From contig NZ_JQKJ01000020.1 of the NCBI RefSeq assembly GCF_000745975.1, positions 1 to 64,000 on the forward strand: DNA of 64,000 nucleotides, in the 5' to 3' direction. The notes under the pieces were generated by a model, which did no database searches, was not told the DNA's origin, and saw only the letters and a list, made by a program, of their open reading frames with translations. The translations under genes were made by a program, and so were the position numbers. This stretch comes from Desulfobacter vibrioformis DSM 8776 (GTDB taxonomy: Bacteria; Desulfobacterota; Desulfobacteria; Desulfobacterales; Desulfobacteraceae). Position 1 is the first letter of the stretch. Each line of letters starts with the position of its first letter. Of this stretch, positions 1 to 64,000 are shown one piece after another.

Positions 1-147
1 GCCGGTAATTGGCATAGTGCAATGGCCCTTCACAGTAGGGCAGCTGCGTTCTTTGGTTTGTTTCGCCAGATCTAAGTCGATTTCATGAAGAAGAGAAAAT
101 AACGATTGTTGAGTAAGCAAGTCTAATGATATCATGGTTCCCGCCAT
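1..147 (-). pseudogene. Frameshifted, edge-truncated gene with an N-terminal zinc-ribbon-like motif
   Basis: Reading leftward from an ATG at 147, the frame gives M-A-G-T-M-I-S-L-D-L-L and continues to E-R-S-C-P, then becomes nonsensical. Adding one base at the C run at 38-40 restores C-P-Y-C-E-G-P-L-H-Y-A-N-Y, a CxxC zinc-ribbon start seen in small proteins that accompany insertion elements in deltaproteobacteria. The rest lies outside the window. An inverted repeat (162-172 with 197-208) lies just upstream. The frameshift is seen directly; the link to mobile elements is inferred from memory of similar proteins. It could also be a sequencing error in an intact gene. Confidence 0.4.
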
Positions 148-383
148 TGGTTTAATGTGGCAGGAGCCCTCCATCAACGCATCGGCCAAGAAACGTGAGG
201 GGGCTCCTCTCTTTTTCCATCACTTTTCTGGACCATTTTAGCGATTTTTTCCATCATTTTTTGAGTCCGCACTCACCAGGGGCTTGCTATTGGAAAAACG
301 GGAGTGCGCAATAGATAACCTTGAATCTTTGAAAATCATTAAATTGATTCTGGTGTCCCATCGCGTAGTGGTGGAGAATCCTG

Positions 384-1375
384 CTATAGCGACAACGGTC
401 GGATAATGGTCACTCTCTCCGGAGCTATCTCTTCCAGAAGAGAATAGTCAACCATTTCAAGATAATTCCTCGGGATTTTACGCTCAACAATATTGTTGTC
501 CAGTGCCCATTGTTCAATACCTTCCAGGTCGGTAAAAATTGACTGTTTCAGGCTCAGGTAATAATTCATTTCATGCCGGACGGTCCGAGCCATCGCCTTA
601 ACATCATATTTTTTAATTTTTGATAAGATCTCAATACTTTCCTCGGCATTGGTCTTGATGAATTCTTCAGCTTTAAGAATGGCCCGCAGCATCCCTTTGG
701 CTTGTTCACGGTGTTGTGTCACCCATTTTTTGGGAACCAGGAGGTGCTTGCTCTTTCTGTAAATGGCCGAGGTCTGAAAAATCACATAATCTTCTCCAAG
801 AATTTTTTGCGTTTCCGCAATGGGTACCCCATGCTGCATTGTGGCATGGGCCAGCCCGCGTTTAATGGTGTCTGGAATCTTTTTTTTGCCCACAAAAACC
901 TCTTCAACATCATCTAAAGTCAATCCGTTAAACAATAAAAATCTTTCAAGAAAAAAGTGAGAAAATCCGCCCCTTGAGGGCAGAGCGATTTTTTTGCCTT
1001 TCAGGTCCGAAACCTTGATGATTCCGGCACTTTTTCTGGCAAGCAGTTTCATCTCGTTGTCAGTATAGGAAAGTGTCCCGATAATCACATGTTGAGATAC
1101 ATCCAAATTAGACCGGACAATACGGAGGCTGTTGAGTGTTGTTGAATCGGCCTTCCCCTGCATATAAGCCTGGAACGCCTGTTCACTCCCACTCGTGAAT
1201 AGTGTTGTTGTCGTGACCCCCTGTTCTTTGAAAAGACCTTTTTCTTGGGCAATGATCACCGCTCCGTCCATTGCGCCCCAACCCGTTGCAATGGTTATAG
1301 GGGGGAGGCCGCCATGGCGGGTTGGGAATAAAATGAAACTACGGCAAAAAGAAATACAAAAATAAATGCTTTCAT
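384..1375 (-). CDS. NMT1/SsuA-like periplasmic substrate-binding protein, frameshifted in the signal peptide
   Basis: The body (about 305 residues from I-T-I-A-T-G-W-G) is a periplasmic binding protein of the NMT1/THI5/SsuA class: a GAMDGAV-type start, a hydrophilic two-lobed domain and a SDLKGKKIALPSRGG segment typical of the family. It would bind a small anion or organic substrate for an ABC importer. The natural start is the ATG at 1373-1375 behind AAGGAG, which encodes a signal peptide (MKAFIFVFLF...AMAA). That frame stops right after a run of six C (G on the + strand, 1300-1305). A seventh C would join it to the body. No permease or ATPase gene is adjacent, so it is an orphan. Either a real frameshift, a phase-variable tract or a sequencing error. 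Confidence 0.7.
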
Positions 1376-1406
1376 GACCCTTCTCCTTTTCTGAGTTTAG
1401 ATGGAT

Positions 1407-1624
1407 AATCGCGGTGCTGACCGGCGCCGCACACCGATCAAGCAAACGCAGTTTGATTGATCGGTGTGCGGTGTCCGGTCCAGTACCTTGTTCTGGCGCC
1501 AGAGGCGCCGGGACAAGGTGCTGGACGCAGTCAGCACCGCGATTCTCGGCGGCGCAGCCGCCGAGAACGCCTGTTTAACCCGCATTCCCCAGAGCTTAAG
1601 CGGCGGGGAATGTCGGGTTGAAAC
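1407..1624. repeat. Block of nested and adjacent perfect palindromes
   Basis: The outer arms at 1407-1421 and 1530-1544 pair 15/15. Inside are a 15/15 stem (1427-1441 with 1457-1471) and a stem of about 23 pairs with a few wobbles (1478-1500 with 1504-1526), so the unit folds as a cruciform or cloverleaf. It is followed by a perfect 11-pair hairpin with a 3-base loop (1543-1567) and a fourth imperfect stem (1573-1590 with 1605-1624). No credible gene is encoded. This architecture is that of an interspersed palindromic element, but only one copy is in the window. Confidence 0.75.
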
Positions 1625-2674
1625 TTTTGTTGGACAGTCTCATTTCTCTGATTCTTTCCCAAAAGTTACTCTTAGGGTGCAAACCGATAATTTAGATTTG
1701 ATACTTTTTGGCAACATAACAGACAAATCATAAAATTCAGGTTTAATAAAATCAGGTGGTTATGAATACCATATTTTGACTTTTTGTGCAAAATACCCGT
1801 GATAAGTCCAAAACCTAAATTATTGAATTGCACCCCCTTCCAACCAAGGCAGCCAGTTGCCGTGACAGATAGACAAAACCGCACCGGATGCGCATTTGAA
1901 CGGCCTATCTTTAACATAGACCGTGGCAGGATTTTGAAATGGGGCCTTGATAATAATCATGGACTGTTCTCAACCAAGGGGGTCGAACTTTGATCGTACC
2001 CCTTTAAATACCCCCTCACAGGCCAATCACCCTTGCCCGGGGTAATTGAAAATATGGAACCATGGCCGGTAATTTTTAACCAGGTGGGAAAGACCAGCGC
2101 ATTTTTGATTGGGCCTCCGCAAAATTACGGTGTCATGTGTATGGGGTGCTGCCAAGTTTAAAGTGAAGGATTTTCTATTTTAAAATTCGGGAATCTCCCA
2201 CATTATTTCCAGTATTTAACATCTCAAAATAACATGCAAAAAAGTAAAACGACAAGATTTTGTGCGCAGTAAAAGTGCGCATGCGTACCAGGGGATTAGT
2301 GAAAAATACCGGCGCAAAACTGCGGCGTCATGTGTATGAATAGCTGTCAGGTTGAAAGGTGCTGAAAATCACCTTTAAAAAGGATTTGAATCCTCTTTAA
2401 CAAAGACTGGATTTAGTACGCATGAATTGTGCGCACAATAGTGCACGGATAAGTGCGCACCAGGAATCAAAAGAGTCCACAAAAGACCTCCTCCATTTTT
2501 GTGGCGGTCAGGTACAAGAGATTGGCCGAAAATTCAGCCGTCATATCAGTGATGATGCTGGCGGGATGATAGCACCATTTTGGAGGTGAGCCATAGCATT
2601 CCGGCCTTAAGAAAGTGAATTCCCAGTGACACACAAACTTGTAGCCCAGTTTGTAGCCAGCCCTGTTTCACAAT
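1625..2674. other. About 1 kb without a recognisable gene, with short degenerate repeats
   Basis: I see no supportable gene on either strand. Several GTGCGCA/TGCGCAC motifs cluster at 2262-2285 and 2429-2460. A diverged repeat sharing GTCATGTGTATG with a purine-rich flank occurs near 2131-2145 and 2326-2340, and a weaker third copy (AGCCGTCAT) near 2537. The stretch may be the remains of an integrated element between the palindrome block and the tRNA. Confidence 0.5.
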
Positions 2675-2715
2675 AAAAAAAGGCTCCCATCAAAAACGCT
2701 GAGAGCCTTTTTTTA
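2675..2715 (-). terminator. Intrinsic terminator of tRNA-Pro
   Basis: A GGCTC/GAGCC stem with A/T tracts on both sides lies a few bases after the tRNA 3' end; read leftward it ends in a T-rich run. It could act in both directions. Confidence 0.6.
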
Positions 2716-2718
2716 TAA

Positions 2719-2795
2719 TGGTCGGGACGACTGGATTTGAACCAGCGACCACTTGTCCCCCAGACAAGTACGCTACCAGACTGCGCCACGTCCCG
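2719..2795 (-). tRNA. tRNA-Pro(GGG)
   Basis: A 77-base cloverleaf on the minus strand. The acceptor arms CGGGACG and CGTCCCG pair fully, the anticodon loop is CTGGGGG on an ACTTGT/ACAAGT stem, giving anticodon GGG (proline), the T loop contains TTCAAATC, and the terminal CCA is encoded (2719-2721). Discriminator base is A. Confidence 0.93.
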
Positions 2796-2852
2796 TTAAA
2801 AGCAACGTCGGAGTAATTATCACTTCCGTATGCGAGTGTCAATAAAGAAACT

Positions 2853-3030
2853 AAATTTTTCCAGTTTATTTCATCTCTCCTGGACCCAGTCCCCCCAAAT
2901 CCGTTATATTCGGAACAGGGAAAACTTAAGATCAGCTCTTTTTATGCCCATGGAACCGGTAAGCATGCAGTTTCGAAATTGTCGGCCTTCAGCCACAGTC
3001 CTGCCGCATCTTCTGAGTCATTTTTTTATA
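2853..3030 (-). pseudogene. Scrambled remnant of a proA 3' region
   Basis: Three segments resemble the intact proA region further right. Bases 2853-2875 are identical (23/23) to 8610-8632 downstream of proA. Bases about 2936-2973 match the proA 3' end near 8832-8870 (T-A-T-G-C-C-C-A-T-G-G then GTAAGCATGCAG). Bases about 2981-3012 match the proA interior near 9613-9645 (GGCCTTCAG, then CTGCCGCATC). The pieces are in the same order as in proA but with large internal deletions, so this is a decayed duplicate. No reading frame survives. Confidence 0.5.
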
Positions 3031-3238
3031 TTTTATTTGACAAAAATAATTTTCCCATCCTATTAAACGATATCATCGTGGAAGGACATGGAATTCTGCG
3101 AATTGCAGGGACGTATCAAAAAAAAAGAAGATCTTTAAAATAACAGCCATCCGTAAACTATGCTATTTTGGGGACAGAAATCGTCTTAACGGTAGTAGAT
3201 GTGCAAGAATAAAAAGTTCCAAATTTTGAGGAGGCCCT

Positions 3239-5236
3239 ATGAGAGCACTGAAAGAATTGTGGCTGATAATAACTCTGATTGTTGCGGCAAGTCTTCTGCT
3301 GTTGGCATCAGACTGGGGACAACGAACCAATGGAAAAAAAGAAAAAAAGAGTTATTCACAGATTGCAATATTTCAGATAACGTCCACGTCATTGCTTGAC
3401 AATCATGTGGCAGGGGTAATGGACCGCCTGGCAGCCCAAGGGATGCTGGCACCGGACCGCTCAAACGTCAAAATATATAATCCCCAGGGAGATATCCCCA
3501 CAGCCAACACTATTGTTCGTGAAATTGTAAATTCCCCGGCAGATATTGTGATCACCTCCAGTACATTGGCGTTACAAAATTTTTCCAAGGTCAATGCCAA
3601 TACAAAAAAGATGCATGTATTTGGGGCTGTGACAGATCCCTATGGATCAGGGGTTGGCATTCTGGGACCCGGGGAAGATATGCATCCCCCTTATCTCGTG
3701 GGAATCGGGAGTTTTCAGCCTGTGGAATCCACTTTCAAAATAGCCAAGGAGATGAATCCCAATCTCAAAAAAGTAGGTGTGGTCTGGAATTCCGGTGAAT
3801 ATTGCAGTGAAGCATGCATGATTAAGGCACGGAAAATCTGTACCGCACTGGGGATTCAATTGGTGGAAGCTGTTGCCAACAATACCTCGGAGGTGTCAGA
3901 GGCTGCCAGAAGCCTGGTGGCAAGAGGGGCTGAAGCAATCTGGGTCGGGGGGGACACCGTGGCATCATCCGCCATAAACCTTTTAGTCAGTATCGGCAAA
4001 CAAGCAGACATTCCTGTCTTTACCAATGACCCTTCTGATACGGAAAAAGGCGCGCTCTTTGGACTGGGGGCAAATTATTTTACGGTGGGCCAGCTCACAG
4101 CGGATATGGCCATAGATATTTTAAGGGGTAAAGATCCCCTCACCATCCGAATCGAAAATGTTGTGCCTGAACTGCTGCAGATCAATGGGGAAGTGATGAC
4201 TTCTTTTGATGGGGCATACCGCCTGACGGAAAATTTAAAAAAGCATCTTAAAAATCAACAGCAAAAATTCACAAAAGACCCGGCCAATAAGGCTATGAAC
4301 CATGGAAATGACGGGGAAAAAAAGGTCTGGGACCTGAGCATCGTGCTCTACAGTGAAACTGAATTTGCAGAATCGTGCAGGGACGGTTTTATCGACGGGT
4401 TGCAGAATGCCGGCTTCAGTGAAAAAATGGATTACAATTTGAAAGAATACAATGCCCAGGGGGATATGAGCACCTTATCCAGCATTATGACCACAATTAA
4501 AGCAGAACAACCAGATCTTCTCATGGTGGTATCAACGCCGACATTGCAGGCAGCCTTGCGACTGGTGGGGCCTGATGTCAACATTATATTTACCGGTGTG
4601 GGAGACGGTGTCAAAGCAGGGGCCGGGAAAACGGAAAAAGACCATCTTCCCAATGTGACAGGTATCAGCACACGCAGTGCCTTTGACGCAATGGCCCGGA
4701 TCATTCATGAAACAAATCCTGAAGCAAGGATTGTGGGGACACTTTTCACACCGGCAGAGATCAACAGCATCCTCTACAAAGATTGGTTCCAGGAGCAGCT
4801 GGAAAAAATAGGGCTCAAGCTCCTGGCAATTCCGGTGACCTCCAGCGCGGAAGTTGCCCAGGCAGCGACACAGCTTTGCAGCAAAGATATTGATATCATT
4901 GCCCAGGTGGTAGACAATTTAACCCGCCCGGGATTTGCTTTTATCGCACGCCGGGCCAGGGAAAAAAAGATTCCAATTTACGTCTTTGACAGCCAGCAGA
5001 TGAAATATGGAGCAGTCATGGGAATTACGCGGGATTATTACGATGCAGGGCTGGAGGCTGCGGGAAAAGCCATTCGTGTATTGACTGGAGCAGACCCGGC
5101 CACCATTCCCTTTAACAATACAAGCTCGGAAAAATTGATTGTGAATTATGACCTTATGAAAGAATATGCGCTGGTCATACCGGATTATTTTCAAAAAAAG
5201 GCAATCCCATTCAGCCTGCCAAAGGGAAAAAATTAA
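3239..5236 (+). CDS. Duplicated ABC substrate-binding protein (TrpX/DUF534 family), membrane-anchored
   Basis: At 665 residues this is twice the normal length of the ABC_sub_bind (TrpX, DUF534) family. One N-terminal membrane segment or uncleaved signal (about residues 8-25) is followed by two homologous binding domains, about 45-345 and 365-655. The duplication is visible: VKIYNPQGDIPTANTIV in the first corresponds to LKEYNAQGDMSTLSSIM in the second, each followed by an ILVITSST/LLMVVSTP-like strand. TrpX-type proteins usually feed TrpYZ importers of aromatic amino acids or related compounds; the ligand here is unknown. A GGAGG lies before the ATG, and the stop overlaps the next start (TAATG), so it heads the operon. 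Confidence 0.85.
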   Translation: MRALKELWLIITLIVAASLLLLASDWGQRTNGKKEKKSYSQIAIFQITSTSLLDNHVAGVMDRLAAQGMLAPDRSNVKIYNPQGDIPTANTIVREIVNSPADIVITSSTLALQNFSKVNANTKKMHVFGAVTDPYGSGVGILGPGEDMHPPYLVGIGSFQPVESTFKIAKEMNPNLKKVGVVWNSGEYCSEACMIKARKICTALGIQLVEAVANNTSEVSEAARSLVARGAEAIWVGGDTVASSAINLLVSIGKQADIPVFTNDPSDTEKGALFGLGANYFTVGQLTADMAIDILRGKDPLTIRIENVVPELLQINGEVMTSFDGAYRLTENLKKHLKNQQQKFTKDPANKAMNHGNDGEKKVWDLSIVLYSETEFAESCRDGFIDGLQNAGFSEKMDYNLKEYNAQGDMSTLSSIMTTIKAEQPDLLMVVSTPTLQAALRLVGPDVNIIFTGVGDGVKAGAGKTEKDHLPNVTGISTRSAFDAMARIIHETNPEARIVGTLFTPAEINSILYKDWFQEQLEKIGLKLLAIPVTSSAEVAQAATQLCSKDIDIIAQVVDNLTRPGFAFIARRAREKKIPIYVFDSQQMKYGAVMGITRDYYDAGLEAAGKAIRVLTGADPATIPFNNTSSEKLIVNYDLMKEYALVIPDYFQKKAIPFSLPKGKN

Positions 5237-6447
5237 TGCAGATACATCATAAAACCCGAGGAGACTATCTATTTGTAGAGACCGAGGGAAGACTGGATGC
5301 AAACTGGTCCGAACATTTTACCGATACGGTTATGAATTTCGTCAGGGAAGGGCATCATCACCTGATCATTGACGCATCAAAGATGGTCTTTTTAAGCTCT
5401 GCCGGAATCCGGGTCCTTTTGCTTATTTTTAAGTCCATTAAAAAAGTGGAAGGCCGCTTTTTTATTTACAATGCCACGGAATTTGTGACTCTGACCCTGA
5501 CCACATCGGGTTTCGGGGACTGGCTGATCACGGCATTGCCTGGGGATATCCCCGGGCAAGCCACTTCCTCAATGCAAAAAAACTATGAACATTTCAGTCT
5601 GGAATCCGATAAGGGACAATGTCTGTCCATCCATAATGCCTGGCGTCCCTGGAAACAGGTGAAGCGCTCGGATATTAAAAACATCAAATGTGTTGACAAT
5701 TTATTTTCGTTGGGAATCGGAAGCCCTGGAATGGATAATACCGACCGCGGAAAACAGTTTGGAGAATTTTTGGCAGCCGCCGGCCATGTGGTGTATCAGC
5801 ACCCTGCAGAGGAAAGCCGCTCGGATTATCTGATCGCGGAACAGGCTTTTATCCCAACCATGCAATGTATTCAAGCCCTGACCCTTGAGGGGGAAATGGC
5901 AAACCTGATGCGATTCTCACCCACTGATGAGAAAAGATTTTTCACACTCAGTCAGATTGTGGGAACGATGATGGCAGAAACGCAAATGACAAAGGCAGGA
6001 TTGGTCCTTATCGGAGAAGTGGAAGGATTGGTGGGGGCTTCGCTGATCAAATCTCCGGGGGCATTGAAGGCGGACAGCATCATCTCTTATCCACAGATCA
6101 AAGAGTGGCTGAACTTCAGCGGGGAAAGGGCATATGCCCGCCATCAGGCTGTCATTCTGGGTGTGGTTTCCCGAGAACCTGTCAATGATGAGCAGTTGCT
6201 TTTCCCCCTGGGGCCGGATTCGGAATATGCTGCCCATCTGCATGCGGCGGTCTTTCCCCACCAGGTCCTTCAGAATGGCCGCATCGACCTGTTTGAAACC
6301 CTTGGGCAATTTTTTAACGGCCCCTCTCCACTGGCTGTTCTGCATCTGGTAAATGACAGCCGGCCGGTCATAGGACTTGGAGAGAGTGCCCTTGTGCGGG
6401 GAGCCTGCTGGTTCGCCCCGGTCAGTGATGAGGAGGTACACGCATGA
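5236..6447 (+). CDS. STAS-domain protein with an unknown C-terminal domain, inside the ABC importer operon
   Basis: Residues 1-105 are a STAS (anti-sigma-factor antagonist) domain: IDASKMVFLSSAGIRVLLLI contains the loop whose serine is phosphorylated in SpoIIAA-type proteins. Residues about 110-403 match nothing I recognise. They are soluble, with no membrane segment, and rich in short hydrophobic strands. The gene overlaps its neighbours on both sides (TAATG upstream, ATGA downstream), so it is translated together with the transporter. A STAS domain here suggests regulation of the importer or a report of transport state to a kinase/phosphatase switch; that role is inference. Confidence 0.75.
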   Translation: MQIHHKTRGDYLFVETEGRLDANWSEHFTDTVMNFVREGHHHLIIDASKMVFLSSAGIRVLLLIFKSIKKVEGRFFIYNATEFVTLTLTTSGFGDWLITALPGDIPGQATSSMQKNYEHFSLESDKGQCLSIHNAWRPWKQVKRSDIKNIKCVDNLFSLGIGSPGMDNTDRGKQFGEFLAAAGHVVYQHPAEESRSDYLIAEQAFIPTMQCIQALTLEGEMANLMRFSPTDEKRFFTLSQIVGTMMAETQMTKAGLVLIGEVEGLVGASLIKSPGALKADSIISYPQIKEWLNFSGERAYARHQAVILGVVSREPVNDEQLLFPLGPDSEYAAHLHAAVFPHQVLQNGRIDLFETLGQFFNGPSPLAVLHLVNDSRPVIGLGESALVRGACWFAPVSDEEVHA

Positions 6448-7385
6448 GTCTGATTTTCGGTGCATTTACCATGGGACTGATCCTCAGTCTGTTGTCGTTG
6501 GGGATGTTGATCTCCTTTCGCATGATACGTTTTACAGATATCACTGTGGATGGCAGTATTACACTGGGGGCCGCCATCACGGCCGTTCTGATCACCCAGG
6601 GCTGGTCTCCATGGCTGGCGGCTCTCATGGCATTTTGGGCCGGTGCCCTGGCCGGCTCCGTCACAGGCGTTCTGCATACCCGGTTCAAAATCCAGAAAAT
6701 TCTGTCCGGCATCTTGATGATGACGGCTCTCTATTCCATTAATCTGAGAATCATGGGCCGCAGTAATATTCCCATGCTGGATACGAACAGCTTTTCCGAT
6801 GGTATGAGGGCCCTGTTACTCAAACTCGTCAACAATGCTGACAGGATAAATGTGATGGGGTGGCAGGTGTCCCTGATTGATGCGGCTGTGCTGATCATGA
6901 TGACCTTTATCACGGTGATTGTGGGATTTTTACTATACCGCTTCTTATTATCACACTTTGGTACGGCACTGAGGGCGGCTGGTATTAACGACCAGATGAT
7001 CCGGGCCCAGGGTGTGGATCATCATGGCATGATCGTCTTTGGGCTGGCTCTGGGAAACGGTTTGGTCGGGCTCTCAGGATCTTTTCTGGCCCAGTATCAG
7101 GGCTTTGCCGATGTGCAGATGGGGATTGGCATGATGGTGTGGGGATTGGCCTCCATTATCTTGGGTGAGGCGCTTATCGGTAAAAACAGCCTGGGTCTTC
7201 AAATCATTGCCGTGGTCCTGGGCACGATCCTTTTTCGGTTGCTCATCGCCATTGCGCTCCGCTGGGGCCTGAATCCCAATGATCTTAAACTGGTGACATC
7301 CCTCTTTGTTTTTATGGCCCTTGTGGCTCCCCAGTGGTTCCGAAAACTGTCAGGAAATTTTCAGAGAGGAAAAGGCCATGCTTGA
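6444..7385 (+). CDS. ABC importer permease (TrpY-like, LivH/BPD_transp_2 fold)
   Basis: A 313-residue integral membrane protein with about eight hydrophobic segments. The start segment GAFTMGLILSLLSLGMLISF, DITVDGSITLGAA and the late motif WGLASIILGEALIG are characteristic of the TrpY/COG4120 permease family. It would form the membrane channel for the duplicated binding protein upstream and the ATPase downstream. It overlaps both neighbours by a few bases, and the ATPase start codon lies inside its last codons (GGC CAT GCT TGA). Confidence 0.88.
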   Translation: MSLIFGAFTMGLILSLLSLGMLISFRMIRFTDITVDGSITLGAAITAVLITQGWSPWLAALMAFWAGALAGSVTGVLHTRFKIQKILSGILMMTALYSINLRIMGRSNIPMLDTNSFSDGMRALLLKLVNNADRINVMGWQVSLIDAAVLIMMTFITVIVGFLLYRFLLSHFGTALRAAGINDQMIRAQGVDHHGMIVFGLALGNGLVGLSGSFLAQYQGFADVQMGIGMMVWGLASIILGEALIGKNSLGLQIIAVVLGTILFRLLIAIALRWGLNPNDLKLVTSLFVFMALVAPQWFRKLSGNFQRGKGHA

Positions 7386-8190
7386 GATCACACATATTTC
7401 CAAAACATTTTTCCCCAACACGCCCAATGAGGTCAACGCCCTGAGAAATGTAAACTTAACCCTGGAGAAAGAAACATTTACAGCCGTTATCGGCACCAAT
7501 GGGTCGGGGAAGAGCACCTTACTCAATGCCGTGGCCGGCACCTTTGAATTGGATGCAGGACAGATCCGGCTGGCTGGCTCGAACATCACCGGCTGGCCGG
7601 AATATAAACGGGCAAAACTCATCGGCCGGGTATTTCAGAACCCCTTTGCCGGAACAGCGGCAGAGATGTCCATTGCAGAAAATGTTGTTCTGGCCATACA
7701 TCGGGGACAACGGCGTTCATTAAGAACCGCAGTGACCCGGAGCCTGCGGGAAGAGGTCGCCGACCGGGTCCGGTCCTTGAAAATGGGTCTTGAGGACCGT
7801 CTGGATAATCCCATTGGCACCCTCTCCGGCGGACAGCGGCAGGCACTCACCTTGCTCATGGCGACCTGGCGAAAGCCGGAGCTGCTGCTTTTAGATGAAC
7901 ATACGGCAGCCCTGGATCCCAAGAGTGCGGCAAAGGTGGCGGAACTGACCAGGGACATCATCAAGCAAGATAAACTTACAGCCCTCATGGTGACCCATTC
8001 CATGCAGCAGGCAGTGGATCTGCCGGACCGTATTGTGATGATGCACAAAGGACAGATCATTCGGGATTTTCAAGGCAATGATAAGCGCCGGGTCCGCATC
8101 CCCGACCTGCTCAGTACCTTTGACCGGGTGCAGAAAAAAGAATTATTTGATGAAAGTGTGGCGGAATTGCTTTATGGCGCATATGCCTGA
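7378..8190 (+). CDS. ABC importer ATP-binding protein (TrpZ-like)
   Basis: A 270-residue nucleotide-binding subunit. It has Walker A GTNGSGKST (about residue 42), the signature LSGGQRQA, Walker B LLLLDEHTAALDP and a switch His in VTHS. I chose the ATG at 7378 because it gives the normal domain start (M-L-E-I-T-H-I-S-K) and overlaps the permease stop; an in-frame ATG at 7306 would add 24 residues that only mirror the permease. It powers the importer and is the last gene of the four-gene operon. Confidence 0.9.
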   Translation: MLEITHISKTFFPNTPNEVNALRNVNLTLEKETFTAVIGTNGSGKSTLLNAVAGTFELDAGQIRLAGSNITGWPEYKRAKLIGRVFQNPFAGTAAEMSIAENVVLAIHRGQRRSLRTAVTRSLREEVADRVRSLKMGLEDRLDNPIGTLSGGQRQALTLLMATWRKPELLLLDEHTAALDPKSAAKVAELTRDIIKQDKLTALMVTHSMQQAVDLPDRIVMMHKGQIIRDFQGNDKRRVRIPDLLSTFDRVQKKELFDESVAELLYGAYA

Positions 8191-8233
8191 CCTTTACATG
8201 AACAAGGAACTTTTTTAATTTGGGAGCAAAAAT

Positions 8234-8599
8234 ATGGGATTTACAATTGATCATTTTAATATCAACGTACTGAACCTGGAAAAAAGTATGGCTTTTTATC
8301 AAAAAGCGTTAGGCCTTACAGAGCTGAAAAGAAAAACGGCCACAGACGGATCCTACATTATCGTATTTTTAACGGACAATCAGTCTGTCAACAAATTGGA
8401 GCTGACCTGGCTCAAAGACAGGGAAACGCCTTACGATCTCGGTGATGAAGAATTTCATATTGCATTCAAAACCGATGATTTCGACGCAGCCCATGCCCTG
8501 CATGAGAAGATGGGGTGTATCTGCTATGAGAACAAGGGGATGGGCATCTATTTTATCAACGACCCGGATGGGTACTGGCTTGAGGTGATTCCCGCATAA
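8234..8599 (+). CDS. VOC/glyoxalase-I family protein (GloA-like)
   Basis: 121 residues, a single vicinal-oxygen-chelate module pair. It begins F-T-I-D-H-F-N-I-N-V with the first metal-ligand His, has V-N-K-L-E-L-T-W (Glu ligand), E-E-F-H-I-A-F (second His) and ends YWLEVIPA (last Glu), the H-E-H-E set of lactoylglutathione lyase. The product could convert the methylglyoxal-thiol hemithioacetal, but short VOC proteins vary in substrate. The gene is 44 bases after the ABC operon and may be cotranscribed. Confidence 0.8.
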   Translation: MGFTIDHFNINVLNLEKSMAFYQKALGLTELKRKTATDGSYIIVFLTDNQSVNKLELTWLKDRETPYDLGDEEFHIAFKTDDFDAAHALHEKMGCICYENKGMGIYFINDPDGYWLEVIPA

Positions 8600-8644
8600 C
8601 TGGGAAAATAAATTTTTCCAGTTTATTTCATCGCTCACGCCCCA

Positions 8645-8769
8645 GTCAATGTCATAAAGTTAAGAAACGTTCAGATTAAAAACACGAAGTTCAGTACTCT
8701 AATATCTTCGTGAACTTCGTGTTCTTCGTGGTAAAATAAAATCTCAATGCTTAAGTTTATGACATTGAC
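8645..8769. repeat. MITE-like palindromic element between gloA-like gene and proA
   Basis: The ends 8645-8664 and 8750-8769 form a 20-base inverted repeat with one mismatch. Within it, 8681-8693 and 8711-8723 pair 13/13, followed by TTCTTCGTGGT. Total length is 125 bases with no coding potential. The outer right arm runs to 11 bases before the proA stop. A similar but unrelated-by-arm element is at 55107-55250. Confidence 0.7.
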
Positions 8770-8779
8770 GCGATGTTGA

Positions 8780-10036
8780 TCAGGATCTGACCTGCCCGTT
8801 CCCCCAGGCCACAAATTTTGTGGTGGTCAACTCTTTTATGCCCATGGGACCGTAAGCATGCAGCTTTGAGGTGGATATGCCGATCTCTGCACCCAGGCCC
8901 AGCTGGCCCCCGTCATTGAACCGGGTGGATGCATTGACAATGACAAGGGATGCGTCCACCTCCCGGATAAAACGCCGGGACCGCTTCAAATCCGTTGTGA
9001 TAATCACTTCGGTGTGGTTGGACCCGTAAGCCGCGATATGGGCCATGGCATCATCCATGTCCGTTACCACCTTGACGGCCAGAATCAGATCCAGGTACTC
9101 CATGGGCCAGTCCGCTTCGGAGGCAGGGAGTGCATCCGGCAATATTTCGCAGGTTTTCGGGCACCCCTTAAAGGTAACGCCGGCATGGGCCAGTGCCTTA
9201 TGGGCCATGGGCAGAAATTTTTGGGCCACACCTTCATGAACCAGCAGGGTTTCCAGGGCATTGCATACCCCGGGCCGCTGGGCCTTGGCATTGAGTACGA
9301 TGTTGACGCCCATGTCCAGGTTTGCCAGATCATCCACATAGGCGTGGCAGACCCCTTTATAATGTTTGAGTACAGGAATGCTGGAGGCTGCCACCACATG
9401 GCGGATCAGGCCTTCCCCGCCCCGGGGGATGATCAGGTCGATATATTCTTCCTGTTTGAGCATAATATCCACGGCAGCCCGGTCCGGTGTGGGGATCACC
9501 TGGACGGCACCGGCCGGCAGACCTTGTGTGGAAATACCCTGTTCAATGGCCAGGGCCAGGGCCTGGTTGGAGTAAATGGCTTCGGAACCGCCCCGCAGGA
9601 TCACGGCATTGCCGGCCTTCAGGCACAGCCCTGCCGCATCCACGGTAACATTGGGCCTTGATTCGTAAATAATGCCGATAACCCCCAGAGGAATGCGCAT
9701 CCTGGCAATTTCAAGACCATTGGGCCGGATGGAGGAATCCGACAGGGTGCCCACGGGATCTTCCAAGCCTGCCACGTATTCCAGGCCGTCAACCATCCCG
9801 GCCAATACCTTGTCCGTAATGGTCAGCCGGTCGATCATGGCATCGGACAACCCGTTTTTCCGGGCCTCTGCTACATCCTTTGCATTTTCCGTCTGGATGA
9901 TGTCTTTATCCTTTTCCAACTGCCGGGCAATAGCAAAAAGCGCTCTGTTTTTCTGCTCCGCAGGCAAAGCCGCCATAATCCGGGCAGCTGCTCTGGCCTG
10001 TTTGGCAATTTCAATGATCTGATTTTCCAAAGACAT
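8780..10036 (-). CDS. proA: Gamma-glutamyl phosphate reductase
   Basis: 418 residues, full length for ProA. It catalyses the NADPH-dependent reduction of gamma-glutamyl phosphate to glutamate semialdehyde in proline synthesis. An aldehyde-dehydrogenase fold is shown by ESRPNVTVDAAGLCLKAGN and the catalytic-cysteine segment RPGVCNALETLLVHE. The C-terminus (GPMGIKELTTTKFVAWG) is the family's usual ending. It lies 47 bases downstream of proB and has its own GGAG. Degenerate pieces of a second copy are at 2853-3030. Confidence 0.97.
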   Translation of the reverse strand: MSLENQIIEIAKQARAAARIMAALPAEQKNRALFAIARQLEKDKDIIQTENAKDVAEARKNGLSDAMIDRLTITDKVLAGMVDGLEYVAGLEDPVGTLSDSSIRPNGLEIARMRIPLGVIGIIYESRPNVTVDAAGLCLKAGNAVILRGGSEAIYSNQALALAIEQGISTQGLPAGAVQVIPTPDRAAVDIMLKQEEYIDLIIPRGGEGLIRHVVAASSIPVLKHYKGVCHAYVDDLANLDMGVNIVLNAKAQRPGVCNALETLLVHEGVAQKFLPMAHKALAHAGVTFKGCPKTCEILPDALPASEADWPMEYLDLILAVKVVTDMDDAMAHIAAYGSNHTEVIITTDLKRSRRFIREVDASLVIVNASTRFNDGGQLGLGAEIGISTSKLHAYGPMGIKELTTTKFVAWGNGQVRS

Positions 10037-10083
10037 AGAATGGTTCTCCTTTAAGTTTACTCCGGCGTTTATCCTAAAAAAAA

Positions 10084-11238
10084 TTATGACCGGGCATCAT
10101 CCGGGTACGCGGTGATCATCAGATTATCCCTGTGAATTACCTCGTCATAGGACCTGAACCCCAGGCGTTCCTTGATCTGGCTGGTCTTGCAGCCCATGAT
10201 TTTTAATATATCCGAGGCATTATAATTGACCAGGCCCATACCCAAAACCACGTTGTCCTCTGTGATGAATTCAACAGGATCGCCTAGGTCAAAATTGTCT
10301 TCCACCCGGATGATGCCTGACGGCAAAAGGCTTTTGCCCTGTTCCACCACGGCTTTCTGGGCACCTTTGTCGATGGTGATCCGCCCCTTGGCCTGCAGGG
10401 TCAGGCCGATCCAGTTTTTCCTGGATGAGGCCTTCTGTCCATTGGGAACAAAATAGGTGCCGGTATAGTTGTTGTCCGCTATTTTGATCAGGATATCCTG
10501 TTCCAGGCCGCAGGCAATGATCATGGGAATGCCTGCCGACGTCAGCTTTCTGGCGGCGCTTATTTTGGTGCCCATTCCCCCTGTGCCCAACGGTCCTGCA
10601 ATTTCTCCGGCCATGGCCTCAATATCACTGCCCATGGCTGTGACCTGCCTGATAAGCTGTGCATCCTCATGGATCCGGGGATCTTTGTTGTACAGACCGC
10701 CGATATCCGTGAGATTGATCATGAGGTCCGCGCCGAGCAGCATGGTGATCATGGCCCCCATGTTGTCATTGTCCCCGAATTGAAGGGATTTTACCGCGAC
10801 AGTGTCATTTTCATTAATAACAGGCACCACCTGCCATTCCAGAAGCGTGTTCAGGGTGTTTCTGGCGTTCAAATACCGGACCCGGTCACACAGGTCGCCC
10901 CGGGTCAGAAGAATCTGGGCCACTTTCCGTCCCCAGTGTTCCATGGCCTTTTCCCATTCACGGATCAGATCAGCCTGGCCAATGGCGGAAACCGCCTGGC
11001 GTTTGGGGGTTTCTGACGGCCTTTCTTTTAGACCGATTTTTTTAACACCCGCAGCCATGGCCCCGGAAGAGACAAGGATCACTTCTTTGCCCCGGTCATG
11101 GAGCACGCTGATCTGCCTTGCGATGCTGTTGATGACGTCAATGTTGAGGCTGTTTTTCCGGGTCAGCACCCCTGAGCCCACTTTGACCACGATGCGTTGG
11201 CATGTGGACAGGACTGAAAATTGCAGGTCGGTGTTCAT
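10084..11238 (-). CDS. proB: Glutamate 5-kinase with PUA domain
   Basis: 384 residues. The amino-acid kinase domain (about 1-260) starts RIVVKVGSGVLTRK and contains NENDTVAVKSLQFGDND, the substrate loop of ProB. A C-terminal PUA domain (about 280-370) contains KSLLPSGI and V-L-G-M-G-L-V-N-Y. It phosphorylates glutamate, the first and normally proline-inhibited step of proline synthesis, and is paired with proA. Confidence 0.96.
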   Translation of the reverse strand: MNTDLQFSVLSTCQRIVVKVGSGVLTRKNSLNIDVINSIARQISVLHDRGKEVILVSSGAMAAGVKKIGLKERPSETPKRQAVSAIGQADLIREWEKAMEHWGRKVAQILLTRGDLCDRVRYLNARNTLNTLLEWQVVPVINENDTVAVKSLQFGDNDNMGAMITMLLGADLMINLTDIGGLYNKDPRIHEDAQLIRQVTAMGSDIEAMAGEIAGPLGTGGMGTKISAARKLTSAGIPMIIACGLEQDILIKIADNNYTGTYFVPNGQKASSRKNWIGLTLQAKGRITIDKGAQKAVVEQGKSLLPSGIIRVEDNFDLGDPVEFITEDNVVLGMGLVNYNASDILKIMGCKTSQIKERLGFRSYDEVIHRDNLMITAYPDDARS

Positions 11239-11433
11239 TATATGTTCCAGGTTTTTTAAAAAAGGCGGCAGCAGACCGCCGGTCTAATAGTCTCTGATTA
11301 GTAGTCTCTATAGAAACCCAATGATGGGCCAAAAATTAAACCATAGCGCAGATGATTGCAAGGCATGATTTTTCAGGACCGCAATTTCAGTGCTGACGCA
11401 TGAGAATTTAGAATCAAAAAATCCAGGCGGGGT

Positions 11434-12201
11434 TTATGGGATATCCCGCCGTTCAAAAACAAACACAGCAGCCGTCAGAATCAAAGCCGCATAGCAGAGC
11501 GCATAAACAAAACTTAACCCAAGTTCCTGAACCGGGATGGCCAGATCATGGACCACCCGGGTTTTGTAGTTTAAACGCTCAAGGTTGGGCAGGATATAAT
11601 AGGCCCCGTCTGCCAGGGCCTTAAACACAGTGTCTTGGGACCCTTTGGCAAGCAGTCTTAAATCCTGGGTGAAATGCCCGATGATAAAAATGGCCAGGGT
11701 AAACATGCCGCTTAAAAACGGGCTTGAAAAGGCGGAAAAGAAAACGGCAAAGGCCAGAATTATCAATATTTCAATGTAAATGGGCCCAATGGCTGTTAAA
11801 AGTATCCATGGCAGGGCTTGTTCATAGGCAACACAAAGGGAAAACAACAATATAGTCATCACCGCAACTTCCACCAGAATGGTCAGGCTGAGCCCTAAAT
11901 ATTTGCCCAGGAGAAACTGCCACCGGGCCAAAGGCTTGGAAAGAATAATATAAATGGTGCGCTTTTCCATCTCCTTGTACACCATGCCGATGCCCACAAA
12001 AATGGCGATCAGCGTACCGCCGATGGATATGGCACCAAGGCCGAAGTCCTTGATAATTTTCATGGGATCTCCGATGGTCAGTTTTCCCAGCACAATGGAG
12101 AAAAAGACAAGGATTACCGCAAAAAATAAAAGGCTGTAAAATATTCTGTCCCGGATGGATTCCTTGAATGTATTCAGGCCGATGGCCAGCACCTTGTTCA
12201 T
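11434..12201 (-). CDS. ABC transporter permease (ABC-2 type)
   Basis: 255 residues with six hydrophobic segments. It has an N-terminal TFKESIRDRIFYSLLF motif and the EKRTIYIILSKPLARWQFLLG loop characteristic of ABC-2 permeases of the NosY/YhaP type. It is encoded four bases after the ATPase gene and presumably forms an exporter with it. Substrate unknown; the family includes lipid, copper and Gld-type systems. Confidence 0.88.
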   Translation of the reverse strand: MNKVLAIGLNTFKESIRDRIFYSLLFFAVILVFFSIVLGKLTIGDPMKIIKDFGLGAISIGGTLIAIFVGIGMVYKEMEKRTIYIILSKPLARWQFLLGKYLGLSLTILVEVAVMTILLFSLCVAYEQALPWILLTAIGPIYIEILIILAFAVFFSAFSSPFLSGMFTLAIFIIGHFTQDLRLLAKGSQDTVFKALADGAYYILPNLERLNYKTRVVHDLAIPVQELGLSFVYALCYAALILTAAVFVFERRDIP

Positions 12202-12205
12202 GGTT

Positions 12206-13177
12206 TTATTCCTGTTCGACGGCTACCGGTTTGGTATCTTGCCCGGTGCTTTTCAAATAGATCTCTTCCATGCTTTTTCTTGCCTGGGAAAATGAAACAA
12301 GTTCCAGACCCTGGGTTCTGATCGTTTCCATGATCATGTCTGCCGTTTTTTTATCAGCCGTTGAAATGATATGCCGGTTTCCCCGGACCAGGTGTTTGAC
12401 ATTTTTTTGGCCGTCAATTTGACCTTCAATGCCGGACAGATCCAGGGTGCCGCCATGACAGGTGATTTCCCGGATCGTATCGTCATTGGATGATACGGCA
12501 TCATCCATGGCAATAATCTGCGTAATCTCCCCGTTGGCAAGGATCCCGGCCCGGTCACAGATCATTTCCACATCGGAAATAATGTGAGAGGAAAAAATAA
12601 TGGTCTTTCCCTGGTCCCGGCAGGACAGAATAATGTCCCGCATTGATTTTCTGCCCATGGGATCAAGGCCGGACATGGGTTCATCTAAAATCAGCAGTTT
12701 CGGGTCATTGACCAGGGCCTGGGCAATGCCGATGCGCTGGAGCATACCCCGTGAATATTTACGCAGTTGGGTATTTCTTGCATGGGCCAGACCCACAAGA
12801 TCCAGCAAGGCATGGACCCTTTTTTTTCTCTCTTGCCCTGTCATATCAAAAAGGCTTGCATAAAACCCAAGGGCTTCGGCCCCGGTGAGATAGGAGTAAA
12901 AATAGGGCTGTTCCGGCAGATACCCGACCAGGGCCCTGGCTTGCCGGTCCTTTGCAGACCGCCCCCAGAAGCGGATCTCTCCTTTGTCCGGCCGGATCAG
13001 GTCCAGCATGAGCTTGAACGTGGTGGTCTTACCGGCACCGTTTCCCCCAAGATACCCGAACACCTCATTGTCCCGGATCTGGAAATCAAGGTTGGAGATC
13101 ACCTGTTTTTTCCCCAGCCATCCATTGGAAAAACTTTTAGTGACGCCCTTGATTTCAATTGCTGCTGAATCGCTCAC
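12206..13177 (-). CDS. ABC transporter ATP-binding protein
   Basis: 323 residues. The nucleotide-binding domain carries Walker A GGNGAGKTTT, the signature YSRGMLQRIG (SRGM in place of SGGQ, usual in this NosF/CcmA-like family), Walker B LLILDEPMSGLDP and H-loop FSSH. The last 90 residues form the extra C-terminal domain typical of ABC-2 exporters. It sits between a TPR lipoprotein-like gene and the permease, suggesting a three-gene exporter unit. Confidence 0.9.
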   Translation of the reverse strand: MSDSAAIEIKGVTKSFSNGWLGKKQVISNLDFQIRDNEVFGYLGGNGAGKTTTFKLMLDLIRPDKGEIRFWGRSAKDRQARALVGYLPEQPYFYSYLTGAEALGFYASLFDMTGQERKKRVHALLDLVGLAHARNTQLRKYSRGMLQRIGIAQALVNDPKLLILDEPMSGLDPMGRKSMRDIILSCRDQGKTIIFSSHIISDVEMICDRAGILANGEITQIIAMDDAVSSNDDTIREITCHGGTLDLSGIEGQIDGQKNVKHLVRGNRHIISTADKKTADMIMETIRTQGLELVSFSQARKSMEEIYLKSTGQDTKPVAVEQE

Positions 13178-13191
13178 TGGTGCCGTCCTTC

Positions 13192-14124
13192 TTAATCATA
13201 TTGGGGGACCCGCATGGGCAGGGGCAGATCATCCTGGCGAGGTGTTTTTTCTTTTTTAATATGCACTTTCAATTCCCCGGCTAGGAGCGTGTTTTTAACA
13301 AAACGGCCCTGCCCTGCAATATAATAGGTCCCTCCCCTGGGATCAACCGGGATTTCTGGAATCATACCGGTATCTGCCAGGTCATTTAAAGCTGAGGGAT
13401 ATTTTTTAAATTTCAGGTAAAATAACTCAATGGCCTGGTTCAATCTTTTCAGAATAGCTTCATGGCGCACCTGGTGAAGCCGGACAATCAGACGAGCCTT
13501 AAGATCCGGATTTTCCGTGGACTGAATCATCTCCTGTAAAAAAGGCACGGCCACTTCAGGAGAATCCGCATCCGCATAAAGCCTTGCCACAAGGTTGGGC
13601 AGGTAGGGTGGGCTTTGGGGAAATTTTGCGGCCAGTTCAAGGTAGCGGGCAGCAGTCAGGTAATCCCTCTTGTAATACATATAATCAAAGGCAAGAAAAA
13701 AAGGCAGATAATAATACCTGGGATGGTTGGAAGGCACATGTTCCATCCCTTTCTTCAACAGGGCAATACTGCTGTCAACATCACCGGCATCGGCAGCCAG
13801 GACAATACCGCCGAATTCATAGGGGGGCTGGTATAATGGGTCCAAAGTTGTGACAATATCCAGAATATGACCCAGCCATGTGTAATTCTGATCTGTTGCG
13901 GAATGGCGTCCAAAATAGCCAAGGGCTTTAATCCAAAGTAGATCGCCCAGTATCTCATCATATCCAAGAGCAGCACCTTTTAAGAATTTACCAGAAGGTA
14001 GATAACTTAAATCTTCGTAGGAGAAACAGGGATATTTTTTATCAAGAGTGATTGAACAAAAAAGAAACCCGGCAACAAGGATTATCACCATAAATGGTAA
14101 CACTATTTTCTTTAAGAGTGCCAA
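13192..14124 (-). CDS. TPR-repeat protein with N-terminal membrane anchor
   Basis: 310 residues. Residues 5-26 are a membrane segment (KIVLPFMVIILVAGFLFCSI), with a Cys that is not in a convincing lipobox. The rest contains helical repeats from about 95 to 220 (AALLKKGMEHVPSNHP, YLTAARYLELAAKFP) of TPR type, then a segment with NQAIELFYLKFKKYPSALND that resembles the C-terminal part of pseudopilin-related proteins. Its stop precedes the ABC ATPase gene by 14 bases. A scaffold for the exporter or for type IV pili is possible; no function is established. Confidence 0.65.
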   Translation of the reverse strand: MALLKKIVLPFMVIILVAGFLFCSITLDKKYPCFSYEDLSYLPSGKFLKGAALGYDEILGDLLWIKALGYFGRHSATDQNYTWLGHILDIVTTLDPLYQPPYEFGGIVLAADAGDVDSSIALLKKGMEHVPSNHPRYYYLPFFLAFDYMYYKRDYLTAARYLELAAKFPQSPPYLPNLVARLYADADSPEVAVPFLQEMIQSTENPDLKARLIVRLHQVRHEAILKRLNQAIELFYLKFKKYPSALNDLADTGMIPEIPVDPRGGTYYIAGQGRFVKNTLLAGELKVHIKKEKTPRQDDLPLPMRVPQYD

Positions 14125-14138
14125 TGCAGGATAAGAAA

Positions 14139-14172
14139 TACCCCGGGAGGAAAAGCAATCTATCCCGGGGTG
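14139..14172 (-). terminator. Hairpin after pilA
   Basis: A 9-pair stem (ACCCCGGGA with TCCCGGGGT, 14140-14148 with 14063+100 i.e. 14163-14171) lies between the pilA stop and the TPR gene. The T tract is weak (TATTTCTTAT), so it may attenuate rather than stop transcription and protect abundant pilA mRNA. Confidence 0.5.
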
Positions 14173-14224
14173 ATGTTAAATAATTATTCTTCTAAATTTA
14201 TCGGATAAACACCTATTCTTACTT

Positions 14225-14680
14225 CTAAAATGCATTCGCAGGAACGGGACCTGAAAGCTCAGCCGTTTGGGTAATAGTAAATACGGCATTGCTAGCATCA
14301 CCATCCAGATTCCCTGTTGCAGTTGCAGTAAATTGTGAGGTAGCGCCACTAACGGAATACTGATAATAGACACTTCCCGCAGGGACAAACCCAATATCAC
14401 TCCACCCGGTTGAGTTGGCAACCCATGGACCTTTGGTAGCGGCAGGGACAGCTGCCGGATTTGCTGCACATGTTGGATACTTATCATTTTCAGCGCGGTA
14501 ACTTTCCAAAGCGGTTTTTATCGCACCCAGATTAGTCTTTGCTTCAGCCGTTTTTGATTTAAGCTGATAGTTCAAATAATTGGGAATGGCAATGGCAGCC
14601 AAAATGCCGATAATGGCCACAACAATCATCAGTTCGATCAGGGTGAACCCTTTCTGGTTGTTTCTGATACGTTTTGTCAT
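14225..14680 (-). CDS. pilA: Type IV major pilin
   Basis: 151 residues. A 12-residue basic leader ([11 protein letters not shown]) precedes [14 protein letters not shown], the prepilin peptidase site (G/F) and the hydrophobic N-terminal helix with Glu5. The globular part has only one Cys, so no C-terminal disulfide loop, and is rich in Ala, Thr and Ser. I chose the ATG at 14680 because AAAAAAGGAG lies just upstream; an in-frame ATG further up would put 28 residues before the leader. A sigma-54 promoter lies about 70 bases upstream, and a PilR-like activator gene is the next gene upstream. Confidence 0.93.
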
Positions 14681-14723
14681 TTTAAAAGCTCCTTTTTTAA
14701 GATTTAATGATGTGACAAAATTT

Positions 14724-14740
14724 TTCAACGAATGTTGAAA
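14724..14740. promoter_or_regulatory. Palindrome in the pilA leader
   Basis: TTCAAC and GTTGAA, separated by GAAT, form a perfect dyad just downstream of the -12 element and close to the expected start of transcription. It could be an operator or mRNA 5' hairpin. Function not known. Confidence 0.35.
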
Positions 14741-14746
14741 CTTTAT

Positions 14747-14763
14747 TTGCAACAGCAGTGCCA
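14747..14763 (-). promoter_or_regulatory. Sigma-54 (-24/-12) promoter of pilA
   Basis: On the minus strand the sequence is TGGCAC-N5-TTGCAA, an exact match to the sigma-54 consensus (TGGCAC-N5-TTGCW). It is about 65-80 bases before the pilA start. With rpoN in the same window and a PilR-like activator next door, this is the classic pilA control arrangement. Confidence 0.92.
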
Positions 14764-14901
14764 AAACACGGAATCATTTTTTTAATCGTTAATATACTGA
14801 AATAAAAACGTTTTAGCAAGAAAATTTAAAATTCTACGAAAAAACATTACATATTTTTTTGATACATTTAACAAAAACAGGCCCCTGCCTGACAAAAAAT
14901 G

Positions 14902-16323
14902 TCAATCAGCCGCTTTTTCGTCAATCGTATCATCCTGGGGCTCAATTTTATCAAGGCGGTACCTGAAAGATCTCAGGGAAAGGTTTAAAAGCTCTGCGGC
15001 TTTGCTTTTATTGCCCCGGGCAGTTTCCATGGCTTTTCTGATATAGGCGCCCTCTATGCCCACCATGATTTTATCCAGGTCCACACCCGAAGCAACGTCT
15101 TCTATATCGTACCGTTCTCCCTTAATCCCCTCAATCCACCGTCTTCGTTTGTAAGATGAAATGGTTAAGCTTTCAGGCAGAATGATATTGGTTGAGGAGA
15201 GGGCAACCGACCGTTCAATCAGGTTCTCAAGCTCCCGGACATTGCCGGGAAAGGAATATTTGTTCAAAAAATCAATAGCATAGGAAGACAGCTTGGCAAT
15301 ATCCCTGCCAAGCTTTGCTGAATACTTTTCCACAAAATGGGCCGCAAGGAGCTCAACATCACCCCGTCTGTCCCGCAGCGGCGGCACCTTGATGGGGATC
15401 ACGTTCAGCCTGAAAAACAGGTCTTCCCTGAAATTGCCGTCAATGACTTCCTGTTCAAGTTTTTTGTTGGTGGCGGAAATGATCCGGACATTCACGTCAA
15501 TTTCCCGGGTACCGCCCACGGGCTTGAACCGGGTTTCCTGGACAGCCCGCAAAAGCTTTACCTGCAGAAAGGTAGACAGTTCGCCGATCTCATCAAGAAA
15601 AATCGTACCGGTATTGGCAGCCTCAAACAATCCCTGCTTGTCTGCCACCGCCCCTGTAAATGCCCCTTTGACATGGCCGAAAAATTCGCTTTCAATCAGC
15701 GTGTCCGGGATTCCGCCGCAGTTGACCACCACAAAGGGCCTGTCCTTGCGCTCGGAATTATCGTGGATGGCCTGGGCGATAAGCTCTTTGCCTGTACCGC
15801 TTTCACCGGTGATCAGCACATTGGTCTTGGTGGGGCCGATCTGGCGTATCCGCTGGTAAATCGCCTGCATGCCCGGGCTGTCACCGATGATGCGGCTGAA
15901 ATGCAGATGATTTTTAAGTTCAGTTGACCGGTACGCCTTTTCCTGCTCCAGGGTCAAAAGTTCCAGGGCCTTGGCAATGGTGGCGCACAGCTCATTGTTG
16001 TCAAAGGGCTTGGGCACAAAATCGTAAGCCCCCTCGTTCATTGCCTCCACTGCGATTTCCGTTGTGGCATAGGCGGAAATCATGATCACCACGGTGTCAG
16101 GATGCTTTTTTTTCACGGCCCGCAGCACATCCAGGCCCGTGATATCGCCCAGGCGGATATCGGTGAGCACCAGATCGTATTTTTTCTGCTTGATACTGCC
16201 CAGGGCCTGCTTGCCGTTTTTGACAAAATTGACCTTATACCCTCTTTTGGCCAGAAGCATCTCCAGGAACTGGCGCATGCTCAGTTCATCATCTACCACC
16301 AGAATGCTGTGTCCATCTGCCAT
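14902..16323 (-). CDS. pilR: Sigma-54-dependent response regulator, PilR-like
   Basis: 473 residues in three domains: receiver 1-120 (ILVVDDELSMRQFLEMLL, phospho-Asp in DLVLTDIRLGD), AAA+ 145-380 with Walker A GESGTGKE and the sigma-54 contact loop GAFTGA, and a Fis-type helix-turn-helix at the C-terminus (NKSKAAELLNLSLRSFRYRL). It would activate the TGGCAC-N5-TTGCAA promoter of pilA next door. No PilS sensor kinase gene is adjacent, so its partner must lie elsewhere or it may be a related NtrC-family regulator. Confidence 0.88.
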   Translation of the reverse strand: MADGHSILVVDDELSMRQFLEMLLAKRGYKVNFVKNGKQALGSIKQKKYDLVLTDIRLGDITGLDVLRAVKKKHPDTVVIMISAYATTEIAVEAMNEGAYDFVPKPFDNNELCATIAKALELLTLEQEKAYRSTELKNHLHFSRIIGDSPGMQAIYQRIRQIGPTKTNVLITGESGTGKELIAQAIHDNSERKDRPFVVVNCGGIPDTLIESEFFGHVKGAFTGAVADKQGLFEAANTGTIFLDEIGELSTFLQVKLLRAVQETRFKPVGGTREIDVNVRIISATNKKLEQEVIDGNFREDLFFRLNVIPIKVPPLRDRRGDVELLAAHFVEKYSAKLGRDIAKLSSYAIDFLNKYSFPGNVRELENLIERSVALSSTNIILPESLTISSYKRRRWIEGIKGERYDIEDVASGVDLDKIMVGIEGAYIRKAMETARGNKSKAAELLNLSLRSFRYRLDKIEPQDDTIDEKAAD

Positions 16324-16338
16324 GGGTTCTATCCCGGG

Positions 16339-17628
16339 TTAATCCCTGGTGTAAACAATCCGGCCGCCAACAATGGTCAAAGCAGCGGCCCCCTTAAGTC
16401 TGCGGCCGGCAAAAGGCGTGTTGCGTCCTTTGCTCACAAATGCATCAGGGTTCACGGTCCAGCCGGCATCCAAATCAATAAGGGTCAGATCCGCCGGATT
16501 GCCCGGCATAATATTGTTATTGATGCCCAGAAGATCTGCCGGGGCCTTGGCCATTTTTTCCACCAGCTGCACCAGGGTCAAATGGCCCCGGACCACAAGA
16601 TCCAGGCTTAAGGCCAGCGCGGTTTCAAGCCCCACAATGCCGAATGCGGCCCGGTCAAATTCCACCTGTTTTTCATCTTCGGCATGGGGGGCATGGTCTG
16701 TGGCAATCATATCAATGGTGCCGTCGCAAAGCCCCTCAATAATGGCCTGGCGGTCCTTTTCACTGCGCAGGGGCGGATTCATCTTAAAGTGGGTGTCATA
16801 GGGCGGGACATCCGCATCCGTGAGGCTGAAATAATGGGGAGCGGTTTCGCAGGTGACGCGCACCCCCTTTGCCTTGGCGGCCCGGATGGCTTCAATGGAC
16901 TGGGCCGTACTCATGTGGCAGAAATGAACCCTGGCACCCGTCAGTTCAGCCAGGGCAATGTCACGCATGACCATGACTGATTCCGCAGCATTGGGAATTC
17001 CTTTTATCCCCATGACCGTGGCCGGCAGCCCCTCGTTCATGGAGCCGCCATCGGCAAGACGCTTGTCTTCGGCATGAACAAGCACCGGAATATCCAGGGA
17101 TTTACAGTATTCCAGGGTCCGTCTCATGAGCTGGGAATCGGTGACAGGCATGCCGTCATCGGTCACTGCCCATATCCCGGCTTTTTTCATATCTGCAATG
17201 TCGTTGAGTTTCTGGCCTTCAAGATTTCTGGAAATTGCCCCCACCGGGTATACCCTGGCCGCATTTGCCTTTTGGGCCTGGGAAAGAATAAAGGACGTAA
17301 TTTGCGCATTGTCATTCACAGGTCTGGTATTGGGCATGGAACAGACCGCGGTGAATCCGCCGGCAGCCGCAGCCTTTAATCCTGTTTCTATAGTCTCCTT
17401 GTATTCCTGACCAGGCTCGCGCAAATGGACATGCACATCTATGAGTCCGGGCACGGCAATCAGGCCCTGGCCGTCAACCACTTTGACATCGTCTGAATCG
17501 TTGGCAACAGCGGGCATTTGTCCCGGTTCCGACACCGCCTCAAACAGGCCGTCCCGAATACTGATATCCCTTATGCCTTCAATGTTACCGGGATCAACGA
17601 CCCGGACGCCTTTAATTTGAATCTGCAT
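16339..17628 (-). CDS. pyrC: Dihydroorotase
   Basis: 429 residues, the multifunctional/bacillary-type length. It cyclises carbamoyl-aspartate to dihydroorotate. Metal-binding GLIDVHVHLREPGQEYKE near residue 60, a conserved VHAEDK, the HFCHMST His motif and ATDHAPH confirm the amidohydrolase family. I chose the ATG at 17628 (M-Q-I-Q-I-K-G-V), which overlaps the end of pyrB by 17 bases; a longer frame would only add residues read from pyrB. Confidence 0.95.
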   Translation of the reverse strand: MQIQIKGVRVVDPGNIEGIRDISIRDGLFEAVSEPGQMPAVANDSDDVKVVDGQGLIAVPGLIDVHVHLREPGQEYKETIETGLKAAAAGGFTAVCSMPNTRPVNDNAQITSFILSQAQKANAARVYPVGAISRNLEGQKLNDIADMKKAGIWAVTDDGMPVTDSQLMRRTLEYCKSLDIPVLVHAEDKRLADGGSMNEGLPATVMGIKGIPNAAESVMVMRDIALAELTGARVHFCHMSTAQSIEAIRAAKAKGVRVTCETAPHYFSLTDADVPPYDTHFKMNPPLRSEKDRQAIIEGLCDGTIDMIATDHAPHAEDEKQVEFDRAAFGIVGLETALALSLDLVVRGHLTLVQLVEKMAKAPADLLGINNNIMPGNPADLTLIDLDAGWTVNPDAFVSKGRNTPFAGRRLKGAAALTIVGGRIVYTRD

Positions 17629-18550
17629 TTTTACTGCCTCCCGCCACCAGATAAAAAAGGGCCATGCGAAGGGCCACCCCATTGGTCACCTGGTCCAGAA
17701 TTAGGGATTGTTCACCATCTGCCACCCGGGTTGAAATTTCAACACCGCGGTTCAACGGTCCCGGGTGCATGACCAGGGCATCCTTTGCCGCCATGGCCAG
17801 ACGCGCCGGATTCAACCCATACAAAGTCGCATATTCCCGTTCACTTGGAAAAAGAAGGCTGCCCTGGCGCTCCTTCTGAATCCTGAGCATCATGACCACA
17901 TCCGCATCTGCCACACAGGTATCCATATCCCGGGCCACGGTGCAGCCCATCTGTTCAATGCCGACAGGGATCATGGTCCCGGGCGCACAGATGGTCACCT
18001 TTGCCCCCATTCTGGACAATCCGATAATATTGGACCGGGCCACCCTGGAATGGGAAATATCCCCCACAATGGACACGTTTAAATCCTCAAACCCGCCCTT
18101 CTCCTCCTGGATGGTCATCATGTCCAAAAGGGCCTGGGAGGGATGGGCATGGGTGCCGTCCCCGGCATTGATGACCGAGCATTTTACCCATTTTGCCACC
18201 TGGCACGCCGCGCCCGAAGATGAATGCCGCATCACGATAATATCAGGCTTCATGGACTCAAGGGTCCTGACCGTATCCCTTAAAGTTTCCCCCTTGACAA
18301 TGCTGGAGGAAGATTTGGATATGGCCACCGTGTCTGCGGAAAGACGCTTGCCAGCCAGTTCAAAGGACATCTTGGTCCGGGTTGACGGCTCCTGGAAAAA
18401 AAGCACAATGGTTTTGCCCCGAAGGGTGGGCACTTTTTTAACAGCCCGCTGGGATATCTCCTTCATCCCCCGGGCCGTGTCCAGGATATAAGTGATTTCC
18501 TCACGGCTCAGGGATTCAATATCCAGAATATCTTTTTTCTCAAACCGCAT
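17612..18550 (-). CDS. pyrB: Aspartate carbamoyltransferase catalytic chain
   Basis: 312 residues. Carbamoyl-phosphate motif F-F-Q-E-P-S-T-R-T (STRT), aspartate-loop residues and HPGPLNRGVEI near the C-terminus are all present. It catalyses the committed step of pyrimidine synthesis. Of two nearby ATGs, the one at 18550 is better placed behind AAGGA (9-base spacing) than that at 18559. No pyrI regulatory chain is present; pyrB-pyrC translational overlap indicates one transcript. Confidence 0.95.
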   Translation of the reverse strand: MRFEKKDILDIESLSREEITYILDTARGMKEISQRAVKKVPTLRGKTIVLFFQEPSTRTKMSFELAGKRLSADTVAISKSSSSIVKGETLRDTVRTLESMKPDIIVMRHSSSGAACQVAKWVKCSVINAGDGTHAHPSQALLDMMTIQEEKGGFEDLNVSIVGDISHSRVARSNIIGLSRMGAKVTICAPGTMIPVGIEQMGCTVARDMDTCVADADVVMMLRIQKERQGSLLFPSEREYATLYGLNPARLAMAAKDALVMHPGPLNRGVEISTRVADGEQSLILDQVTNGVALRMALFYLVAGGSKNADSN

Positions 18551-18562
18551 GTTTATCATTCC

Positions 18563-19183
18563 TTAAAACAGCAAGGTGCCGATCCGGTTCAAACGAACGC
18601 TGAAATGCGCCTTGTCCCAGGACCAGTAAATAATAATGGCTTCGCCCCGCACTTCACTTAAGTCCACAAATCCCCAGAACCGCGAGTCATGGCTGTTGTC
18701 CCGATTGTCTCCCATGACAAAAAGCTTGTTGGCCGGCACTGTGATTTTTCTTAAATTATCCCGGGTGGTGATCTGGCCCGGCAGAATCCGGGAATCCTTA
18801 TACTGGGCCCAGGGCTGGTCAGTGACAAGCTGGTCATTGACATACAGTTTTTTATCCACAATCTCAAGGGTGTCGCCTGCAACGGCAATCACCCGCTTGA
18901 TATAATCCTTGGACGGATCTTCCGGATATTTGAACACCACAATGTCATTGCGCTGGGGATCTTTGACCGGGATCAACGTTTTCCCGTTGGTAAAGGGGAT
19001 TTTTACCCCGTAAATAAATTTATTAACAAGAATCTGGTCCCCGATCTGAAGCGTCTCAAGCATGGAACCGGAAGGTATCTTAAAGGCCTGGACAATAAAG
19101 GTACGGATAAACAGCGCAATAACAACGGCAATGAGAATGGCTTCGATATTCTCCCGCCAGGTGCCTTTCTTTTTTTTACTCAT
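18563..19183 (-). CDS. lepB: Signal peptidase I
   Basis: 206 residues. One N-terminal membrane segment (ENIEAILIAVVIALFIRTFI) is followed by the catalytic Ser in I-P-S-G-S-M-L-E-T-L and the general-base Lys in DYIKRVIAVAGD, then GDNRDNSHDSRFWG (box E). It cleaves Sec and Tat signal peptides at the outer face of the inner membrane. The short N-terminal anchor is like that of Gram-positive and deltaproteobacterial enzymes. It precedes pyrB by 12 bases. Confidence 0.95.
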   Translation of the reverse strand: MSKKKKGTWRENIEAILIAVVIALFIRTFIVQAFKIPSGSMLETLQIGDQILVNKFIYGVKIPFTNGKTLIPVKDPQRNDIVVFKYPEDPSKDYIKRVIAVAGDTLEIVDKKLYVNDQLVTDQPWAQYKDSRILPGQITTRDNLRKITVPANKLFVMGDNRDNSHDSRFWGFVDLSEVRGEAIIIYWSWDKAHFSVRLNRIGTLLF

Positions 19184-19206
19184 TTCCTGCTTCTTTTTTA
19201 TTAGGA

Positions 19207-20370
19207 TTAACAGAACAGATGCTGGGGAACTCCGATATAGAATCTGGATTGCTGGATTTCAGTTTTCAGTATCTGGGCAATCTTTCTTGCCTTGACCATA
19301 CTGGACATCGGCACGGTGGGGACACGTTGCCCCTTGATGGTGATGGACCCGCTTTTAAGCTCGGCATAGCTGACCTGGCCGTAGGACTTGGAAATGCCCT
19401 TGGGGTAGTCATGTCCGTAGTCGATGATCTGGGTAAAAATCTCTTTGTCAGACACGGAGGTATATTTGAGGATCTCTTCATTTAAGATGGGAATGGGGAT
19501 ACCAAGCCCAACGGAAATCGACACCCCATAACCGCGGATGCTCAGTCCCACCAGCCACTCAGGCGACATCTGCTTAAGGTCTCCGATAACGGACAGGGTC
19601 CCTGCCCCGCTCAAAGGCACCCCGTTAAGGCCTCTGTCCACATCTTTTTTATGCTGGGTACCGGTCCAGGTCACGTAGCCCTGGGCCCCGCCCAGAAAAA
19701 TCCGTGTTCCCAGCCCGATGGTTTTCAAATAGGGATCGTTGAACAAGGGGCTCAAACAACCGGAGGTCGAATAGTTGGCATTCCCCACATTGGGTTTAAG
19801 GGTTCCCATGTACGTGTACTTTGTCTTGTCCGACCGGTTGATGGCGCAATTATAATTCTGATATGCGTTTCTCGGGTTACACAATATGGCATTGGGCAAA
19901 TCCTTCAAGGTGACCATTTTCTCAATTTTAAGATTGGGATAACAGTCTGTGCCATAGCTCTCTGCCCTCACATGCACCTGCTTGCCGGCCACAAGATCCT
20001 GGATCACATGCCCGCCCCCGTAATTAAACTCGCCCGGATGGTATTTATTTAAAGGATCATTTTCACAAACAGCCGTGGCCCCGAGATAGCAGTCCACCGC
20101 TGCAATGGCCGAATAGGCCGGCACATTGTTGAACCAGGTTTTGGTGGTGCGAATCACAGGTGTAGACTGGCCGATGTTTATAAATGCCCCGGATGAACAC
20201 ATGGGTGCAAAGGTGCCAGTGGTAACCACATCCACTTTCCGGGCAGCCTCCACAATTCCTTCTTTATCTGCGATATCAATAATCTCTTCCGCCGTTACCA
20301 CCACGGCCTGTCCAGCCGCAATTTTGGCGTTTATCTCTTCATAGGTCTTATTCACCTGGCAGGTACTCAT
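19207..20370 (-). CDS. Homocysteine-biosynthesis family protein (DUF39/HcyBio)
   Basis: 387 residues of the DUF39 family, which in methanogens and sulfate reducers is needed to build homocysteine from aspartate semialdehyde and sulfide. Characteristic stretches are TTGTFAPMCSSGAFINIG, the GLGTRIFLGGAQGYV loop and SVGLGIPIPILN. Conserved cysteines occur (CSSG, GCLSPLF). The CBS/ferredoxin domains found in many relatives are absent, so a separate redox partner is expected. The substrate assignment rests on family knowledge. Confidence 0.85.
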   Translation of the reverse strand: MSTCQVNKTYEEINAKIAAGQAVVVTAEEIIDIADKEGIVEAARKVDVVTTGTFAPMCSSGAFINIGQSTPVIRTTKTWFNNVPAYSAIAAVDCYLGATAVCENDPLNKYHPGEFNYGGGHVIQDLVAGKQVHVRAESYGTDCYPNLKIEKMVTLKDLPNAILCNPRNAYQNYNCAINRSDKTKYTYMGTLKPNVGNANYSTSGCLSPLFNDPYLKTIGLGTRIFLGGAQGYVTWTGTQHKKDVDRGLNGVPLSGAGTLSVIGDLKQMSPEWLVGLSIRGYGVSISVGLGIPIPILNEEILKYTSVSDKEIFTQIIDYGHDYPKGISKSYGQVSYAELKSGSITIKGQRVPTVPMSSMVKARKIAQILKTEIQQSRFYIGVPQHLFC

Positions 20371-20410
20371 AATTTGGATTGTCCTGATTTTTTAAAAAAA
20401 GGTTATACGT

Positions 20411-21793
20411 TTACTGAATCTGAGATTTAACAGACTCGATTTTTGAGGTGATGTTGTTTTTTATCCAGACTCCATCCCACCATTCCACAGGATTGACGAA
20501 TACATTGTGAAGCATCATGGAAAAATGCAGATGATCGCCTCCGGCAAGCCCGGTCAGGCCGGTGCGGCCAATAATATCATCCTTTTTAACCCTGTCGCCT
20601 CTGGCCACATTCATCTGGCTTAAATGGGCATAAAGGCTGGCAAGACCAAGCCCGTGGTCAATGATGACGGTATTGCCGAAAATGCCGACATTTTCCGCCA
20701 TGATGACCCGTCCATTGTTGGCCGCACCCACCGGCGCATTGGATGTGGAGGCAAGGTCAATACCTAAATGGGTGGAATGGCTGATGACCTTTCCATTGTA
20801 TTTATAGGTGCGTTTATCGGCAAACCGGGCCCGGTTGGCAGCCCCGGAAAGACGGCCAAAACATCCTTCCCACATCAATTCGGCACGGGTGTCCGAAGGC
20901 ACGTTAAGTACGGTTTCCACATTCTGCCGGCGAAGGGTTTCGTTAATATATAAAAATTTTGCCAGCAAAGGATTCTGTTCCGTCAAAAACTGCGCTTCCT
21001 TGGGCCCCAGGTCAAAATCAGGCATTTTGAATTCCAGAAAACCGTCTGAGATGCTCAGGGTGTCGGGCCTGAAGTTCTTATCTTTAATATAGTGATAAAA
21101 TCCGCGTTTGGTCTCATTTCCGGCCGGATCCCGGGCTTCCACGACAATGCGGGTATCAGGCCCCTGGGTATGATCCAGGGCAAACAGGGCTGTGACCACC
21201 ATGGGGTTATCAAACACACCGGAATATCCGGGAAAGAAATGTTCTCCCACCCTGACACCGCTTTGAATATTTTCTTCATCAAGTTTGTAAATCACAAGGC
21301 CGACACCGCCCTTGGACACATTATGCTGGGAGGTCAGGACCTGGAGCCGGGGCGGCACCGTATCAATGATCACCGGCCGCTCTTCATAAAAACGGTTGCC
21401 TTTGGCCCATTTATGCCAGGCATAATCCGTTGCAACAATCCGGATAACGGCCTGGCCGTCGCTCATCCCGTATTGACGCGTTTCAACGGGAATGGCAAAG
21501 GTATCTGACAGGATTTTATTCTCACTGAACAAAGAAAAAATGGAAGAAGATGGATAAGATTTGTCCAAAAGAACTTTTTCGTTATCTTTCTGCACCAGGG
21601 AAACGGTTACATGACGCAAACCAGTTCCTTTATCCGTTGCGGTCATGTTTATTTCATAGGATTGTTTCAGATACGGGGAGGGCAGACTGAGATCGGCTTT
21701 GGGGACATCTCCCTCATATTTACAAAACAAAACCCATCCCACAGGCACGACAATTGCCAGAAATATAATCAGAAACAGCGCTTTTTTCATCAA
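20411..21793 (-). CDS. Membrane-anchored M23 metallopeptidase (LytM-type)
   Basis: 460 residues. A membrane segment at 4-24 anchors a periplasmic protein. The N-terminal 300 residues include Ig-like strands (K-G-T-G-L-R-H-V-T-V-S-L). The C-terminal domain is M23: HLGIDLAST (first zinc ligands) and HLHFSMMLHN (HLH), with GRVIMAENVGIFGNTVII between. The zinc set (H..D and HxH) is complete, so it should cut peptidoglycan cross-links. The extra domain may position it in the envelope. Confidence 0.9.
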   Translation of the reverse strand: MMKKALFLIIFLAIVVPVGWVLFCKYEGDVPKADLSLPSPYLKQSYEINMTATDKGTGLRHVTVSLVQKDNEKVLLDKSYPSSSIFSLFSENKILSDTFAIPVETRQYGMSDGQAVIRIVATDYAWHKWAKGNRFYEERPVIIDTVPPRLQVLTSQHNVSKGGVGLVIYKLDEENIQSGVRVGEHFFPGYSGVFDNPMVVTALFALDHTQGPDTRIVVEARDPAGNETKRGFYHYIKDKNFRPDTLSISDGFLEFKMPDFDLGPKEAQFLTEQNPLLAKFLYINETLRRQNVETVLNVPSDTRAELMWEGCFGRLSGAANRARFADKRTYKYNGKVISHSTHLGIDLASTSNAPVGAANNGRVIMAENVGIFGNTVIIDHGLGLASLYAHLSQMNVARGDRVKKDDIIGRTGLTGLAGGDHLHFSMMLHNVFVNPVEWWDGVWIKNNITSKIESVKSQIQ

Positions 21794-21964
21794 ACAACCT
21801 TATTTTTCAAGAAGTTATGCAACTACATGTAAAATTAACTTAAGATATCAGCAAACGCTTTTCTTATCAAGGAGTTTTCCCTGCCCTGATCCACCTTGAC
21901 ATTTACCCGGACGAATAATAATTAGGTCTATCATCATTTTTTTCTTTTTTTAAGGATAGGCCGT

Positions 21965-22786
21965 ATGACAAACTTTTTTTTTGACCTGACCCGGAACAAC
22001 CCGAATCTTTTTTTTCTAATTGCCGGCCCCTGTGTTATAGAGGATTTAGACACAAGCCTTGGCATTGCAAAACATCTGAAACAGGTCACCAGCGCCCTAG
22101 GTATTCCTTATGTTTTCAAAGCCTCCTATGACAAGGCCAACCGCACTTCCATCCAGTCATTCAGGGGTCCTGGCCCCGAACGTGGTCTTGACATCTTAAA
22201 ACAGATTAAAACCGAACTGAACATCCCGGTCATCTCTGATATCCACCTGCCTGGCCAGGCGGCACACGCGGCACAAGTGATAGATATCATCCAGATCCCG
22301 GCATTTTTATGCCGCCAGACAGACCTGATTTTAGCCGCCTGCAGGACAGGCAAACCCGTGAACATCAAAAAAGGCCAGTTTCTTGCACCGGGTGATTGCC
22401 GGAATATTGTTGAAAAAGCCAGATCCACAGGAAACCGGGACATTGCCATTACGGAACGCGGCACCTGTTTCGGGTATAACAATCTTGTGGTGGATTTCAG
22501 ATCCATACAGATTTTACGGGAATTGGGCATGCCTGTGATTTTTGATGCCACCCACAGTGTTCAGCTTCCCGGCGGCAGCGGCAATGCATCGGCCGGGGAA
22601 AGACAGTTTGTCGCCCCCCTTGCCAGGGCTGCAGTGGCCTGCGGGGCCCACGGCCTGTTCATGGAAACCCACCCTGATCCGGACAACGCCCTGTGCGACG
22701 GGCCGAACTCCATCCCCCTGGATCAGATGGAAAATCTTTTAACCCATCTGGTCAATATCAGAAAAGCTGCAGGACAGGCCCTATGA
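21965..22786 (+). CDS. kdsA: 3-deoxy-D-manno-octulosonate 8-phosphate synthase
   Basis: 273 residues. The fold is a TIM barrel with I-A-G-P-C-V-I-E-D near the start, FKASYDKANRTS, and TERGTCFGYNNLVVDFRS. It condenses phosphoenolpyruvate and arabinose 5-phosphate for Kdo in LPS. It opens the large kdsA-to-EIIA operon; AAGGATAG precedes the ATG. Confidence 0.96.
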   Translation: MTNFFFDLTRNNPNLFFLIAGPCVIEDLDTSLGIAKHLKQVTSALGIPYVFKASYDKANRTSIQSFRGPGPERGLDILKQIKTELNIPVISDIHLPGQAAHAAQVIDIIQIPAFLCRQTDLILAACRTGKPVNIKKGQFLAPGDCRNIVEKARSTGNRDIAITERGTCFGYNNLVVDFRSIQILRELGMPVIFDATHSVQLPGGSGNASAGERQFVAPLARAAVACGAHGLFMETHPDPDNALCDGPNSIPLDQMENLLTHLVNIRKAAGQAL

Positions 22787-23298
22787 CAACACGATTGGCA
22801 GATATCCGGCTGCTGCTGTTAGATGTGGACGGGGTGCTCACGGACGGCACCATTACCTATACAGACACAGGCGAGCAGATCAAAAGCTTTAATGCCAAAG
22901 ACGGCCTTGGCATCCGTCTGCTCATGGAGGCAGGTATTCATGTCGGGATTGTCACGGCAAGAATCTCCGGTGCCCTGCGCCACCGGTGCGACAATCTGGG
23001 CATCACCCTGGTCTTTGACGGGGCCAGGGACAAGGCCAAAGTATTGGCGTCCATATCAGAAAGTACACAAATCAGAACCGCACATATTGCTTTCATGGGT
23101 GATGACCTGATTGACCTGCCGGCCATGACCCGGGCCGGATTTGCCTTTGCTGTGGCCGACGCCCCTGACGAGGTTAAGGACCGGGCGGATATGATTACGG
23201 ATCTGCCCGGGGGAAAAGGAGCGGTCCGCCAGGCCTGTGAGGCCATCCTCAAAGCCAAGGGCCTTTGGGAAACCTCGGTTTCAAGGTTTCTGTCATGA
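22783..23298 (+). CDS. kdsC: 3-deoxy-D-manno-octulosonate 8-phosphate phosphatase
   Basis: 171 residues, HAD superfamily subclass C0. Nucleophile motif LLLLDVDGVLTDG, KDGLGIRLLMEAGI and MGDDLIDLPAM are complete. It removes phosphate from Kdo-8-P. The ATG at 22783 overlaps the kdsA stop (ATGA); an upstream in-frame start would only extend into kdsA. Confidence 0.96.
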   Translation: MTTRLADIRLLLLDVDGVLTDGTITYTDTGEQIKSFNAKDGLGIRLLMEAGIHVGIVTARISGALRHRCDNLGITLVFDGARDKAKVLASISESTQIRTAHIAFMGDDLIDLPAMTRAGFAFAVADAPDEVKDRADMITDLPGGKGAVRQACEAILKAKGLWETSVSRFLS

Positions 23299-23882
23299 GC
23301 AGCGCCGGCAAAAAGAACCTGATACTGCCCCTGGCTCTGCTTTTAGGCCTCATTATTGCGGGGTTAGGTGCGTATTATTACATCAACCACCTGCTCACCA
23401 CCCCCATAAAACTTGAAAATATTGAGGTGGATGATAAAGCGGCGCTCAAACTCAACATCCTTGAGCAGATTTCCAAAAAAAACGGCATCACCGAATGGAA
23501 GCTCAAAGCATCCAGTGCCACCCTGCTCAAAGACCGGAACACGGCTGTGCTCAAAGACGTTGACATTGTTTTTTACACAAAACAGAACACACAAGTCCTT
23601 CTCACCGCAGCCCGGGGAGAGCTCGACACCAAGACCCATGACATGATCTTTTCAGGCAATTTCATGGTACGGTATCAGCACTACACCCTGACAAGTGAAA
23701 CATTGCATTATGCCAAAAAACCGCATATAATACGCTCCGATTCAAGGGTTACAGTTAATGACGGGAACTCCGTAATAAAAGCAGACCGCATGGAGATCCG
23801 GCTAAACCAGGATCTGATCATCTTAGAAGGACACGTAAAAGGACAGTTTAGTGAAAATAGTCAAAATTCCAATATGCTATAA
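23295..23882 (+). CDS. lptC: LPS export protein LptC
   Basis: 195 residues: an N-terminal membrane anchor (LILPLALLLGLIIAGLGAYY), then one OstA-like beta-jellyroll domain with ITEWKLKASSATLLKD. It links the LptBFG ATPase complex to LptA in the periplasm. It starts within the kdsC stop (ATGA) and ends after the lptA GTG start, giving a 32-base overlap. Confidence 0.88.
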   Translation: MSSAGKKNLILPLALLLGLIIAGLGAYYYINHLLTTPIKLENIEVDDKAALKLNILEQISKKNGITEWKLKASSATLLKDRNTAVLKDVDIVFYTKQNTQVLLTAARGELDTKTHDMIFSGNFMVRYQHYTLTSETLHYAKKPHIIRSDSRVTVNDGNSVIKADRMEIRLNQDLIILEGHVKGQFSENSQNSNML

Positions 23883-24414
23883 TATCGCTTCGGCTTCATT
23901 GCTGATACTGCTGCTTTTTTTTACACAGGTGTCCTTTGCAGCCCAGGAGAAAAAAGATATTGGTAAGGGACAGCCACCGGCTGACCTGAAAATCACTTCG
24001 GATAAAATGGTCGCCAGCAAAGACCAGTCCATGGTGGAATTCATGGGCAAGGTCAAAGCGGTTCGGGCAGACAGCGTGCTTTTAGCTGATTCGGTCAAGG
24101 TGTTTTTCCATACCTCAGAAACAAAAAAGAAAGGCCAGTCAAACATCAGGCGGATTCTTGCCGCAGGGCATGTGGAATATACACAAGGGGATCGAAAAGC
24201 ATTCTCGGATCAGGCAGATTATGACACCGCAGATGAGATACTGGTGCTGACCGGAGAACAAGCCCGCCTGCTGACGGGAAAAAGCTGGATCACCGGCAAA
24301 AAGATTACCCTGTTTAGGGCCCAGGACCGGGTGGTTGTGGAAAGTACAGGAGAGACCAGGGTCGAGGCATTTTTCGATGCCCAGGACCAGGGCCGGTCCA
24401 TGGATACCCCCTGA
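23851..24414 (+). CDS. lptA: LPS transport periplasmic protein LptA
   Basis: 187 residues with a GTG start inside lptC. A signal peptide (to about residue 31, VSFAA) is followed by the OstA/LptA fold (ITSDKMVASKDQSMVEFMG). It forms the periplasmic bridge for LPS. The stop codon lies inside a 16-base tandem repeat, so slippage there would change the last residues. Confidence 0.87.
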   Translation: MKIVKIPICYNIASASLLILLLFFTQVSFAAQEKKDIGKGQPPADLKITSDKMVASKDQSMVEFMGKVKAVRADSVLLADSVKVFFHTSETKKKGQSNIRRILAAGHVEYTQGDRKAFSDQADYDTADEILVLTGEQARLLTGKSWITGKKITLFRAQDRVVVESTGETRVEAFFDAQDQGRSMDTP

Positions 24415-24447
24415 TATGGATACCCCCTGATATGGATAAGCCCTGAA
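24400..24447 (+). repeat. Three tandem 16-base repeats at the lptA 3' end
   Basis: The unit ATGGATACCCCCTGAT occurs twice exactly and a third time with ACCCC changed to AGCCC. The first copy carries the lptA stop codon; the others lie in the 62-base gap before lptB. It is a short slippage-prone array. Confidence 0.85.
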
Positions 24448-24476
24448 TTGAATTTTTTAAACTAAAGACAGAACAG

Positions 24477-25199
24477 ATGAGCCGACTGGTACTGGAAAAT
24501 CTTGTAAAGACCTATGGCGGTAAAACCGTGGTGGACCAGGTCAGCCTGACCGTGGACCAGGGACGGGTGACAGGACTTCTAGGGCCCAACGGTGCCGGAA
24601 AGACCACCACCTTTTATATGACCGTGGGCATGATCCGGCCGGAAAAAGGCAGGGTCCATCTTGACGGGGAGGATATAACCCAATATCCCATGTATATCAG
24701 GGCCAGGAAAGGCATTGGTTACCTGCCCCAGGAAACCTCTATATTTAAAAAACTGACTGTCCGGGAAAATATAACGGCTGTTCTGGAAGTCATTGACAAA
24801 GAAGTCACGGATATCAACCAGAAAGCCGAAAATCTCATGGAAGAACTTGGGATACTGGCCTTGGCCGGACAAAAGGCTGCGTCCCTGTCCGGTGGAGAGA
24901 AGCGCAGGCTGGAAATTTCAAGGGTGCTTGCAACAGACCCTCTATTTATTTTGCTGGACGAACCCTTTGCCGGCATTGATCCTCTGGCGGTCATCGACAT
25001 CCAGCAGATCATATCCCAGCTTACGGACAAAGGCATCGGCATATTGATTTCAGACCACAATGTCAGGGAAACATTAGGCGTATGCGACACGGCTTATATC
25101 ATGAGCCAGGGTGTGGTTATGGAATCAGGACCGCCGGAAAAAATTATTTCAAGCAAAGTAGCTAAACGCATTTACCTGGGAGACAACTTCAGACTTTAA
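24477..25199 (+). CDS. lptB: LPS export ATPase LptB
   Basis: 240 residues. Walker A GPNGAGKTTT, signature LSGGEKRRLEI, Walker B FILLDEPFAGIDP and the DHNVRETL switch match LptB. It drives LPS extraction with LptF/LptG, which are not in the window. Two bases separate its stop from rpoN. Confidence 0.96.
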   Translation: MSRLVLENLVKTYGGKTVVDQVSLTVDQGRVTGLLGPNGAGKTTTFYMTVGMIRPEKGRVHLDGEDITQYPMYIRARKGIGYLPQETSIFKKLTVRENITAVLEVIDKEVTDINQKAENLMEELGILALAGQKAASLSGGEKRRLEISRVLATDPLFILLDEPFAGIDPLAVIDIQQIISQLTDKGIGILISDHNVRETLGVCDTAYIMSQGVVMESGPPEKIISSKVAKRIYLGDNFRL

Positions 25200-25201
25200 T
25201 C

Positions 25202-26644
25202 ATGGAACTTGGATTACAACAAAGCCTGGCACTAACCCAGCAGCTGGTGATGACCCCCCAGCTCCAGCAGGCCATTAAACTGCTTCAGCTGTCCCGGCTT
25301 GAACTTGCCGAAATGATCGAGCAGGAAATGGAGCAAAATCCCGCCCTTGAAGAAGTCGTCGTTGATGAAGCCTCTGACAAATCCATCACGGCCCAGGAAG
25401 CCGAAATCCGGGAAACGGAAAATGATGCACCTGTCAAGGAAGTCACCATTGAAGAGCGGGTTCGCTCGGACACGGATTGGGAAAATTATATCAATGAATA
25501 CAACTCCACCGGCAGAATGCACATGGAGTCTGAAAACAGTGAAGCCCCCAATTACGAGGCATTCACGTCTGAGAAACAAACCCTTGAAGCGCATTTGAAA
25601 TGGCAGCTGATGCTTTCGGATCTTACAGCCCAGGAGGAAGCCATCGGCAACATCATCATCGGCAACCTGAACCGGGACGGATATTTATGCGCCGATGTGG
25701 AAGAACTGGCCCTGGCAGCCCAGGCCGACATCCAAACCGTTGAGGATGTGCTGGCTGTGCTTCAGACCTTTGACCCCCCAGGGGTGTGCGCCAGAGACCT
25801 GTGCGAGACACTTCTCATCCAGGTCCGGCAGCTTGGCATTAAAAACGACATCATCATCCGGATCATTACGGATCATTTAAAAAATCTTGAAAACAGGAAC
25901 AGTAAAAAAATTGCCAAGGCCCTTAAAATTTCCGTTGAAGATGTACGGGCCGCAGTAAAAATCATCCAGTTTCTTGAACCCAAGCCCGGCAGGAAATTTG
26001 CCACCGATGAATCCGCTTACATCACCCCGGATATTTATGTTTACAAAGTCGGAGATGATTTCAAAATTGTGATGAACGATGACGGTCTTCCCAAATTAAG
26101 AATTTCAAGATTCTACAGGGAGGCTGTGGCCACCGGCAAAAAAATTCCCAAGGAGACCAAGACCTATCTCAATGAAAAGATGCAGTCCGCCTCCTGGCTG
26201 ATAAAATCCATTCATCAACGCCAGAAGACCATTTACCTGGTCATGGAAAGCATCATAAAATTTCAAAGGGAATTTTTTGAAAAGGGCATTGCCCATCTTC
26301 GGCCTTTAATTTTAAAAGACATTGCCGAAGATATTGAGATGCATGAATCCACGATCAGCCGGGTCACCACCAACAAATATGCATACACCCCCCAGGGACT
26401 GTTTGAACTGAAATATTTTTTCAACAGCTCCATAGAACGGGTTGACGGGCCTAACATGGCATCGGCCAGCGTTAAGGAGAGAATAAAACAACTCATTGAC
26501 AATGAAGATCCCAACGCGCCCCTGAGTGATGATAAAATCGCCGAAATTCTAAAGGAATCAGACATTCAGATTGCCCGGCGCACCGTGGCAAAATACAGAA
26601 AGGTGCTCAATATTCTGCCATCCAACAAACGCAAACAATTATAA
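25202..26644 (+). CDS. rpoN: RNA polymerase sigma-54 factor
   Basis: 480 residues. The Gln-rich region I (QQSLALTQQLVMTPQLQQAI) is followed by an acidic linker, core-binding domain, helix-turn-helix and the RpoN box ARRTVAKYRK near the C-terminus. It reads the -24/-12 promoters found here at pilA and at 59855-59870. The lptB-rpoN-hpf-ptsN-rapZ order is the standard Gram-negative one. Confidence 0.97.
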   Translation: MELGLQQSLALTQQLVMTPQLQQAIKLLQLSRLELAEMIEQEMEQNPALEEVVVDEASDKSITAQEAEIRETENDAPVKEVTIEERVRSDTDWENYINEYNSTGRMHMESENSEAPNYEAFTSEKQTLEAHLKWQLMLSDLTAQEEAIGNIIIGNLNRDGYLCADVEELALAAQADIQTVEDVLAVLQTFDPPGVCARDLCETLLIQVRQLGIKNDIIIRIITDHLKNLENRNSKKIAKALKISVEDVRAAVKIIQFLEPKPGRKFATDESAYITPDIYVYKVGDDFKIVMNDDGLPKLRISRFYREAVATGKKIPKETKTYLNEKMQSASWLIKSIHQRQKTIYLVMESIIKFQREFFEKGIAHLRPLILKDIAEDIEMHESTISRVTTNKYAYTPQGLFELKYFFNSSIERVDGPNMASASVKERIKQLIDNEDPNAPLSDDKIAEILKESDIQIARRTVAKYRKVLNILPSNKRKQL

Positions 26645-26659
26645 AGGGAGTAATCATCT

Positions 26660-27193
26660 ATGCAGGTCACCATCACGTTCAAAAAGATAGAGGCATCCGA
26701 TTCCCTGAAATCCTATGTGAATAAAAAGCTTAAACGGTTTGAGAAGATGCTGGACGGCCCGGCCGAGGCCAGCGTGGTCCTGAGCGTTGAAAAGATAAGA
26801 CATATTGCCGAAATCACCTTGACCAGCGGGGCGCTTAACATCCATGCAAAGGAAGCGTCCGAAAGCATGTATGCCACCATTGACATCCTGGCAGATAAAG
26901 TCAAAAGCCAGATCACAAAACATAAGGAAAAAATCAAAAAACACATGTCAGGCAATAAAGCAAGCCTGGCAGATACCCAGGAGTTCAGCATTGATGAACC
27001 GCGGCCCGGGGACACCAGTGACATCGTCGAAGAACCCCTTGATACAAAGCCCATGGACATTGAGGATGCGGTGATTGAGCTGGAATCGGGCAAAAAATCT
27101 TTTTATGTGTTTATTAATGCCCGCACAGAACAGGTCAATGTGATTTATAAACATAATAACGGGAAACTGGGACTGATCGCCCCCCAAGGATAG
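26660..27193 (+). CDS. hpf: Ribosome hibernation promoting factor, long form
   Basis: 177 residues. Residues 1-100 are the S30AE fold (QVTITFKKIEASDSLKSYV). Residues 120-177 form the C-terminal dimerisation domain of long HPF (FYVFINARTEQVNVIYKHNN). Long HPF joins 70S ribosomes into inactive 100S dimers. It follows rpoN by 15 bases. Confidence 0.93.
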   Translation: MQVTITFKKIEASDSLKSYVNKKLKRFEKMLDGPAEASVVLSVEKIRHIAEITLTSGALNIHAKEASESMYATIDILADKVKSQITKHKEKIKKHMSGNKASLADTQEFSIDEPRPGDTSDIVEEPLDTKPMDIEDAVIELESGKKSFYVFINARTEQVNVIYKHNNGKLGLIAPQG

Positions 27194-27202
27194 TCGAAAC
27201 CA

Positions 27203-27661
27203 ATGAAAATCAGTGACATTCTAAAGCTGGACGCCGTTATCTCAGATATGGAAGCCAGGAACAAACCAGAGGTTATCAAAGAACTGTCTGGTGCTGTTGC
27301 ACCGGTGGCCGGAACCCAAGCCCAAGATGTTGCAGCAGTCCTTCTGGAACGGGAAAAGTTAGGATCCACAGGCATCGGCGGCGGCATCGCCATTCCCCAC
27401 GGCAAGCTGGATACAGTGAAAACCATTGCTGTGGGGTTTGGGCGCAGCATCAAAGGCGTTGATTTTGATTCTCTGGATAACCGGCCGGTCCATCTTTTCT
27501 TTCTGCTTTTAACGCCTGAGCATTCCACAGGGGGACACTTAAAGGTTCTTGCCCAGATTTCCAAGCTGCTGAAAATGCATCAGTTTAAAGAACGCCTTTT
27601 ATCGGCAGGTTCAGCAGAACAGATTCATCAGATCATTCTGGAGAATGACGAAGACTTTTAA
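27203..27661 (+). CDS. ptsN: Nitrogen-PTS EIIA (PtsN)
   Basis: 152 residues. The phospho-accepting His is in IAIPHGKLDTV, preceded by STGIGGG. PtsN is a regulatory phosphocarrier, not a sugar transporter, linking carbon/nitrogen state to other proteins. No PtsP or NPr gene lies in the window. Confidence 0.94.
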   Translation: MKISDILKLDAVISDMEARNKPEVIKELSGAVAPVAGTQAQDVAAVLLEREKLGSTGIGGGIAIPHGKLDTVKTIAVGFGRSIKGVDFDSLDNRPVHLFFLLLTPEHSTGGHLKVLAQISKLLKMHQFKERLLSAGSAEQIHQIILENDEDF

Positions 27662-27663
27662 CC

Positions 27664-28545
27664 ATGGAACATCTTAAGGTTTATATCATCACAGGGATTT
27701 CAGGTTCCGGGAAGACAACCGTTGCCCAGGCATTTGAAGATGCAGCCTTTTACTGCATTGACAACATGCCCATGGAACTTGTTCCCAAGGTGCTCGAACT
27801 GCCGCTGGGGGAGAATGCCAAGGTCAAGGGTGCGGCCTTTGTGATGGATATGCGGTCAAAAACCTTTATACAAACATTTGTTTCAGGCGTCTCTGCGCTA
27901 GAAGAGATGGGGGTTTCTCCGGTCATTATTTTTCTTGAAGCAGATACCCAAACCTTGGTTAAACGGTTCAGTCAGACCCGCCGGCACCACCCCCTGGATA
28001 ATGGAAAAAACCTTTTGGACAGCATCAAGGCTGAAAAACAGGGCATGGCCGCCATCCGCAAACTGGCCCACCAGATCATTGACACCTCTAATTTCAATGT
28101 GCATCAGCTTAAAGCTAAAATACTGGGTCTTGTGTCCAAGGATACAGGTTTCGAAAACTTCATGAAACTGAATATCATGTCCTTTGGCTACAAATACGGA
28201 ATCCCGGTGGATGCGGACATTATGGTGGACCTGCGGTTTCTGGCCAATCCCTATTTTGTGCCCGAACTTAAAGCCCATAACGGAGAGTCCGATGCGGTAA
28301 AAGCCTTTGTTCTGGAAAATCCGGAGACAAAAACCTTTTTAAAAAAATATAACGATCTTATTGACTATCTCATTCCTCTATATAAAAAAGAGAATAAGGC
28401 ATATTTAACACTTGCACTGGGTTGTACCGGTGGCCGTCACAGAAGTGTCGCCATTGCCCGGGCCGTATTTGAACGGCTGATAAAAAAGGGCCTGAATCCA
28501 AGCTTGCGGCACAGAGACATTGACAGAGACACCAAGGAAATATGA
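27664..28545 (+). CDS. rapZ: RapZ-family nucleotide-binding protein
   Basis: 293 residues. P-loop GISGSGKTTV starts at residue 8, and the C-terminal GCTGGRHRSVAIAR signature is intact. In enterobacteria RapZ senses glucosamine-6-phosphate and controls glmS through small RNAs. In deltaproteobacteria the target is not known. It overlaps the region before the next EIIA gene by operon spacing only (10 bases). Confidence 0.94.
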   Translation: MEHLKVYIITGISGSGKTTVAQAFEDAAFYCIDNMPMELVPKVLELPLGENAKVKGAAFVMDMRSKTFIQTFVSGVSALEEMGVSPVIIFLEADTQTLVKRFSQTRRHHPLDNGKNLLDSIKAEKQGMAAIRKLAHQIIDTSNFNVHQLKAKILGLVSKDTGFENFMKLNIMSFGYKYGIPVDADIMVDLRFLANPYFVPELKAHNGESDAVKAFVLENPETKTFLKKYNDLIDYLIPLYKKENKAYLTLALGCTGGRHRSVAIARAVFERLIKKGLNPSLRHRDIDRDTKEI

Positions 28546-28555
28546 CAGGCAAACT

Positions 28556-28975
28556 ATGACAGGAATTTTAATTGTAACCCATGCGAATCTGGGGGCAACA
28601 TTGATTGAAACCCTGGAATTTATTCTGGGGGCCAAGCAGGAAAAACTTGAATCCATATCCATAGACATCAAACAGGACCCGAAAAGTTTACGAAATAAAA
28701 TCAAAAAAGGGATCAAAAATGTTTATTGCGAAAATGGGGTTATTATTTTAACCGACATGTTCGGGGGTACACCTTCAAACCTGGCCTATGCCTTTCTTGA
28801 AGAAGGAAAGGTGGAGGTGATTTCAGGCGTCAACCTGCCCATTGTTCTCAAAGCGGTGACAAGCCGGGAGAAGATGGGAATCAAAGCCTTGACTGCAGCC
28901 CTGATTGAACACGGGAAAAAGAGCATTTCCCTTGCCAGCGACATCCTGAAAGGGACCAGCCGGTCCTTGTCCTAA
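28556..28975 (+). CDS. Mannose-type PTS EIIA domain protein
   Basis: 139 residues. The single EIIA-Man domain has His9 in ILIVTHANLG, the expected phosphorylation site, and DMFGGTPSNLA. With no EIIB/IIC/IID genes nearby it is probably regulatory, as in other rapZ-linked copies in deltaproteobacteria. I chose the ATG at 28556; a longer frame begins inside rapZ. Confidence 0.88.
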   Translation: MTGILIVTHANLGATLIETLEFILGAKQEKLESISIDIKQDPKSLRNKIKKGIKNVYCENGVIILTDMFGGTPSNLAYAFLEEGKVEVISGVNLPIVLKAVTSREKMGIKALTAALIEHGKKSISLASDILKGTSRSLS

Positions 28976-30049
<1,074 letters not shown>

Positions 30050-30062
30050 AGGAGGTTAAAAA

Positions 30063-30830
30063 ATGACAAAAACGCCGAAAAGAACGCCATTGATTGCCGG
30101 CAACTGGAAAATGTACAAGACCGGCACCCAGGCGGTTGCTGCGGCAAAACAGCTGGCAGACTTAACCAAGGGTGTGGACGGCGTTGATATTATGATTGCA
30201 CCCACTGCATTGTCCCTGCCCCTGGTGGCAGCAGCCCTGGGCAAAGATTCCCAGGTCCGCCTGGGAGCCCAGAACATTTACCCGGGCACGGAAGGGGCTT
30301 TCACCGGGGAGGTGTCCGGGCAGATGATCAAAGATGCAGGCGCCGACTACGTCATTATCGGCCATTCCGAACGCAGGCAATACTTTGGCGAAACCGATGA
30401 AAGCGTTGGACACAAAATCCGTGCAGCCCTTGATGCAGGACTTATCCCGGTGATGTGCATCGGAGAAACGGAAAGGCAGCGGGAAGCGGATAAAACCTTT
30501 TTTGTCCTTGACAAACAGATATCAGATGGGTTAAAAGGCTTTGATCTTGAGGAACTTGACTCCCTGATTCTGGCCTATGAGCCGGTATGGGCAATTGGAA
30601 CCGGAAAGACTGCCGGGCCAGAGCAGGTCAAAGAAGTACACGGATTTTTGCGACACCTGCTCAGGGGAAAATATTCCGAAAGCCTGGCTGCAAAGACCCG
30701 GATTTTATACGGGGGATCAGTAAAACCCGGCAATATCAAAGACCTGATGCAGCTTGAAGATGTTGATGGTGCCTTGGTTGGCGGCGCGAGCCTGAACCCG
30801 GAAGATTTTAATAAAATTATTAGGTTTTAG
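30063..30830 (+). CDS. tpiA: Triose-phosphate isomerase
   Basis: 255 residues. GNWKMYKT with the substrate Lys, IIGHSERR with the catalytic His, and AYEPVWAIGTGKTA with the catalytic Glu are all intact. It lies 13 bases after gap behind AAAGGAGG. Confidence 0.98.
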   Translation: MTKTPKRTPLIAGNWKMYKTGTQAVAAAKQLADLTKGVDGVDIMIAPTALSLPLVAAALGKDSQVRLGAQNIYPGTEGAFTGEVSGQMIKDAGADYVIIGHSERRQYFGETDESVGHKIRAALDAGLIPVMCIGETERQREADKTFFVLDKQISDGLKGFDLEELDSLILAYEPVWAIGTGKTAGPEQVKEVHGFLRHLLRGKYSESLAAKTRILYGGSVKPGNIKDLMQLEDVDGALVGGASLNPEDFNKIIRF

Positions 30831-30840
30831 AGCCTTTTCT

Positions 30841-31137
30841 ATGACAAGCATTTTAATAGCCATACACGTTGCCGTTTGCATCTTTTTGATACTTGTTGTG
30901 CTTTTGCAGACCGGTAAAGGCGCAGAAATGGGTGTATCCATGGGCGGTGCAGGCAGCCAGGCTCTTTTCGGCGCAGCCGGTCCCGCAAACATTCTGACCA
31001 AGATAACTACGGCCGTGGCCATTATCTTCATGGTTACCTCTCTGACGTTGGCCTATATGTCAGGGCATCAGTCCCAGTCCAGTGTCATGAAGGGCGCTGA
31101 TAGGCCGGGAGAGCAACAGGAGCCGGCATCCAAGTGA
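30841..31137 (+). CDS. secG: Preprotein translocase subunit SecG
   Basis: 98 residues, two membrane segments (about 3-23 and 55-75) with the SecG signature GKGAEMGVSMGGAGSQALFG between. It assists SecYE. The tpiA-secG-tRNA-Leu order is common in proteobacteria. Confidence 0.93.
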   Translation: MTSILIAIHVAVCIFLILVVLLQTGKGAEMGVSMGGAGSQALFGAAGPANILTKITTAVAIIFMVTSLTLAYMSGHQSQSSVMKGADRPGEQQEPASK

Positions 31138-31154
31138 ATAAAAACAAGGTTTTT

Positions 31155-31239
31155 GCCGAAGTGGTGGAATAGGTAGACACGCACGCTTGAGGGGCGTGTG
31201 GGGAGACCCGTGGGAGTTCAAATCTCCCCTTCGGCACCA
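31155..31239 (+). tRNA. tRNA-Leu(GAG)
   Basis: 85 bases with the long variable arm of a class II tRNA (GTGGGGAGACCCGT). The acceptor arms GCCGAAG and CTTCGGC pair, the anticodon loop CTTGAGG gives GAG, and CCA is encoded. It follows secG by 17 bases. Confidence 0.94.
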
Positions 31240-31245
31240 TAAACT

Positions 31246-31280
31246 CAAAGCCGCGGCAAAAATGCTGCGGCTTTTTTTAT
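31246..31280 (+). terminator. Intrinsic terminator after tRNA-Leu
   Basis: AAGCCGC and GCGGCTT pair around a short A-rich loop and are followed by a run of seven T. Confidence 0.85.
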
Positions 31281-31289
31281 AGTATTATT

Positions 31290-31466
31290 ATGGACGAAGA
31301 AAATAAAAGAAATTGTTACAAGTGCCGGTTTTTCTATGTCACCTGGGAACCGGCCCATCCAAACGGCTGCAGGGCATTGGGGTTTAAAAGCCGCCAACTG
31401 CCCAGCATCACAGTATTCCAGTCTTCGGGAAAGCCCTGTGAATATTTTAAGGAAAAAAAGAAATAG
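31290..31466 (+). CDS. Small cysteine-containing protein, 58 residues
   Basis: Starts at an ATG 10 bases beyond the terminator and codes M-D-E-E-N-K-R-N-C-Y-K-C-R-F-F-Y, then WEPAHPNGCRALGFKSR, and ends PCEYFKEKKK. Four Cys (positions 9, 12, 27, 49) could bind one zinc. The pattern CYKCRFFYVTWEP...GCRALGF is one I recognise as a recurrent small protein in deltaproteobacteria, of unknown function. It is real rather than chance because Cys spacing, composition and wobble usage resemble the neighbouring genes. Confidence 0.75.
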   Translation: MDEENKRNCYKCRFFYVTWEPAHPNGCRALGFKSRQLPSITVFQSSGKPCEYFKEKKK

Positions 31467-31519
31467 GCCCATGAACTTGCGCCTTGAATTTTGGGCAGGC
31501 GGGCTTATTATACCTGATT

Positions 31520-33265
31520 ATGACTTATCACAATGATGCCACCGGGCCTGACCCGAAAAAAATTGAAAAAGAGCTTGGGGAATTTTTGAACAAGAAGTTT
31601 GGTGGAAATGTTAAAATTCTGACGCCTTCCATCCAGCCCCAACAGGAAATAATCACCGGCGCAACACCTCCGTCGGGCAAAAAAAAGCTGATTGATTTCA
31701 ACATCAAGCCTTCGGAACTGATCAGCTACCTTGACCAGTATGTTGTCCGGCAGGACAAGGCCAAATCTGTTCTTTCCACAAAGATCTGCACCCATTTCAA
31801 CCGCATCCGTCACCAGGAAACCATGATCACGGAACCGTTTAAGATCACGGGTAATATTAAAAGCAATATCCTGCTGCTCGGTCCCACAGGTATTGGCAAA
31901 ACCTACCTGATCAAGCTCATCGCCAAAAAGATCGGGGTGCCCTTTGTCAAAGCAGATGCCACCAAATTTTCCGAAACCGGCTATGTGGGCGGGGATGTGG
32001 AGGATCTGATCCGGGACCTGGTTAAAGAAGCCAAAGATGACATTGAACTTGCGGAGTGCGGCATCGTTTATATCGATGAAGTTGACAAGATTGCTGCCAG
32101 CCCCAATGTCATAGGCGCCCAGATTTCAAGGACAGGGGTTCAGCGGGCCCTGCTCAAACCCATGGAAGAGACCGACGTGGATTTAAAGGTTCCCCACGAT
32201 CCCGTATCCATGATGCAGGAACTTGAAGCCTTTCAAAGAACCGGGAAACGCTCGGCCAGGCGGGTGAATACGGCCAATATCCTGTTTATCCTGTCAGGCG
32301 CGTTTTCAGGACTGACAGATGTGGTGAAAAAACGATTGAGCAAACAGGCCATCGGGTTCGGTGCATCCCTCAGTCATGCCAGGAACGACAATGAGCTTTT
32401 AAAGGAAACCCGGTCCGAGGATTTGGTGGGGTATGGCTTTGAGTCCGAATTCATCGGCAGGGTCCCGGTGCGCTGTGTGCTGGATGAACTGACCCAAAAA
32501 GATCTGTACGACATCCTGAAAATGCCCAACAATCCGGTAATTTTAAGCAAACGCCTTGATTTTAAATCATACGGGATTGATGTGGTATTCACCGACGAGG
32601 CCCTGGAGGCGCTGGCATCAAGGGCGCACAAGGAAAATACCGGGGCCCGGGGGCTTGTGTCCGTGGTTGAAGAAGCCATGCTCATTTTTGAAGAGAAACT
32701 GCCTTCCGAATCCGTCCGGCAGTTTGCCATCACCCAACAGCTACTGACCACGCCCGGGCAGGTTTTAAACGATCTGATCCAGGGCAATGACAAGGAAAGA
32801 TACGAGGCTGAATACCACAACGCCCTGTCCCTTTTTTCCGATTACATCTGTGAATATGTAAAAAAGAACTGGAAAATATTTTCCATCCGTCACGGGTTGA
32901 CCTTAACCCAGATTCGCACAAAAATGGTGGCCCAGTATTATACGGCCCATGTCATGGAAATTGAAGACGCGGTTAAACAGGTCAAAAAATTCTATGACAA
33001 CGTAAAAGAGATGGAGCTGGAAATCTCCAAAAACTATGATTTAAATGTCGTGTTTGAAGAAGATGCAGCCGATTTTTTCATCCAGCAGTTCATCGAGCAT
33101 AACGCCACCACGGATGAAATTCTTTCAAAACTCTACACGGATTTTTTTGACGGCCTTAACCTGATTCGGGAAAAAACAGGGAAAGCCAGGTTTTTCCTGT
33201 CTAAGAATGCATTAGTCGACCACGAAACCTTTCTCAACGAGCTTATCAGAAAAGAGATAAAATGA
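31520..33265 (+). CDS. ClpX-like AAA+ ATPase without the zinc finger
   Basis: 581 residues. The AAA+ core runs about 70-410: Walker A LLLGPTGIGKTYL, Walker B GIVYIDEVDKIA, an arginine-finger region and FESEFIGRVPVR before the small domain, as in ClpX. The N-terminal C4 zinc domain is replaced by a 65-residue linker, and there is an extra C-terminal 180-residue helical domain. An IGF-type loop for ClpP is not evident. It ends 4 bases into ahbC (overlap ATGA), suggesting cotranscription with heme genes. Role unknown. Confidence 0.8.
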   Translation: MTYHNDATGPDPKKIEKELGEFLNKKFGGNVKILTPSIQPQQEIITGATPPSGKKKLIDFNIKPSELISYLDQYVVRQDKAKSVLSTKICTHFNRIRHQETMITEPFKITGNIKSNILLLGPTGIGKTYLIKLIAKKIGVPFVKADATKFSETGYVGGDVEDLIRDLVKEAKDDIELAECGIVYIDEVDKIAASPNVIGAQISRTGVQRALLKPMEETDVDLKVPHDPVSMMQELEAFQRTGKRSARRVNTANILFILSGAFSGLTDVVKKRLSKQAIGFGASLSHARNDNELLKETRSEDLVGYGFESEFIGRVPVRCVLDELTQKDLYDILKMPNNPVILSKRLDFKSYGIDVVFTDEALEALASRAHKENTGARGLVSVVEEAMLIFEEKLPSESVRQFAITQQLLTTPGQVLNDLIQGNDKERYEAEYHNALSLFSDYICEYVKKNWKIFSIRHGLTLTQIRTKMVAQYYTAHVMEIEDAVKQVKKFYDNVKEMELEISKNYDLNVVFEEDAADFFIQQFIEHNATTDEILSKLYTDFFDGLNLIREKTGKARFFLSKNALVDHETFLNELIRKEIK

Positions 33266-34452
33266 TCGGAATTTCAAAACTTTACTGCGCCACGGTGGAA
33301 CCCTCGGATACGTTGCGATATTCAAGGCATTCAGGCAAACTGCCCTCTCATCTGCTTCAGTTCTCAAAAGACAAAAAGCCGGTGGTGGTATGGAACATGA
33401 CCCGGCGGTGCAACCTGAAGTGTGTTCACTGCTATGCCCAGTCTGAAAATATTGTTTATGACAATGAACTGACCCACGAACAAAGTCTTGCCATGATGGA
33501 TGACCTGGCAAAATTCGGGGTGCCGGTGCTGCTGTTTTCCGGCGGAGAACCATTGATGCACCCGCGCCTTGTGGAATATGCCCGGTATGCTGTGTCCAAA
33601 GGCATGCGGGCCGTCATCTCCACCAACGGCACCCTGATCACCAGGGAGAAGGCAAAGCAGCTCAAAGAGGTGGGATTGTCTTATGTAGGCATCAGCCTGG
33701 ACGGACTTGAAGCCACCCATGACATGTTCCGGGGCGTTCCCGGGGCGTATCAAAAGGCGTTGCAGGCCGTTGACAACTGCCAGGAAGCGGGCATTAAGGT
33801 GGGGCTTCGTTTTACCATCAATAAAAGAAACGTAAAGGACATCCCTGGAATTTTTGATCTGCTGGAAGAAAAAAACATCCCCAGGGCCTGTTTCTACCAT
33901 TTGGTTTACTCAGGCCGGGGTCAGGAAATCGCTAAAGAAGATTTAAGCCACGAAGAGACCCGCAAGGTGCTTGATCTGATCATGGACCGCACCAGGGATC
34001 TGCATGACCGCAACAAACCCAAGGAGATCCTCACCGTGGACAACCATGCAGACGGCCCCTACCTGTACCAGCGTCTGCTCAAGGAAGATGCCGAACGGGC
34101 CGCCGAAGTGCTCGAACTGCTTGAGATGAACGAGGGCAACAACTCAGGCCGGGGCATCGGCTGCATCTCCTGGGATGGTGAAGTCCATCCGGACCAGTTC
34201 TGGCGGGAAATCAGTTTCGGTAACATCAAGGCCAGGCCCTTCAGCGAAATCTGGACAGATCCTGAAAACGAATTTTTGATGAAAATGAAAGAGAAGAAAA
34301 AACACGTCAAAGGCCGGTGTTCAGAGTGCCGGTGGCTGGATATCTGTGCCGGCAATTTCAGGGCCAGGGCCGAGTCCGTTGCCAATGACCCCTGGGATTC
34401 GGATCCGGCCTGCTATCTTACGGATGAAGAGATCAAAAAGGAGAATGTATAA
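33262..34452 (+). CDS. ahbC: 12,18-didecarboxysiroheme deacetylase (radical SAM)
   Basis: 396 residues. Radical SAM cluster motif C-N-L-K-C-V-H-C follows VVVWNMTRR, FSGGEP is the SAM-binding strand, and the SPASM-type C-terminus has C-S-E-C-R-W-L-D-I-C. The N-terminus MIGISKLYCATVEPSDTLRY is typical of AhbC. It removes acetate side chains of didecarboxysiroheme to give Fe-coproporphyrin III in the siroheme-dependent heme route of sulfate reducers. It shares its last base with the hemB start. Confidence 0.93.
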   Translation: MIGISKLYCATVEPSDTLRYSRHSGKLPSHLLQFSKDKKPVVVWNMTRRCNLKCVHCYAQSENIVYDNELTHEQSLAMMDDLAKFGVPVLLFSGGEPLMHPRLVEYARYAVSKGMRAVISTNGTLITREKAKQLKEVGLSYVGISLDGLEATHDMFRGVPGAYQKALQAVDNCQEAGIKVGLRFTINKRNVKDIPGIFDLLEEKNIPRACFYHLVYSGRGQEIAKEDLSHEETRKVLDLIMDRTRDLHDRNKPKEILTVDNHADGPYLYQRLLKEDAERAAEVLELLEMNEGNNSGRGIGCISWDGEVHPDQFWREISFGNIKARPFSEIWTDPENEFLMKMKEKKKHVKGRCSECRWLDICAGNFRARAESVANDPWDSDPACYLTDEEIKKENV

Positions 34453-35429
34453 TGCTGTTTCCCGACTACAGGGGCAGACGCCTGCGGGCCACGGAAAATT
34501 TCAGACGGATGATCAGGGAAACAAAGCTTTCCAGGGATGATCTGATTCTTCCCTTGTTTGCGGTGGAAGGCAAATCCGTAAAAAAACCCATCAATTCCAT
34601 GCCCGGACAATTCCAGCTCTCCATCGACCACATTGTCACCACGGCAAAACAGGCCAAAGATGCAGGCATCCCGGGCATCATGCTGTTCGGGATTCCCGAT
34701 AAAAAAGATTGCCTTGCCACCCAGGCCTATGCCCATGACGGTATTGTTCAAAAGGCGGTGGCAGCCGTCAAGGAACAGGTACCGGACCTTACCGTGATCA
34801 CCGATGTCTGCCTGTGTGAATACACGGACCACGGCCACTGCGGCATGGTCATGGATGACGGCACCATTGACAATGATTCCTCCCTGGATCTGATTGCAAA
34901 AACAGCCCTGTCCCATGTGCAGGCAGGCGCTGACATGGTGGCCCCTTCCGACATGATGGACGGCCGCGTGGCTGAAATCAGAGGCACTCTGGATGACGAG
35001 GGGTTTTCCCATGTGCCCATCATGTCCTATGCAGTGAAATATGCATCCGCCTTTTACGGCCCCTTCAGGGAAGCCGCGGAATCCGCACCCAAATTCGGGA
35101 ACCGCAAAACCTACCAGATGGATCCGGCCAACTCCCTTGAAGCCATCAGGGAAGCCACCATGGACATTGAGGAAGGCGCGGACATCATCATGGTAAAACC
35201 GGCGCTCTCCTATCTGGATATCATTTTCAGGGTCAGGGAAGAGATTGATCTGCCTGTGGCCGCATATAGCGTGTCCGGGGAATACGCCATCATCAAGGCG
35301 GCTGAAATGATGGGATGGGTAGACGGCAAAGCCATGATCATGGAAGCCCTGTTATCCATCAAGCGGGCCGGGGCAGACATCATCATGACTTACTCAGCCA
35401 TTGATGTGGCCAGGGAGTTGAACAGCTGA
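34452..35429 (+). CDS. hemB: Porphobilinogen synthase
   Basis: 325 residues. The zinc-site C-L-C-E-Y-T-D-H-G-H-C-G is intact, and both Schiff-base lysines are visible (SYAVKYASAFYGP and IIMVKPALSYLD). It condenses two 5-aminolevulinates for all tetrapyrroles. It is placed between the two radical SAM genes, with one-base overlaps on each side. Confidence 0.97.
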   Translation: MLFPDYRGRRLRATENFRRMIRETKLSRDDLILPLFAVEGKSVKKPINSMPGQFQLSIDHIVTTAKQAKDAGIPGIMLFGIPDKKDCLATQAYAHDGIVQKAVAAVKEQVPDLTVITDVCLCEYTDHGHCGMVMDDGTIDNDSSLDLIAKTALSHVQAGADMVAPSDMMDGRVAEIRGTLDDEGFSHVPIMSYAVKYASAFYGPFREAAESAPKFGNRKTYQMDPANSLEAIREATMDIEEGADIIMVKPALSYLDIIFRVREEIDLPVAAYSVSGEYAIIKAAEMMGWVDGKAMIMEALLSIKRAGADIIMTYSAIDVARELNS

Positions 35430-36538
35430 TGGCGCATCCCCACAAAACACATCCCCCGGGACATGGGGCCCCCCAGGCTGCAGGTAAAAACAATACCCTG
35501 CGCCTTGTGGCCTGGGAGACAACCCGCCGGTGCAACCTGACCTGCAAACATTGCCGGGCTGCGGCCGAAGACCATGTATACACGGATGAACTCACCACAG
35601 AAGAGTCCTTCAGACTCCTTGACCAGATCAGAGAGGTGGGACAACCCATCATCATTCTCACCGGCGGCGAACCGCTGCTCCGGGAGGATATATTTGATAT
35701 TGCTGCCTATGGGGACAAAATCGGCCTTCGCATGGTCATGGCGCCCAACGGCACCCTGCTTAATGAAGACAATGTGGCACGCCTTATTAAAAGCGGCATC
35801 AAACGCATTTCCGTGAGTATAGACGGATCAACCGCGGCCTCCCATGACGCGTTCAGGGGCCTTGACGGGGCCTTTGACAGGGCCGTAAGCGGCATAAAAA
35901 CCGCAAAAGCGGCTGGGCTGGAATTTCAGATCAATACCGTGATCACCAAAACCAATCTGGACGAAATACCTGCCATCCTTGCCCTGGCTGAATCCTTAGG
36001 GGCCGCGGCCCACCACATTTTCCTTCTGGTTCCCACGGGCCGGGGCAAATACATCGTGGATACGGCCATTGACGCAAAGGAGTATGAAGAAACCCTGAAC
36101 TGGTTTTACGACCAGCGGGACAAAACCGCTTTGCAGCTTAAAGCCACCTGTGCCCCCCACTATTACCGGATCTTGCGCCAGCGCGCCAAGGCTGACGGCA
36201 AAAAAGTCAGTTTTGAAACCCATGGCCTTGATGCAGTCACCCGGGGCTGTCTTGCAGGGACCGGATTCTGCTTTATCTCCCATGTGGGCCGGGTCCAGAC
36301 CTGCGGGTTTTTAGACGTCACCTGCGGAGACATAAAAGAACACCATTTTAAAGATGTGTGGGAAAATTCAGAGGTGTTTAACAAATTGCGGGACTTCAAC
36401 AATCTTGAACCCAAGTGCGGAATCTGCGAATACAAACAGGTGTGCGGCGGATGCCGGGCCAGGGCATACGAGGCCACCGGCAATTACCTGGCCCAGGAAC
36501 CTTTATGCACATACCAGCCGGCCCGGCATAAAAAATGA
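35429..36538 (+). CDS. ahbD: Heme b synthase (radical SAM)
   Basis: 369 residues. Cluster motif C-N-L-T-C-K-H-C within LVAWETTRR, ILTGGEPLLRED, and a C-terminal SPASM-like set (C-G-I-C-E-Y-K-Q-V-C-G-G-C). It oxidatively decarboxylates the two propionates of Fe-coproporphyrin III to vinyls. Together with ahbC and hemB it completes the late alternative heme pathway; ahbA/B are not in the window. Confidence 0.93.
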   Translation: MAHPHKTHPPGHGAPQAAGKNNTLRLVAWETTRRCNLTCKHCRAAAEDHVYTDELTTEESFRLLDQIREVGQPIIILTGGEPLLREDIFDIAAYGDKIGLRMVMAPNGTLLNEDNVARLIKSGIKRISVSIDGSTAASHDAFRGLDGAFDRAVSGIKTAKAAGLEFQINTVITKTNLDEIPAILALAESLGAAAHHIFLLVPTGRGKYIVDTAIDAKEYEETLNWFYDQRDKTALQLKATCAPHYYRILRQRAKADGKKVSFETHGLDAVTRGCLAGTGFCFISHVGRVQTCGFLDVTCGDIKEHHFKDVWENSEVFNKLRDFNNLEPKCGICEYKQVCGGCRARAYEATGNYLAQEPLCTYQPARHKK

Positions 36539-36586
36539 ATTTAAGCGATTCATAGCCTTTGCCGGGGGGCGGCAGTTGTTACATGA

Positions 36587-38053
36587 TCAAGTTGCCAGGT
36601 TAACTTGGTTGCCTCCCTGCTTTTTTCCGATATAAAGCGCTTTATCAGCCCGATCCTGTAATGCCGCCAATGTCTCTGCCGGACGGTATGTCGCAACACC
36701 AAGTGATGCTGTCACATCGTTCCTGGGGTCATTGCCATTGTCCCGTATTTTAGGCCAATGGATATTTGATACAATCTTGCGGATTCGCTCTGCCATAAGG
36801 CATGCGTCCTCTTCATTGCAATCCGTAAGAATGGAAAATTCATCTCCCCCCCATCGAACCAGTATATCCGTTGGCCTGACAATATCTGCCAGCGATTGTG
36901 CAATTGTCTTTAATACATGATCACCATGCAGATGTCCCAAGGTATCGTTGACTTTTTTGAAATGATCCAGATCCAGCAAAATAAAGGAAAACGGCAGATT
37001 CAATCGTTCATTTCTGTAAACAAACCGTGTATATTCCTCTTCCAGCTTTCTTCTGTTTGCGCATCCTGTCAACTCATCAGAGACGGCGATTTCTTCCAGG
37101 ACCTTTTTATACCGGTTTAGAATGAGAAGCATGATTGCAATCACAATGGCAGAAACAATAGAGCCAATGATGATGGTCCGCCATAAATTCAAGCGTGCCT
37201 CTTTTAAGGATGCGGATTCGCTCTGCTCTACAAATAACAGCCAGTCCAATTGCTTTATATAACGGGCATTGGCTAATATTTTATCCCCATTGGACCTGTA
37301 TTCAAAATTGAATGGCTCTTTTAATTTCAACAGGTGGTTAAGCTGGGATTGCCGCAATCCGGTCAATTGGAAAACCGTCATATGCTGAATCAAAGCCCTG
37401 TTTTGGTGTACCTGGATCACCCCCTCGCGGTTGGTTAAAAAAACATTGCGGCTGTACCGTTGTTTGTATTCTTTTATGGAGTCGGACACACTATCTACTT
37501 TCAATCCCACACCTGTCACACCAAGCAATTTCCCTGTCTTATCTTCCACCCGGTAATTAATGAAAATGGTAAGAATGCCCTGGCTTGCTTCGTTTACATC
37601 CACTTCAAAATCGTAATTTTGTTTTAAATTCATGAATCGGTAATACCAGACATCATGGCTGTCTGTCGGACTGATCACCTTATTTACACCTTTGAAATGA
37701 TAGTATTTAAGGGAATGCGCCGAGACAAAAAAAGTGGAGAAGAAGCCGTACTTTTCTTTGATATCAAATAAATATTTGCGAATTCTATCTTCGTTTTTCT
37801 CCCCGTCTATAACCCAGTCCTTAAGAAAGGTATCTGTGGCCATACTGGATGCCACTAACAATGGCCGGGTCAACTCAGCACTGAGGTCCGAATAAATATT
37901 ATTCATGGTCAACGGCAGATCCTGCTTAATGATCGTTCGGAGAACCGAGGCTTTGGTGACCTGATAATTAACAATGCTAATGACTGCAAAGCCAACAATC
38001 AGGACCATAACCAATAACAAGGTAAATTTATAATAAGATCGAATATATTTCAT
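36587..38053 (-). CDS. Diguanylate cyclase with periplasmic Cache sensor
   Basis: 488 residues. Two membrane segments (about 10-30 and 290-312) enclose a periplasmic dCache-like domain (GVGLKVDSVSDSIKEYKQ, NVFLTNREGVIQVHQ). The GGDEF domain (330-485) keeps the active WGGDEFSIL motif and the RxxD-like inhibitory site is replaced (DIVR-P-TDILVR). It makes c-di-GMP in response to an unknown ligand. Confidence 0.9.
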   Translation of the reverse strand: MKYIRSYYKFTLLLVMVLIVGFAVISIVNYQVTKASVLRTIIKQDLPLTMNNIYSDLSAELTRPLLVASSMATDTFLKDWVIDGEKNEDRIRKYLFDIKEKYGFFSTFFVSAHSLKYYHFKGVNKVISPTDSHDVWYYRFMNLKQNYDFEVDVNEASQGILTIFINYRVEDKTGKLLGVTGVGLKVDSVSDSIKEYKQRYSRNVFLTNREGVIQVHQNRALIQHMTVFQLTGLRQSQLNHLLKLKEPFNFEYRSNGDKILANARYIKQLDWLLFVEQSESASLKEARLNLWRTIIIGSIVSAIVIAIMLLILNRYKKVLEEIAVSDELTGCANRRKLEEEYTRFVYRNERLNLPFSFILLDLDHFKKVNDTLGHLHGDHVLKTIAQSLADIVRPTDILVRWGGDEFSILTDCNEEDACLMAERIRKIVSNIHWPKIRDNGNDPRNDVTASLGVATYRPAETLAALQDRADKALYIGKKQGGNQVNLAT

Positions 38054-38106
38054 CAGATATGCGTTCTAAATGGTTCGCCTGACTGTCAGCAAGGCCAAAC
38101 AGCATT

Positions 38107-39576
38107 TTAGCTCAGATAAAGACGATCAAGAAGATCGAATAGTTTTTCTCTGGCATCTTCAAACGCTTTGAGCTTTTCACGTGCGGCAGTGATATTTTTC
38201 TGGTTATAGAGCGAAACAATTTGTTTGGCCGTATCATGTACTGCTTTATGGGGGGCCTTAATATCCTTGAATAACTGTGTTTTTGTGAAATCTCCCTGGG
38301 CCGATTCATACCACTTGCCCAGCATACAGTCATGATGCCCGGTCACCTCGTCTGCCTGCATCTTTTTGCGGCCTGCCAGCACAGCTTCGAGATTGATTTT
38401 CCAATTCAGATGTGCCGTTTTTACATCCCCGATGTCAAACAGGGCCGGTTCAACTTGGACATGGGTCATGGATTGTGCCATGGCACGCACCAGATCATTT
38501 AGTACATGGGAGTATTCCCCCACTTCAATACAGCGGTTGGTAATCTGATCTGTGGTATCCCGGACTTTGATAATGTCGTTAACCACTTCCTGATTGACCT
38601 GGGAGGCTTGGGAAATATTGGTGCTGATTTCCTGCATTCCCATTGACGCCTGGGAAATATTGGTGGAAATTTCACTGCTCGCAACCGCCTGCTGTTCAAC
38701 TGCAGTTGCAACGGTTTCCACCAGACGACTTACCGTGGAAATGGTTTCTGATATGGTACCGATGATCGCCACGACCTGTGAGGTTGTCGATTGAATGCTG
38801 CTGATCTGCATTTTGATATCATCGGTGGATTCTCCGGTCTGTTTAGCCAATTCCTTAATTTCATTGGCTACCACAGCAAACCCCTTCCCGGCTTCCCCGG
38901 CTCTGGCTGCCTCAATGGTGGCGTTGAGCGCAAGCAGATTGGTTTGACTGGATATATCCTCAATGGCTGTGGTTACTTTGCCAATCTTCTGGGCAGCAAG
39001 GCCTAACGCTTCAACACTTTGCGAAGCGCATTTGGCTTTTTCCACAGCCTCGGAACTTGCCTTTCGAACCTGGCTCGTATTCTCAGCAATTTCGTTGATG
39101 GTCGAGGTCATTTCCTCCGAGGCGGCCGCAACAACGGAAACATTGGTGTTTGATTCTTCCATGGCAGCAGCCACAGCGTTCATATTAAAACTCATTTCCT
39201 CTGCAGCCACAGATACGGTTTCTGTCAATTTGTAAAGCCCCATGGCCCCGTTGGTCAACTGCTCAGACGCGTTATTCATAGCCTTGGAAGTTGCGTCAAG
39301 GGTGGAAATATTACCACCGGCCAAGCGGAATATGTTGCTCCAGCCCTGTCTCATTTTTTCAATCAGAGACGTCGCACGGTCTTCTTTATCATCCGGTGAA
39401 ACAGTTACGCCTGCTTTTAAATCTCCCTTTGATATTGTCTCAATTCTGTTAATAAGATCAGAGGGCGCTTGTCGAGATTTTAAGAAAAAATACAAAGTAC
39501 TACCAGAGCAGCAAATCAATAAGATCAACAAAAAAATAGTCATGGTTGTAATTGTTCCCTTAAGCTTTAAATGCAA
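38107..39576 (-). CDS. Methyl-accepting chemotaxis protein with C-terminal CZB domain
   Basis: 489 residues. A single membrane segment at 11-31 has no periplasmic sensor behind it. A HAMP-like linker leads to a signalling domain with the hairpin tip [20 protein letters not shown]. The last 120 residues are a zinc-binding CZB domain: [13 protein letters not shown] and H-K-A-V-H. CZB receptors sense zinc or hypochlorite-type oxidants from the cytoplasm. No che genes are adjacent. Confidence 0.92.
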
Positions 39577-40111
39577 TTCGTATTCGATTCAATTTCACCC
39601 AGTATTATGCTTATTCAAGACACGATAATACCCGCAATGTCGAATGTCAATTTGATAGGGATCGGAAGACGCTTTTTGCCCCCTTCTCCCCAAAAAACGG
39701 TTTATAGTGGTGGAAAATCCGGAACCCCCTGTATCCCCCCCATGGGCCGCAAGCCCACGACGAACAATGAAACGAACGCCACCAACCATGCGGGGCTAAA
39801 ATGAGCGCAATCTTCATGGCTTGATTTGTGGATGGCAAGGCCGAGGATTGATGTCCAGAAAAGGGTGGCAAGCTCTCCCGGATCATCCTGTTTTGCAGGG
39901 TACTCCGGACACCATACCTATTCACAGGCCCTGCTGTTCTTAAAATTCATCATCAGGAATAGATCGTGATTTTCAACACCTTGATGGTATGCGCTTGCCT
40001 TGGGCGTGCGGGGCTGATAAACATCAAAATTATGTACTGTTGTTTGTGGCAGGCGGACCCTGCAATCGAAAAAAGACCAGGGGCGACCAAGGCCGTTTAC
40101 GAGAATGCAAT
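39577..40111. other. Intergenic region with a possible decayed leftward gene
   Basis: No gene is certain here. On the minus strand a frame open from about 39902 to 39701 reads sensibly (Y-P-A-K-Q-D-D-P-G-E-L-A-T-L-F-W and a hydrophobic W-L-V-A-F-V-S-L-F-V-V-G) but has no convincing start codon and is preceded in frame by a stop. It could be the relic of a small membrane protein. The region also holds the promoters of the flanking genes. Confidence 0.35.
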
Positions 40112-43100
40112 ATGGATATCCTGGAATCAAAACTGGTTACGCCCCACCTGGGCAATGTGCTGCAACGGCCGCGGTTGACCCGGAAACTGGAAAACCTTGA
40201 AGGAAAGCGACTGATCCTGATCACCGCAGGGGCCGGATACGGTAAAACTACAATGACTGCCCAGGCCCTGGCAGATCCGTCTTCCCGGGACCGGGCCCTG
40301 GTCTGGTATCGCCTGGATCAGTTTGACCGGGACATCACCACCTTTACCAGGCACCTGATCCGGGGACTGGAAAAAAATTACCCCGGCATTGAGGATGCGC
40401 TTTTCGAAAACGGGTATGGTGCCGGTTTCACAGGTGAGCCCGAGGCCCGGCTCCTGGGACTTGTCAAGGCACTGGAATCAAGAACGGACAAAGAACTTTT
40501 CATTGTTCTGGATGATTACCACCTTTTGGGCTTTCCCGAAAAAAATGAAGCCCCCGGCTTTTTGGATATTCATTGGTGCATGGAATTTCTTCTGAAGCGG
40601 CTGCCGGGCCATGTCCGGTTTGTCCTCATGTCGCGAACCGATCCGCCCTTAAAGTTATCTAACCTGCGGGTACGGCAGCAGATCCTGGAAATCCATGAAT
40701 CCGATCTGGTGTTCTCCCCGGATGAGACCGCCGCCCTTTTTTCCCGGATACATAACCAGGTCCCCGAGACAAAACTCTTGTCAGCCCTTTATAATCAGAC
40801 AGGCGGCTGGGCCGCCGGTCTGATCCTGTTTGGTGCAGCCCTTGAAAAGCAGGGCAGCGCCTTGCCCTGCCCGGGAGCCACGGATCCCTGCATGTCCAAA
40901 TATCATCTGTTTGATTTCCTGGAAGAAAACCTGTTCGAAACCCAGCCCCCGGACATGCAGGCGTTCATGGCCAGGGTTTCCCTCATGGATACCATGGAAA
41001 CGACCGTGTGTGATTGCCTTTTCAACCGTAAAGATTCCAAAAACCGTTTTGACCGGATGATGGCTGCACATCTCATGGTGTTCCCCATGGACGAAGATAA
41101 AACCGTTTTTCATTACCACCACCTGTTCCGTGATTTTCTTTTAAAAAAGCTTTATCAAACCCATACAGAATCTGAGATCAAACAATTTCACCTGGACATT
41201 GCCGGTCTTATGGAGGCCCGGCAAAATGCCATGGCCCTGGTCCATTACATAGAAGCCCAGGCCTATGATGAGGCGGTTCGTTTTATGACGGCCTTTGAAC
41301 TGGAATTCCTGGTCCAGGGAAAAATCAGGTTTGTCCGGACCTGCCTTGAAAAAATTCCTAAACAGATCATTGCGGCAAACCCCAGCCTGCTGTTCATGGA
41401 GGCCAAGCAATACTCCTATTTCGGCCAGCCGGATAAATCCATTGCCTGCCTCACTGCGGCCTGCCGGATCCTCAGGCAGGCCAACCCGGATGCATATGTG
41501 GCCAAATGCCTGGTGGACTTGGGGGCCCAATATTATTACACCGGGCATATTCCGGAAGCCAGGGAACTGATGCGCCAGGTCCTGGATGAGGCCAGGGCGG
41601 ATCCAGTCACCTACATCCTGGCGGTTACGTATTTGTCTTTTTTTTGTGCCGTACTCGGGGACTTATACGATGCACAGACGTATGAGTGCCAGGCCAGGGC
41701 TGTTATCGAAAATTTCCCTGAATTTGAAAAAACCGCAGCCCTTGCCGCCATGGATATCTCAAGGGCCTATATCCTTTATATCCGGGGGGATTTCGAGAAC
41801 GCCATGGAAATAAACCTGAATCTGATTTCCCGGTGCAAGTCGAAAGGGCTGGAAGCGTTTCTGCCCCTGGCCTATTACCATGCATCTGCCACGGATTGCC
41901 TGCTGGGAAACTATGAAACCGGATTGGCCTTTGCTCAAAAAGGGATCAGGGCGGCAGAAAAAATCCATTTGCGGGACAGCCAGAACGGCTGGCTTTTTCT
42001 TTCACGGGCTGAAAATCATCTGGGCCTGGGACAGCTGGATGCAGCCCGGGCCCATGCAGGCACAGCGTTTAAAATCTTCCGGCAGCCCGGAAACCGCTGG
42101 GGCATGGCCAATGCCCTGGACCTTATGGCTAAAATCAGCCTGGCTGCGGACAATATTGCCGAGGCCCGTTCACAGGTCACCCGGGCCTTAAGCATTATCA
42201 AGGGATATGGCCTTCCCATGAGTGAGGCCATTATTTCCATCACCCATGCCCGGATACTGGCGGCGTGCAACGCGTTTGAAGATGCCGGGGCCTGTCTGTC
42301 CCGGGCCATAAAGCACCTGAGGCCGGCACCCTGGCATCTGTGCTCGGCCTGGCTCCTGGGTGCCCGGTGCTGCCATGCCCTGGGCCAAAAAGAGGCGGCC
42401 TGGCGCCATTTTCAAAAAGGGCTTGCCATTGCCAGGAAGAAACAGTTTGACCGGCTTGTACAGGCAGAGGCCGGCGGGCTGGTTCAGGCCATGGCTGAAT
42501 TCAGGCCCGGGACAATCTTTTCATCCTATCTTGACGCCCTTGGAGCCCGGCCCGAACCTGCCCCGGCCCGGCAGGGGCTGCAAATCCGGGTGCTGGGCCG
42601 GTTCCGGGTATCTGTGGAAGGCCGGGAGATTGAACACGGCCAATGGCCAGGTGCCAAACCGCTTATCTTATTTCAATACCTGGCCGTGCATCAGTCCCGG
42701 GGATTTATTCCCAAGGATGTGCTGGTGGAGATGCTCTGGCCGGACCAGAACCCGGATAAAACAGGCAAACGCTTCAACACCGCCATGAGCCAGTTGCGCA
42801 AACTTCTGGAACCGGATCTGCCGCCGCGTTCTCCATCCGCATATATCCATCGCAAAAATGACCATTACACCCTCTCTTTAGGCCCCGGGGGAAGTCTGGA
42901 TCTGGCAAAATTCCGGACAATGGCTGAAAAAGCCCTGGGAATGGAAAAAATAAAGCCCAGGGCCGCCTTTGACCTTGGCAGCAAAGCAGAACAGCTTTAC
43001 ACAGGCCCGTTACTTAAGGACGGGCCATACCAGGACTGGTGTATCCGGCTCCGGGATGACACCAGAAATCTTTATTGCAGGCTCTGCCGCATGCTGACCG

Positions 43101-43330
43101 TGTTGTGCCGGGAGATGAAAGATACGGATTCAGGTATTATGTATGCACAACATTTTCTCAAAGCAGACCCCTTTGATGAATCCATGTACCGGCAACTGAT
43201 CTGTTTTTTCCTGTCGGGCGGACAATATGGTCTTGCCAATCAAGCGTTTCTGGAGTGCCGGAAAAGAATGGAAGAGATGGAGTGTCCCTTGGGCCCGCAG
43301 ACCCTGGATTTGATGAAAAATATCCCATAA
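40112..43330 (+). CDS. Large transcriptional regulator: MalT-like STAND ATPase, TPR array and SARP/BTAD domain
   Basis: 1072 residues. Residues 1-330 are a STAND ATPase of the MalT type (ITAGAGYGKTTMTAQALA P-loop, FIVLDDYHLL Walker B). Residues about 400-830 form helical TPR-like repeats. The C-terminal 240 residues are an OmpR/SARP-type winged helix (LQIRVLGRFRVSVEGREI) plus a BTAD domain. There is no LuxR helix-turn-helix. I chose the ATG at 40112 because the protein then begins MDILESKLVTPHLGNVLQRP, the MalT family start. The dsrP-like gene 166 bases downstream is a plausible target; the inducer is unknown. Confidence 0.85.
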   Translation: MDILESKLVTPHLGNVLQRPRLTRKLENLEGKRLILITAGAGYGKTTMTAQALADPSSRDRALVWYRLDQFDRDITTFTRHLIRGLEKNYPGIEDALFENGYGAGFTGEPEARLLGLVKALESRTDKELFIVLDDYHLLGFPEKNEAPGFLDIHWCMEFLLKRLPGHVRFVLMSRTDPPLKLSNLRVRQQILEIHESDLVFSPDETAALFSRIHNQVPETKLLSALYNQTGGWAAGLILFGAALEKQGSALPCPGATDPCMSKYHLFDFLEENLFETQPPDMQAFMARVSLMDTMETTVCDCLFNRKDSKNRFDRMMAAHLMVFPMDEDKTVFHYHHLFRDFLLKKLYQTHTESEIKQFHLDIAGLMEARQNAMALVHYIEAQAYDEAVRFMTAFELEFLVQGKIRFVRTCLEKIPKQIIAANPSLLFMEAKQYSYFGQPDKSIACLTAACRILRQANPDAYVAKCLVDLGAQYYYTGHIPEARELMRQVLDEARADPVTYILAVTYLSFFCAVLGDLYDAQTYECQARAVIENFPEFEKTAALAAMDISRAYILYIRGDFENAMEINLNLISRCKSKGLEAFLPLAYYHASATDCLLGNYETGLAFAQKGIRAAEKIHLRDSQNGWLFLSRAENHLGLGQLDAARAHAGTAFKIFRQPGNRWGMANALDLMAKISLAADNIAEARSQVTRALSIIKGYGLPMSEAIISITHARILAACNAFEDAGACLSRAIKHLRPAPWHLCSAWLLGARCCHALGQKEAAWRHFQKGLAIARKKQFDRLVQAEAGGLVQAMAEFRPGTIFSSYLDALGARPEPAPARQGLQIRVLGRFRVSVEGREIEHGQWPGAKPLILFQYLAVHQSRGFIPKDVLVEMLWPDQNPDKTGKRFNTAMSQLRKLLEPDLPPRSPSAYIHRKNDHYTLSLGPGGSLDLAKFRTMAEKALGMEKIKPRAAFDLGSKAEQLYTGPLLKDGPYQDWCIRLRDDTRNLYCRLCRMLTVLCREMKDTDSGIMYAQHFLKADPFDESMYRQLICFFLSGGQYGLANQAFLECRKRMEEMECPLGPQTLDLMKNIP

Positions 43331-43496
43331 ATTTAATTAAATTTGATATGCACCCTGCCCTGCCGGATAAACGGTCAAAACCGTGGCTTCTTCTATAAAA
43401 CAAAATTTTCGCCCTGATTTAGACAAAATTTAGACAGCCCCTGTATAGAGATGACAGTTGAACCCTGGTATGAATTTTTTTTGAAAGGAATTATCC

Positions 43497-44663
43497 ATGA
43501 TTGAACTGGCATTAAAGGGGAACCGGAACTACTGGATATGGATGGGCGGGCTTGTAACCGTCATGGCCATGGGCGGCATGTTTTACCTGGACCAGCTGAC
43601 CCACGGCCTGATGGTCACAGGCCAGAGCCGGGATGTGTCCTGGGGATTTTATACGGCGCAGATGACCTTTCTGGTGGGAGTGGCGGCCGGCGGCATCATG
43701 CTGGTGCTTCCCTATTACCTCCATGATTACAAAACATTCGGCAAAATTACGATCCTGGGGGAATTTCTGGCTGTGGCGTCCATTGTCATGTGCCTGTCAT
43801 ACCTGCTTGTCCACCTGGGACAGCCCATGCGGGCATTGAACATTTTTCTTTATCCCACACCCTGGTCCATGCTTTTCTGGGACGGCAATGTATTGTCCGG
43901 TTACCTTTTGCTCAATATCATCATTGGCTGGAAGGTGCTGGAGGCTGAAAAAAACGGGGTGGCCCCTGCAAAATGGATTAAGCCGCTGATCTACCTTTCC
44001 ATCCCCATGGCAGTGTCCATCCATACCATGACCGCATTTATCTATTGCGGTCTTCCCGGCAGGGGATTCTGGCTTACAGCGATCCTTGCCCCGCGGTTTC
44101 TGGCATCTGCCTTTGCCTCGGGCCCTGCCCTGCTCATTCTGCTCAGCCTGGTGATCCGGCAGATCAGTGATTTTGATCCGGGGAAAAAGGCAGTCCAGTC
44201 CCTGGCTGTCATCGCTGCCTACGCCCTGGTGGTCAATCTTTTTTTCATGATTTGTGAGGTCTTTGTGGTGTTTTATTCAAATATCCCGTCCCATAAGGCC
44301 CATTTTATTTACCTGTATGCCGGGCTTTACGGCAAAACAGGCCTGGTGACCTGGATGTGGTCGTCGGTGGCGCTCATGGTAACGGCGGCATGTATCCTGT
44401 TGATGCCCGCCTTAAGGAAAAATGAAATCACCCTGGCTGTTGCCTGTGCGGCCCTGTTTGCAGGCACCTGGATAGATAAGGGGATGGGAATGGTTTCAGG
44501 GGGATTTGTGCCTTCACCCCTGCACCATGTCACGGAATACAGTCCAAGCCTTCATGAACTGGCGATTTCCGCCGGGATCACGGCCCTGGGCCTGTTTGTT
44601 CTGACCGTACTGTATAAAATAGTTATCAGTGTCAAGGTGTATAATCAAAGCGGCAGAGTCTGA
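43497..44663 (+). CDS. dsrP: DsrP/NrfD-family quinone-interacting membrane protein, orphan
   Basis: 388 residues with about ten membrane segments. QSRDVSWGFYTAQMTFLVG, LGQPMRALN and GGFVPSPLHHVTEYSP are diagnostic of DsrP, the menaquinol-oxidising membrane subunit of DsrMKJOP. In sulfate reducers dsrP sits beside dsrMKJO; here none of those genes is near. A second copy serving another electron-transfer complex is likely. AAAGGA lies before the start, and a SARP/MalT-type regulator lies upstream. Confidence 0.85.
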   Translation: MIELALKGNRNYWIWMGGLVTVMAMGGMFYLDQLTHGLMVTGQSRDVSWGFYTAQMTFLVGVAAGGIMLVLPYYLHDYKTFGKITILGEFLAVASIVMCLSYLLVHLGQPMRALNIFLYPTPWSMLFWDGNVLSGYLLLNIIIGWKVLEAEKNGVAPAKWIKPLIYLSIPMAVSIHTMTAFIYCGLPGRGFWLTAILAPRFLASAFASGPALLILLSLVIRQISDFDPGKKAVQSLAVIAAYALVVNLFFMICEVFVVFYSNIPSHKAHFIYLYAGLYGKTGLVTWMWSSVALMVTAACILLMPALRKNEITLAVACAALFAGTWIDKGMGMVSGGFVPSPLHHVTEYSPSLHELAISAGITALGLFVLTVLYKIVISVKVYNQSGRV

Positions 44664-44668
44664 TGGTA

Positions 44669-44691
44669 ACCGGGCCCGGCAAGGGCCCGGT
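44669..44691. terminator. Bidirectional hairpin between dsrP and pfp
   Basis: ACCGGGCCC and GGGCCCGGT pair perfectly around GGCAA, between two convergent stop codons. The T tract (TCTGTTTCCT) is modest. Confidence 0.7.
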
Positions 44692-44698
44692 CTGTTTC

Positions 44699-46786
44699 CT
44701 AGGATTCCAGGGCATTGAGCTGAAGCGTTAAAGGCCGGTCCTCTTCCACCTGTTTGGAAAACCCGATGGGCCCTGGATTTCTGAACCGGTCAGGACATTC
44801 ACAGGCCGCCACCCACTCCTCCCTGACTGCCTTGAACACCTTAAAGGCATTGGATTCCAGGTCAACAATGCTTTTTTCCATAACCAGTTCCAGGCGCCCT
44901 TTGCGTTCCTCAAGGTGCATGAGCCGGGCAATGGGGATACCGGCCGGCTGCCACTGGTGAAAGTCCTTTTCTAAATTGATAATGGCCGCCATCTGGCCTG
45001 TGGCACCGCCTGCAATCAGATGAAAGGCTGTAAGCCCTAAATTGTAGGCATAACAACAGTCAAAGTAGGTTGGATCGCTGCCCCGGCCGTCATACCCGTA
45101 AAAATGGGTCTGGATTTTAAATTCAGCCTGGGACTTCCTAAATATATTCACAAGGACCTGCGGTGTCTCTTCTTCCGCATCCAGCATACCCGCATTAACC
45201 AGGGCAAGCTTCAGGGTTTTAAGGGAGATGATATCCGGCTTGACCAGCACATATTTATCCTGGGGGTTTTTAAACAATGCCGGGGCAAACAAATCCGAAT
45301 CCATGCCCGCACTGTCCATGAGCGAAACATAGTCATCCCGGAGAATACCAACCTTGTAGCGCCCCTGCTCCCGAAGCACGTCCAGATACTCTTTGACCAT
45401 GTCCATGATGATCTTCTCGGTTTTGACCTGGGAGAACTGGAAATTGCCGTGAAGATCCCTTTCCACCAGAAGCCCTTCCCTGAAAAACGACGGCAGCTGG
45501 TTGAACAGCTCATCATCCCGGATATTCCATATGGGAAACCGGCCCTTGTCCATCATGCCCTGGGAGATCCTGCGCAGATAATCCAGTTTTTCGTTCAGGG
45601 TGGGAAATGACCTGTGGAAATCCAGGTCATGGATTCTATTATAATCTGCAATGATTTTATTGAGTTTTGTGATGAACACCTGGATTTCATTAATAAATTC
45701 AAGAATGCCTTCGGGGATGATCATTAACCCGTAATTTTTGCCGAATGCAGCCCGCCGGACAATAATGTCACAGATCACCCGGGACAGATGGCGCAGGGTA
45801 ATCCCATAGGCGTTATAATCCATCTGCCCGTCCTGCTCCAGGCCCTTGGACATACGCTCCTGGTCCACATAGTCTGCCAGCTCCTCACCGATCAAGGCTA
45901 TATTCACATGGGTCTGAAGTGCTGTCTCCAGCGTAAGGTGGCTTGCCACCCGGCCCATGACCTTGCACACATGCCAGTATTTAATGTCCGAGCTTCCGTC
46001 ATTGGCCAGGTTGGAAATATTTTGTGCAAAGGCCCGGGCCGCAGAATGAAATCCAAAGGAGATGGCGCACAACACCTTGCCGTCTTCTGTTTTTACCTGG
46101 ATATCGCCGTCAATGGTTTTGGGAACCCCGATGACTTTTATCCCTGAGGATTTAAAATGCTGGGCCAGAAAGGCGGCATTGGTATTGGAATCATCCCCGC
46201 CGATGATCACCAGTGCATCCAGATTCAATCCCTTGCATACTGTCAGGGCCTTTTCCATTTTGCTGCCGGAATCAATTTTGGTCCGTCCGGTTTTAATCAT
46301 GTCAAAACCGCCCATGTTCCGGTGGGTGTCCACCAGTCCCGGGGTAATCTCAATGTACCGGTTTTCAAGCAGCCCTTCAGGCCCTTTAATGAACCCGAAC
46401 ATCTTTGACGCGCTGTTGAAACGTTTCATCTCATCAAAAAGACCTGCGATCACATTGTGCCCGCCCGGAGCCGGGCCCCCGGAAAAAACAACGCCGATAT
46501 TCCTTGGCTTTGAAAATCCCGCCTTTGCATTTTCATCGGGAGCAGGATCTGTAATCACCTGCTGTACCCGGTTGTTGATAATTCCGGGCAGCATACGTTC
46601 CGCCTCGGTATCTTTCAAAAAACGGTATTCATGCAATGTCTCAAGAGATGTATGTGATGCATTGAAAATATCTATTTTTCCAGGAGAAAACCGCCTTCGT
46701 GCCAGGGTTTCCCTGCTGTCCTCATTCATAATTTGAAATGCTTGCGCCGTCACGCCGGGGGGGATCTTCAGGGTGTTGTCTTCCAT
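44699..46786 (-). CDS. pfp: Pyrophosphate-dependent 6-phosphofructokinase
   Basis: 695 residues, the long-type PPi phosphofructokinase. GGDDSNTNA and PKTIDGD are the two phosphate-site motifs; the second Asp of GGDD marks PPi rather than ATP use. NNRIGVVFSGGPAPGGHN-like sequence opens the domain. It interconverts fructose-6-phosphate and the bisphosphate reversibly, matching a sulfate reducer that switches between glycolysis and gluconeogenesis. The ATG at 46786 follows GGAG; a longer frame would enter the upstream diguanylate cyclase. Confidence 0.92.
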   Translation of the reverse strand: MEDNTLKIPPGVTAQAFQIMNEDSRETLARRRFSPGKIDIFNASHTSLETLHEYRFLKDTEAERMLPGIINNRVQQVITDPAPDENAKAGFSKPRNIGVVFSGGPAPGGHNVIAGLFDEMKRFNSASKMFGFIKGPEGLLENRYIEITPGLVDTHRNMGGFDMIKTGRTKIDSGSKMEKALTVCKGLNLDALVIIGGDDSNTNAAFLAQHFKSSGIKVIGVPKTIDGDIQVKTEDGKVLCAISFGFHSAARAFAQNISNLANDGSSDIKYWHVCKVMGRVASHLTLETALQTHVNIALIGEELADYVDQERMSKGLEQDGQMDYNAYGITLRHLSRVICDIIVRRAAFGKNYGLMIIPEGILEFINEIQVFITKLNKIIADYNRIHDLDFHRSFPTLNEKLDYLRRISQGMMDKGRFPIWNIRDDELFNQLPSFFREGLLVERDLHGNFQFSQVKTEKIIMDMVKEYLDVLREQGRYKVGILRDDYVSLMDSAGMDSDLFAPALFKNPQDKYVLVKPDIISLKTLKLALVNAGMLDAEEETPQVLVNIFRKSQAEFKIQTHFYGYDGRGSDPTYFDCCYAYNLGLTAFHLIAGGATGQMAAIINLEKDFHQWQPAGIPIARLMHLEERKGRLELVMEKSIVDLESNAFKVFKAVREEWVAACECPDRFRNPGPIGFSKQVEEDRPLTLQLNALES

Positions 46787-46811
46787 TATTACTCCAGAAT
46801 ATTTTTTTAAC

Positions 46812-48227
46812 TTATTGTGCCATGACCTGATTTCGACCATTTTCCTTTGCCTTGTATACAGCCATATCCGCTCGTTCAAATAAATCCGTTCCTGACTTAT
46901 CACCTTCCTTGGCACAGGAAACGCCGATGCTGACCGTAACCCTTACAGTTTCCTCTTTATACAGGAATTCAATTTTTTCTATGGTCTGGCGTATTTTCTC
47001 CGCAACCTGTGTTGCGCCGTTGGCATCCGTCTCCGGCATGATAACGGCAAACTCTTCGCCGCCATACCGGGCAAGCATATCACTTTTTCTTAATAAAGGC
47101 TGGGTCCGTTTAATAATTTCCTGCAGACACCTGTCGCCAATGGCGTGTCCATAGGTATCATTAATATTTTTGAACTTATCCGCGTCAATGATCAAAAGAG
47201 AAAAAATAGTTTTATACCGAAGAAACCGGTCCATCTCCTCTTCAATTTTCCTGTCATAGGCCCTGCGGTTTTTAGCACCGGTCAGCTGATCCTCGTTGAG
47301 TTTTTTCTCCAGCTCTTCGGTGTATTTTGTGGCAGCCTGCAACTCCTGCTTAAGCCTGGCAAATCCCGAGGTAAAGGTGTCCTTGCTTTTCCCAGCCAGC
47401 CGGCTGATGGCCTGGTCCACTTTCTGTTTTTTGCGCAATGCCTTTTCAATGGAAGAAAGACCGGTGGATATCTTTGCCCGTAAGTCATCTAAGCTTTGAG
47501 CCACATCAGATGAATTTTTGATCCCGGTCATTTCGTCATCTAAAATGGATTCAAAACCCTGATTTGAATAAAGCAGGGTATTTGTATGCTCATAGGAAGA
47601 GGCCAGTCTCTTCTCAATTTCAAAAATCCTTGCCACAATATCCCGGATAAAGGCATTAACCTTTTCCCGATCCTGGCTGGTTTCTGAAATATAAAGAAAG
47701 ATAAGGGTAAAAATATTTTCCCTGACTTCGTCAAAATCCGGAAGATCCTCTGTATTAAGCAGATTTAAAGTAATGGCATCTAATTTCTTGGTATATTTTT
47801 TATCAAGGGTGGATTTCAGATGATTCACCACATCATGGTAACTTTGTCGAAGATTGTTCATCGACTGATCTTGGGATGAATTTTTCCGAATAGAAGAAAA
47901 AAATCCCTTCTTTTTTGGGGCAGCAGCAGGGCTGATATCTTCCTGGATTATGGCGGTTTTGATCTGACCAAAAATGTATTCGATCTTGGCCGGAGAGGCC
48001 TTTTTCCGTATGGCCGTACCCAGCTGGGTACAGGCGTTGCCCAATGCTGTGCCTTCCTGGGAGAGTGCCTCTAAAATAATGGGGAAATACCTTCTGTAAA
48101 GGCTGTCAAGATTTCCATACTGGGCCTCCACTGCATTCAGTTCCTTGAGCAGGCGGTCCTTCTGGGATCTCAATTTTATGATTTCAGCGTTTAATTGATT
48201 TGTTTTATCATCAGGGTGTTCGTCCAT
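46812..48227 (-). CDS. Soluble diguanylate cyclase with coiled-coil N-terminus
   Basis: 471 residues, no membrane segment. The first 290 residues are helical and charged, beginning with a coiled coil (about 8-45). The GGDEF domain (300-470) has an active GGEEF (ARYGGEEFAVIMP). The N-terminal half resembles a domain found in front of other proteobacterial cyclases that I cannot name. It lies 25 bases upstream of pfp and may be cotranscribed. Confidence 0.9.
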   Translation of the reverse strand: MDEHPDDKTNQLNAEIIKLRSQKDRLLKELNAVEAQYGNLDSLYRRYFPIILEALSQEGTALGNACTQLGTAIRKKASPAKIEYIFGQIKTAIIQEDISPAAAPKKKGFFSSIRKNSSQDQSMNNLRQSYHDVVNHLKSTLDKKYTKKLDAITLNLLNTEDLPDFDEVRENIFTLIFLYISETSQDREKVNAFIRDIVARIFEIEKRLASSYEHTNTLLYSNQGFESILDDEMTGIKNSSDVAQSLDDLRAKISTGLSSIEKALRKKQKVDQAISRLAGKSKDTFTSGFARLKQELQAATKYTEELEKKLNEDQLTGAKNRRAYDRKIEEEMDRFLRYKTIFSLLIIDADKFKNINDTYGHAIGDRCLQEIIKRTQPLLRKSDMLARYGGEEFAVIMPETDANGATQVAEKIRQTIEKIEFLYKEETVRVTVSIGVSCAKEGDKSGTDLFERADMAVYKAKENGRNQVMAQ

Positions 48228-48446
48228 AATGTGTCCCCAAGTTTAAACGACTTGCAATGGTAGATTATTTTTAACCAGTGATACAGAGAAAGTAAAGTTA
48301 ATTTAACAGACCCAAAGCTTGCTTGGGGCGACTAAAAAATGTAAAAGATGATGCATAATAATCTTGATTTTATCCAATTGGCAAATCAGAATTTTTAAAT
48401 TAGCAAATTAAAGCGCATGATCAAAATCCATTGAGGAGATACAAGG

Positions 48447-49712
48447 GTGGTATTTAGCTTTTTTAAGAAAAAAAAGAAAACACCTGAAACAGAACCTGTT
48501 TCAGAGAAAAATAGGCTCGCAGAAGAACCCATTTCACCGGAACCTTCTTTGCAACTAAACTTACAACCAGACTTACAACCAGATGAATCAAAGGAATTTG
48601 TCGGGGAAAAGACGGTTCCGTCTAAGGAGCCGACCATGGGCCGGGAATTCGCCAAAAACCGGACGCCGGCCAAGGCTCTTGAACCGGATATAGAGCCGGA
48701 CCCGGATCCCGTCCGGAAACCGGAGACAAATCAGGAACCGGCCCAGCCCGAAGGCCCTGCTCTCCGGATACAGGAACCGATTCACGAAAAGCCTGCAATC
48801 AAAGAGGGGCCAGGGCTGCTCTCAAAGCTTAAATCCGGTCTGGCCAAAACCCGGACTGTTTTGAATACAGATGTCACAGAACTGTTCTCCTCGGCCAAAG
48901 CCATAGATGACGATATGTTTGATGAGCTCGAAGAACGCCTGGTCACCTCGGATCTTGGTATTGACATCACCATGGACATGATGGCGCGGATCAGAAAAAA
49001 AAGCCGGGGTCTGACCACGGGGGATCAGCTCCGTCAAATACTCAAAGACGAGTTGTTTACCCTTTTCCATGAACCGCCCCCCCCTGCCCCGTCTCAGCCA
49101 AAGCCCTATGTCATCATGATGGTGGGTGTCAATGGGACTGGAAAAACAACCACCCTTGGCAAGCTGGCCATGAAATACAACGCCGAAGGCAAAAAAGTAT
49201 TGATTGCTGCGGCAGACACCTTCAGGGCCGCAGCCATTGAGCAGGTTGAAATCTGGGCCCGGCGGGCCGGTGCGGACATTGTCCGGCACAAGGAAGGGGG
49301 GGATCCTGCGGCAGTGGCCTACGATGCTGTTGAAGCAGCCATGGCAAGGGGGGCTGATGTGGTGCTCATTGATACGGCAGGCAGACTGCACACCCAGAAA
49401 AATCTCATGGAAGAGTTAAAAAAAATCAGGCGCTCTGTGGATAAAAAATTCAAGGGCGCACCCCATGATGTAATGATGGTCATCGACGCCACCAGCGGCC
49501 AGAACGCCCTGTCCCAGGCAGATATTTTCCATAAAGCCGTGGGGCTTACCCAGATGAGTATCACTAAACTGGACGGCACGGCAAAGGGCGGAATTGTGGC
49601 AGCGGTCGCATCCGTCATGAAGTTGCCCATTGCCTACATCGGCGTGGGCGAGGCCATAGAAGATCTGCAGGAATTTGATGCAAAACGCTTTATCAATGCA
49701 CTGTTTGACTAA
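48447..49712 (+). CDS. ftsY: Signal recognition particle receptor FtsY
   Basis: 421 residues. An acidic N-terminal A-domain rich in Glu/Pro (1-110) precedes the NG GTPase: VGVNGTGKTTTLGKL (G1), DTAGRLHTQ (G3), and TKLDGTAKGG (G4). Start is GTG behind GAGGAG. It delivers ribosome-nascent chains to the Sec translocon. Confidence 0.96.
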   Translation: MVFSFFKKKKKTPETEPVSEKNRLAEEPISPEPSLQLNLQPDLQPDESKEFVGEKTVPSKEPTMGREFAKNRTPAKALEPDIEPDPDPVRKPETNQEPAQPEGPALRIQEPIHEKPAIKEGPGLLSKLKSGLAKTRTVLNTDVTELFSSAKAIDDDMFDELEERLVTSDLGIDITMDMMARIRKKSRGLTTGDQLRQILKDELFTLFHEPPPPAPSQPKPYVIMMVGVNGTGKTTTLGKLAMKYNAEGKKVLIAAADTFRAAAIEQVEIWARRAGADIVRHKEGGDPAAVAYDAVEAAMARGADVVLIDTAGRLHTQKNLMEELKKIRRSVDKKFKGAPHDVMMVIDATSGQNALSQADIFHKAVGLTQMSITKLDGTAKGGIVAAVASVMKLPIAYIGVGEAIEDLQEFDAKRFINALFD

Positions 49713-49853
49713 ATTCTATAACGGTGGATAACACACACTGGATTATTGGGTATTGCGACCTGATTTTTATTGAAAAGGTGCCTTGGAATTTTAGAAGATC
49801 TTTGCCGGAAATTCTCTGATTTTAACCTGGTGCCGCTGGAAAAAGGATAAAAT

Positions 49854-50243
49854 ATGAAACCAAAATGGAGAGTCCTTTTTTGCGATGGTATGGAACACGT
49901 TTGTCCGGTTACGGATTTTATCAATTCCCGCCCGGAAAAACATCAGGTGAAGCTGCTACGGCTGCTCGGACTGTTGGAGGAGCATGGTCCGACCCTGCCA
50001 AGACCCTATGCGGATGTGCTTCATGATGGGGTGCACGAACTTCGTTTTACCCTGTCTCAGGATCGAATCCGGGTACTCTATTTTTTTTGTTATCAGAAAT
50101 TTATCGTACTATATGAGGTGTTTTTCAAAAATACCCGTAGGGTTCCTGAAAAATATATTAATCAGGTCATAACCTACCGGGATGATTTTTTATCCCGGAT
50201 CTCTGAAAAAAAACTGGAGAAAATCAGCCGTGCTGTTTTTTAA
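49854..50243 (+). CDS. higB: RelE/HigB-type (Gp49) toxin
   Basis: 129 residues. The compact Gp49/HigB fold shows LRLLGLLEEHGPTLPRPYAD, HELRFTL and RVLYFFCYQKFIVLYEVFFK, the central strands with conserved Arg and Phe. Such toxins cut mRNA on ribosomes. It is overlapped at its 3' end by the candidate antitoxin, toxin-first as in higBA. Confidence 0.85.
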   Translation: MKPKWRVLFCDGMEHVCPVTDFINSRPEKHQVKLLRLLGLLEEHGPTLPRPYADVLHDGVHELRFTLSQDRIRVLYFFCYQKFIVLYEVFFKNTRRVPEKYINQVITYRDDFLSRISEKKLEKISRAVF

Positions 50244-50535
50244 AGAATTGCTGGCGGAGAAATTCAAAGATAAGCCTTTTTTAGCCCTTTATAATGAGGA
50301 GTGTCACATTTGTACAGCAACCATGAAAGTGGTGGTCCGGATGGCTCAGAGCGCAGACGCCAGGGAGAATATACTGGTTTTGCTGGGTATTGATCCGGTG
50401 GATTTCGAGGCACTTGAGGCGGGTGATCACTGCCGGCCGTTGCAGGTAGCCCGGCTTCTCAATCATTTTGGAATGGATGAATCCGAGGTAACTGCACGCT
50501 GTCCAAGATATTCCAGGGACCTGGGTAACACTTAA
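50230..50535 (+). CDS. HigA-like antitoxin candidate
   Basis: 101 residues from a GTG at 50230, overlapping the toxin stop by 14 bases. The start L-F-F-K-E-L-L-A-E-K-F-K-D resembles HigA N-termini (F..LLAE..K...F). The rest (SADARENILVLLGIDPVDFEALEAG...RLLNHFGM) may form a helix-turn-helix, but the usual Xre pattern is degenerate. A divergent antitoxin is likely; not confirmed. Confidence 0.6.
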   Translation: MLFFKELLAEKFKDKPFLALYNEECHICTATMKVVVRMAQSADARENILVLLGIDPVDFEALEAGDHCRPLQVARLLNHFGMDESEVTARCPRYSRDLGNT

Positions 50536-50604
50536 AAAAAAGCGGGCCGGCTATTTTTTAGCTGTCCACATATTGGGCAAATCAGCCCGGATCCCCAATA
50601 TCCC

Positions 50605-52410
50605 CTAGTGACTGTCCTCACCATTTTTCAGCATATACACCAGGGACCAGCCGGGCTCCGGAACGATCCGGCTGTCATGGGCATACACATGAAGACGGTT
50701 GATTTTGTCCACGGCAAATAACAGCAGGGCCTTGGGGCCGTGTTTTTGCGTAAACTGCGCCAGGGTGAATTTTTCCGTCAGCTTGGTGGTGATAATCTGT
50801 CCACCCCGGGCCAGGTCTGTGGCCAGGGCAGGGTATGAAGCTGTTTTGCCAAACAGGATTTTTCCATGGTTCTGGATGGACATTCGGTCTGCAGTCGGCC
50901 GGTTGTTTTCCGACTGGGAAGGCAGAATATAAATTTCATCCGCCCCTAATTCCAGGCGATAATGAATGGCTGCCGCCACGTTGACCGCTTCATGGGGAAA
51001 CAGGGCAAGCACCCCCCGGACACCCACCAGCGGAATATGCCGGTCCGCATGTTCTGACACGGGGTTGCCGAAATATGTGGACAGCCCCTCGTTTTTGGCC
51101 CTCATCACCTGATCCCATCCGGTATCGGCCAGTTGGACCTGAAACCCCAGACCCATCAAGGTTTTACCAATGGCACGCGCCAGCTGATTGGCCCCGATGA
51201 TTACAAAACCGTTGGGGGTGGGCTCGCCCACTTTAAGCCACAGGGCAATGGGGCGTGCCGTAACGCTTTGTACGATGACCGTGGAAATAATAATAAAAAA
51301 GGTCAGGGGCACCAGCACCCCGGCATCCGGGTAGCCTTTCTTCTGGAGCTGGGTGGCGAACAAGGCTGAAATAGCTGCCGCCACGATCCCGCGCGGGGCA
51401 ATCCAGGCCAGCATGTGCCGTTCCGGCCAGGTCAGGCTGGAGCCGATACTGGACACCATGATGTTCATGGGACGGGCCAGAAACTGAATGGCGATGAATA
51501 AAAAACTCATCCCCCAGCCCAGGGCAATCAGCTCATCAATATCCAGCCGGGCGGCCAGCATAATAAAAAGGACGGAAATCAGCAGAATACTGATGTGTTC
51601 CTTGAAATCCAGAATATCCCCGATGGACACATCCTTCATGTTGGCCAGCCAGATGCCCATGACAGTGACCGTTACCAGACCCGATTCATGCTGCAGATGA
51701 TTGGAAAACACAAACGCGCCCAGAACCAGGGAAAAGGCAAACAGGTTGTGCATGAACTCGGGAATCCAGTGTTTGCGGATGGCCATACCAAATCCGTAGC
51801 CGCAAACCGCGCCAATGACCACCCCCGTGGCCACCAGCCGGACAAACACCAGTATGGTATGGCCCATGGCCTGCTGGGCCGATCCGGATATGATGAATTC
51901 GTAGGCCAGAACCGCCATGGCCGCACCGATGGGATCCACAATGATGCCTTCCCACCTCAGGATATTGGCGATGTTGTGGTTGGGCCGGACCGTGCGCAGC
52001 ATGGGAACGATCACGGTGGGGCCGCTCACGGATGTGATGGCCCCCAGAAGCACACTGATCTGCCAGGACAGCCCCAGCCCCAGCCGGGCGGCCAGGGCCG
52101 TGATGATCCAGGTTACCAGCATGCCGAAGGACACCATGTTCCGGACCACGATGTGAAGCCCCCGAATTTCCGAAAAATTCAAGGTCAGGCTGCCCTCAAA
52201 CAGAATCAGGGCCACGGACATGGACACAAAGGGAAAAAAAAGATCCCCCATCATCTCTTCGGGGTTCAAAAGCCCCAGCACGGGACCGGACAGGATGCCG
52301 GTGATCAGAAGAAAAACAATTCCCGGAATTTTTATCCGCCAGGCCACCCACTGACAGGCGGTGGCTGCAACCAGGATACCCGCAACCTGTATGAGCGTAT
52401 CTTCATTCAT
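50605..52410 (-). CDS. CPA-type cation/proton antiporter with TrkA-N (RCK) domain
   Basis: 601 residues. About 12 membrane segments (1-385, with AARLGLGLSWQISVLLGAITS and VEGIIVDPIGA-like Asp helix) are followed by a Rossmann RCK domain from about 400 (FVIIGANQLARAIGKTLMGL). It exchanges Na+ or K+ for protons and is likely gated by a nucleotide. Leftward, its start is 210 bases from the Tat-SOD gene. Confidence 0.9.
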   Translation of the reverse strand: MNEDTLIQVAGILVAATACQWVAWRIKIPGIVFLLITGILSGPVLGLLNPEEMMGDLFFPFVSMSVALILFEGSLTLNFSEIRGLHIVVRNMVSFGMLVTWIITALAARLGLGLSWQISVLLGAITSVSGPTVIVPMLRTVRPNHNIANILRWEGIIVDPIGAAMAVLAYEFIISGSAQQAMGHTILVFVRLVATGVVIGAVCGYGFGMAIRKHWIPEFMHNLFAFSLVLGAFVFSNHLQHESGLVTVTVMGIWLANMKDVSIGDILDFKEHISILLISVLFIMLAARLDIDELIALGWGMSFLFIAIQFLARPMNIMVSSIGSSLTWPERHMLAWIAPRGIVAAAISALFATQLQKKGYPDAGVLVPLTFFIIISTVIVQSVTARPIALWLKVGEPTPNGFVIIGANQLARAIGKTLMGLGFQVQLADTGWDQVMRAKNEGLSTYFGNPVSEHADRHIPLVGVRGVLALFPHEAVNVAAAIHYRLELGADEIYILPSQSENNRPTADRMSIQNHGKILFGKTASYPALATDLARGGQIITTKLTEKFTLAQFTQKHGPKALLLFAVDKINRLHVYAHDSRIVPEPGWSLVYMLKNGEDSH

Positions 52411-52619
52411 TGGTTTTCAGCTGTCATCGCAGTCGCTCCTATATACACATAAAATCCATATGGTTTGGAGCTCAATATTAACCCACCAGGTTTTCATTGA
52501 CAAGGTTAAAGCCGGTGGCCTAAACTTACCCTGTTGCGCAGAAATCCCGGAACTTACGCCCGAAAAGACAGCACAAAAAGTCGGAACACCTGTTTCAAAA
52601 CTTAAAAAAGGAGGGTGGA

Positions 52620-53309
52620 ATGGACAGAAGAAAATTTTTAAAACTTTCAGCCGGTGCGGGAACCCTCGCACTGTTGCAAATGGCCGGTGTCAGCTGTATA
52701 GATTCTGGGGGGGGATCGATAACACTGCCGTCTTTGCCCTACAAAACCGATGCTCTTGAACCGTATATTTCTGAAAAAACAATTCGCTTTCACTACGGGA
52801 AGCACCATTCCGGGTATGTAAAAAAACTGAACCGGATGATCCAAGGCACCGCCTACGCCGGCCTGACCATTGAGGCAATTATTCAGAAAACCCACGGCAG
52901 TGCCGGTGAGGCCGGTATTTTCAATAATGCGGCCCAGGTCTTCAACCACACCTTCTATTGGAACAGCATGAAACCAGGCGGCGGCAATGTGCCTGCCGGT
53001 ATCATTGCCGAAAAAATTAACGCGGACTTCGGCAGTTATGACGCATTCAAAAAAGCTTTTGCATCCGCAGCGCTCTCCCAGTTCGGCAGCGGATGGGCAT
53101 GGTTGGTCAAAGACGGTGATGCGCTGAAAATCATCAAAACAGCAAACGCCGATACACCGCTTGCCCAAGGGCTGATTCCGATCCTTACCGTTGATGTATG
53201 GGAACATGCATATTATCTGGATTATCAGAACCGGCGGGCGGATTATATCGACGCCTATCTGAAAAATCTGGTCAACTGGGAGTTTGCACAAACCAACCTG
53301 GCCGGATAA
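52620..53309 (+). CDS. Exported Fe/Mn superoxide dismutase (Tat-type signal)
   Basis: 229 residues. The N-terminus [20 protein letters not shown] is a Tat signal (RRKFLK), with a Cys at 26 that might be lipidated. The mature part is a full Fe/Mn-[19 protein letters not shown] and [11 protein letters not shown] supply the four metal ligands. Exported Fe/Mn-SODs are uncommon; here it would protect periplasmic redox proteins in an oxygen-exposed anaerobe. GGAGGG precedes the ATG. Confidence 0.92.
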
Positions 53310-53346
53310 TAAAATATTGTTTAAATTCATGCCCTGCTAGCAGATC

Positions 53347-53376
53347 GGGGGCGCCTTACCCATCATGGGTGCCCCC
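53347..53376 (+). terminator. Hairpin after the superoxide dismutase gene
   Basis: GGGGGCGCC and GGTGCCCCC pair 38 bases after the stop. A following T tract is lacking, so termination may be partial. The 357-base gap to the next gene otherwise shows no feature. Confidence 0.5.
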
Positions 53377-53666
53377 GGAACTCGCGCTCAACTCGTCACA
53401 AACCCGATAAGATTCAACCGAATTTCAAACGGAAAGTTCGGCAGACAGCTTATCTGACATTTGAACCCCCCGGTTTATACGGGCCTTATCTATTACTTCA
53501 GTTAGCCTCGAGCAACACTTTTATATGGTCATAATATTGACTAACCCTGAACTATTCATATATTTTGATATAAGATTCAGCAAGGATGTGCGCGGGCTGT
53601 CCGGAAACTTGAATCTTCAATTAATCATTCAGGCGTAAGTGCCAGGTAAAATAAAAAGGTGATGAT

Positions 53667-53897
53667 ATGGGAAAATTTCAATGTACCACCTGTGGTAAAA
53701 TATCCACGGACAAAAACGAAATCTGTCAAGCGCAGGCCGAAATCGGGGCGGTTTATACATGTCACGACTGCGGCAACAAGAGCAGCCGGGCAGCAGACAT
53801 CTGCAACCCCGTCAAAATGACGCCGTCTTATTTTTGCAGCACATGCGGAAACACGGCTATTGAAAAACAGGCGTTGTGTGAACCTGTCAAACTGTAA
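53667..53897 (+). CDS. Three-repeat CxxC zinc-ribbon-like small protein
   Basis: 76 residues with nine Cys in three similar units: F-Q-C-T-T-C-G-K...E-I-C, Y-T-C-H-D-C-G-N...D-I-C and Y-F-C-S-T-C-G-N...A-L-C. Each unit offers three Cys, so the protein could bind one to three metals. I do not recognise a named family. AAGGTGATG lies before the start, and a strong terminator follows 33 bases after the stop. Confidence 0.75.
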   Translation: MGKFQCTTCGKISTDKNEICQAQAEIGAVYTCHDCGNKSSRAADICNPVKMTPSYFCSTCGNTAIEKQALCEPVKL

Positions 53898-53929
53898 ATT
53901 TCAAACAAAACAAATGATATGGATAACTG

Positions 53930-53970
53930 CGGGAAAAGGGGACTGACTTTAAGCCAGTCCCCTTTTCCCG
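53930..53970. terminator. Strong bidirectional terminator
   Basis: A perfect 16-pair stem (CGGGAAAAGGGGACTG with its complement) around a 9-base loop, followed by TCTTT. It separates the convergent small genes at 53667 and 54014. Confidence 0.85.
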
Positions 53971-54013
53971 TCTTTGCAGACAGAACAATGTATGTTTGAT
54001 GCCGGATGTATGA

Positions 54014-54193
54014 TTACTGCATCATCAGGCAGGTTTTATAGCGAAGCCCCTCATCTTTGGCAACCGCCTTGTAACATACACTTCGTTCCGCCATACTATT
54101 CGTGCAATAATCACAGGCCCTGAGCGCATCAGTCCGTCTTTTTTTACTGGTTGCGCAACACATCGCCGCTTTTGTTTTTGCATATGCATCCAT
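54014..54193 (-). CDS. Small cysteine-rich protein, 59 residues
   Basis: From an ATG at 54193 behind GAGGAGGG, the protein starts M-D-A-Y-A-K-T-K-A-A-M-C-C-A and has six Cys in all, including C-D-Y-C and single Cys in S-V-C-Y-K and Y-K-T-C-L. The strong ribosome site and sensible composition support this frame; an overlapping +1 frame on the same strand is a shadow. Function unknown. It belongs to a cluster of small Cys proteins. Confidence 0.65.
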   Translation of the reverse strand: MDAYAKTKAAMCCATSKKRRTDALRACDYCTNSMAERSVCYKAVAKDEGLRYKTCLMMQ

Positions 54194-54461
54194 ATTGCCC
54201 TCCTCAATAATTTAATTTACGTAAAAGCATTTTTTATGCTTTTATAAAAAGTATGTCAAATCAAACAAAAGTCAATAGCGCGATTGGCAAGATGGATGTT
54301 GAAAAAATATAGTGTTGCCGGCCAGTTAATGATTACATAACTATGTCTTTTCAAATATACATAATTTCCCCCATTGAAAAACCGGGGATAGGGACTTATA
54401 TTCGAAAAGTAAGGATAGGAAACTAAAAGAGGTAATCATAAAAATATAATGTTTCCATCAT

Positions 54462-54512
54462 CGGGACGAAACCGCCGGCCTGGCAACCAGATCTGAAGCG
54501 GTCGAAGAAATA
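54462..54512 (+). promoter_or_regulatory. Structured leader, weakly GEMM-riboswitch-like
   Basis: Upstream of the 63-residue gene the RNA holds GGGACGAAACCGCCGGCCU, then a CTGG-CAA-CCAG hairpin and GAAGCGGT, with ACCGC/GCGGT pairing. The GGGACG-AAA-CC-CCGGCCU order resembles the core of c-di-GMP-I (GEMM) aptamers, but the 5' GCAAACC half and the tetraloop hairpin are not convincing. An outer GGAAAC/GTTTCC pair frames the 5' side (54419-54457). Treat as a candidate structured leader. Confidence 0.3.
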
Positions 54513-54542
54513 TATTAACCCTGTGTTTAAAGGAGAATTAAT

Positions 54543-54734
54543 ATGTCGAATGAGCCCCGTATAAACCCAAAATCAGAAGAATCAATAAAAACGCAAAAGA
54601 GGCATTCCAACGTGTCCGATCTGGATATCTGTACATCGGACCCGGCATGGGCGGAGCATGCAAGGCCCAATGATGAAGGGCCCTCCCCCTGTGATGACGG
54701 GCGCGGTATTCAATTTGAAACGGATTCCAATTAA
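54543..54734 (+). CDS. Hypothetical small protein, 63 residues
   Basis: AAAGGAGAA lies 6 bases before the ATG, a strong ribosome site. The protein is polar, with many Asp/Ser/Pro, two Cys (D-I-C-T-S and S-P-C-D-D) and no membrane segment. I recognise no family. It could be a small regulatory protein or a modified peptide precursor. Confidence 0.5.
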   Translation: MSNEPRINPKSEESIKTQKRHSNVSDLDICTSDPAWAEHARPNDEGPSPCDDGRGIQFETDSN

Positions 54735-54847
54735 AACAACGGCAGGCGATTTTTCAGCTTAGAATATTGAACAATATTCTTAACAGAAAAAAGGGGTTGA
54801 CAGAAATTGTCACATAACTTTTTTATTTATCAAGCGAGGTAAATATA

Positions 54848-55090
54848 ATGGATAAAAACCAATTGTGCAAAAAAATAGAACAGATATACCCGGACATCGG
54901 ACAGTGCGGGATTGATATCAACGTTTCATATGACGATGATAACGAGCGCTGGAAAGTGCATTTGAAAAAAGATAACAAGTCGTTGGATACTTTTCTGGAA
55001 CCCGGTGATGCTGAACTCTGCATGGAAGGCCGGCAATGCGTAAGCCTTGGCATTGAAATCAGCCAGCTCAAGGATAATATTGAAAATTAA
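54848..55090 (+). CDS. Hypothetical small protein, 80 residues
   Basis: A compact alpha/beta-looking protein: K-I-E-Q-I-Y-P-D-I-G-Q-C-G-I-D-I-N-V then D-D-N-E-R-W-K-V-H-L-K-K and C-M-E-G-R-Q-C-V-S-L. Four Cys. Acidic overall. No family recognised. It is the last rightward small gene before the inverted repeat at 55107. Confidence 0.55.
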   Translation: MDKNQLCKKIEQIYPDIGQCGIDINVSYDDDNERWKVHLKKDNKSLDTFLEPGDAELCMEGRQCVSLGIEISQLKDNIEN

Positions 55091-55106
55091 AAAACTTGTC
55101 CTTAGG

Positions 55107-55250
55107 AGTCTGTTTGGTAATTAGGGGATTTCATCGGATTTATCAATTACCAGACAGACTCTAAAAGCAAGATTAAGAGTACGAAGATATACGTCTTCAT
55201 ACCCTCTATGCTCTTCATGGTTTTAAACAACGTGTGCCCCATGAATTTGG
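55107..55250. repeat. Second MITE-like inverted-repeat element
   Basis: Arms at 55107-55122 and 55145-55160 pair 16 with one wobble. The 3' part (TACGAAGATATACGTCTTCAT then CTCTTCATGGT) resembles the inner CTTCGTG-rich part of the element at 8645-8769, including the final TCTTC-TGGT. Confidence 0.5.
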
Positions 55251-55302
55251 GACGGGCGGGAAAATTAAAGGGGAAAGCAAACTTTTCCCCTCTCTTTGTT
55301 CG

Positions 55303-55566
55303 TCAGGGTCTGCAGCAGTGATGTAACAAAAATTCCGGCGACAGGTCTTCCCCTTCAGGCCAAAAAATGCCCCCGAGTTCGTCCACGGCGACCTGCCTGA
55401 AATAACGTGGATATCGTAGCCTCCATAACAACTCCTTTTTTTGTATCAGTTCATCCAGCCCAATTTGTGATTTTTTGTTATCTTCCCAAATCAATTCAAG
55501 GCTGAAATTATCCAAGGGGCGGACTTGAACTACTTTTTTCCATGGGGTGTTAATTGGCGAGTTCAT
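55303..55566 (-). CDS. DUF2442 family protein (partner of a DUF4160 gene)
   Basis: 87 residues: V-V-Q-V-R-P-L-D-N-F-S-L-E-L-I-W-E-D-N and Y-F-R-Q-V-A-V-D-E-L-G-G-I-F-W-P-E-G are the two conserved blocks of DUF2442. Such genes are usually paired, toxin-antitoxin-like, with DUF4160 just upstream and overlapping. GGAGACGTGG precedes the ATG. Here the partner survives only as a fragment. Confidence 0.8.
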   Translation of the reverse strand: MNSPINTPWKKVVQVRPLDNFSLELIWEDNKKSQIGLDELIQKKELLWRLRYPRYFRQVAVDELGGIFWPEGEDLSPEFLLHHCCRP

Positions 55567-55633
55567 TCCACGTCTCCATTAAATCTTCATGGTTGGCTAA
55601 TATCCATCCCTTAACAATATATCCTGCCAAGAC
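55550..55633 (-). pseudogene. C-terminal remnant of a DUF4160 gene
   Basis: The minus strand reads V-L-A-G-Y-I-V-K-G-W-I-L-A-N-H-E-D-L-M-E then T-W-N-E-L-A-N and stops, matching the DUF4160 ending (helix with ...H-E-E-L...W). The reading frame upstream does not continue as DUF4160. It overlaps the DUF2442 start by 17 bases, as in intact pairs. Only 27 codons remain. Confidence 0.45.
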
Positions 55634-55693
55634 ATTTTATCAAAACGAAAAATCGTAATTGAGGATGATCGGGATCAGCGACTAGCTGCCGCA

Positions 55694-56935
55694 TTAGGAA
55701 AGAAGAAAATACCGGTTGCTGCTTTCCCTGACCGCTACCCGGGGAATGGGCTTGATGAATTGCTGGCGAAGGCTGTAAGTATATGCCCCCTGGGCCGGAA
55801 TCATGAGGATGTCATCCTCCTTGATAGCCGAACCGAAATAGGCATATCCCCAGACATCGTGGGGGGTGCATAACGAGCCCAGAATATGGCATTTTTTTTC
55901 GGCCAAGCCAGGCCGGGTTAAATTAAGCACCGGGCAGTAATCGGTTTCATACCGTTCCCAGCCGACAGTATTCCCCCCGGCATCGGTGATGACCAGATCC
56001 TTATCCTTGCAATCCACCACCTGGATGAGGATGTGCATGGCATCATTGCAGATCCAGCGGCCCGGCTCGAAACAGATCCGGCACTGGACCAAAGGCAGGA
56101 TGTGGTTTTTAATGGCAGTTGACAGGTGTGTGGCAAACAGATCAATGGAGACACCCGGGTCAATAATATAGTCCTGGGGCAGATCCGATAAAAGCCACTC
56201 CCCCTGGGCAGGCCAGTATCCGCCGCCAATATCAATGAATTTAACCGCATCCAGGAACTGCTTTGGCATGGTGGAAAGGATATCTCCCAGCTTTCTGATA
56301 AACGCTGTCTGCCTGTCCGGATTAAGGTTCCAGGAGGAGTGGAACTGCAGTCCCTGGAAATCCAGCCGGTTAAGTGACTGGATCTCTTTGAACGCAGATA
56401 ACAGATTTTCCGGCAACACCCCGAATTTGCGCCACAGGCCTTCGGGGTTGTTGTTCAGCCGCAGCCCTACGGGCATGCGGGTTTGCTTTTCTTCAAGTAC
56501 TGATGCCAGCCGTCTTGCCTCTCCCATGCTGTCCAGAAGAATCACCACCCGGTCCGGATACCGGGCCGCAAGTGCCAGTTCCTGGATGGTTTTTCCCGGA
56601 CCGCTGAAAATAATGGATGACGCACCCAGCTCCAGGGCCACTGACAATTCTACACCGCTGGATACATCCAGCCCGAATCCGTGTTTAAGCAGATGCCCAC
56701 AAAGATGGGGCAGGTTATTGCTTTTCATGGCGTAAAAAAATGCGGTTTCCGGCAGCCGGTGGCTGAATGCCGCCCTGAACTGGGCCGCTTTTCTTGCCAG
56801 GACATCGGTTTCCAGAACATACAGGGGAGACCCGAACGCCTTGGCCATATCCAGGTACACCCCCTTGTTTTTTAAGTACGGATTTATAAACTCAATTACT
56901 TTTTCCCGGGACAGAATGGTGCCTGGGCCTGTCAT
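55694..56935 (-). CDS. Fold-type III PLP-dependent decarboxylase
   Basis: 413 residues of the LysA/ODC/DapDC fold. The PLP lysine is K71 in F-F-Y-A-M-K-S-N-N. A second-domain G-S-L-C-T-P-H-D-V-W-G supplies the Cys and Asp that contact the substrate from the partner subunit. The substrate could be an ornithine-, lysine-, carboxynorspermidine- or diaminopimelate-like amino acid. The ATG at 56935 overlaps the ATP-grasp stop (ATGA), so translation is coupled. It ends the operon. Confidence 0.85.
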   Translation of the reverse strand: MTGPGTILSREKVIEFINPYLKNKGVYLDMAKAFGSPLYVLETDVLARKAAQFRAAFSHRLPETAFFYAMKSNNLPHLCGHLLKHGFGLDVSSGVELSVALELGASSIIFSGPGKTIQELALAARYPDRVVILLDSMGEARRLASVLEEKQTRMPVGLRLNNNPEGLWRKFGVLPENLLSAFKEIQSLNRLDFQGLQFHSSWNLNPDRQTAFIRKLGDILSTMPKQFLDAVKFIDIGGGYWPAQGEWLLSDLPQDYIIDPGVSIDLFATHLSTAIKNHILPLVQCRICFEPGRWICNDAMHILIQVVDCKDKDLVITDAGGNTVGWERYETDYCPVLNLTRPGLAEKKCHILGSLCTPHDVWGYAYFGSAIKEDDILMIPAQGAYTYSLRQQFIKPIPRVAVRESSNRYFLLS

Positions 56936-58251
56936 CTGTGTATTGGCTGTGAGCATGCATAATCCATTTCAATGTCGATACGTTTGGCGAGCAAAAGGCA
57001 CTCTGTCTCAAAAAATCTGCGCCTGTGCGGTTCTATGATCATGTGTCCTAAAAGCCATGAATCATAGTCTTGGGGCGGCAGGGTTACCCTGTGCCCCGGG
57101 GCGTGGATCAGGTGTATTTTTTTGACCCGGTCATCCTTTTCCACGGCAGCCGTGTTGACGCGTTTTAATACACCATTTTTGCGGGCATGGATACGGAATG
57201 CCACCAGGGGGGCATATGGCCCTTTTTTTTCGTTTTTCCAGGCAACGCCTGCCGCCGCATCCAGGGTCAGCCCTATTATGTCGATGTTGCCCGCTTCCTT
57301 GAGCAGAAAGGGCAGACAGTCTCCGCCGGGCCGCGGGGTCATCTCTATGAGTACGGGCTTTCTGTTTCGCAGGATAAAATCCACCATGCAGACCCCGGTT
57401 TCTATACCCAATGCCCTGGCTGCCCGGTAGAACAGGTCAGAAAGAATTTCATTGGAAGGCGTTTTTGCATCATCATTGTTTTCCGGGCAGATCGCATACC
57501 CGGAAATGGTGCCGAATGGCCGGCTGTCCACCTTTATTTTCCGGGTTTTGCGCAAAATAACGGCCCGGTCTTCTTCCATGAGAAAATCACAGGAAAACTC
57601 AGGACCGGCCACCCATTCTTCGGCCAACATCCGGAATGTGCCGGCATCCGTGGGTTTAAACAATGGATTGCCGGTCCGTGCCGCAAGCCCGTCTGCCACT
57701 GCATTGAACGCGGTATCACACTCTTTTCGGGTCACGCATTTGAATACAAGTTCGCTGCCGGAACCGCAAAAGGGTTTGAGTACAATGCCTGCCGGTAACT
57801 GGTCCAGGAAGTTCAATACCTCAATTTCGGTATTGACCGGGCAGGTTTCGGGACAAGGGATCTGGCATTGTCTCCACAATTGTTTTGAAATAAATTTATC
57901 CCTGCTGTGCCTGACCGCCCCGAGATCGGGGTAGGAAAGCCCCATCTTTTTTGCCAGAATGGATGTGATCTCCATGGATTCGCAGTCAAAACAGGCAATG
58001 CCGGAAAGGGTGATCCCGAAGGTTTTTTTGTGGTGGTTTAATGCCTGAATTGCGGCGTCAATATCACAGATGGGGCATAAAATTTCCTCTCCGTTTTCCG
58101 GACAGGGCTCGGTTGCATTCTGACGAACCTTTGGTTCCGTCAAAAAAAGTGCCTGCCCGGGACGGACATTTCTGATCCACTCAATGTAATCAGATGTGGT
58201 GCCCACCACCAGCACCCGATTTTTTTTAAGCTCACACAGCTTTTCGCCCAT
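56932..58251 (-). CDS. ATP-grasp ligase
   Basis: 439 residues. An N-terminal pre-ATP-grasp domain (about 1-120) is followed by an ATP-grasp domain: GIVLKPFCGSGSELVFK (ATP-binding Lys/Gly loop) and VLIEMTPRPGGDCLPF (metal-binding Glu/Asn-like). It should join a carboxylate to an amine or peptide through an acyl phosphate. The ATG at 58251 is within the GNAT stop region behind GGGAG. Substrates are unknown; the peptide gene at the head of the operon is a candidate. Confidence 0.85.
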   Translation of the reverse strand: MGEKLCELKKNRVLVVGTTSDYIEWIRNVRPGQALFLTEPKVRQNATEPCPENGEEILCPICDIDAAIQALNHHKKTFGITLSGIACFDCESMEITSILAKKMGLSYPDLGAVRHSRDKFISKQLWRQCQIPCPETCPVNTEIEVLNFLDQLPAGIVLKPFCGSGSELVFKCVTRKECDTAFNAVADGLAARTGNPLFKPTDAGTFRMLAEEWVAGPEFSCDFLMEEDRAVILRKTRKIKVDSRPFGTISGYAICPENNDDAKTPSNEILSDLFYRAARALGIETGVCMVDFILRNRKPVLIEMTPRPGGDCLPFLLKEAGNIDIIGLTLDAAAGVAWKNEKKGPYAPLVAFRIHARKNGVLKRVNTAAVEKDDRVKKIHLIHAPGHRVTLPPQDYDSWLLGHMIIEPHRRRFFETECLLLAKRIDIEMDYACSQPIHR

Positions 58252-59188
58252 AATGGCTCCCATGGAGAATAGCCGTGTCCGGCTGGGTGTGAATCTCATA
58301 TGACGGTCTGGGGCTTAAGCGAAACCGTTCTTTCCAGTTAAAACTGCCGCACAGAAAATCCACGGCTTCCATCCGGTTGTGGCAGGCCCATTCCAGGTGG
58401 TGCAGGTTGATCACCTTGGCGATACCGACAAAATCCGGGTGGGTCCCTCCGGCGACAACCGTGCAGGTGTTGTTGAAAACAGCCCCCATGTCCACGGCTG
58501 CAACCTTTCCTTCCACAATGGCTGTGGTGATCCTGAGCATGCCCATATCTTTCAGATACCCTGCAAATCGTTCAAAGGACCGGTAAAACCGCGCATCACT
58601 GAAGTAGGAATCCGATGTAAATGCGGCCATGTTCAAACGGAACATTTCGGCCAGATCCGGCAGGTGATTGTACCGCCAGGTGAGCTGCCGCGCCTCAATT
58701 TTTTTTACATCTGCCTTGAGTTTTTTTCTGCTTTTCCCCGGGAATGACAGCCAGAAATTATCCATGGAAAAATCATAAATCCGGGGGTAAAACAGGTATC
58801 CGGTTTCATCGGGGCAGGTTTGCTCTATGTTGTCAAACAGCGGGTTGGTGCGCAGATACCTTAAATTCAATGGGCCGGGAACGGAGTCGCACAATGCAGT
58901 GAACACCTCCGGGGATTCGGCTATGATCCGGTTCTGCTCCAGCCAGGTTTTACCTTTCCAGGTCTCGCCGGGGAAGAATACGTATTCACCGGTCTCTTCA
59001 ACCAGACTTAATGGAAGAAACCCCACAACCCGGCCCTTGTCCTCGATAAGATGGAAGCTTAAAGGTCTTTTGAATGCGGCGTTAAAACATTGTCTGACTG
59101 CCCAAAGATCAAATATATCCTGGACCGGCCAGTATTTTTCCCAGGCCTGCCGGCAAAGTTCCGGATCTGTAATAATAATGGATTTCAT
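58232..59188 (-). CDS. FemAB/GNAT-like acyl- or aminoacyl-transferase
   Basis: 318 residues. The C-terminal half has a GNAT-like core (M-L-R-I-T-T-A-I-V-E-G-K-V-A-A-V-D-M-G, V-A-G-G-T-H-P-D-F) typical of Acetyltransf_6/FemAB proteins that transfer acyl or amino acids. I chose the ATG at 59188; an upstream in-frame start would run into the SpeD-like gene. It ends 20 bases into the ATP-grasp gene. Confidence 0.7.
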   Translation of the reverse strand: MKSIIITDPELCRQAWEKYWPVQDIFDLWAVRQCFNAAFKRPLSFHLIEDKGRVVGFLPLSLVEETGEYVFFPGETWKGKTWLEQNRIIAESPEVFTALCDSVPGPLNLRYLRTNPLFDNIEQTCPDETGYLFYPRIYDFSMDNFWLSFPGKSRKKLKADVKKIEARQLTWRYNHLPDLAEMFRLNMAAFTSDSYFSDARFYRSFERFAGYLKDMGMLRITTAIVEGKVAAVDMGAVFNNTCTVVAGGTHPDFVGIAKVINLHHLEWACHNRMEAVDFLCGSFNWKERFRLSPRPSYEIHTQPDTAILHGSHYGRKAV

Positions 59189-59198
59189 CGTTATCCAC

Positions 59199-59588
59199 CT
59201 AATGCCGGTAAGTGACGTTGAGCCGGGAAGTTTTCCCGCCGAAATAGTTCTGGGCAAATTCCCGGACCACCTCGGGGTCGTAGACCTTGCATGAAAACAC
59301 ATCCAGATAAGTAACATTGCTCTGATTGGCAAAGTGGGCGGATATCAATGAGGTTTCAATGAGTTGGACCATTGAAAATCCGGCAACCTTTTCGTCCTCA
59401 CCAAAATGAACCACCTGGGTCTCACCAAAGCGTTTCATTTCAATCAGGTCGCACAGTTCCACAACAAAGCGCTTGATCAGTTCAGCATCCCTGATTTTTG
59501 CAGGGTCGCAGTCATAGATGTCAATGGCGGACGCAATGCCCCACACGTCAGGGGCGGTGTCAATTTTCATTACGTTTGCAGCGGTCAT
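59199..59588 (-). CDS. SpeD-like pyruvoyl-dependent decarboxylase with altered substrate site
   Basis: 129 residues of the AdoMet-decarboxylase (SpeD) fold. Ser80, His85 and Cys100 keep the spacing of the catalytic Ser63/His68/Cys83 of the Thermotoga enzyme, so self-cleavage to a pyruvoyl group is expected. Two differences matter: the residue before Ser80 is Thr instead of the usual Glu, and H-T-W-P-E after the His is H-F-A-N-Q, losing the Glu that holds the AdoMet ribose. Some SpeD homologues are known to have become arginine or ornithine decarboxylases. No spermidine synthase is near. GGAGAA precedes the ATG. Confidence 0.82.
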   Translation of the reverse strand: MTAANVMKIDTAPDVWGIASAIDIYDCDPAKIRDAELIKRFVVELCDLIEMKRFGETQVVHFGEDEKVAGFSMVQLIETSLISAHFANQSNVTYLDVFSCKVYDPEVVREFAQNYFGGKTSRLNVTYRH

Positions 59589-59618
59589 GTTTTTTCTCCT
59601 TTAAATTCAAAATGCGGC

Positions 59619-59780
59619 CTACCATTTGTCTTTGGTGTCTGCCGGACGTTTTGGCTTTTTATTCATTTTTTTCCGTCGTTTCTGGTCTTCCTGCTTATCT
59701 TCCCAGTCATACTCTTCGTCGTAACTTTCTTTAAATCTTGGGCTCTTGTCTTTGTTCTGACTAAACTTTTCCCTGGCCAT
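59619..59780 (-). CDS. 53-residue highly charged peptide, first gene of the SpeD/ATP-grasp operon
   Basis: An ATG at 59780 behind AGGAAAGGAAG opens M-A-R-E-K-F-S-Q-N-K and the protein ends D-T-K-D-K-W. It has 18 basic and 13 acidic residues and no Cys, so 31 of 53 are charged. The acidic cluster Y-D-E-E-Y-D-W-E-D is in the middle and a basic tail follows. It is too short for standard gene lists. It lies 30 bases before the SpeD-like gene and about 75 bases after the sigma-54 promoter. It could be a precursor, a carrier peptide for the ATP-grasp ligase, or a small structural protein. Confidence 0.7.
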   Translation of the reverse strand: MAREKFSQNKDKSPRFKESYDEEYDWEDKQEDQKRRKKMNKKPKRPADTKDKW

Positions 59781-59854
59781 GACTTCCTTTCCTCTCTGGT
59801 TTTGGGGCGGCTGTTTTCAGCCGGGTGGGTTGGATTTAATTCCTGAATCTCTTT

Positions 59855-59870
59855 AGCAACCTGTGTGCCA
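59855..59870 (-). promoter_or_regulatory. Sigma-54 promoter of the peptide/SpeD-like operon
   Basis: The minus strand reads TGGCAC-N5-TTGCT, an exact consensus -24/-12 element, 75 bases before the peptide start. A divergent enhancer-binding protein begins 337 bases away, so activator and target face each other across an A/T-rich gap where activator sites can lie. Confidence 0.93.
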
Positions 59871-60206
59871 GTTTTGGCATAAAAAGACAAATGACTATAA
59901 ATACAAATAGTTATAATATTCAATACAATCCATGTGTTAATTTTTTCGGAATATATTTACTTAAAAAAGAAAATAATGAGAAATAATAGCTAAATTGGTA
60001 ATTTTCAGCCGATTTACACTGTGATTATCTATGACATTCTTAAATCAGGACAAAATAATAGACAGCACATCTATAACACGACCACCATGTTATGTCGAGA
60101 TTTAAAACTGATTATAAAAGTATGTTGCTTGTTTTTTGAAATTTTTATACACTTCAGAAAGTTATATAAAATAGTAATATTTTACCGGAAATGGAATGCG
60201 ATTTTT

Positions 60207-61628
60207 ATGCTGATTCGACTGGCATGTGCCATTAAAGAGACAAAAATACGCACTGAGCTTGCAAACAGACTGGCGGAACAGGATGTTCAGCTTCAATTTT
60301 TTAAACCCAGTACCCTTTCCTGGCAGGCCCTTGCCAGGAGCTGCGCCGACGTGTTTATTGTCAGCAGTCCGGCAATTCCCAAACCTGTTGAATCAAGCAT
60401 TTCTCTGCTCAATGAACTGCCGGAAGCGCCCATGACCATTGTGCTGCATAATCGGGAGTCCTCGGAAGAGCATGCCAATCTTCTGGCTTCCGGTGTTGAT
60501 GTGGTGCTTTATTCCGGTATTCCAATGGACAGCCTTTTAGAAGCCCTGGAATCTACGCTGGAATCACGCCGTCAGTTCTATTATGCGGAACGCTTTGACC
60601 GGCGGGGACGTTTTCTGCCCCGGCTCAACGATTTTACCTCTAACAGCCGGGACATGCAGGTATTTCTGGATGAAACCCGGCAGGTGGTGTCCAGCGACGC
60701 CACCATACTGCTGCTTGGGGAAACAGGCGTGGGCAAGGAGCATCTGTCCAAGGCCATTCATGCGGACAGCCACAGATCCACAGGCCCTTTTATTGCCATC
60801 AACATGGCAGCCATTCCCGAACAGCTTATGGAAAGCGAGTTGTTCGGGCATGAGCAGGGGGCCTTTACCGGAGCGGTGCGCTCCCGGCGGGGCGCATTTG
60901 AACTTGCCCATGGCGGCACTATTTTTCTGGATGAAATCGGTGACATGCCCCTGCAGATGCAGACCAAACTTCTCCGGGTGCTGCAGGAACTCGAATTTAC
61001 GCCCGTGGGCGGTGAACAACCGTTATGGGTGGATGTCCGGGTGATTGCGGCCACCAATAAGGACCTTGAGGATGAAGTTGAAAAGGGTAATTTCCGAAAG
61101 GATCTTTATTACCGGCTCGGGGTAATTTCATTAACGCTGCCCCCCTTGAGAAACCGTAAAGAAGATATACCCTCACTGGCCAACCATTTTCTAACCATGA
61201 ACCAGCAGAAATTCGGCAGAAATTTAAAACGTTTTTCCCAGCCAGCCATGGAGGCGATGTGCAACTACCACTGGCCGGGCAATATCCGGGAATTGATGAA
61301 CGTCATTGAACGGGCTGTCCTGCTGTGCAAGTCTGATATGATCACCCTGGAAGAGCTGCCGTCGGTTTTGCATAATGCCAAGCCTGTCCGAATGGGCGGT
61401 ATTGCATCGGCACTTTCCCTGCCCCGGGAATGGGAAACCATGACCCTGCACCAGGTCCGGGATGTCGTGTATGACCAGGTGGAAGCATTGTATCTGACCA
61501 TGGTGCTGAAAAAAACTTGTGGCAAAATCGGAGAAACCGCAAAAATTGCAGGCATTCATCCCAGGGGCCTGTATGCCAAAATGAAAAAACTGGGACTTGA
61601 TAAAGCTGGATTTAAAGCCAAAGGATAG
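60207..61628 (+). CDS. Sigma-54 enhancer-binding protein with non-phosphorylatable receiver-like domain
   Basis: 473 residues. Residues 1-130 look like a receiver domain, but the strand that normally ends in the phospho-Asp reads A-D-V-F-I-V-S-S, so phosphorylation is unlikely. The AAA+ part has G-E-T-G-V-G-K-E (Walker A) and the intact GAFTGA loop, and a Fis-type helix-turn-helix closes the protein (KIGETAKIAGIHPRGLYAK). I chose the ATG at 60207, where the receiver-like domain starts. It most likely controls the sigma-54 promoter facing it. A ligand or another protein may replace phosphorylation as the signal. Confidence 0.88.
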   Translation: MLIRLACAIKETKIRTELANRLAEQDVQLQFFKPSTLSWQALARSCADVFIVSSPAIPKPVESSISLLNELPEAPMTIVLHNRESSEEHANLLASGVDVVLYSGIPMDSLLEALESTLESRRQFYYAERFDRRGRFLPRLNDFTSNSRDMQVFLDETRQVVSSDATILLLGETGVGKEHLSKAIHADSHRSTGPFIAINMAAIPEQLMESELFGHEQGAFTGAVRSRRGAFELAHGGTIFLDEIGDMPLQMQTKLLRVLQELEFTPVGGEQPLWVDVRVIAATNKDLEDEVEKGNFRKDLYYRLGVISLTLPPLRNRKEDIPSLANHFLTMNQQKFGRNLKRFSQPAMEAMCNYHWPGNIRELMNVIERAVLLCKSDMITLEELPSVLHNAKPVRMGGIASALSLPREWETMTLHQVRDVVYDQVEALYLTMVLKKTCGKIGETAKIAGIHPRGLYAKMKKLGLDKAGFKAKG

Positions 61629-61634
61629 TTGTCC

Positions 61635-62225
61635 ATGTATTCGCCCTTTCACTACCAGATTTCTGAATATGACTGTGTGCCCACAGCCATTACCAATGCC
61701 ATCTCCTTTTTGTTCCAACGTAAGGAAATCCCCCCCATGGTTATCCATCATATTTACCTTTACTGCCTTGATACGGTAGGACGGGATTCCCGGTTCGGTA
61801 TTGGCGGCACCAGTAAATATGCCGTACGTCTGGTGGGCAACTGGCTTAATTCTTACCGGATGAAATCCTTTTCCGTTGCCACGCAGTTTCTGGAAAAAGA
61901 ACAGGTTACCATGAAACCGGGCGGGCAGATCGAATCCTGCCTGTCAGAGGGCGGGGTGGTGCTGTGCAATACCCTTTTGACCCCCCGGGATGAACATTAT
62001 CTTATGGTAACGGCCATGGATGACACGTGGATTTACTGCTTTGATTCCTACCGCAGGCAGTCCATCCGAGGCATGAAAGGAACAGTCCGGTTGATTGATG
62101 ACGGAGACGGCCGGTCTGCCAATCTGAAAATAAGGCGGGACTGGGCCAGGCAGGACCAGATGAAACGGTTCTGCCTGGGTCCCATACAGATGCGTGAAAG
62201 TCTTTTAATCTGGCGGACATCTTAA
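61635..62225 (+). CDS. C39-like cysteine peptidase
   Basis: 196 residues with a papain-like C39 pattern: Cys14 in I-S-E-Y-D-C-V-P-T-A, His121 in R-D-E-H-Y-L-M-V and Asp137 in C-F-D-S-Y, in the order Cys, His, Asp. It lacks membrane and ABC domains, unlike exporters that cut bacteriocin leaders. It begins 6 bases after the regulator stop, with AAGGATAG as ribosome site. It may trim the 53-residue peptide or cleave its product; that is inference. Confidence 0.72.
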   Translation: MYSPFHYQISEYDCVPTAITNAISFLFQRKEIPPMVIHHIYLYCLDTVGRDSRFGIGGTSKYAVRLVGNWLNSYRMKSFSVATQFLEKEQVTMKPGGQIESCLSEGGVVLCNTLLTPRDEHYLMVTAMDDTWIYCFDSYRRQSIRGMKGTVRLIDDGDGRSANLKIRRDWARQDQMKRFCLGPIQMRESLLIWRTS

Positions 62226-62232
62226 ATCCGAA

Positions 62233-62622
62233 TCAGGATATAAGGGCCTCCATGCGCTCCTGCGCTTCCTTGCACGCGATGCATTTGGAGGTCACAGGAC
62301 GGACATTGAGCCGTTTGAGGGAGATCTCTTCACCACAGATGTCACAGTATCCATAGGAACCCTCCTCTATTCTTTTAAGCGCGTCTTTGATTTTTTTGAT
62401 CAACCTGCTTTTCCGGCTGTGCAGATGCAAGTTCATGGTGCGGTTGATATCGGCTGCAGTGGAATCAATCAATTCCGTATCCCTGCTGCGTTCCAGCATC
62501 AGTTCTGACACGGCAGAGTCGGCCTGGTCCAGCAGCTCTCTCATGGCGGTGTTCAGCATTTTTTTAAAACGGTCCAGCTCTTCATCGGTGATATGGGGTC
62601 TGTCAATTACTTCGGTGGTCAT
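62233..62622 (-). CDS. dksA: DksA/TraR-family zinc-finger protein
   Basis: 129 residues. A helical coiled coil carries the D-S-T-A-A-D-I-N acidic tip, and the C-terminal C4 zinc finger reads Y-C-D-I-C-G-E-E-I then C-I-A-C-K-E-A-Q-E. It binds the RNA-polymerase secondary channel and may mediate ppGpp response. The gene is convergent with the C39-like gene. Confidence 0.9.
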   Translation of the reverse strand: MTTEVIDRPHITDEELDRFKKMLNTAMRELLDQADSAVSELMLERSRDTELIDSTAADINRTMNLHLHSRKSRLIKKIKDALKRIEEGSYGYCDICGEEISLKRLNVRPVTSKCIACKEAQERMEALIS

Positions 62623-62639
62623 CTTTTTACTCCCAAACG

Positions 62640-62949
62640 TAGGTAAGGCCGCTCAATATGTGGACTTGGGGATGAAAAGTGCCCGGATCGTCGTTAATGC
62701 CCCAACCGCTGTCATCCGGCAGCAGTCAAGTCCGTGTAGGCGGGCAGCTGAATGCCAATGTATAGCAATAACAGTGCCAGGAATATTTACAGCCTATAAT
62801 CCTGAACGTACCAACGCATTAACGCCGGCCAGGACATCTAAGTTCCGATTTTGACAGATTTAACTTTGTCTTTGGACATGCCGCGTCCGCTTTCCTTTTT
62901 CTTAATGCTGTTTTTATTGTTTATGCGCCTCCCAGACAGGCAAAAAAAA
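62640..62949. other. Intergenic region, no gene seen
   Basis: About 310 bases without a supportable gene. A short minus-strand frame near 62850-62930 (N-S-I-K-K-K-E-S-G-R-G-M-S-K-D-K) reads plausibly but has no good start; I do not call it. Confidence 0.4.
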
Positions 62950-62980
62950 ACAGCGGCTGTGCTACCTGCACCGCCGCTGT
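62950..62980 (-). terminator. Intrinsic terminator of larA
   Basis: ACAGCGGC and GCCGCTGT pair, and on the minus strand a run of nine T follows (62942-62950). It lies 15 bases after the larA stop. Confidence 0.88.
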
Positions 62981-62994
62981 CAAAGGTTAAATAT

Positions 62995-64000
62995 TTATTG
63001 TTTTAATATATTGGGTACGGAAAGAGATCCTAATGGAAGTACCGTGATTTTGGCATCTTTACCTTTTTCTTCAAGTGCTTTTTCCAAAGCCGCCTCGACG
63101 CTCTCAAAAGGTTTAATGTGCACGGCTTTTATCTCGTCTTCCGGCAGTTCTGTAACCCCCCAGGTCTGTGCCCAGGTATTTATTTCAGCCATCTTGCCGG
63201 CTTTGTGATAGCCTAACTTATATTCGAGTTTTATCTTTTCAAGAACCTCGTGCGGTGTGCTGCAGGAAGCCATCAGATCAAAGAAAGTTTTCCCGCCTAT
63301 TCCCATTCTGCATTGGGACACGAATATTAATATGCCATCTTCTTTAAGCGCAAGCTTACCATTATCTATCGCTTTTTGAGACTGATAAAGGTCTATATCC
63401 ATTGGATAAGGCGCCACGGAAATGACAATTTCAGCTTTTTCTTCTATATCAACACAAAATACTTTTTTGGCACTGTCTATGGCAGCATAAAAGGCGCCTA
63501 CAAGATCTCCGCATGTGGTTTCATATACATTATGGTCTTTATCTAAAATCGTCATAATGGAAAACACTTGAATGTCTTTTAATACATTCATGGCATCCAT
63601 CATATCTTCATGTACGGGGTTGCCGTCCAATGCAAGGGCTTTTGCACTTTTATTTAAAGCCAGCTTGTGGTTTTGCGTTATGGTCTCATAGGATGCCACA
63701 CCAGGTAAGAAGCCTTTTCTGCCACCTGTATATCCGGCAAAATAGTGGGGTTCCACAGAACCGATAACTACCGTTTTTTTAGCTTCTGCTACAATTTTAT
63801 TAAGGTACATCTCAGTACCGTTTGTAGATTTACCTAGATAGACCATCTCATCATTTTTAGCATCATGTGCCCATATTCTATCTTTGGCTTTGAGGTCCTG
63901 ATAAATCTCTTTGCCAAAAATGTATTCGTATTCCTCATCATTCGGAGCTCTGTGAGCACCGGTAGCGATGATGAAATAGATATCTTTATCTTTTATATCA
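62995..64000 (-). CDS. larA: LarA-family nickel-dependent racemase, 5' end outside the window
   Basis: 335 codons visible, running off the right edge. The family motifs are I-A-T-G-A-H-R-A-P near the edge and Y-F-A-G-Y-T-G-G-R-K-G-F-L-P-G, which hold the NPN-nickel cofactor and its Lys. The true lactate racemase pattern (ATGTHR) has Ala for Thr, so another 2-hydroxy acid substrate is possible. Codon use (TTT, ATA, CTT, TTA rich) is clearly more A/T-rich than that of the neighbouring genes, a sign of transfer. No larB, larC or larE is in the window. Confidence 0.85.
   Translation of the reverse strand, partial: DIKDKDIYFIIATGAHRAPNDEEYEYIFGKEIYQDLKAKDRIWAHDAKNDEMVYLGKSTNGTEMYLNKIVAEAKKTVVIGSVEPHYFAGYTGGRKGFLPGVASYETITQNHKLALNKSAKALALDGNPVHEDMMDAMNVLKDIQVFSIMTILDKDHNVYETTCGDLVGAFYAAIDSAKKVFCVDIEEKAEIVISVAPYPMDIDLYQSQKAIDNGKLALKEDGILIFVSQCRMGIGGKTFFDLMASCSTPHEVLEKIKLEYKLGYHKAGKMAEINTWAQTWGVTELPEDEIKAVHIKPFESVEAALEKALEEKGKDAKITVLPLGSLSVPNILKQ

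What the first reader, a model, noticed from the sequence alone, without database searches (positions are those of the whole stretch)
55694..62225. Divergent sigma-54-controlled locus: charged peptide, SpeD-like enzyme, FemAB/GNAT, ATP-grasp, PLP decarboxylase, C39-like peptidase
Seven genes plus an exact -24/-12 promoter form a self-contained module. Three start/stop overlaps show coupled translation on the left, and the regulator with peptidase lie divergently on the right. Decarboxylase, ligase, transferase and peptidase together with a tiny charged first gene suggest a pathway that builds a modified peptide or polyamine-type amide. The gene combination matches no named pathway I know.
Basis: partly seen in the sequence, partly recalled or inferred. 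Interest (0 to 1): 0.9.

Follow-up and report, generated by a model that had tools for sequence, protein, structure and literature searches.

The report
Widespread cassette for a putrescine-based amide
A set of four enzyme genes that stay together in the same order in many bacteria probably makes a still unknown small molecule from putrescine by linking it to amino acids, and no named pathway was found that matches it.

Summary
The seven genes and the -24/-12 promoter are real. Related loci show that the conserved unit is four enzymes: SpeD-like, FemX-like, ATP-grasp, PLP decarboxylase. Of 75 related loci with enough downstream sequence, 71 hold all four in this order and strand. In a 148-genome phylum sample, all nine genomes with the FemX-like gene carry the SpeD-like gene beside it. 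The 'SpeD' does not score as an AdoMet decarboxylase. It carries the residues reported as diagnostic for SpeDC, the pyruvoyl L-ornithine decarboxylase (81 of 81 sequences), and groups with SpeDC domains. It should therefore make putrescine. The second protein folds like FemX and tRNA-dependent peptide synthases. The ATP-grasp resembles L-amino-acid ligases. The PLP enzyme resembles decarboxylases of conjugated amino acids. The best reading is a pathway to a putrescine-based amide; donors, order and product are inferred. The charged peptide is a real gene but occurs in only 24 of 81 loci, and the C39-like gene is accessory, so the peptide is unlikely to be the general substrate. Sigma-54 control is conserved in most loci; a TetR gene lies upstream in 14 of 89.

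The parts
59619..59780 (-). Charged 53-aa protein (PEP), first gene of the operon
   Evidence: No Pfam or NCBIfam hit; purifying selection; relatives within about 200 bp upstream of the SpeD-like gene in 24 of 81 loci
59199..59588 (-). SpeDC-type pyruvoyl L-ornithine decarboxylase (predicted pyruvoyl Ser80, His85, Cys100)
   Evidence: PF02675 82.7 bits; Q75/T79/S80/H85/F86/Y94/C100 in 81 of 81; groups with SpeDC domains of fusion proteins
58232..59188 (-). FemX-like double-GNAT aminoacyltransferase
56932..58299 (-). ATP-grasp ligase of L-amino-acid-ligase type (likely real start near 58251)
   Evidence: PF13535 41.1 bits; nearest solved structure L-amino acid ligase BL00235, E 4.4e-32; fused to the decarboxylase in 2 loci
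55694..56956 (-). Alanine-racemase-fold PLP decarboxylase, predicted to act on a conjugated amino acid
   Evidence: PF02784 72.4 bits; nearest solved structures N-citrylornithine decarboxylase 7kh2, 6knh, BtrK; alignment A4
59855..59870 (-). sigma-54 (-24/-12) promoter of the operon
   Evidence: TGGCACACAGGTTGCT; conserved in 53 of 58 loci that hold an NtrC-type gene
60207..61628 (+). Divergent NtrC-type sigma-54 activator with a receiver-like N-domain that has Ser, not Asp, at the phospho-acceptor site
   Evidence: PF00158 235 bits; N-domain alignment of 23 proteins; a divergent relative within 1.3 kb in 54 of 80 loci
61635..62225 (+). C39-like (papain-type) protein with conserved Cys14, His121, Asp137; accessory
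   Evidence: Alignment A5 of 7; no Pfam hit; only in the window and 6 of 80 loci, but another C39 family recurs near the cassette elsewhere; the catalytic reading of the three residues is inferred

Best explanation
The locus is a conserved four-enzyme cassette that makes a small amide built on putrescine. Step 1: the SpeDC enzyme, with a pyruvoyl group formed from its own Ser80, decarboxylates L-ornithine to putrescine. Step 2: the FemX-fold transferase puts an aminoacyl group, most likely from an aminoacyl-tRNA, on an amine of putrescine or of a putrescine conjugate. Step 3: the ATP-grasp ligase forms a second amide with an amino acid or other carboxylic acid. Step 4: the PLP decarboxylase removes the carboxylate of the amino acid that was attached, leaving a new amine. 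The order of steps 2-4 is inferred; the ligase and decarboxylase are probably consecutive because they are fused in two loci. In this genome an NtrC-type activator switches the operon on from a -24/-12 promoter. Shown here: gene content, linkage, families, diagnostic residues, promoter conservation, predicted fold of the transferase. Inferred: all activities, substrates, the regulator's action and the product.
For: Linkage: all four genes in order in 71 of 75 loci; 9 of 9 genomes with the FemX-like gene have the SpeDC gene beside it in a 148-genome phylum sample. SpeDC: the residues reported as diagnostic are invariant in 81 of 81 (criterion from PMC10407285 section 7); the tree groups it with SpeDC domains, 100/100 apart from AdoMetDC domains. 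Ser80 lies 49 residues from the C-terminus, as Ser229 does in the 278-aa D. phosphitoxidans fusion whose ODC domain was assayed. Six of 8 genomes searched hold no other match to P0004. Fold of the transferase. Ligase and decarboxylase families. Ligase-decarboxylase fusion in L068 and L077. No carrier protein stands out: a phosphopantetheine-type motif occurs in 2 of 1966 small ORFs around 77 cassettes. No transporter family of 100 aa or more was seen to recur with most cassettes.
Against: No activity was measured and no substrate is known for three of the four enzymes. The transferase is Acetyltransf_6 by sequence and an acyl-CoA donor is not excluded. Putrescine could also serve spermidine synthesis in genomes that have SpeE, such as this one. 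The branch to the AdoMetDC domains in the tree is very long and the bootstrap had not settled. A citrate synthase beside five cassettes and citryl-type relatives of the decarboxylase may point to citrate instead. Many loci are MAG contigs that may be misassigned, so the breadth across phyla is approximate.
Confidence: 0.5

Rival explanations
1. A citrate-based metallophore or citryl-polyamine: the ATP-grasp enzyme ligates citrate and the PLP enzyme works like FigC (N-citrylornithine) or SbnH (N-citryl-diaminopropionate).
For: The nearest solved relative of the decarboxylase is N-citrylornithine decarboxylase. Its active-site loop reads C-T-P-H-D: His at the place of FigC His357, Thr-Pro as in 6knh (roles from PMC7857480 section 8). 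A citrate synthase gene follows the decarboxylase in L058, L061, L066, L094 and L115 (typed as citrate synthase II for L066).
Against: None of the seven window proteins is an NIS synthetase. No transporter was seen to recur with most cassettes. The citrate synthase was not found in most loci and may be a neighbour inherited by one lineage. The specificity-helix stretch also carries invariant acids (E337, D339), unlike the Thr and Tyr described for FigC.
Confidence: 0.15
2. Envelope modification: the FemX/MprF-like transferase with the ligase attaches a diamine or aminoacyl group to peptidoglycan or lipid.
For: FemX, FemA and MprF are among the best fold matches. Most host groups named have an outer membrane (recalled).
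Against: No further gene family of 100 aa or more, apart from the regulator, recurs in more than 12 of 80 loci, so no glycan or lipid enzyme is tied to the unit; the decarboxylase would have no obvious role.
Confidence: 0.13
3. Plain polyamine supply: SpeDC replaces the decayed ornithine decarboxylase domain of the genome's SpeD-SpeDC fusion and the other genes are only co-regulated.
For: This genome's fusion has Arg for Gln at a diagnostic site and a SpeE beside it; no PF01276 decarboxylase over the cut-off.
Against: Fixed four-gene linkage. Six of 8 genomes have the cassette but no other match to P0004 (a divergent true SpeD could be missed). Same-genus genomes G013, G004 and G015 have a fusion with altered key residues yet no intact cassette SpeDC gene.
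Confidence: 0.12
4. Peptide-carrier or RiPP-like pathway in which the charged 53-aa peptide is the substrate.
For: The peptide is a real gene, just upstream of the SpeDC gene wherever found.
Against: Found in 24 of 81 loci (four more weak matches among the 89) and in no TetR-type locus, while the four enzymes persist; the C-terminus is not conserved in length or last residue.
Confidence: 0.05

Closest known systems
SpeDC pyruvoyl L-ornithine decarboxylases (PMC10407285)
   Same: Processing and catalytic residues and all four diagnostic residues; same tree group
   Different: The paper reports SpeDC in clusters with spermidine or homospermidine genes; the sections and passages I read do not mention a cluster with FemX-like, ATP-grasp and PLP genes
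FemABX-type tRNA-dependent transferases in natural products (Orf11/BD-12, VlmA, DhpH, PacB; passages of the review PMC12945691)
   Same: Double-GNAT fold; invariant aromatic-Lys pair (W285-K286) resembling DhpH-C F328-K329
   Different: Matches PF13480; donor and acceptor unknown
FigC/SbnH/AcsE/MccE/BtrK decarboxylases (PMC7857480)
   Same: Nearest solved relatives (FigC, BtrK; 6knh is SbnH by recall); no Asp next to the loop Cys; these act on a conjugated amino acid
   Different: 100 bits to the FslC model against a cut-off of 500; no NIS synthetase in the window set
Butirosin BtrJ/BtrK module (BtrJ recalled; BtrK from PMC7857480)
   Same: ATP-grasp ligase with an alanine-racemase-fold decarboxylase
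   Different: No acyl carrier protein found here; putrescine supply and a FemX-like enzyme instead
Rhizoferrin pathway (PMC7857480)
   Same: Ornithine/putrescine and an alanine-racemase-fold decarboxylase
   Different: ATP-grasp in place of NIS synthetase; decarboxylation of free ornithine predicted as well

Membership tests
SpeDC L-ornithine decarboxylase | Pyruvoyl Ser, catalytic His and Cys | tested here: met
   S80, H85, C100 in 81 of 81
SpeDC L-ornithine decarboxylase | Diagnostic Gln, Thr, Phe, Tyr in the central region | tested here: met
   Q75, T79, F86, Y94 in 81 of 81; the figure of PMC10407285 is not held, positions read from the order given in the text
SpeDC L-ornithine decarboxylase | Groups with SpeDC, apart from AdoMetDC | tested here: met
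   Tree of 60 rows; its SpeDC rows are fusion C-domains of relatives; whether one of them is the assayed protein was not checked
SpeDC L-ornithine decarboxylase | Decarboxylates L-ornithine | not testable with these tools
   Needs an enzyme assay
AdoMet decarboxylase (bona fide SpeD) | TIGR03330 score over cut-off | tested here: not met
   33.5 bits against 75.65
FemABX aminoacyl-tRNA transferases | Two GNAT domains arranged as in FemX | tested here: met
FemABX aminoacyl-tRNA transferases | Catalytic Lys near the C-terminus | tested here: inconclusive
   K286 invariant in 31 of 31; no residue-level superposition available
FemABX aminoacyl-tRNA transferases | Uses aminoacyl-tRNA | not testable with these tools
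   Needs an assay
L-amino acid ligases (ATP-grasp) | ATP-grasp fold family | tested here: met
   PF13535 41.1 bits against 27; 3vot E 4.4e-32
L-amino acid ligases (ATP-grasp) | LAL C-terminal domain 2 (PF18603) over cut-off | tested here: not met
   14.7 bits against 29.4
FigC/FslC N-citrylornithine decarboxylase | NF041039 score over cut-off | tested here: not met
   100.2 bits against 500
NIS siderophore pathway | An NIS synthetase in the gene set | tested here: not met
   None among the 7 window proteins
Peptide-carrier / RiPP pathway | A precursor or carrier peptide present wherever the enzymes are | tested here: not met
   24 of 81 loci

The most novel reading that the evidence does not exclude
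A widespread, undescribed branch of polyamine metabolism in which putrescine from a pyruvoyl ornithine decarboxylase is extended into a peptide-like oligoamine by a tRNA-dependent transferase, an ATP-dependent ligase and a second decarboxylation, kept as a portable four-gene cassette across many bacterial phyla.
Probability: 0.4. Interest if true: 0.85.

Novelty: new variant of a known kind. Interest (0 to 1): 0.68.

Why it matters
The cassette is small and tightly linked, and the record titles place it in many phylum-level groups, yet no named pathway fits. If the reading is right it points to an unknown common metabolite and gives a use for SpeDC outside spermidine and homospermidine synthesis. 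Four genes can be expressed together and the product sought by mass spectrometry, so the question is directly testable.

Tried and rejected
SpeD-like gene as AdoMet decarboxylase: rejected. Charged peptide as universal substrate or LysW-like carrier: rejected, it was not found in most loci and its C-terminus varies (the LysW comparison is recalled). Apparent stop codons inside the FemX-like gene in two genomes: the alignments hold no internal stop, so I take them to be the terminal stop. Carrier protein near the cassette: the 12 largest families of small ORFs (55-130 aa) look, from the positions of their example members, like reading frames that overlap the core genes, and a phosphopantetheine-type motif occurs in 2 of 1966 ORFs. 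Plasmid or phage origin: no plasmid match for P0003; for P0004 only 7 Sinorhizobium phage records at about 30% identity. Sequence profiles of the FemX-like and SpeDC families against the PDB gave nothing. Structure of the C39-like protein: model too poor to search (mean pLDDT 55.6). Papers: searches showed no description of this gene set in their listings. Those are the only searches behind the statement that it is not in print; most subscription papers and all bioRxiv preprints are outside the library. Papers seen: PMC10407285 (abstract, sections 6 and 7, part 1 of 2 of section 8, passages), PMC7857480 (abstract and start of the introduction, sections 8 and 9), PMC12945691 (passages only), the rest only as listings. 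Alignments A1-A4 use 30, 31, 30 and 33 rows chosen by hand for diversity and intact frames out of the window plus 80 loci. Limits: 80 of 149 confirmed relatives were kept by the tool; the independence test at phylum level covered only the SpeD-like and FemX-like genes at E up to 1e-30.
Full report
What is there. The window lies in a Desulfobacter-like genome (G000, 86 contigs; nearest titled loci Desulfobacter postgatei and D. latus, 93% and 91% identity in the SpeD-like protein). With the starts used here two gene pairs overlap, not three: ATP-grasp/FemAB and decarboxylase/ATP-grasp. The other two junctions are gaps of 10 and 30 bp.

The unit is four genes. A scan of the genome collection with the SpeD-like protein gave 149 confirmed relatives, of which 80 loci were kept. 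Of these 89 loci, 75 have more than 4.2 kb of sequence downstream, and 71 of the 75 hold SpeD-like, FemX-like, ATP-grasp and decarboxylase in the same order and strand. The exceptions are L045, L090, L096 and L109. In a phylum sample of 148 genomes including this one, the FemX-like family (E up to 1e-30) occurs in 9 genomes, and all 9 have the SpeD-like gene directly beside it. A tenth genome has only a weaker SpeD relative. Of the eight other genomes, seven show all four genes and in the eighth the contig ends inside the ATP-grasp gene. By record title the loci come from Desulfobacterota, Planctomycetota, Omnitrophota, Nitrospirota, Deferribacteraceae, Sumerlaeota, Krumholzibacteriia, Armatimonadetes and others. 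Hydrogenedentota, Eisenbacteria and GN15 titles (L082, L097, L108) are on short contigs that show only the first two genes. Many are MAGs and some titles may be wrong. Eight are from named records not marked as MAGs (L034, L039, L054, L070, L092, L095, L104, L107).

The cassette is patchy and is being lost in places. Within the genus some genomes keep only short remnants of the SpeD-like gene (G004, G015) or show none, and in one genome of the same family (G025, L018) the operon is broken.

The SpeD-like protein is of SpeDC type. It scores 33.5 bits against the AdoMet decarboxylase model (cut-off 75.65). A 2023 paper (PMC10407285; sections 6, 7 and part 1 of 8 read) shows that many SpeD homologues are pyruvoyl ornithine decarboxylases, marked by a Gln, a Thr, a Phe and a Tyr in the central region. 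In the window and all 80 related loci, Q75, T79, F86 and Y94 are invariant, as are S80, H85 and C100 (81 of 81). The SpeD-SpeDC fusions of two Desulfotignum genomes (L134, L135) have the same motif. Ser80 is 49 residues from the C-terminus, as Ser229 is in the 278-aa D. phosphitoxidans protein whose S229A mutant lost ornithine decarboxylase activity. In a tree, operon proteins and fusion C-domains form one group (100/100) apart from the AdoMetDC N-domains, and the fusion domains sit next to an operon protein (op_L095, 97/89) (the dividing branch is very long and the bootstrap had not settled). Six of eight genomes searched hold no other match to P0004. This genome does have a SpeD-SpeDC fusion with SpeE, but its C-domain has Arg at the diagnostic Gln.

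Ligase and decarboxylase. The ATP-grasp profile is closest to L-amino acid ligase BL00235 (4.4e-32), then to 4dim, deposited as phosphoribosylglycinamide synthetase (2.9e-30), then to BacD. The decarboxylase profile is closest to N-citrylornithine decarboxylase 7kh2, 6knh (SbnH by recall) and BtrK, a group that acts on conjugated amino acids (PMC7857480 section 9). Its loop reads C363-T-P-H-D. It lacks the Asp next to Cys that ornithine, arginine and diaminopimelate decarboxylases use, and has His (nearly invariant) where FigC has His357 (PMC7857480 section 8). The specificity-helix stretch carries invariant R335, E337 and D339, which would suit a substrate with both a carboxylate and an amine at the far end (inference). 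The two enzymes are one fused protein in L068 and L077, which suggests consecutive steps.

Regulation. A divergent relative of the activator lies within 1.3 kb in 54 of 80 loci. In an alignment of 23 activators the N-domain looks like a receiver, but the phospho-acceptor place is Ser in 20 rows, His or Asn in two, and Asp only in L104, which is a different, more distant activator. The next residue is Glu in 11 and Asp in 3 rows, so a shifted site is not excluded for those; the window protein has Ser-Ser. The -24/-12 site scores 9 or more of 12 in 53 of 58 loci with an NtrC-type gene, in 6 of 22 other loci (several of them cut by the contig end), and in 5.3% of shuffles. The 58 include a few unlike neighbours (L057, L060, L071, L104). 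Fourteen of 89 loci have a TetR gene just upstream.

Accessory genes. The charged peptide is a true gene found in 24 of 81 loci, within about 200 bp upstream of the SpeDC gene, with four more weak matches among the 89. P0007-like C39 proteins are in the window and 6 of 80 loci. A separate C39 family lies near the cassette in L074, L076, L096, L109 and L114 (PF13529 shown for L074 and L096). A citrate synthase follows the decarboxylase in five loci (L058, L061, L066, L094, L115); L091 has a different citrate synthase further off. These are hints, not tests.

Verdict. The evidence is strong that this is one conserved pathway and that its first enzyme makes putrescine. It is moderate for an amide product and weak for the identity of that product.

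Noticed in passing
62233-62622(-), site 62764-62779(-): A DksA/TraR-like gene next to the C39-like gene has its own near-perfect -24/-12 site (score 11 of 12); relatives of this gene near the cassette have a site of 10 or more in 6 of 10 other loci, so it may belong to the same sigma-54 regulon.
   Followed up: partly
L122:2669-3508(+), this genome's contig C4: A SpeD-SpeDC fusion followed by SpeE; the C-terminal domain has Arg at the diagnostic Gln, in line with the decay reported for Desulfobacter latus in PMC10407285.
   Followed up: partly
L018 and genomes G004, G015: Broken or remnant copies of the cassette in close relatives, so it is being lost in the group.
   Followed up: no
L058, L061, L066, L094, L115: A citrate synthase gene follows the cassette; an MgtC-like gene also recurs there (L080, L094, L096, L115; named by eye).
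   Followed up: partly
14748-14763(-): Another exact -24/-12 site of the window; it lies just upstream of the likely start of a type IV pilin ORF, with an NtrC-type response regulator gene next door at 14902-16323(-) (names by eye).
   Followed up: no
52620-53309(+): ORF that looks like an exported iron/manganese superoxide dismutase with an RR signal sequence (recognised by eye, not searched).
   Followed up: no
L020 and L104, upstream of the SpeDC gene: Small upstream ORFs that start with zinc-ribbon-like CxxC pairs and end in a charged tail with aromatic residues resembling the charged peptide.
   Followed up: no
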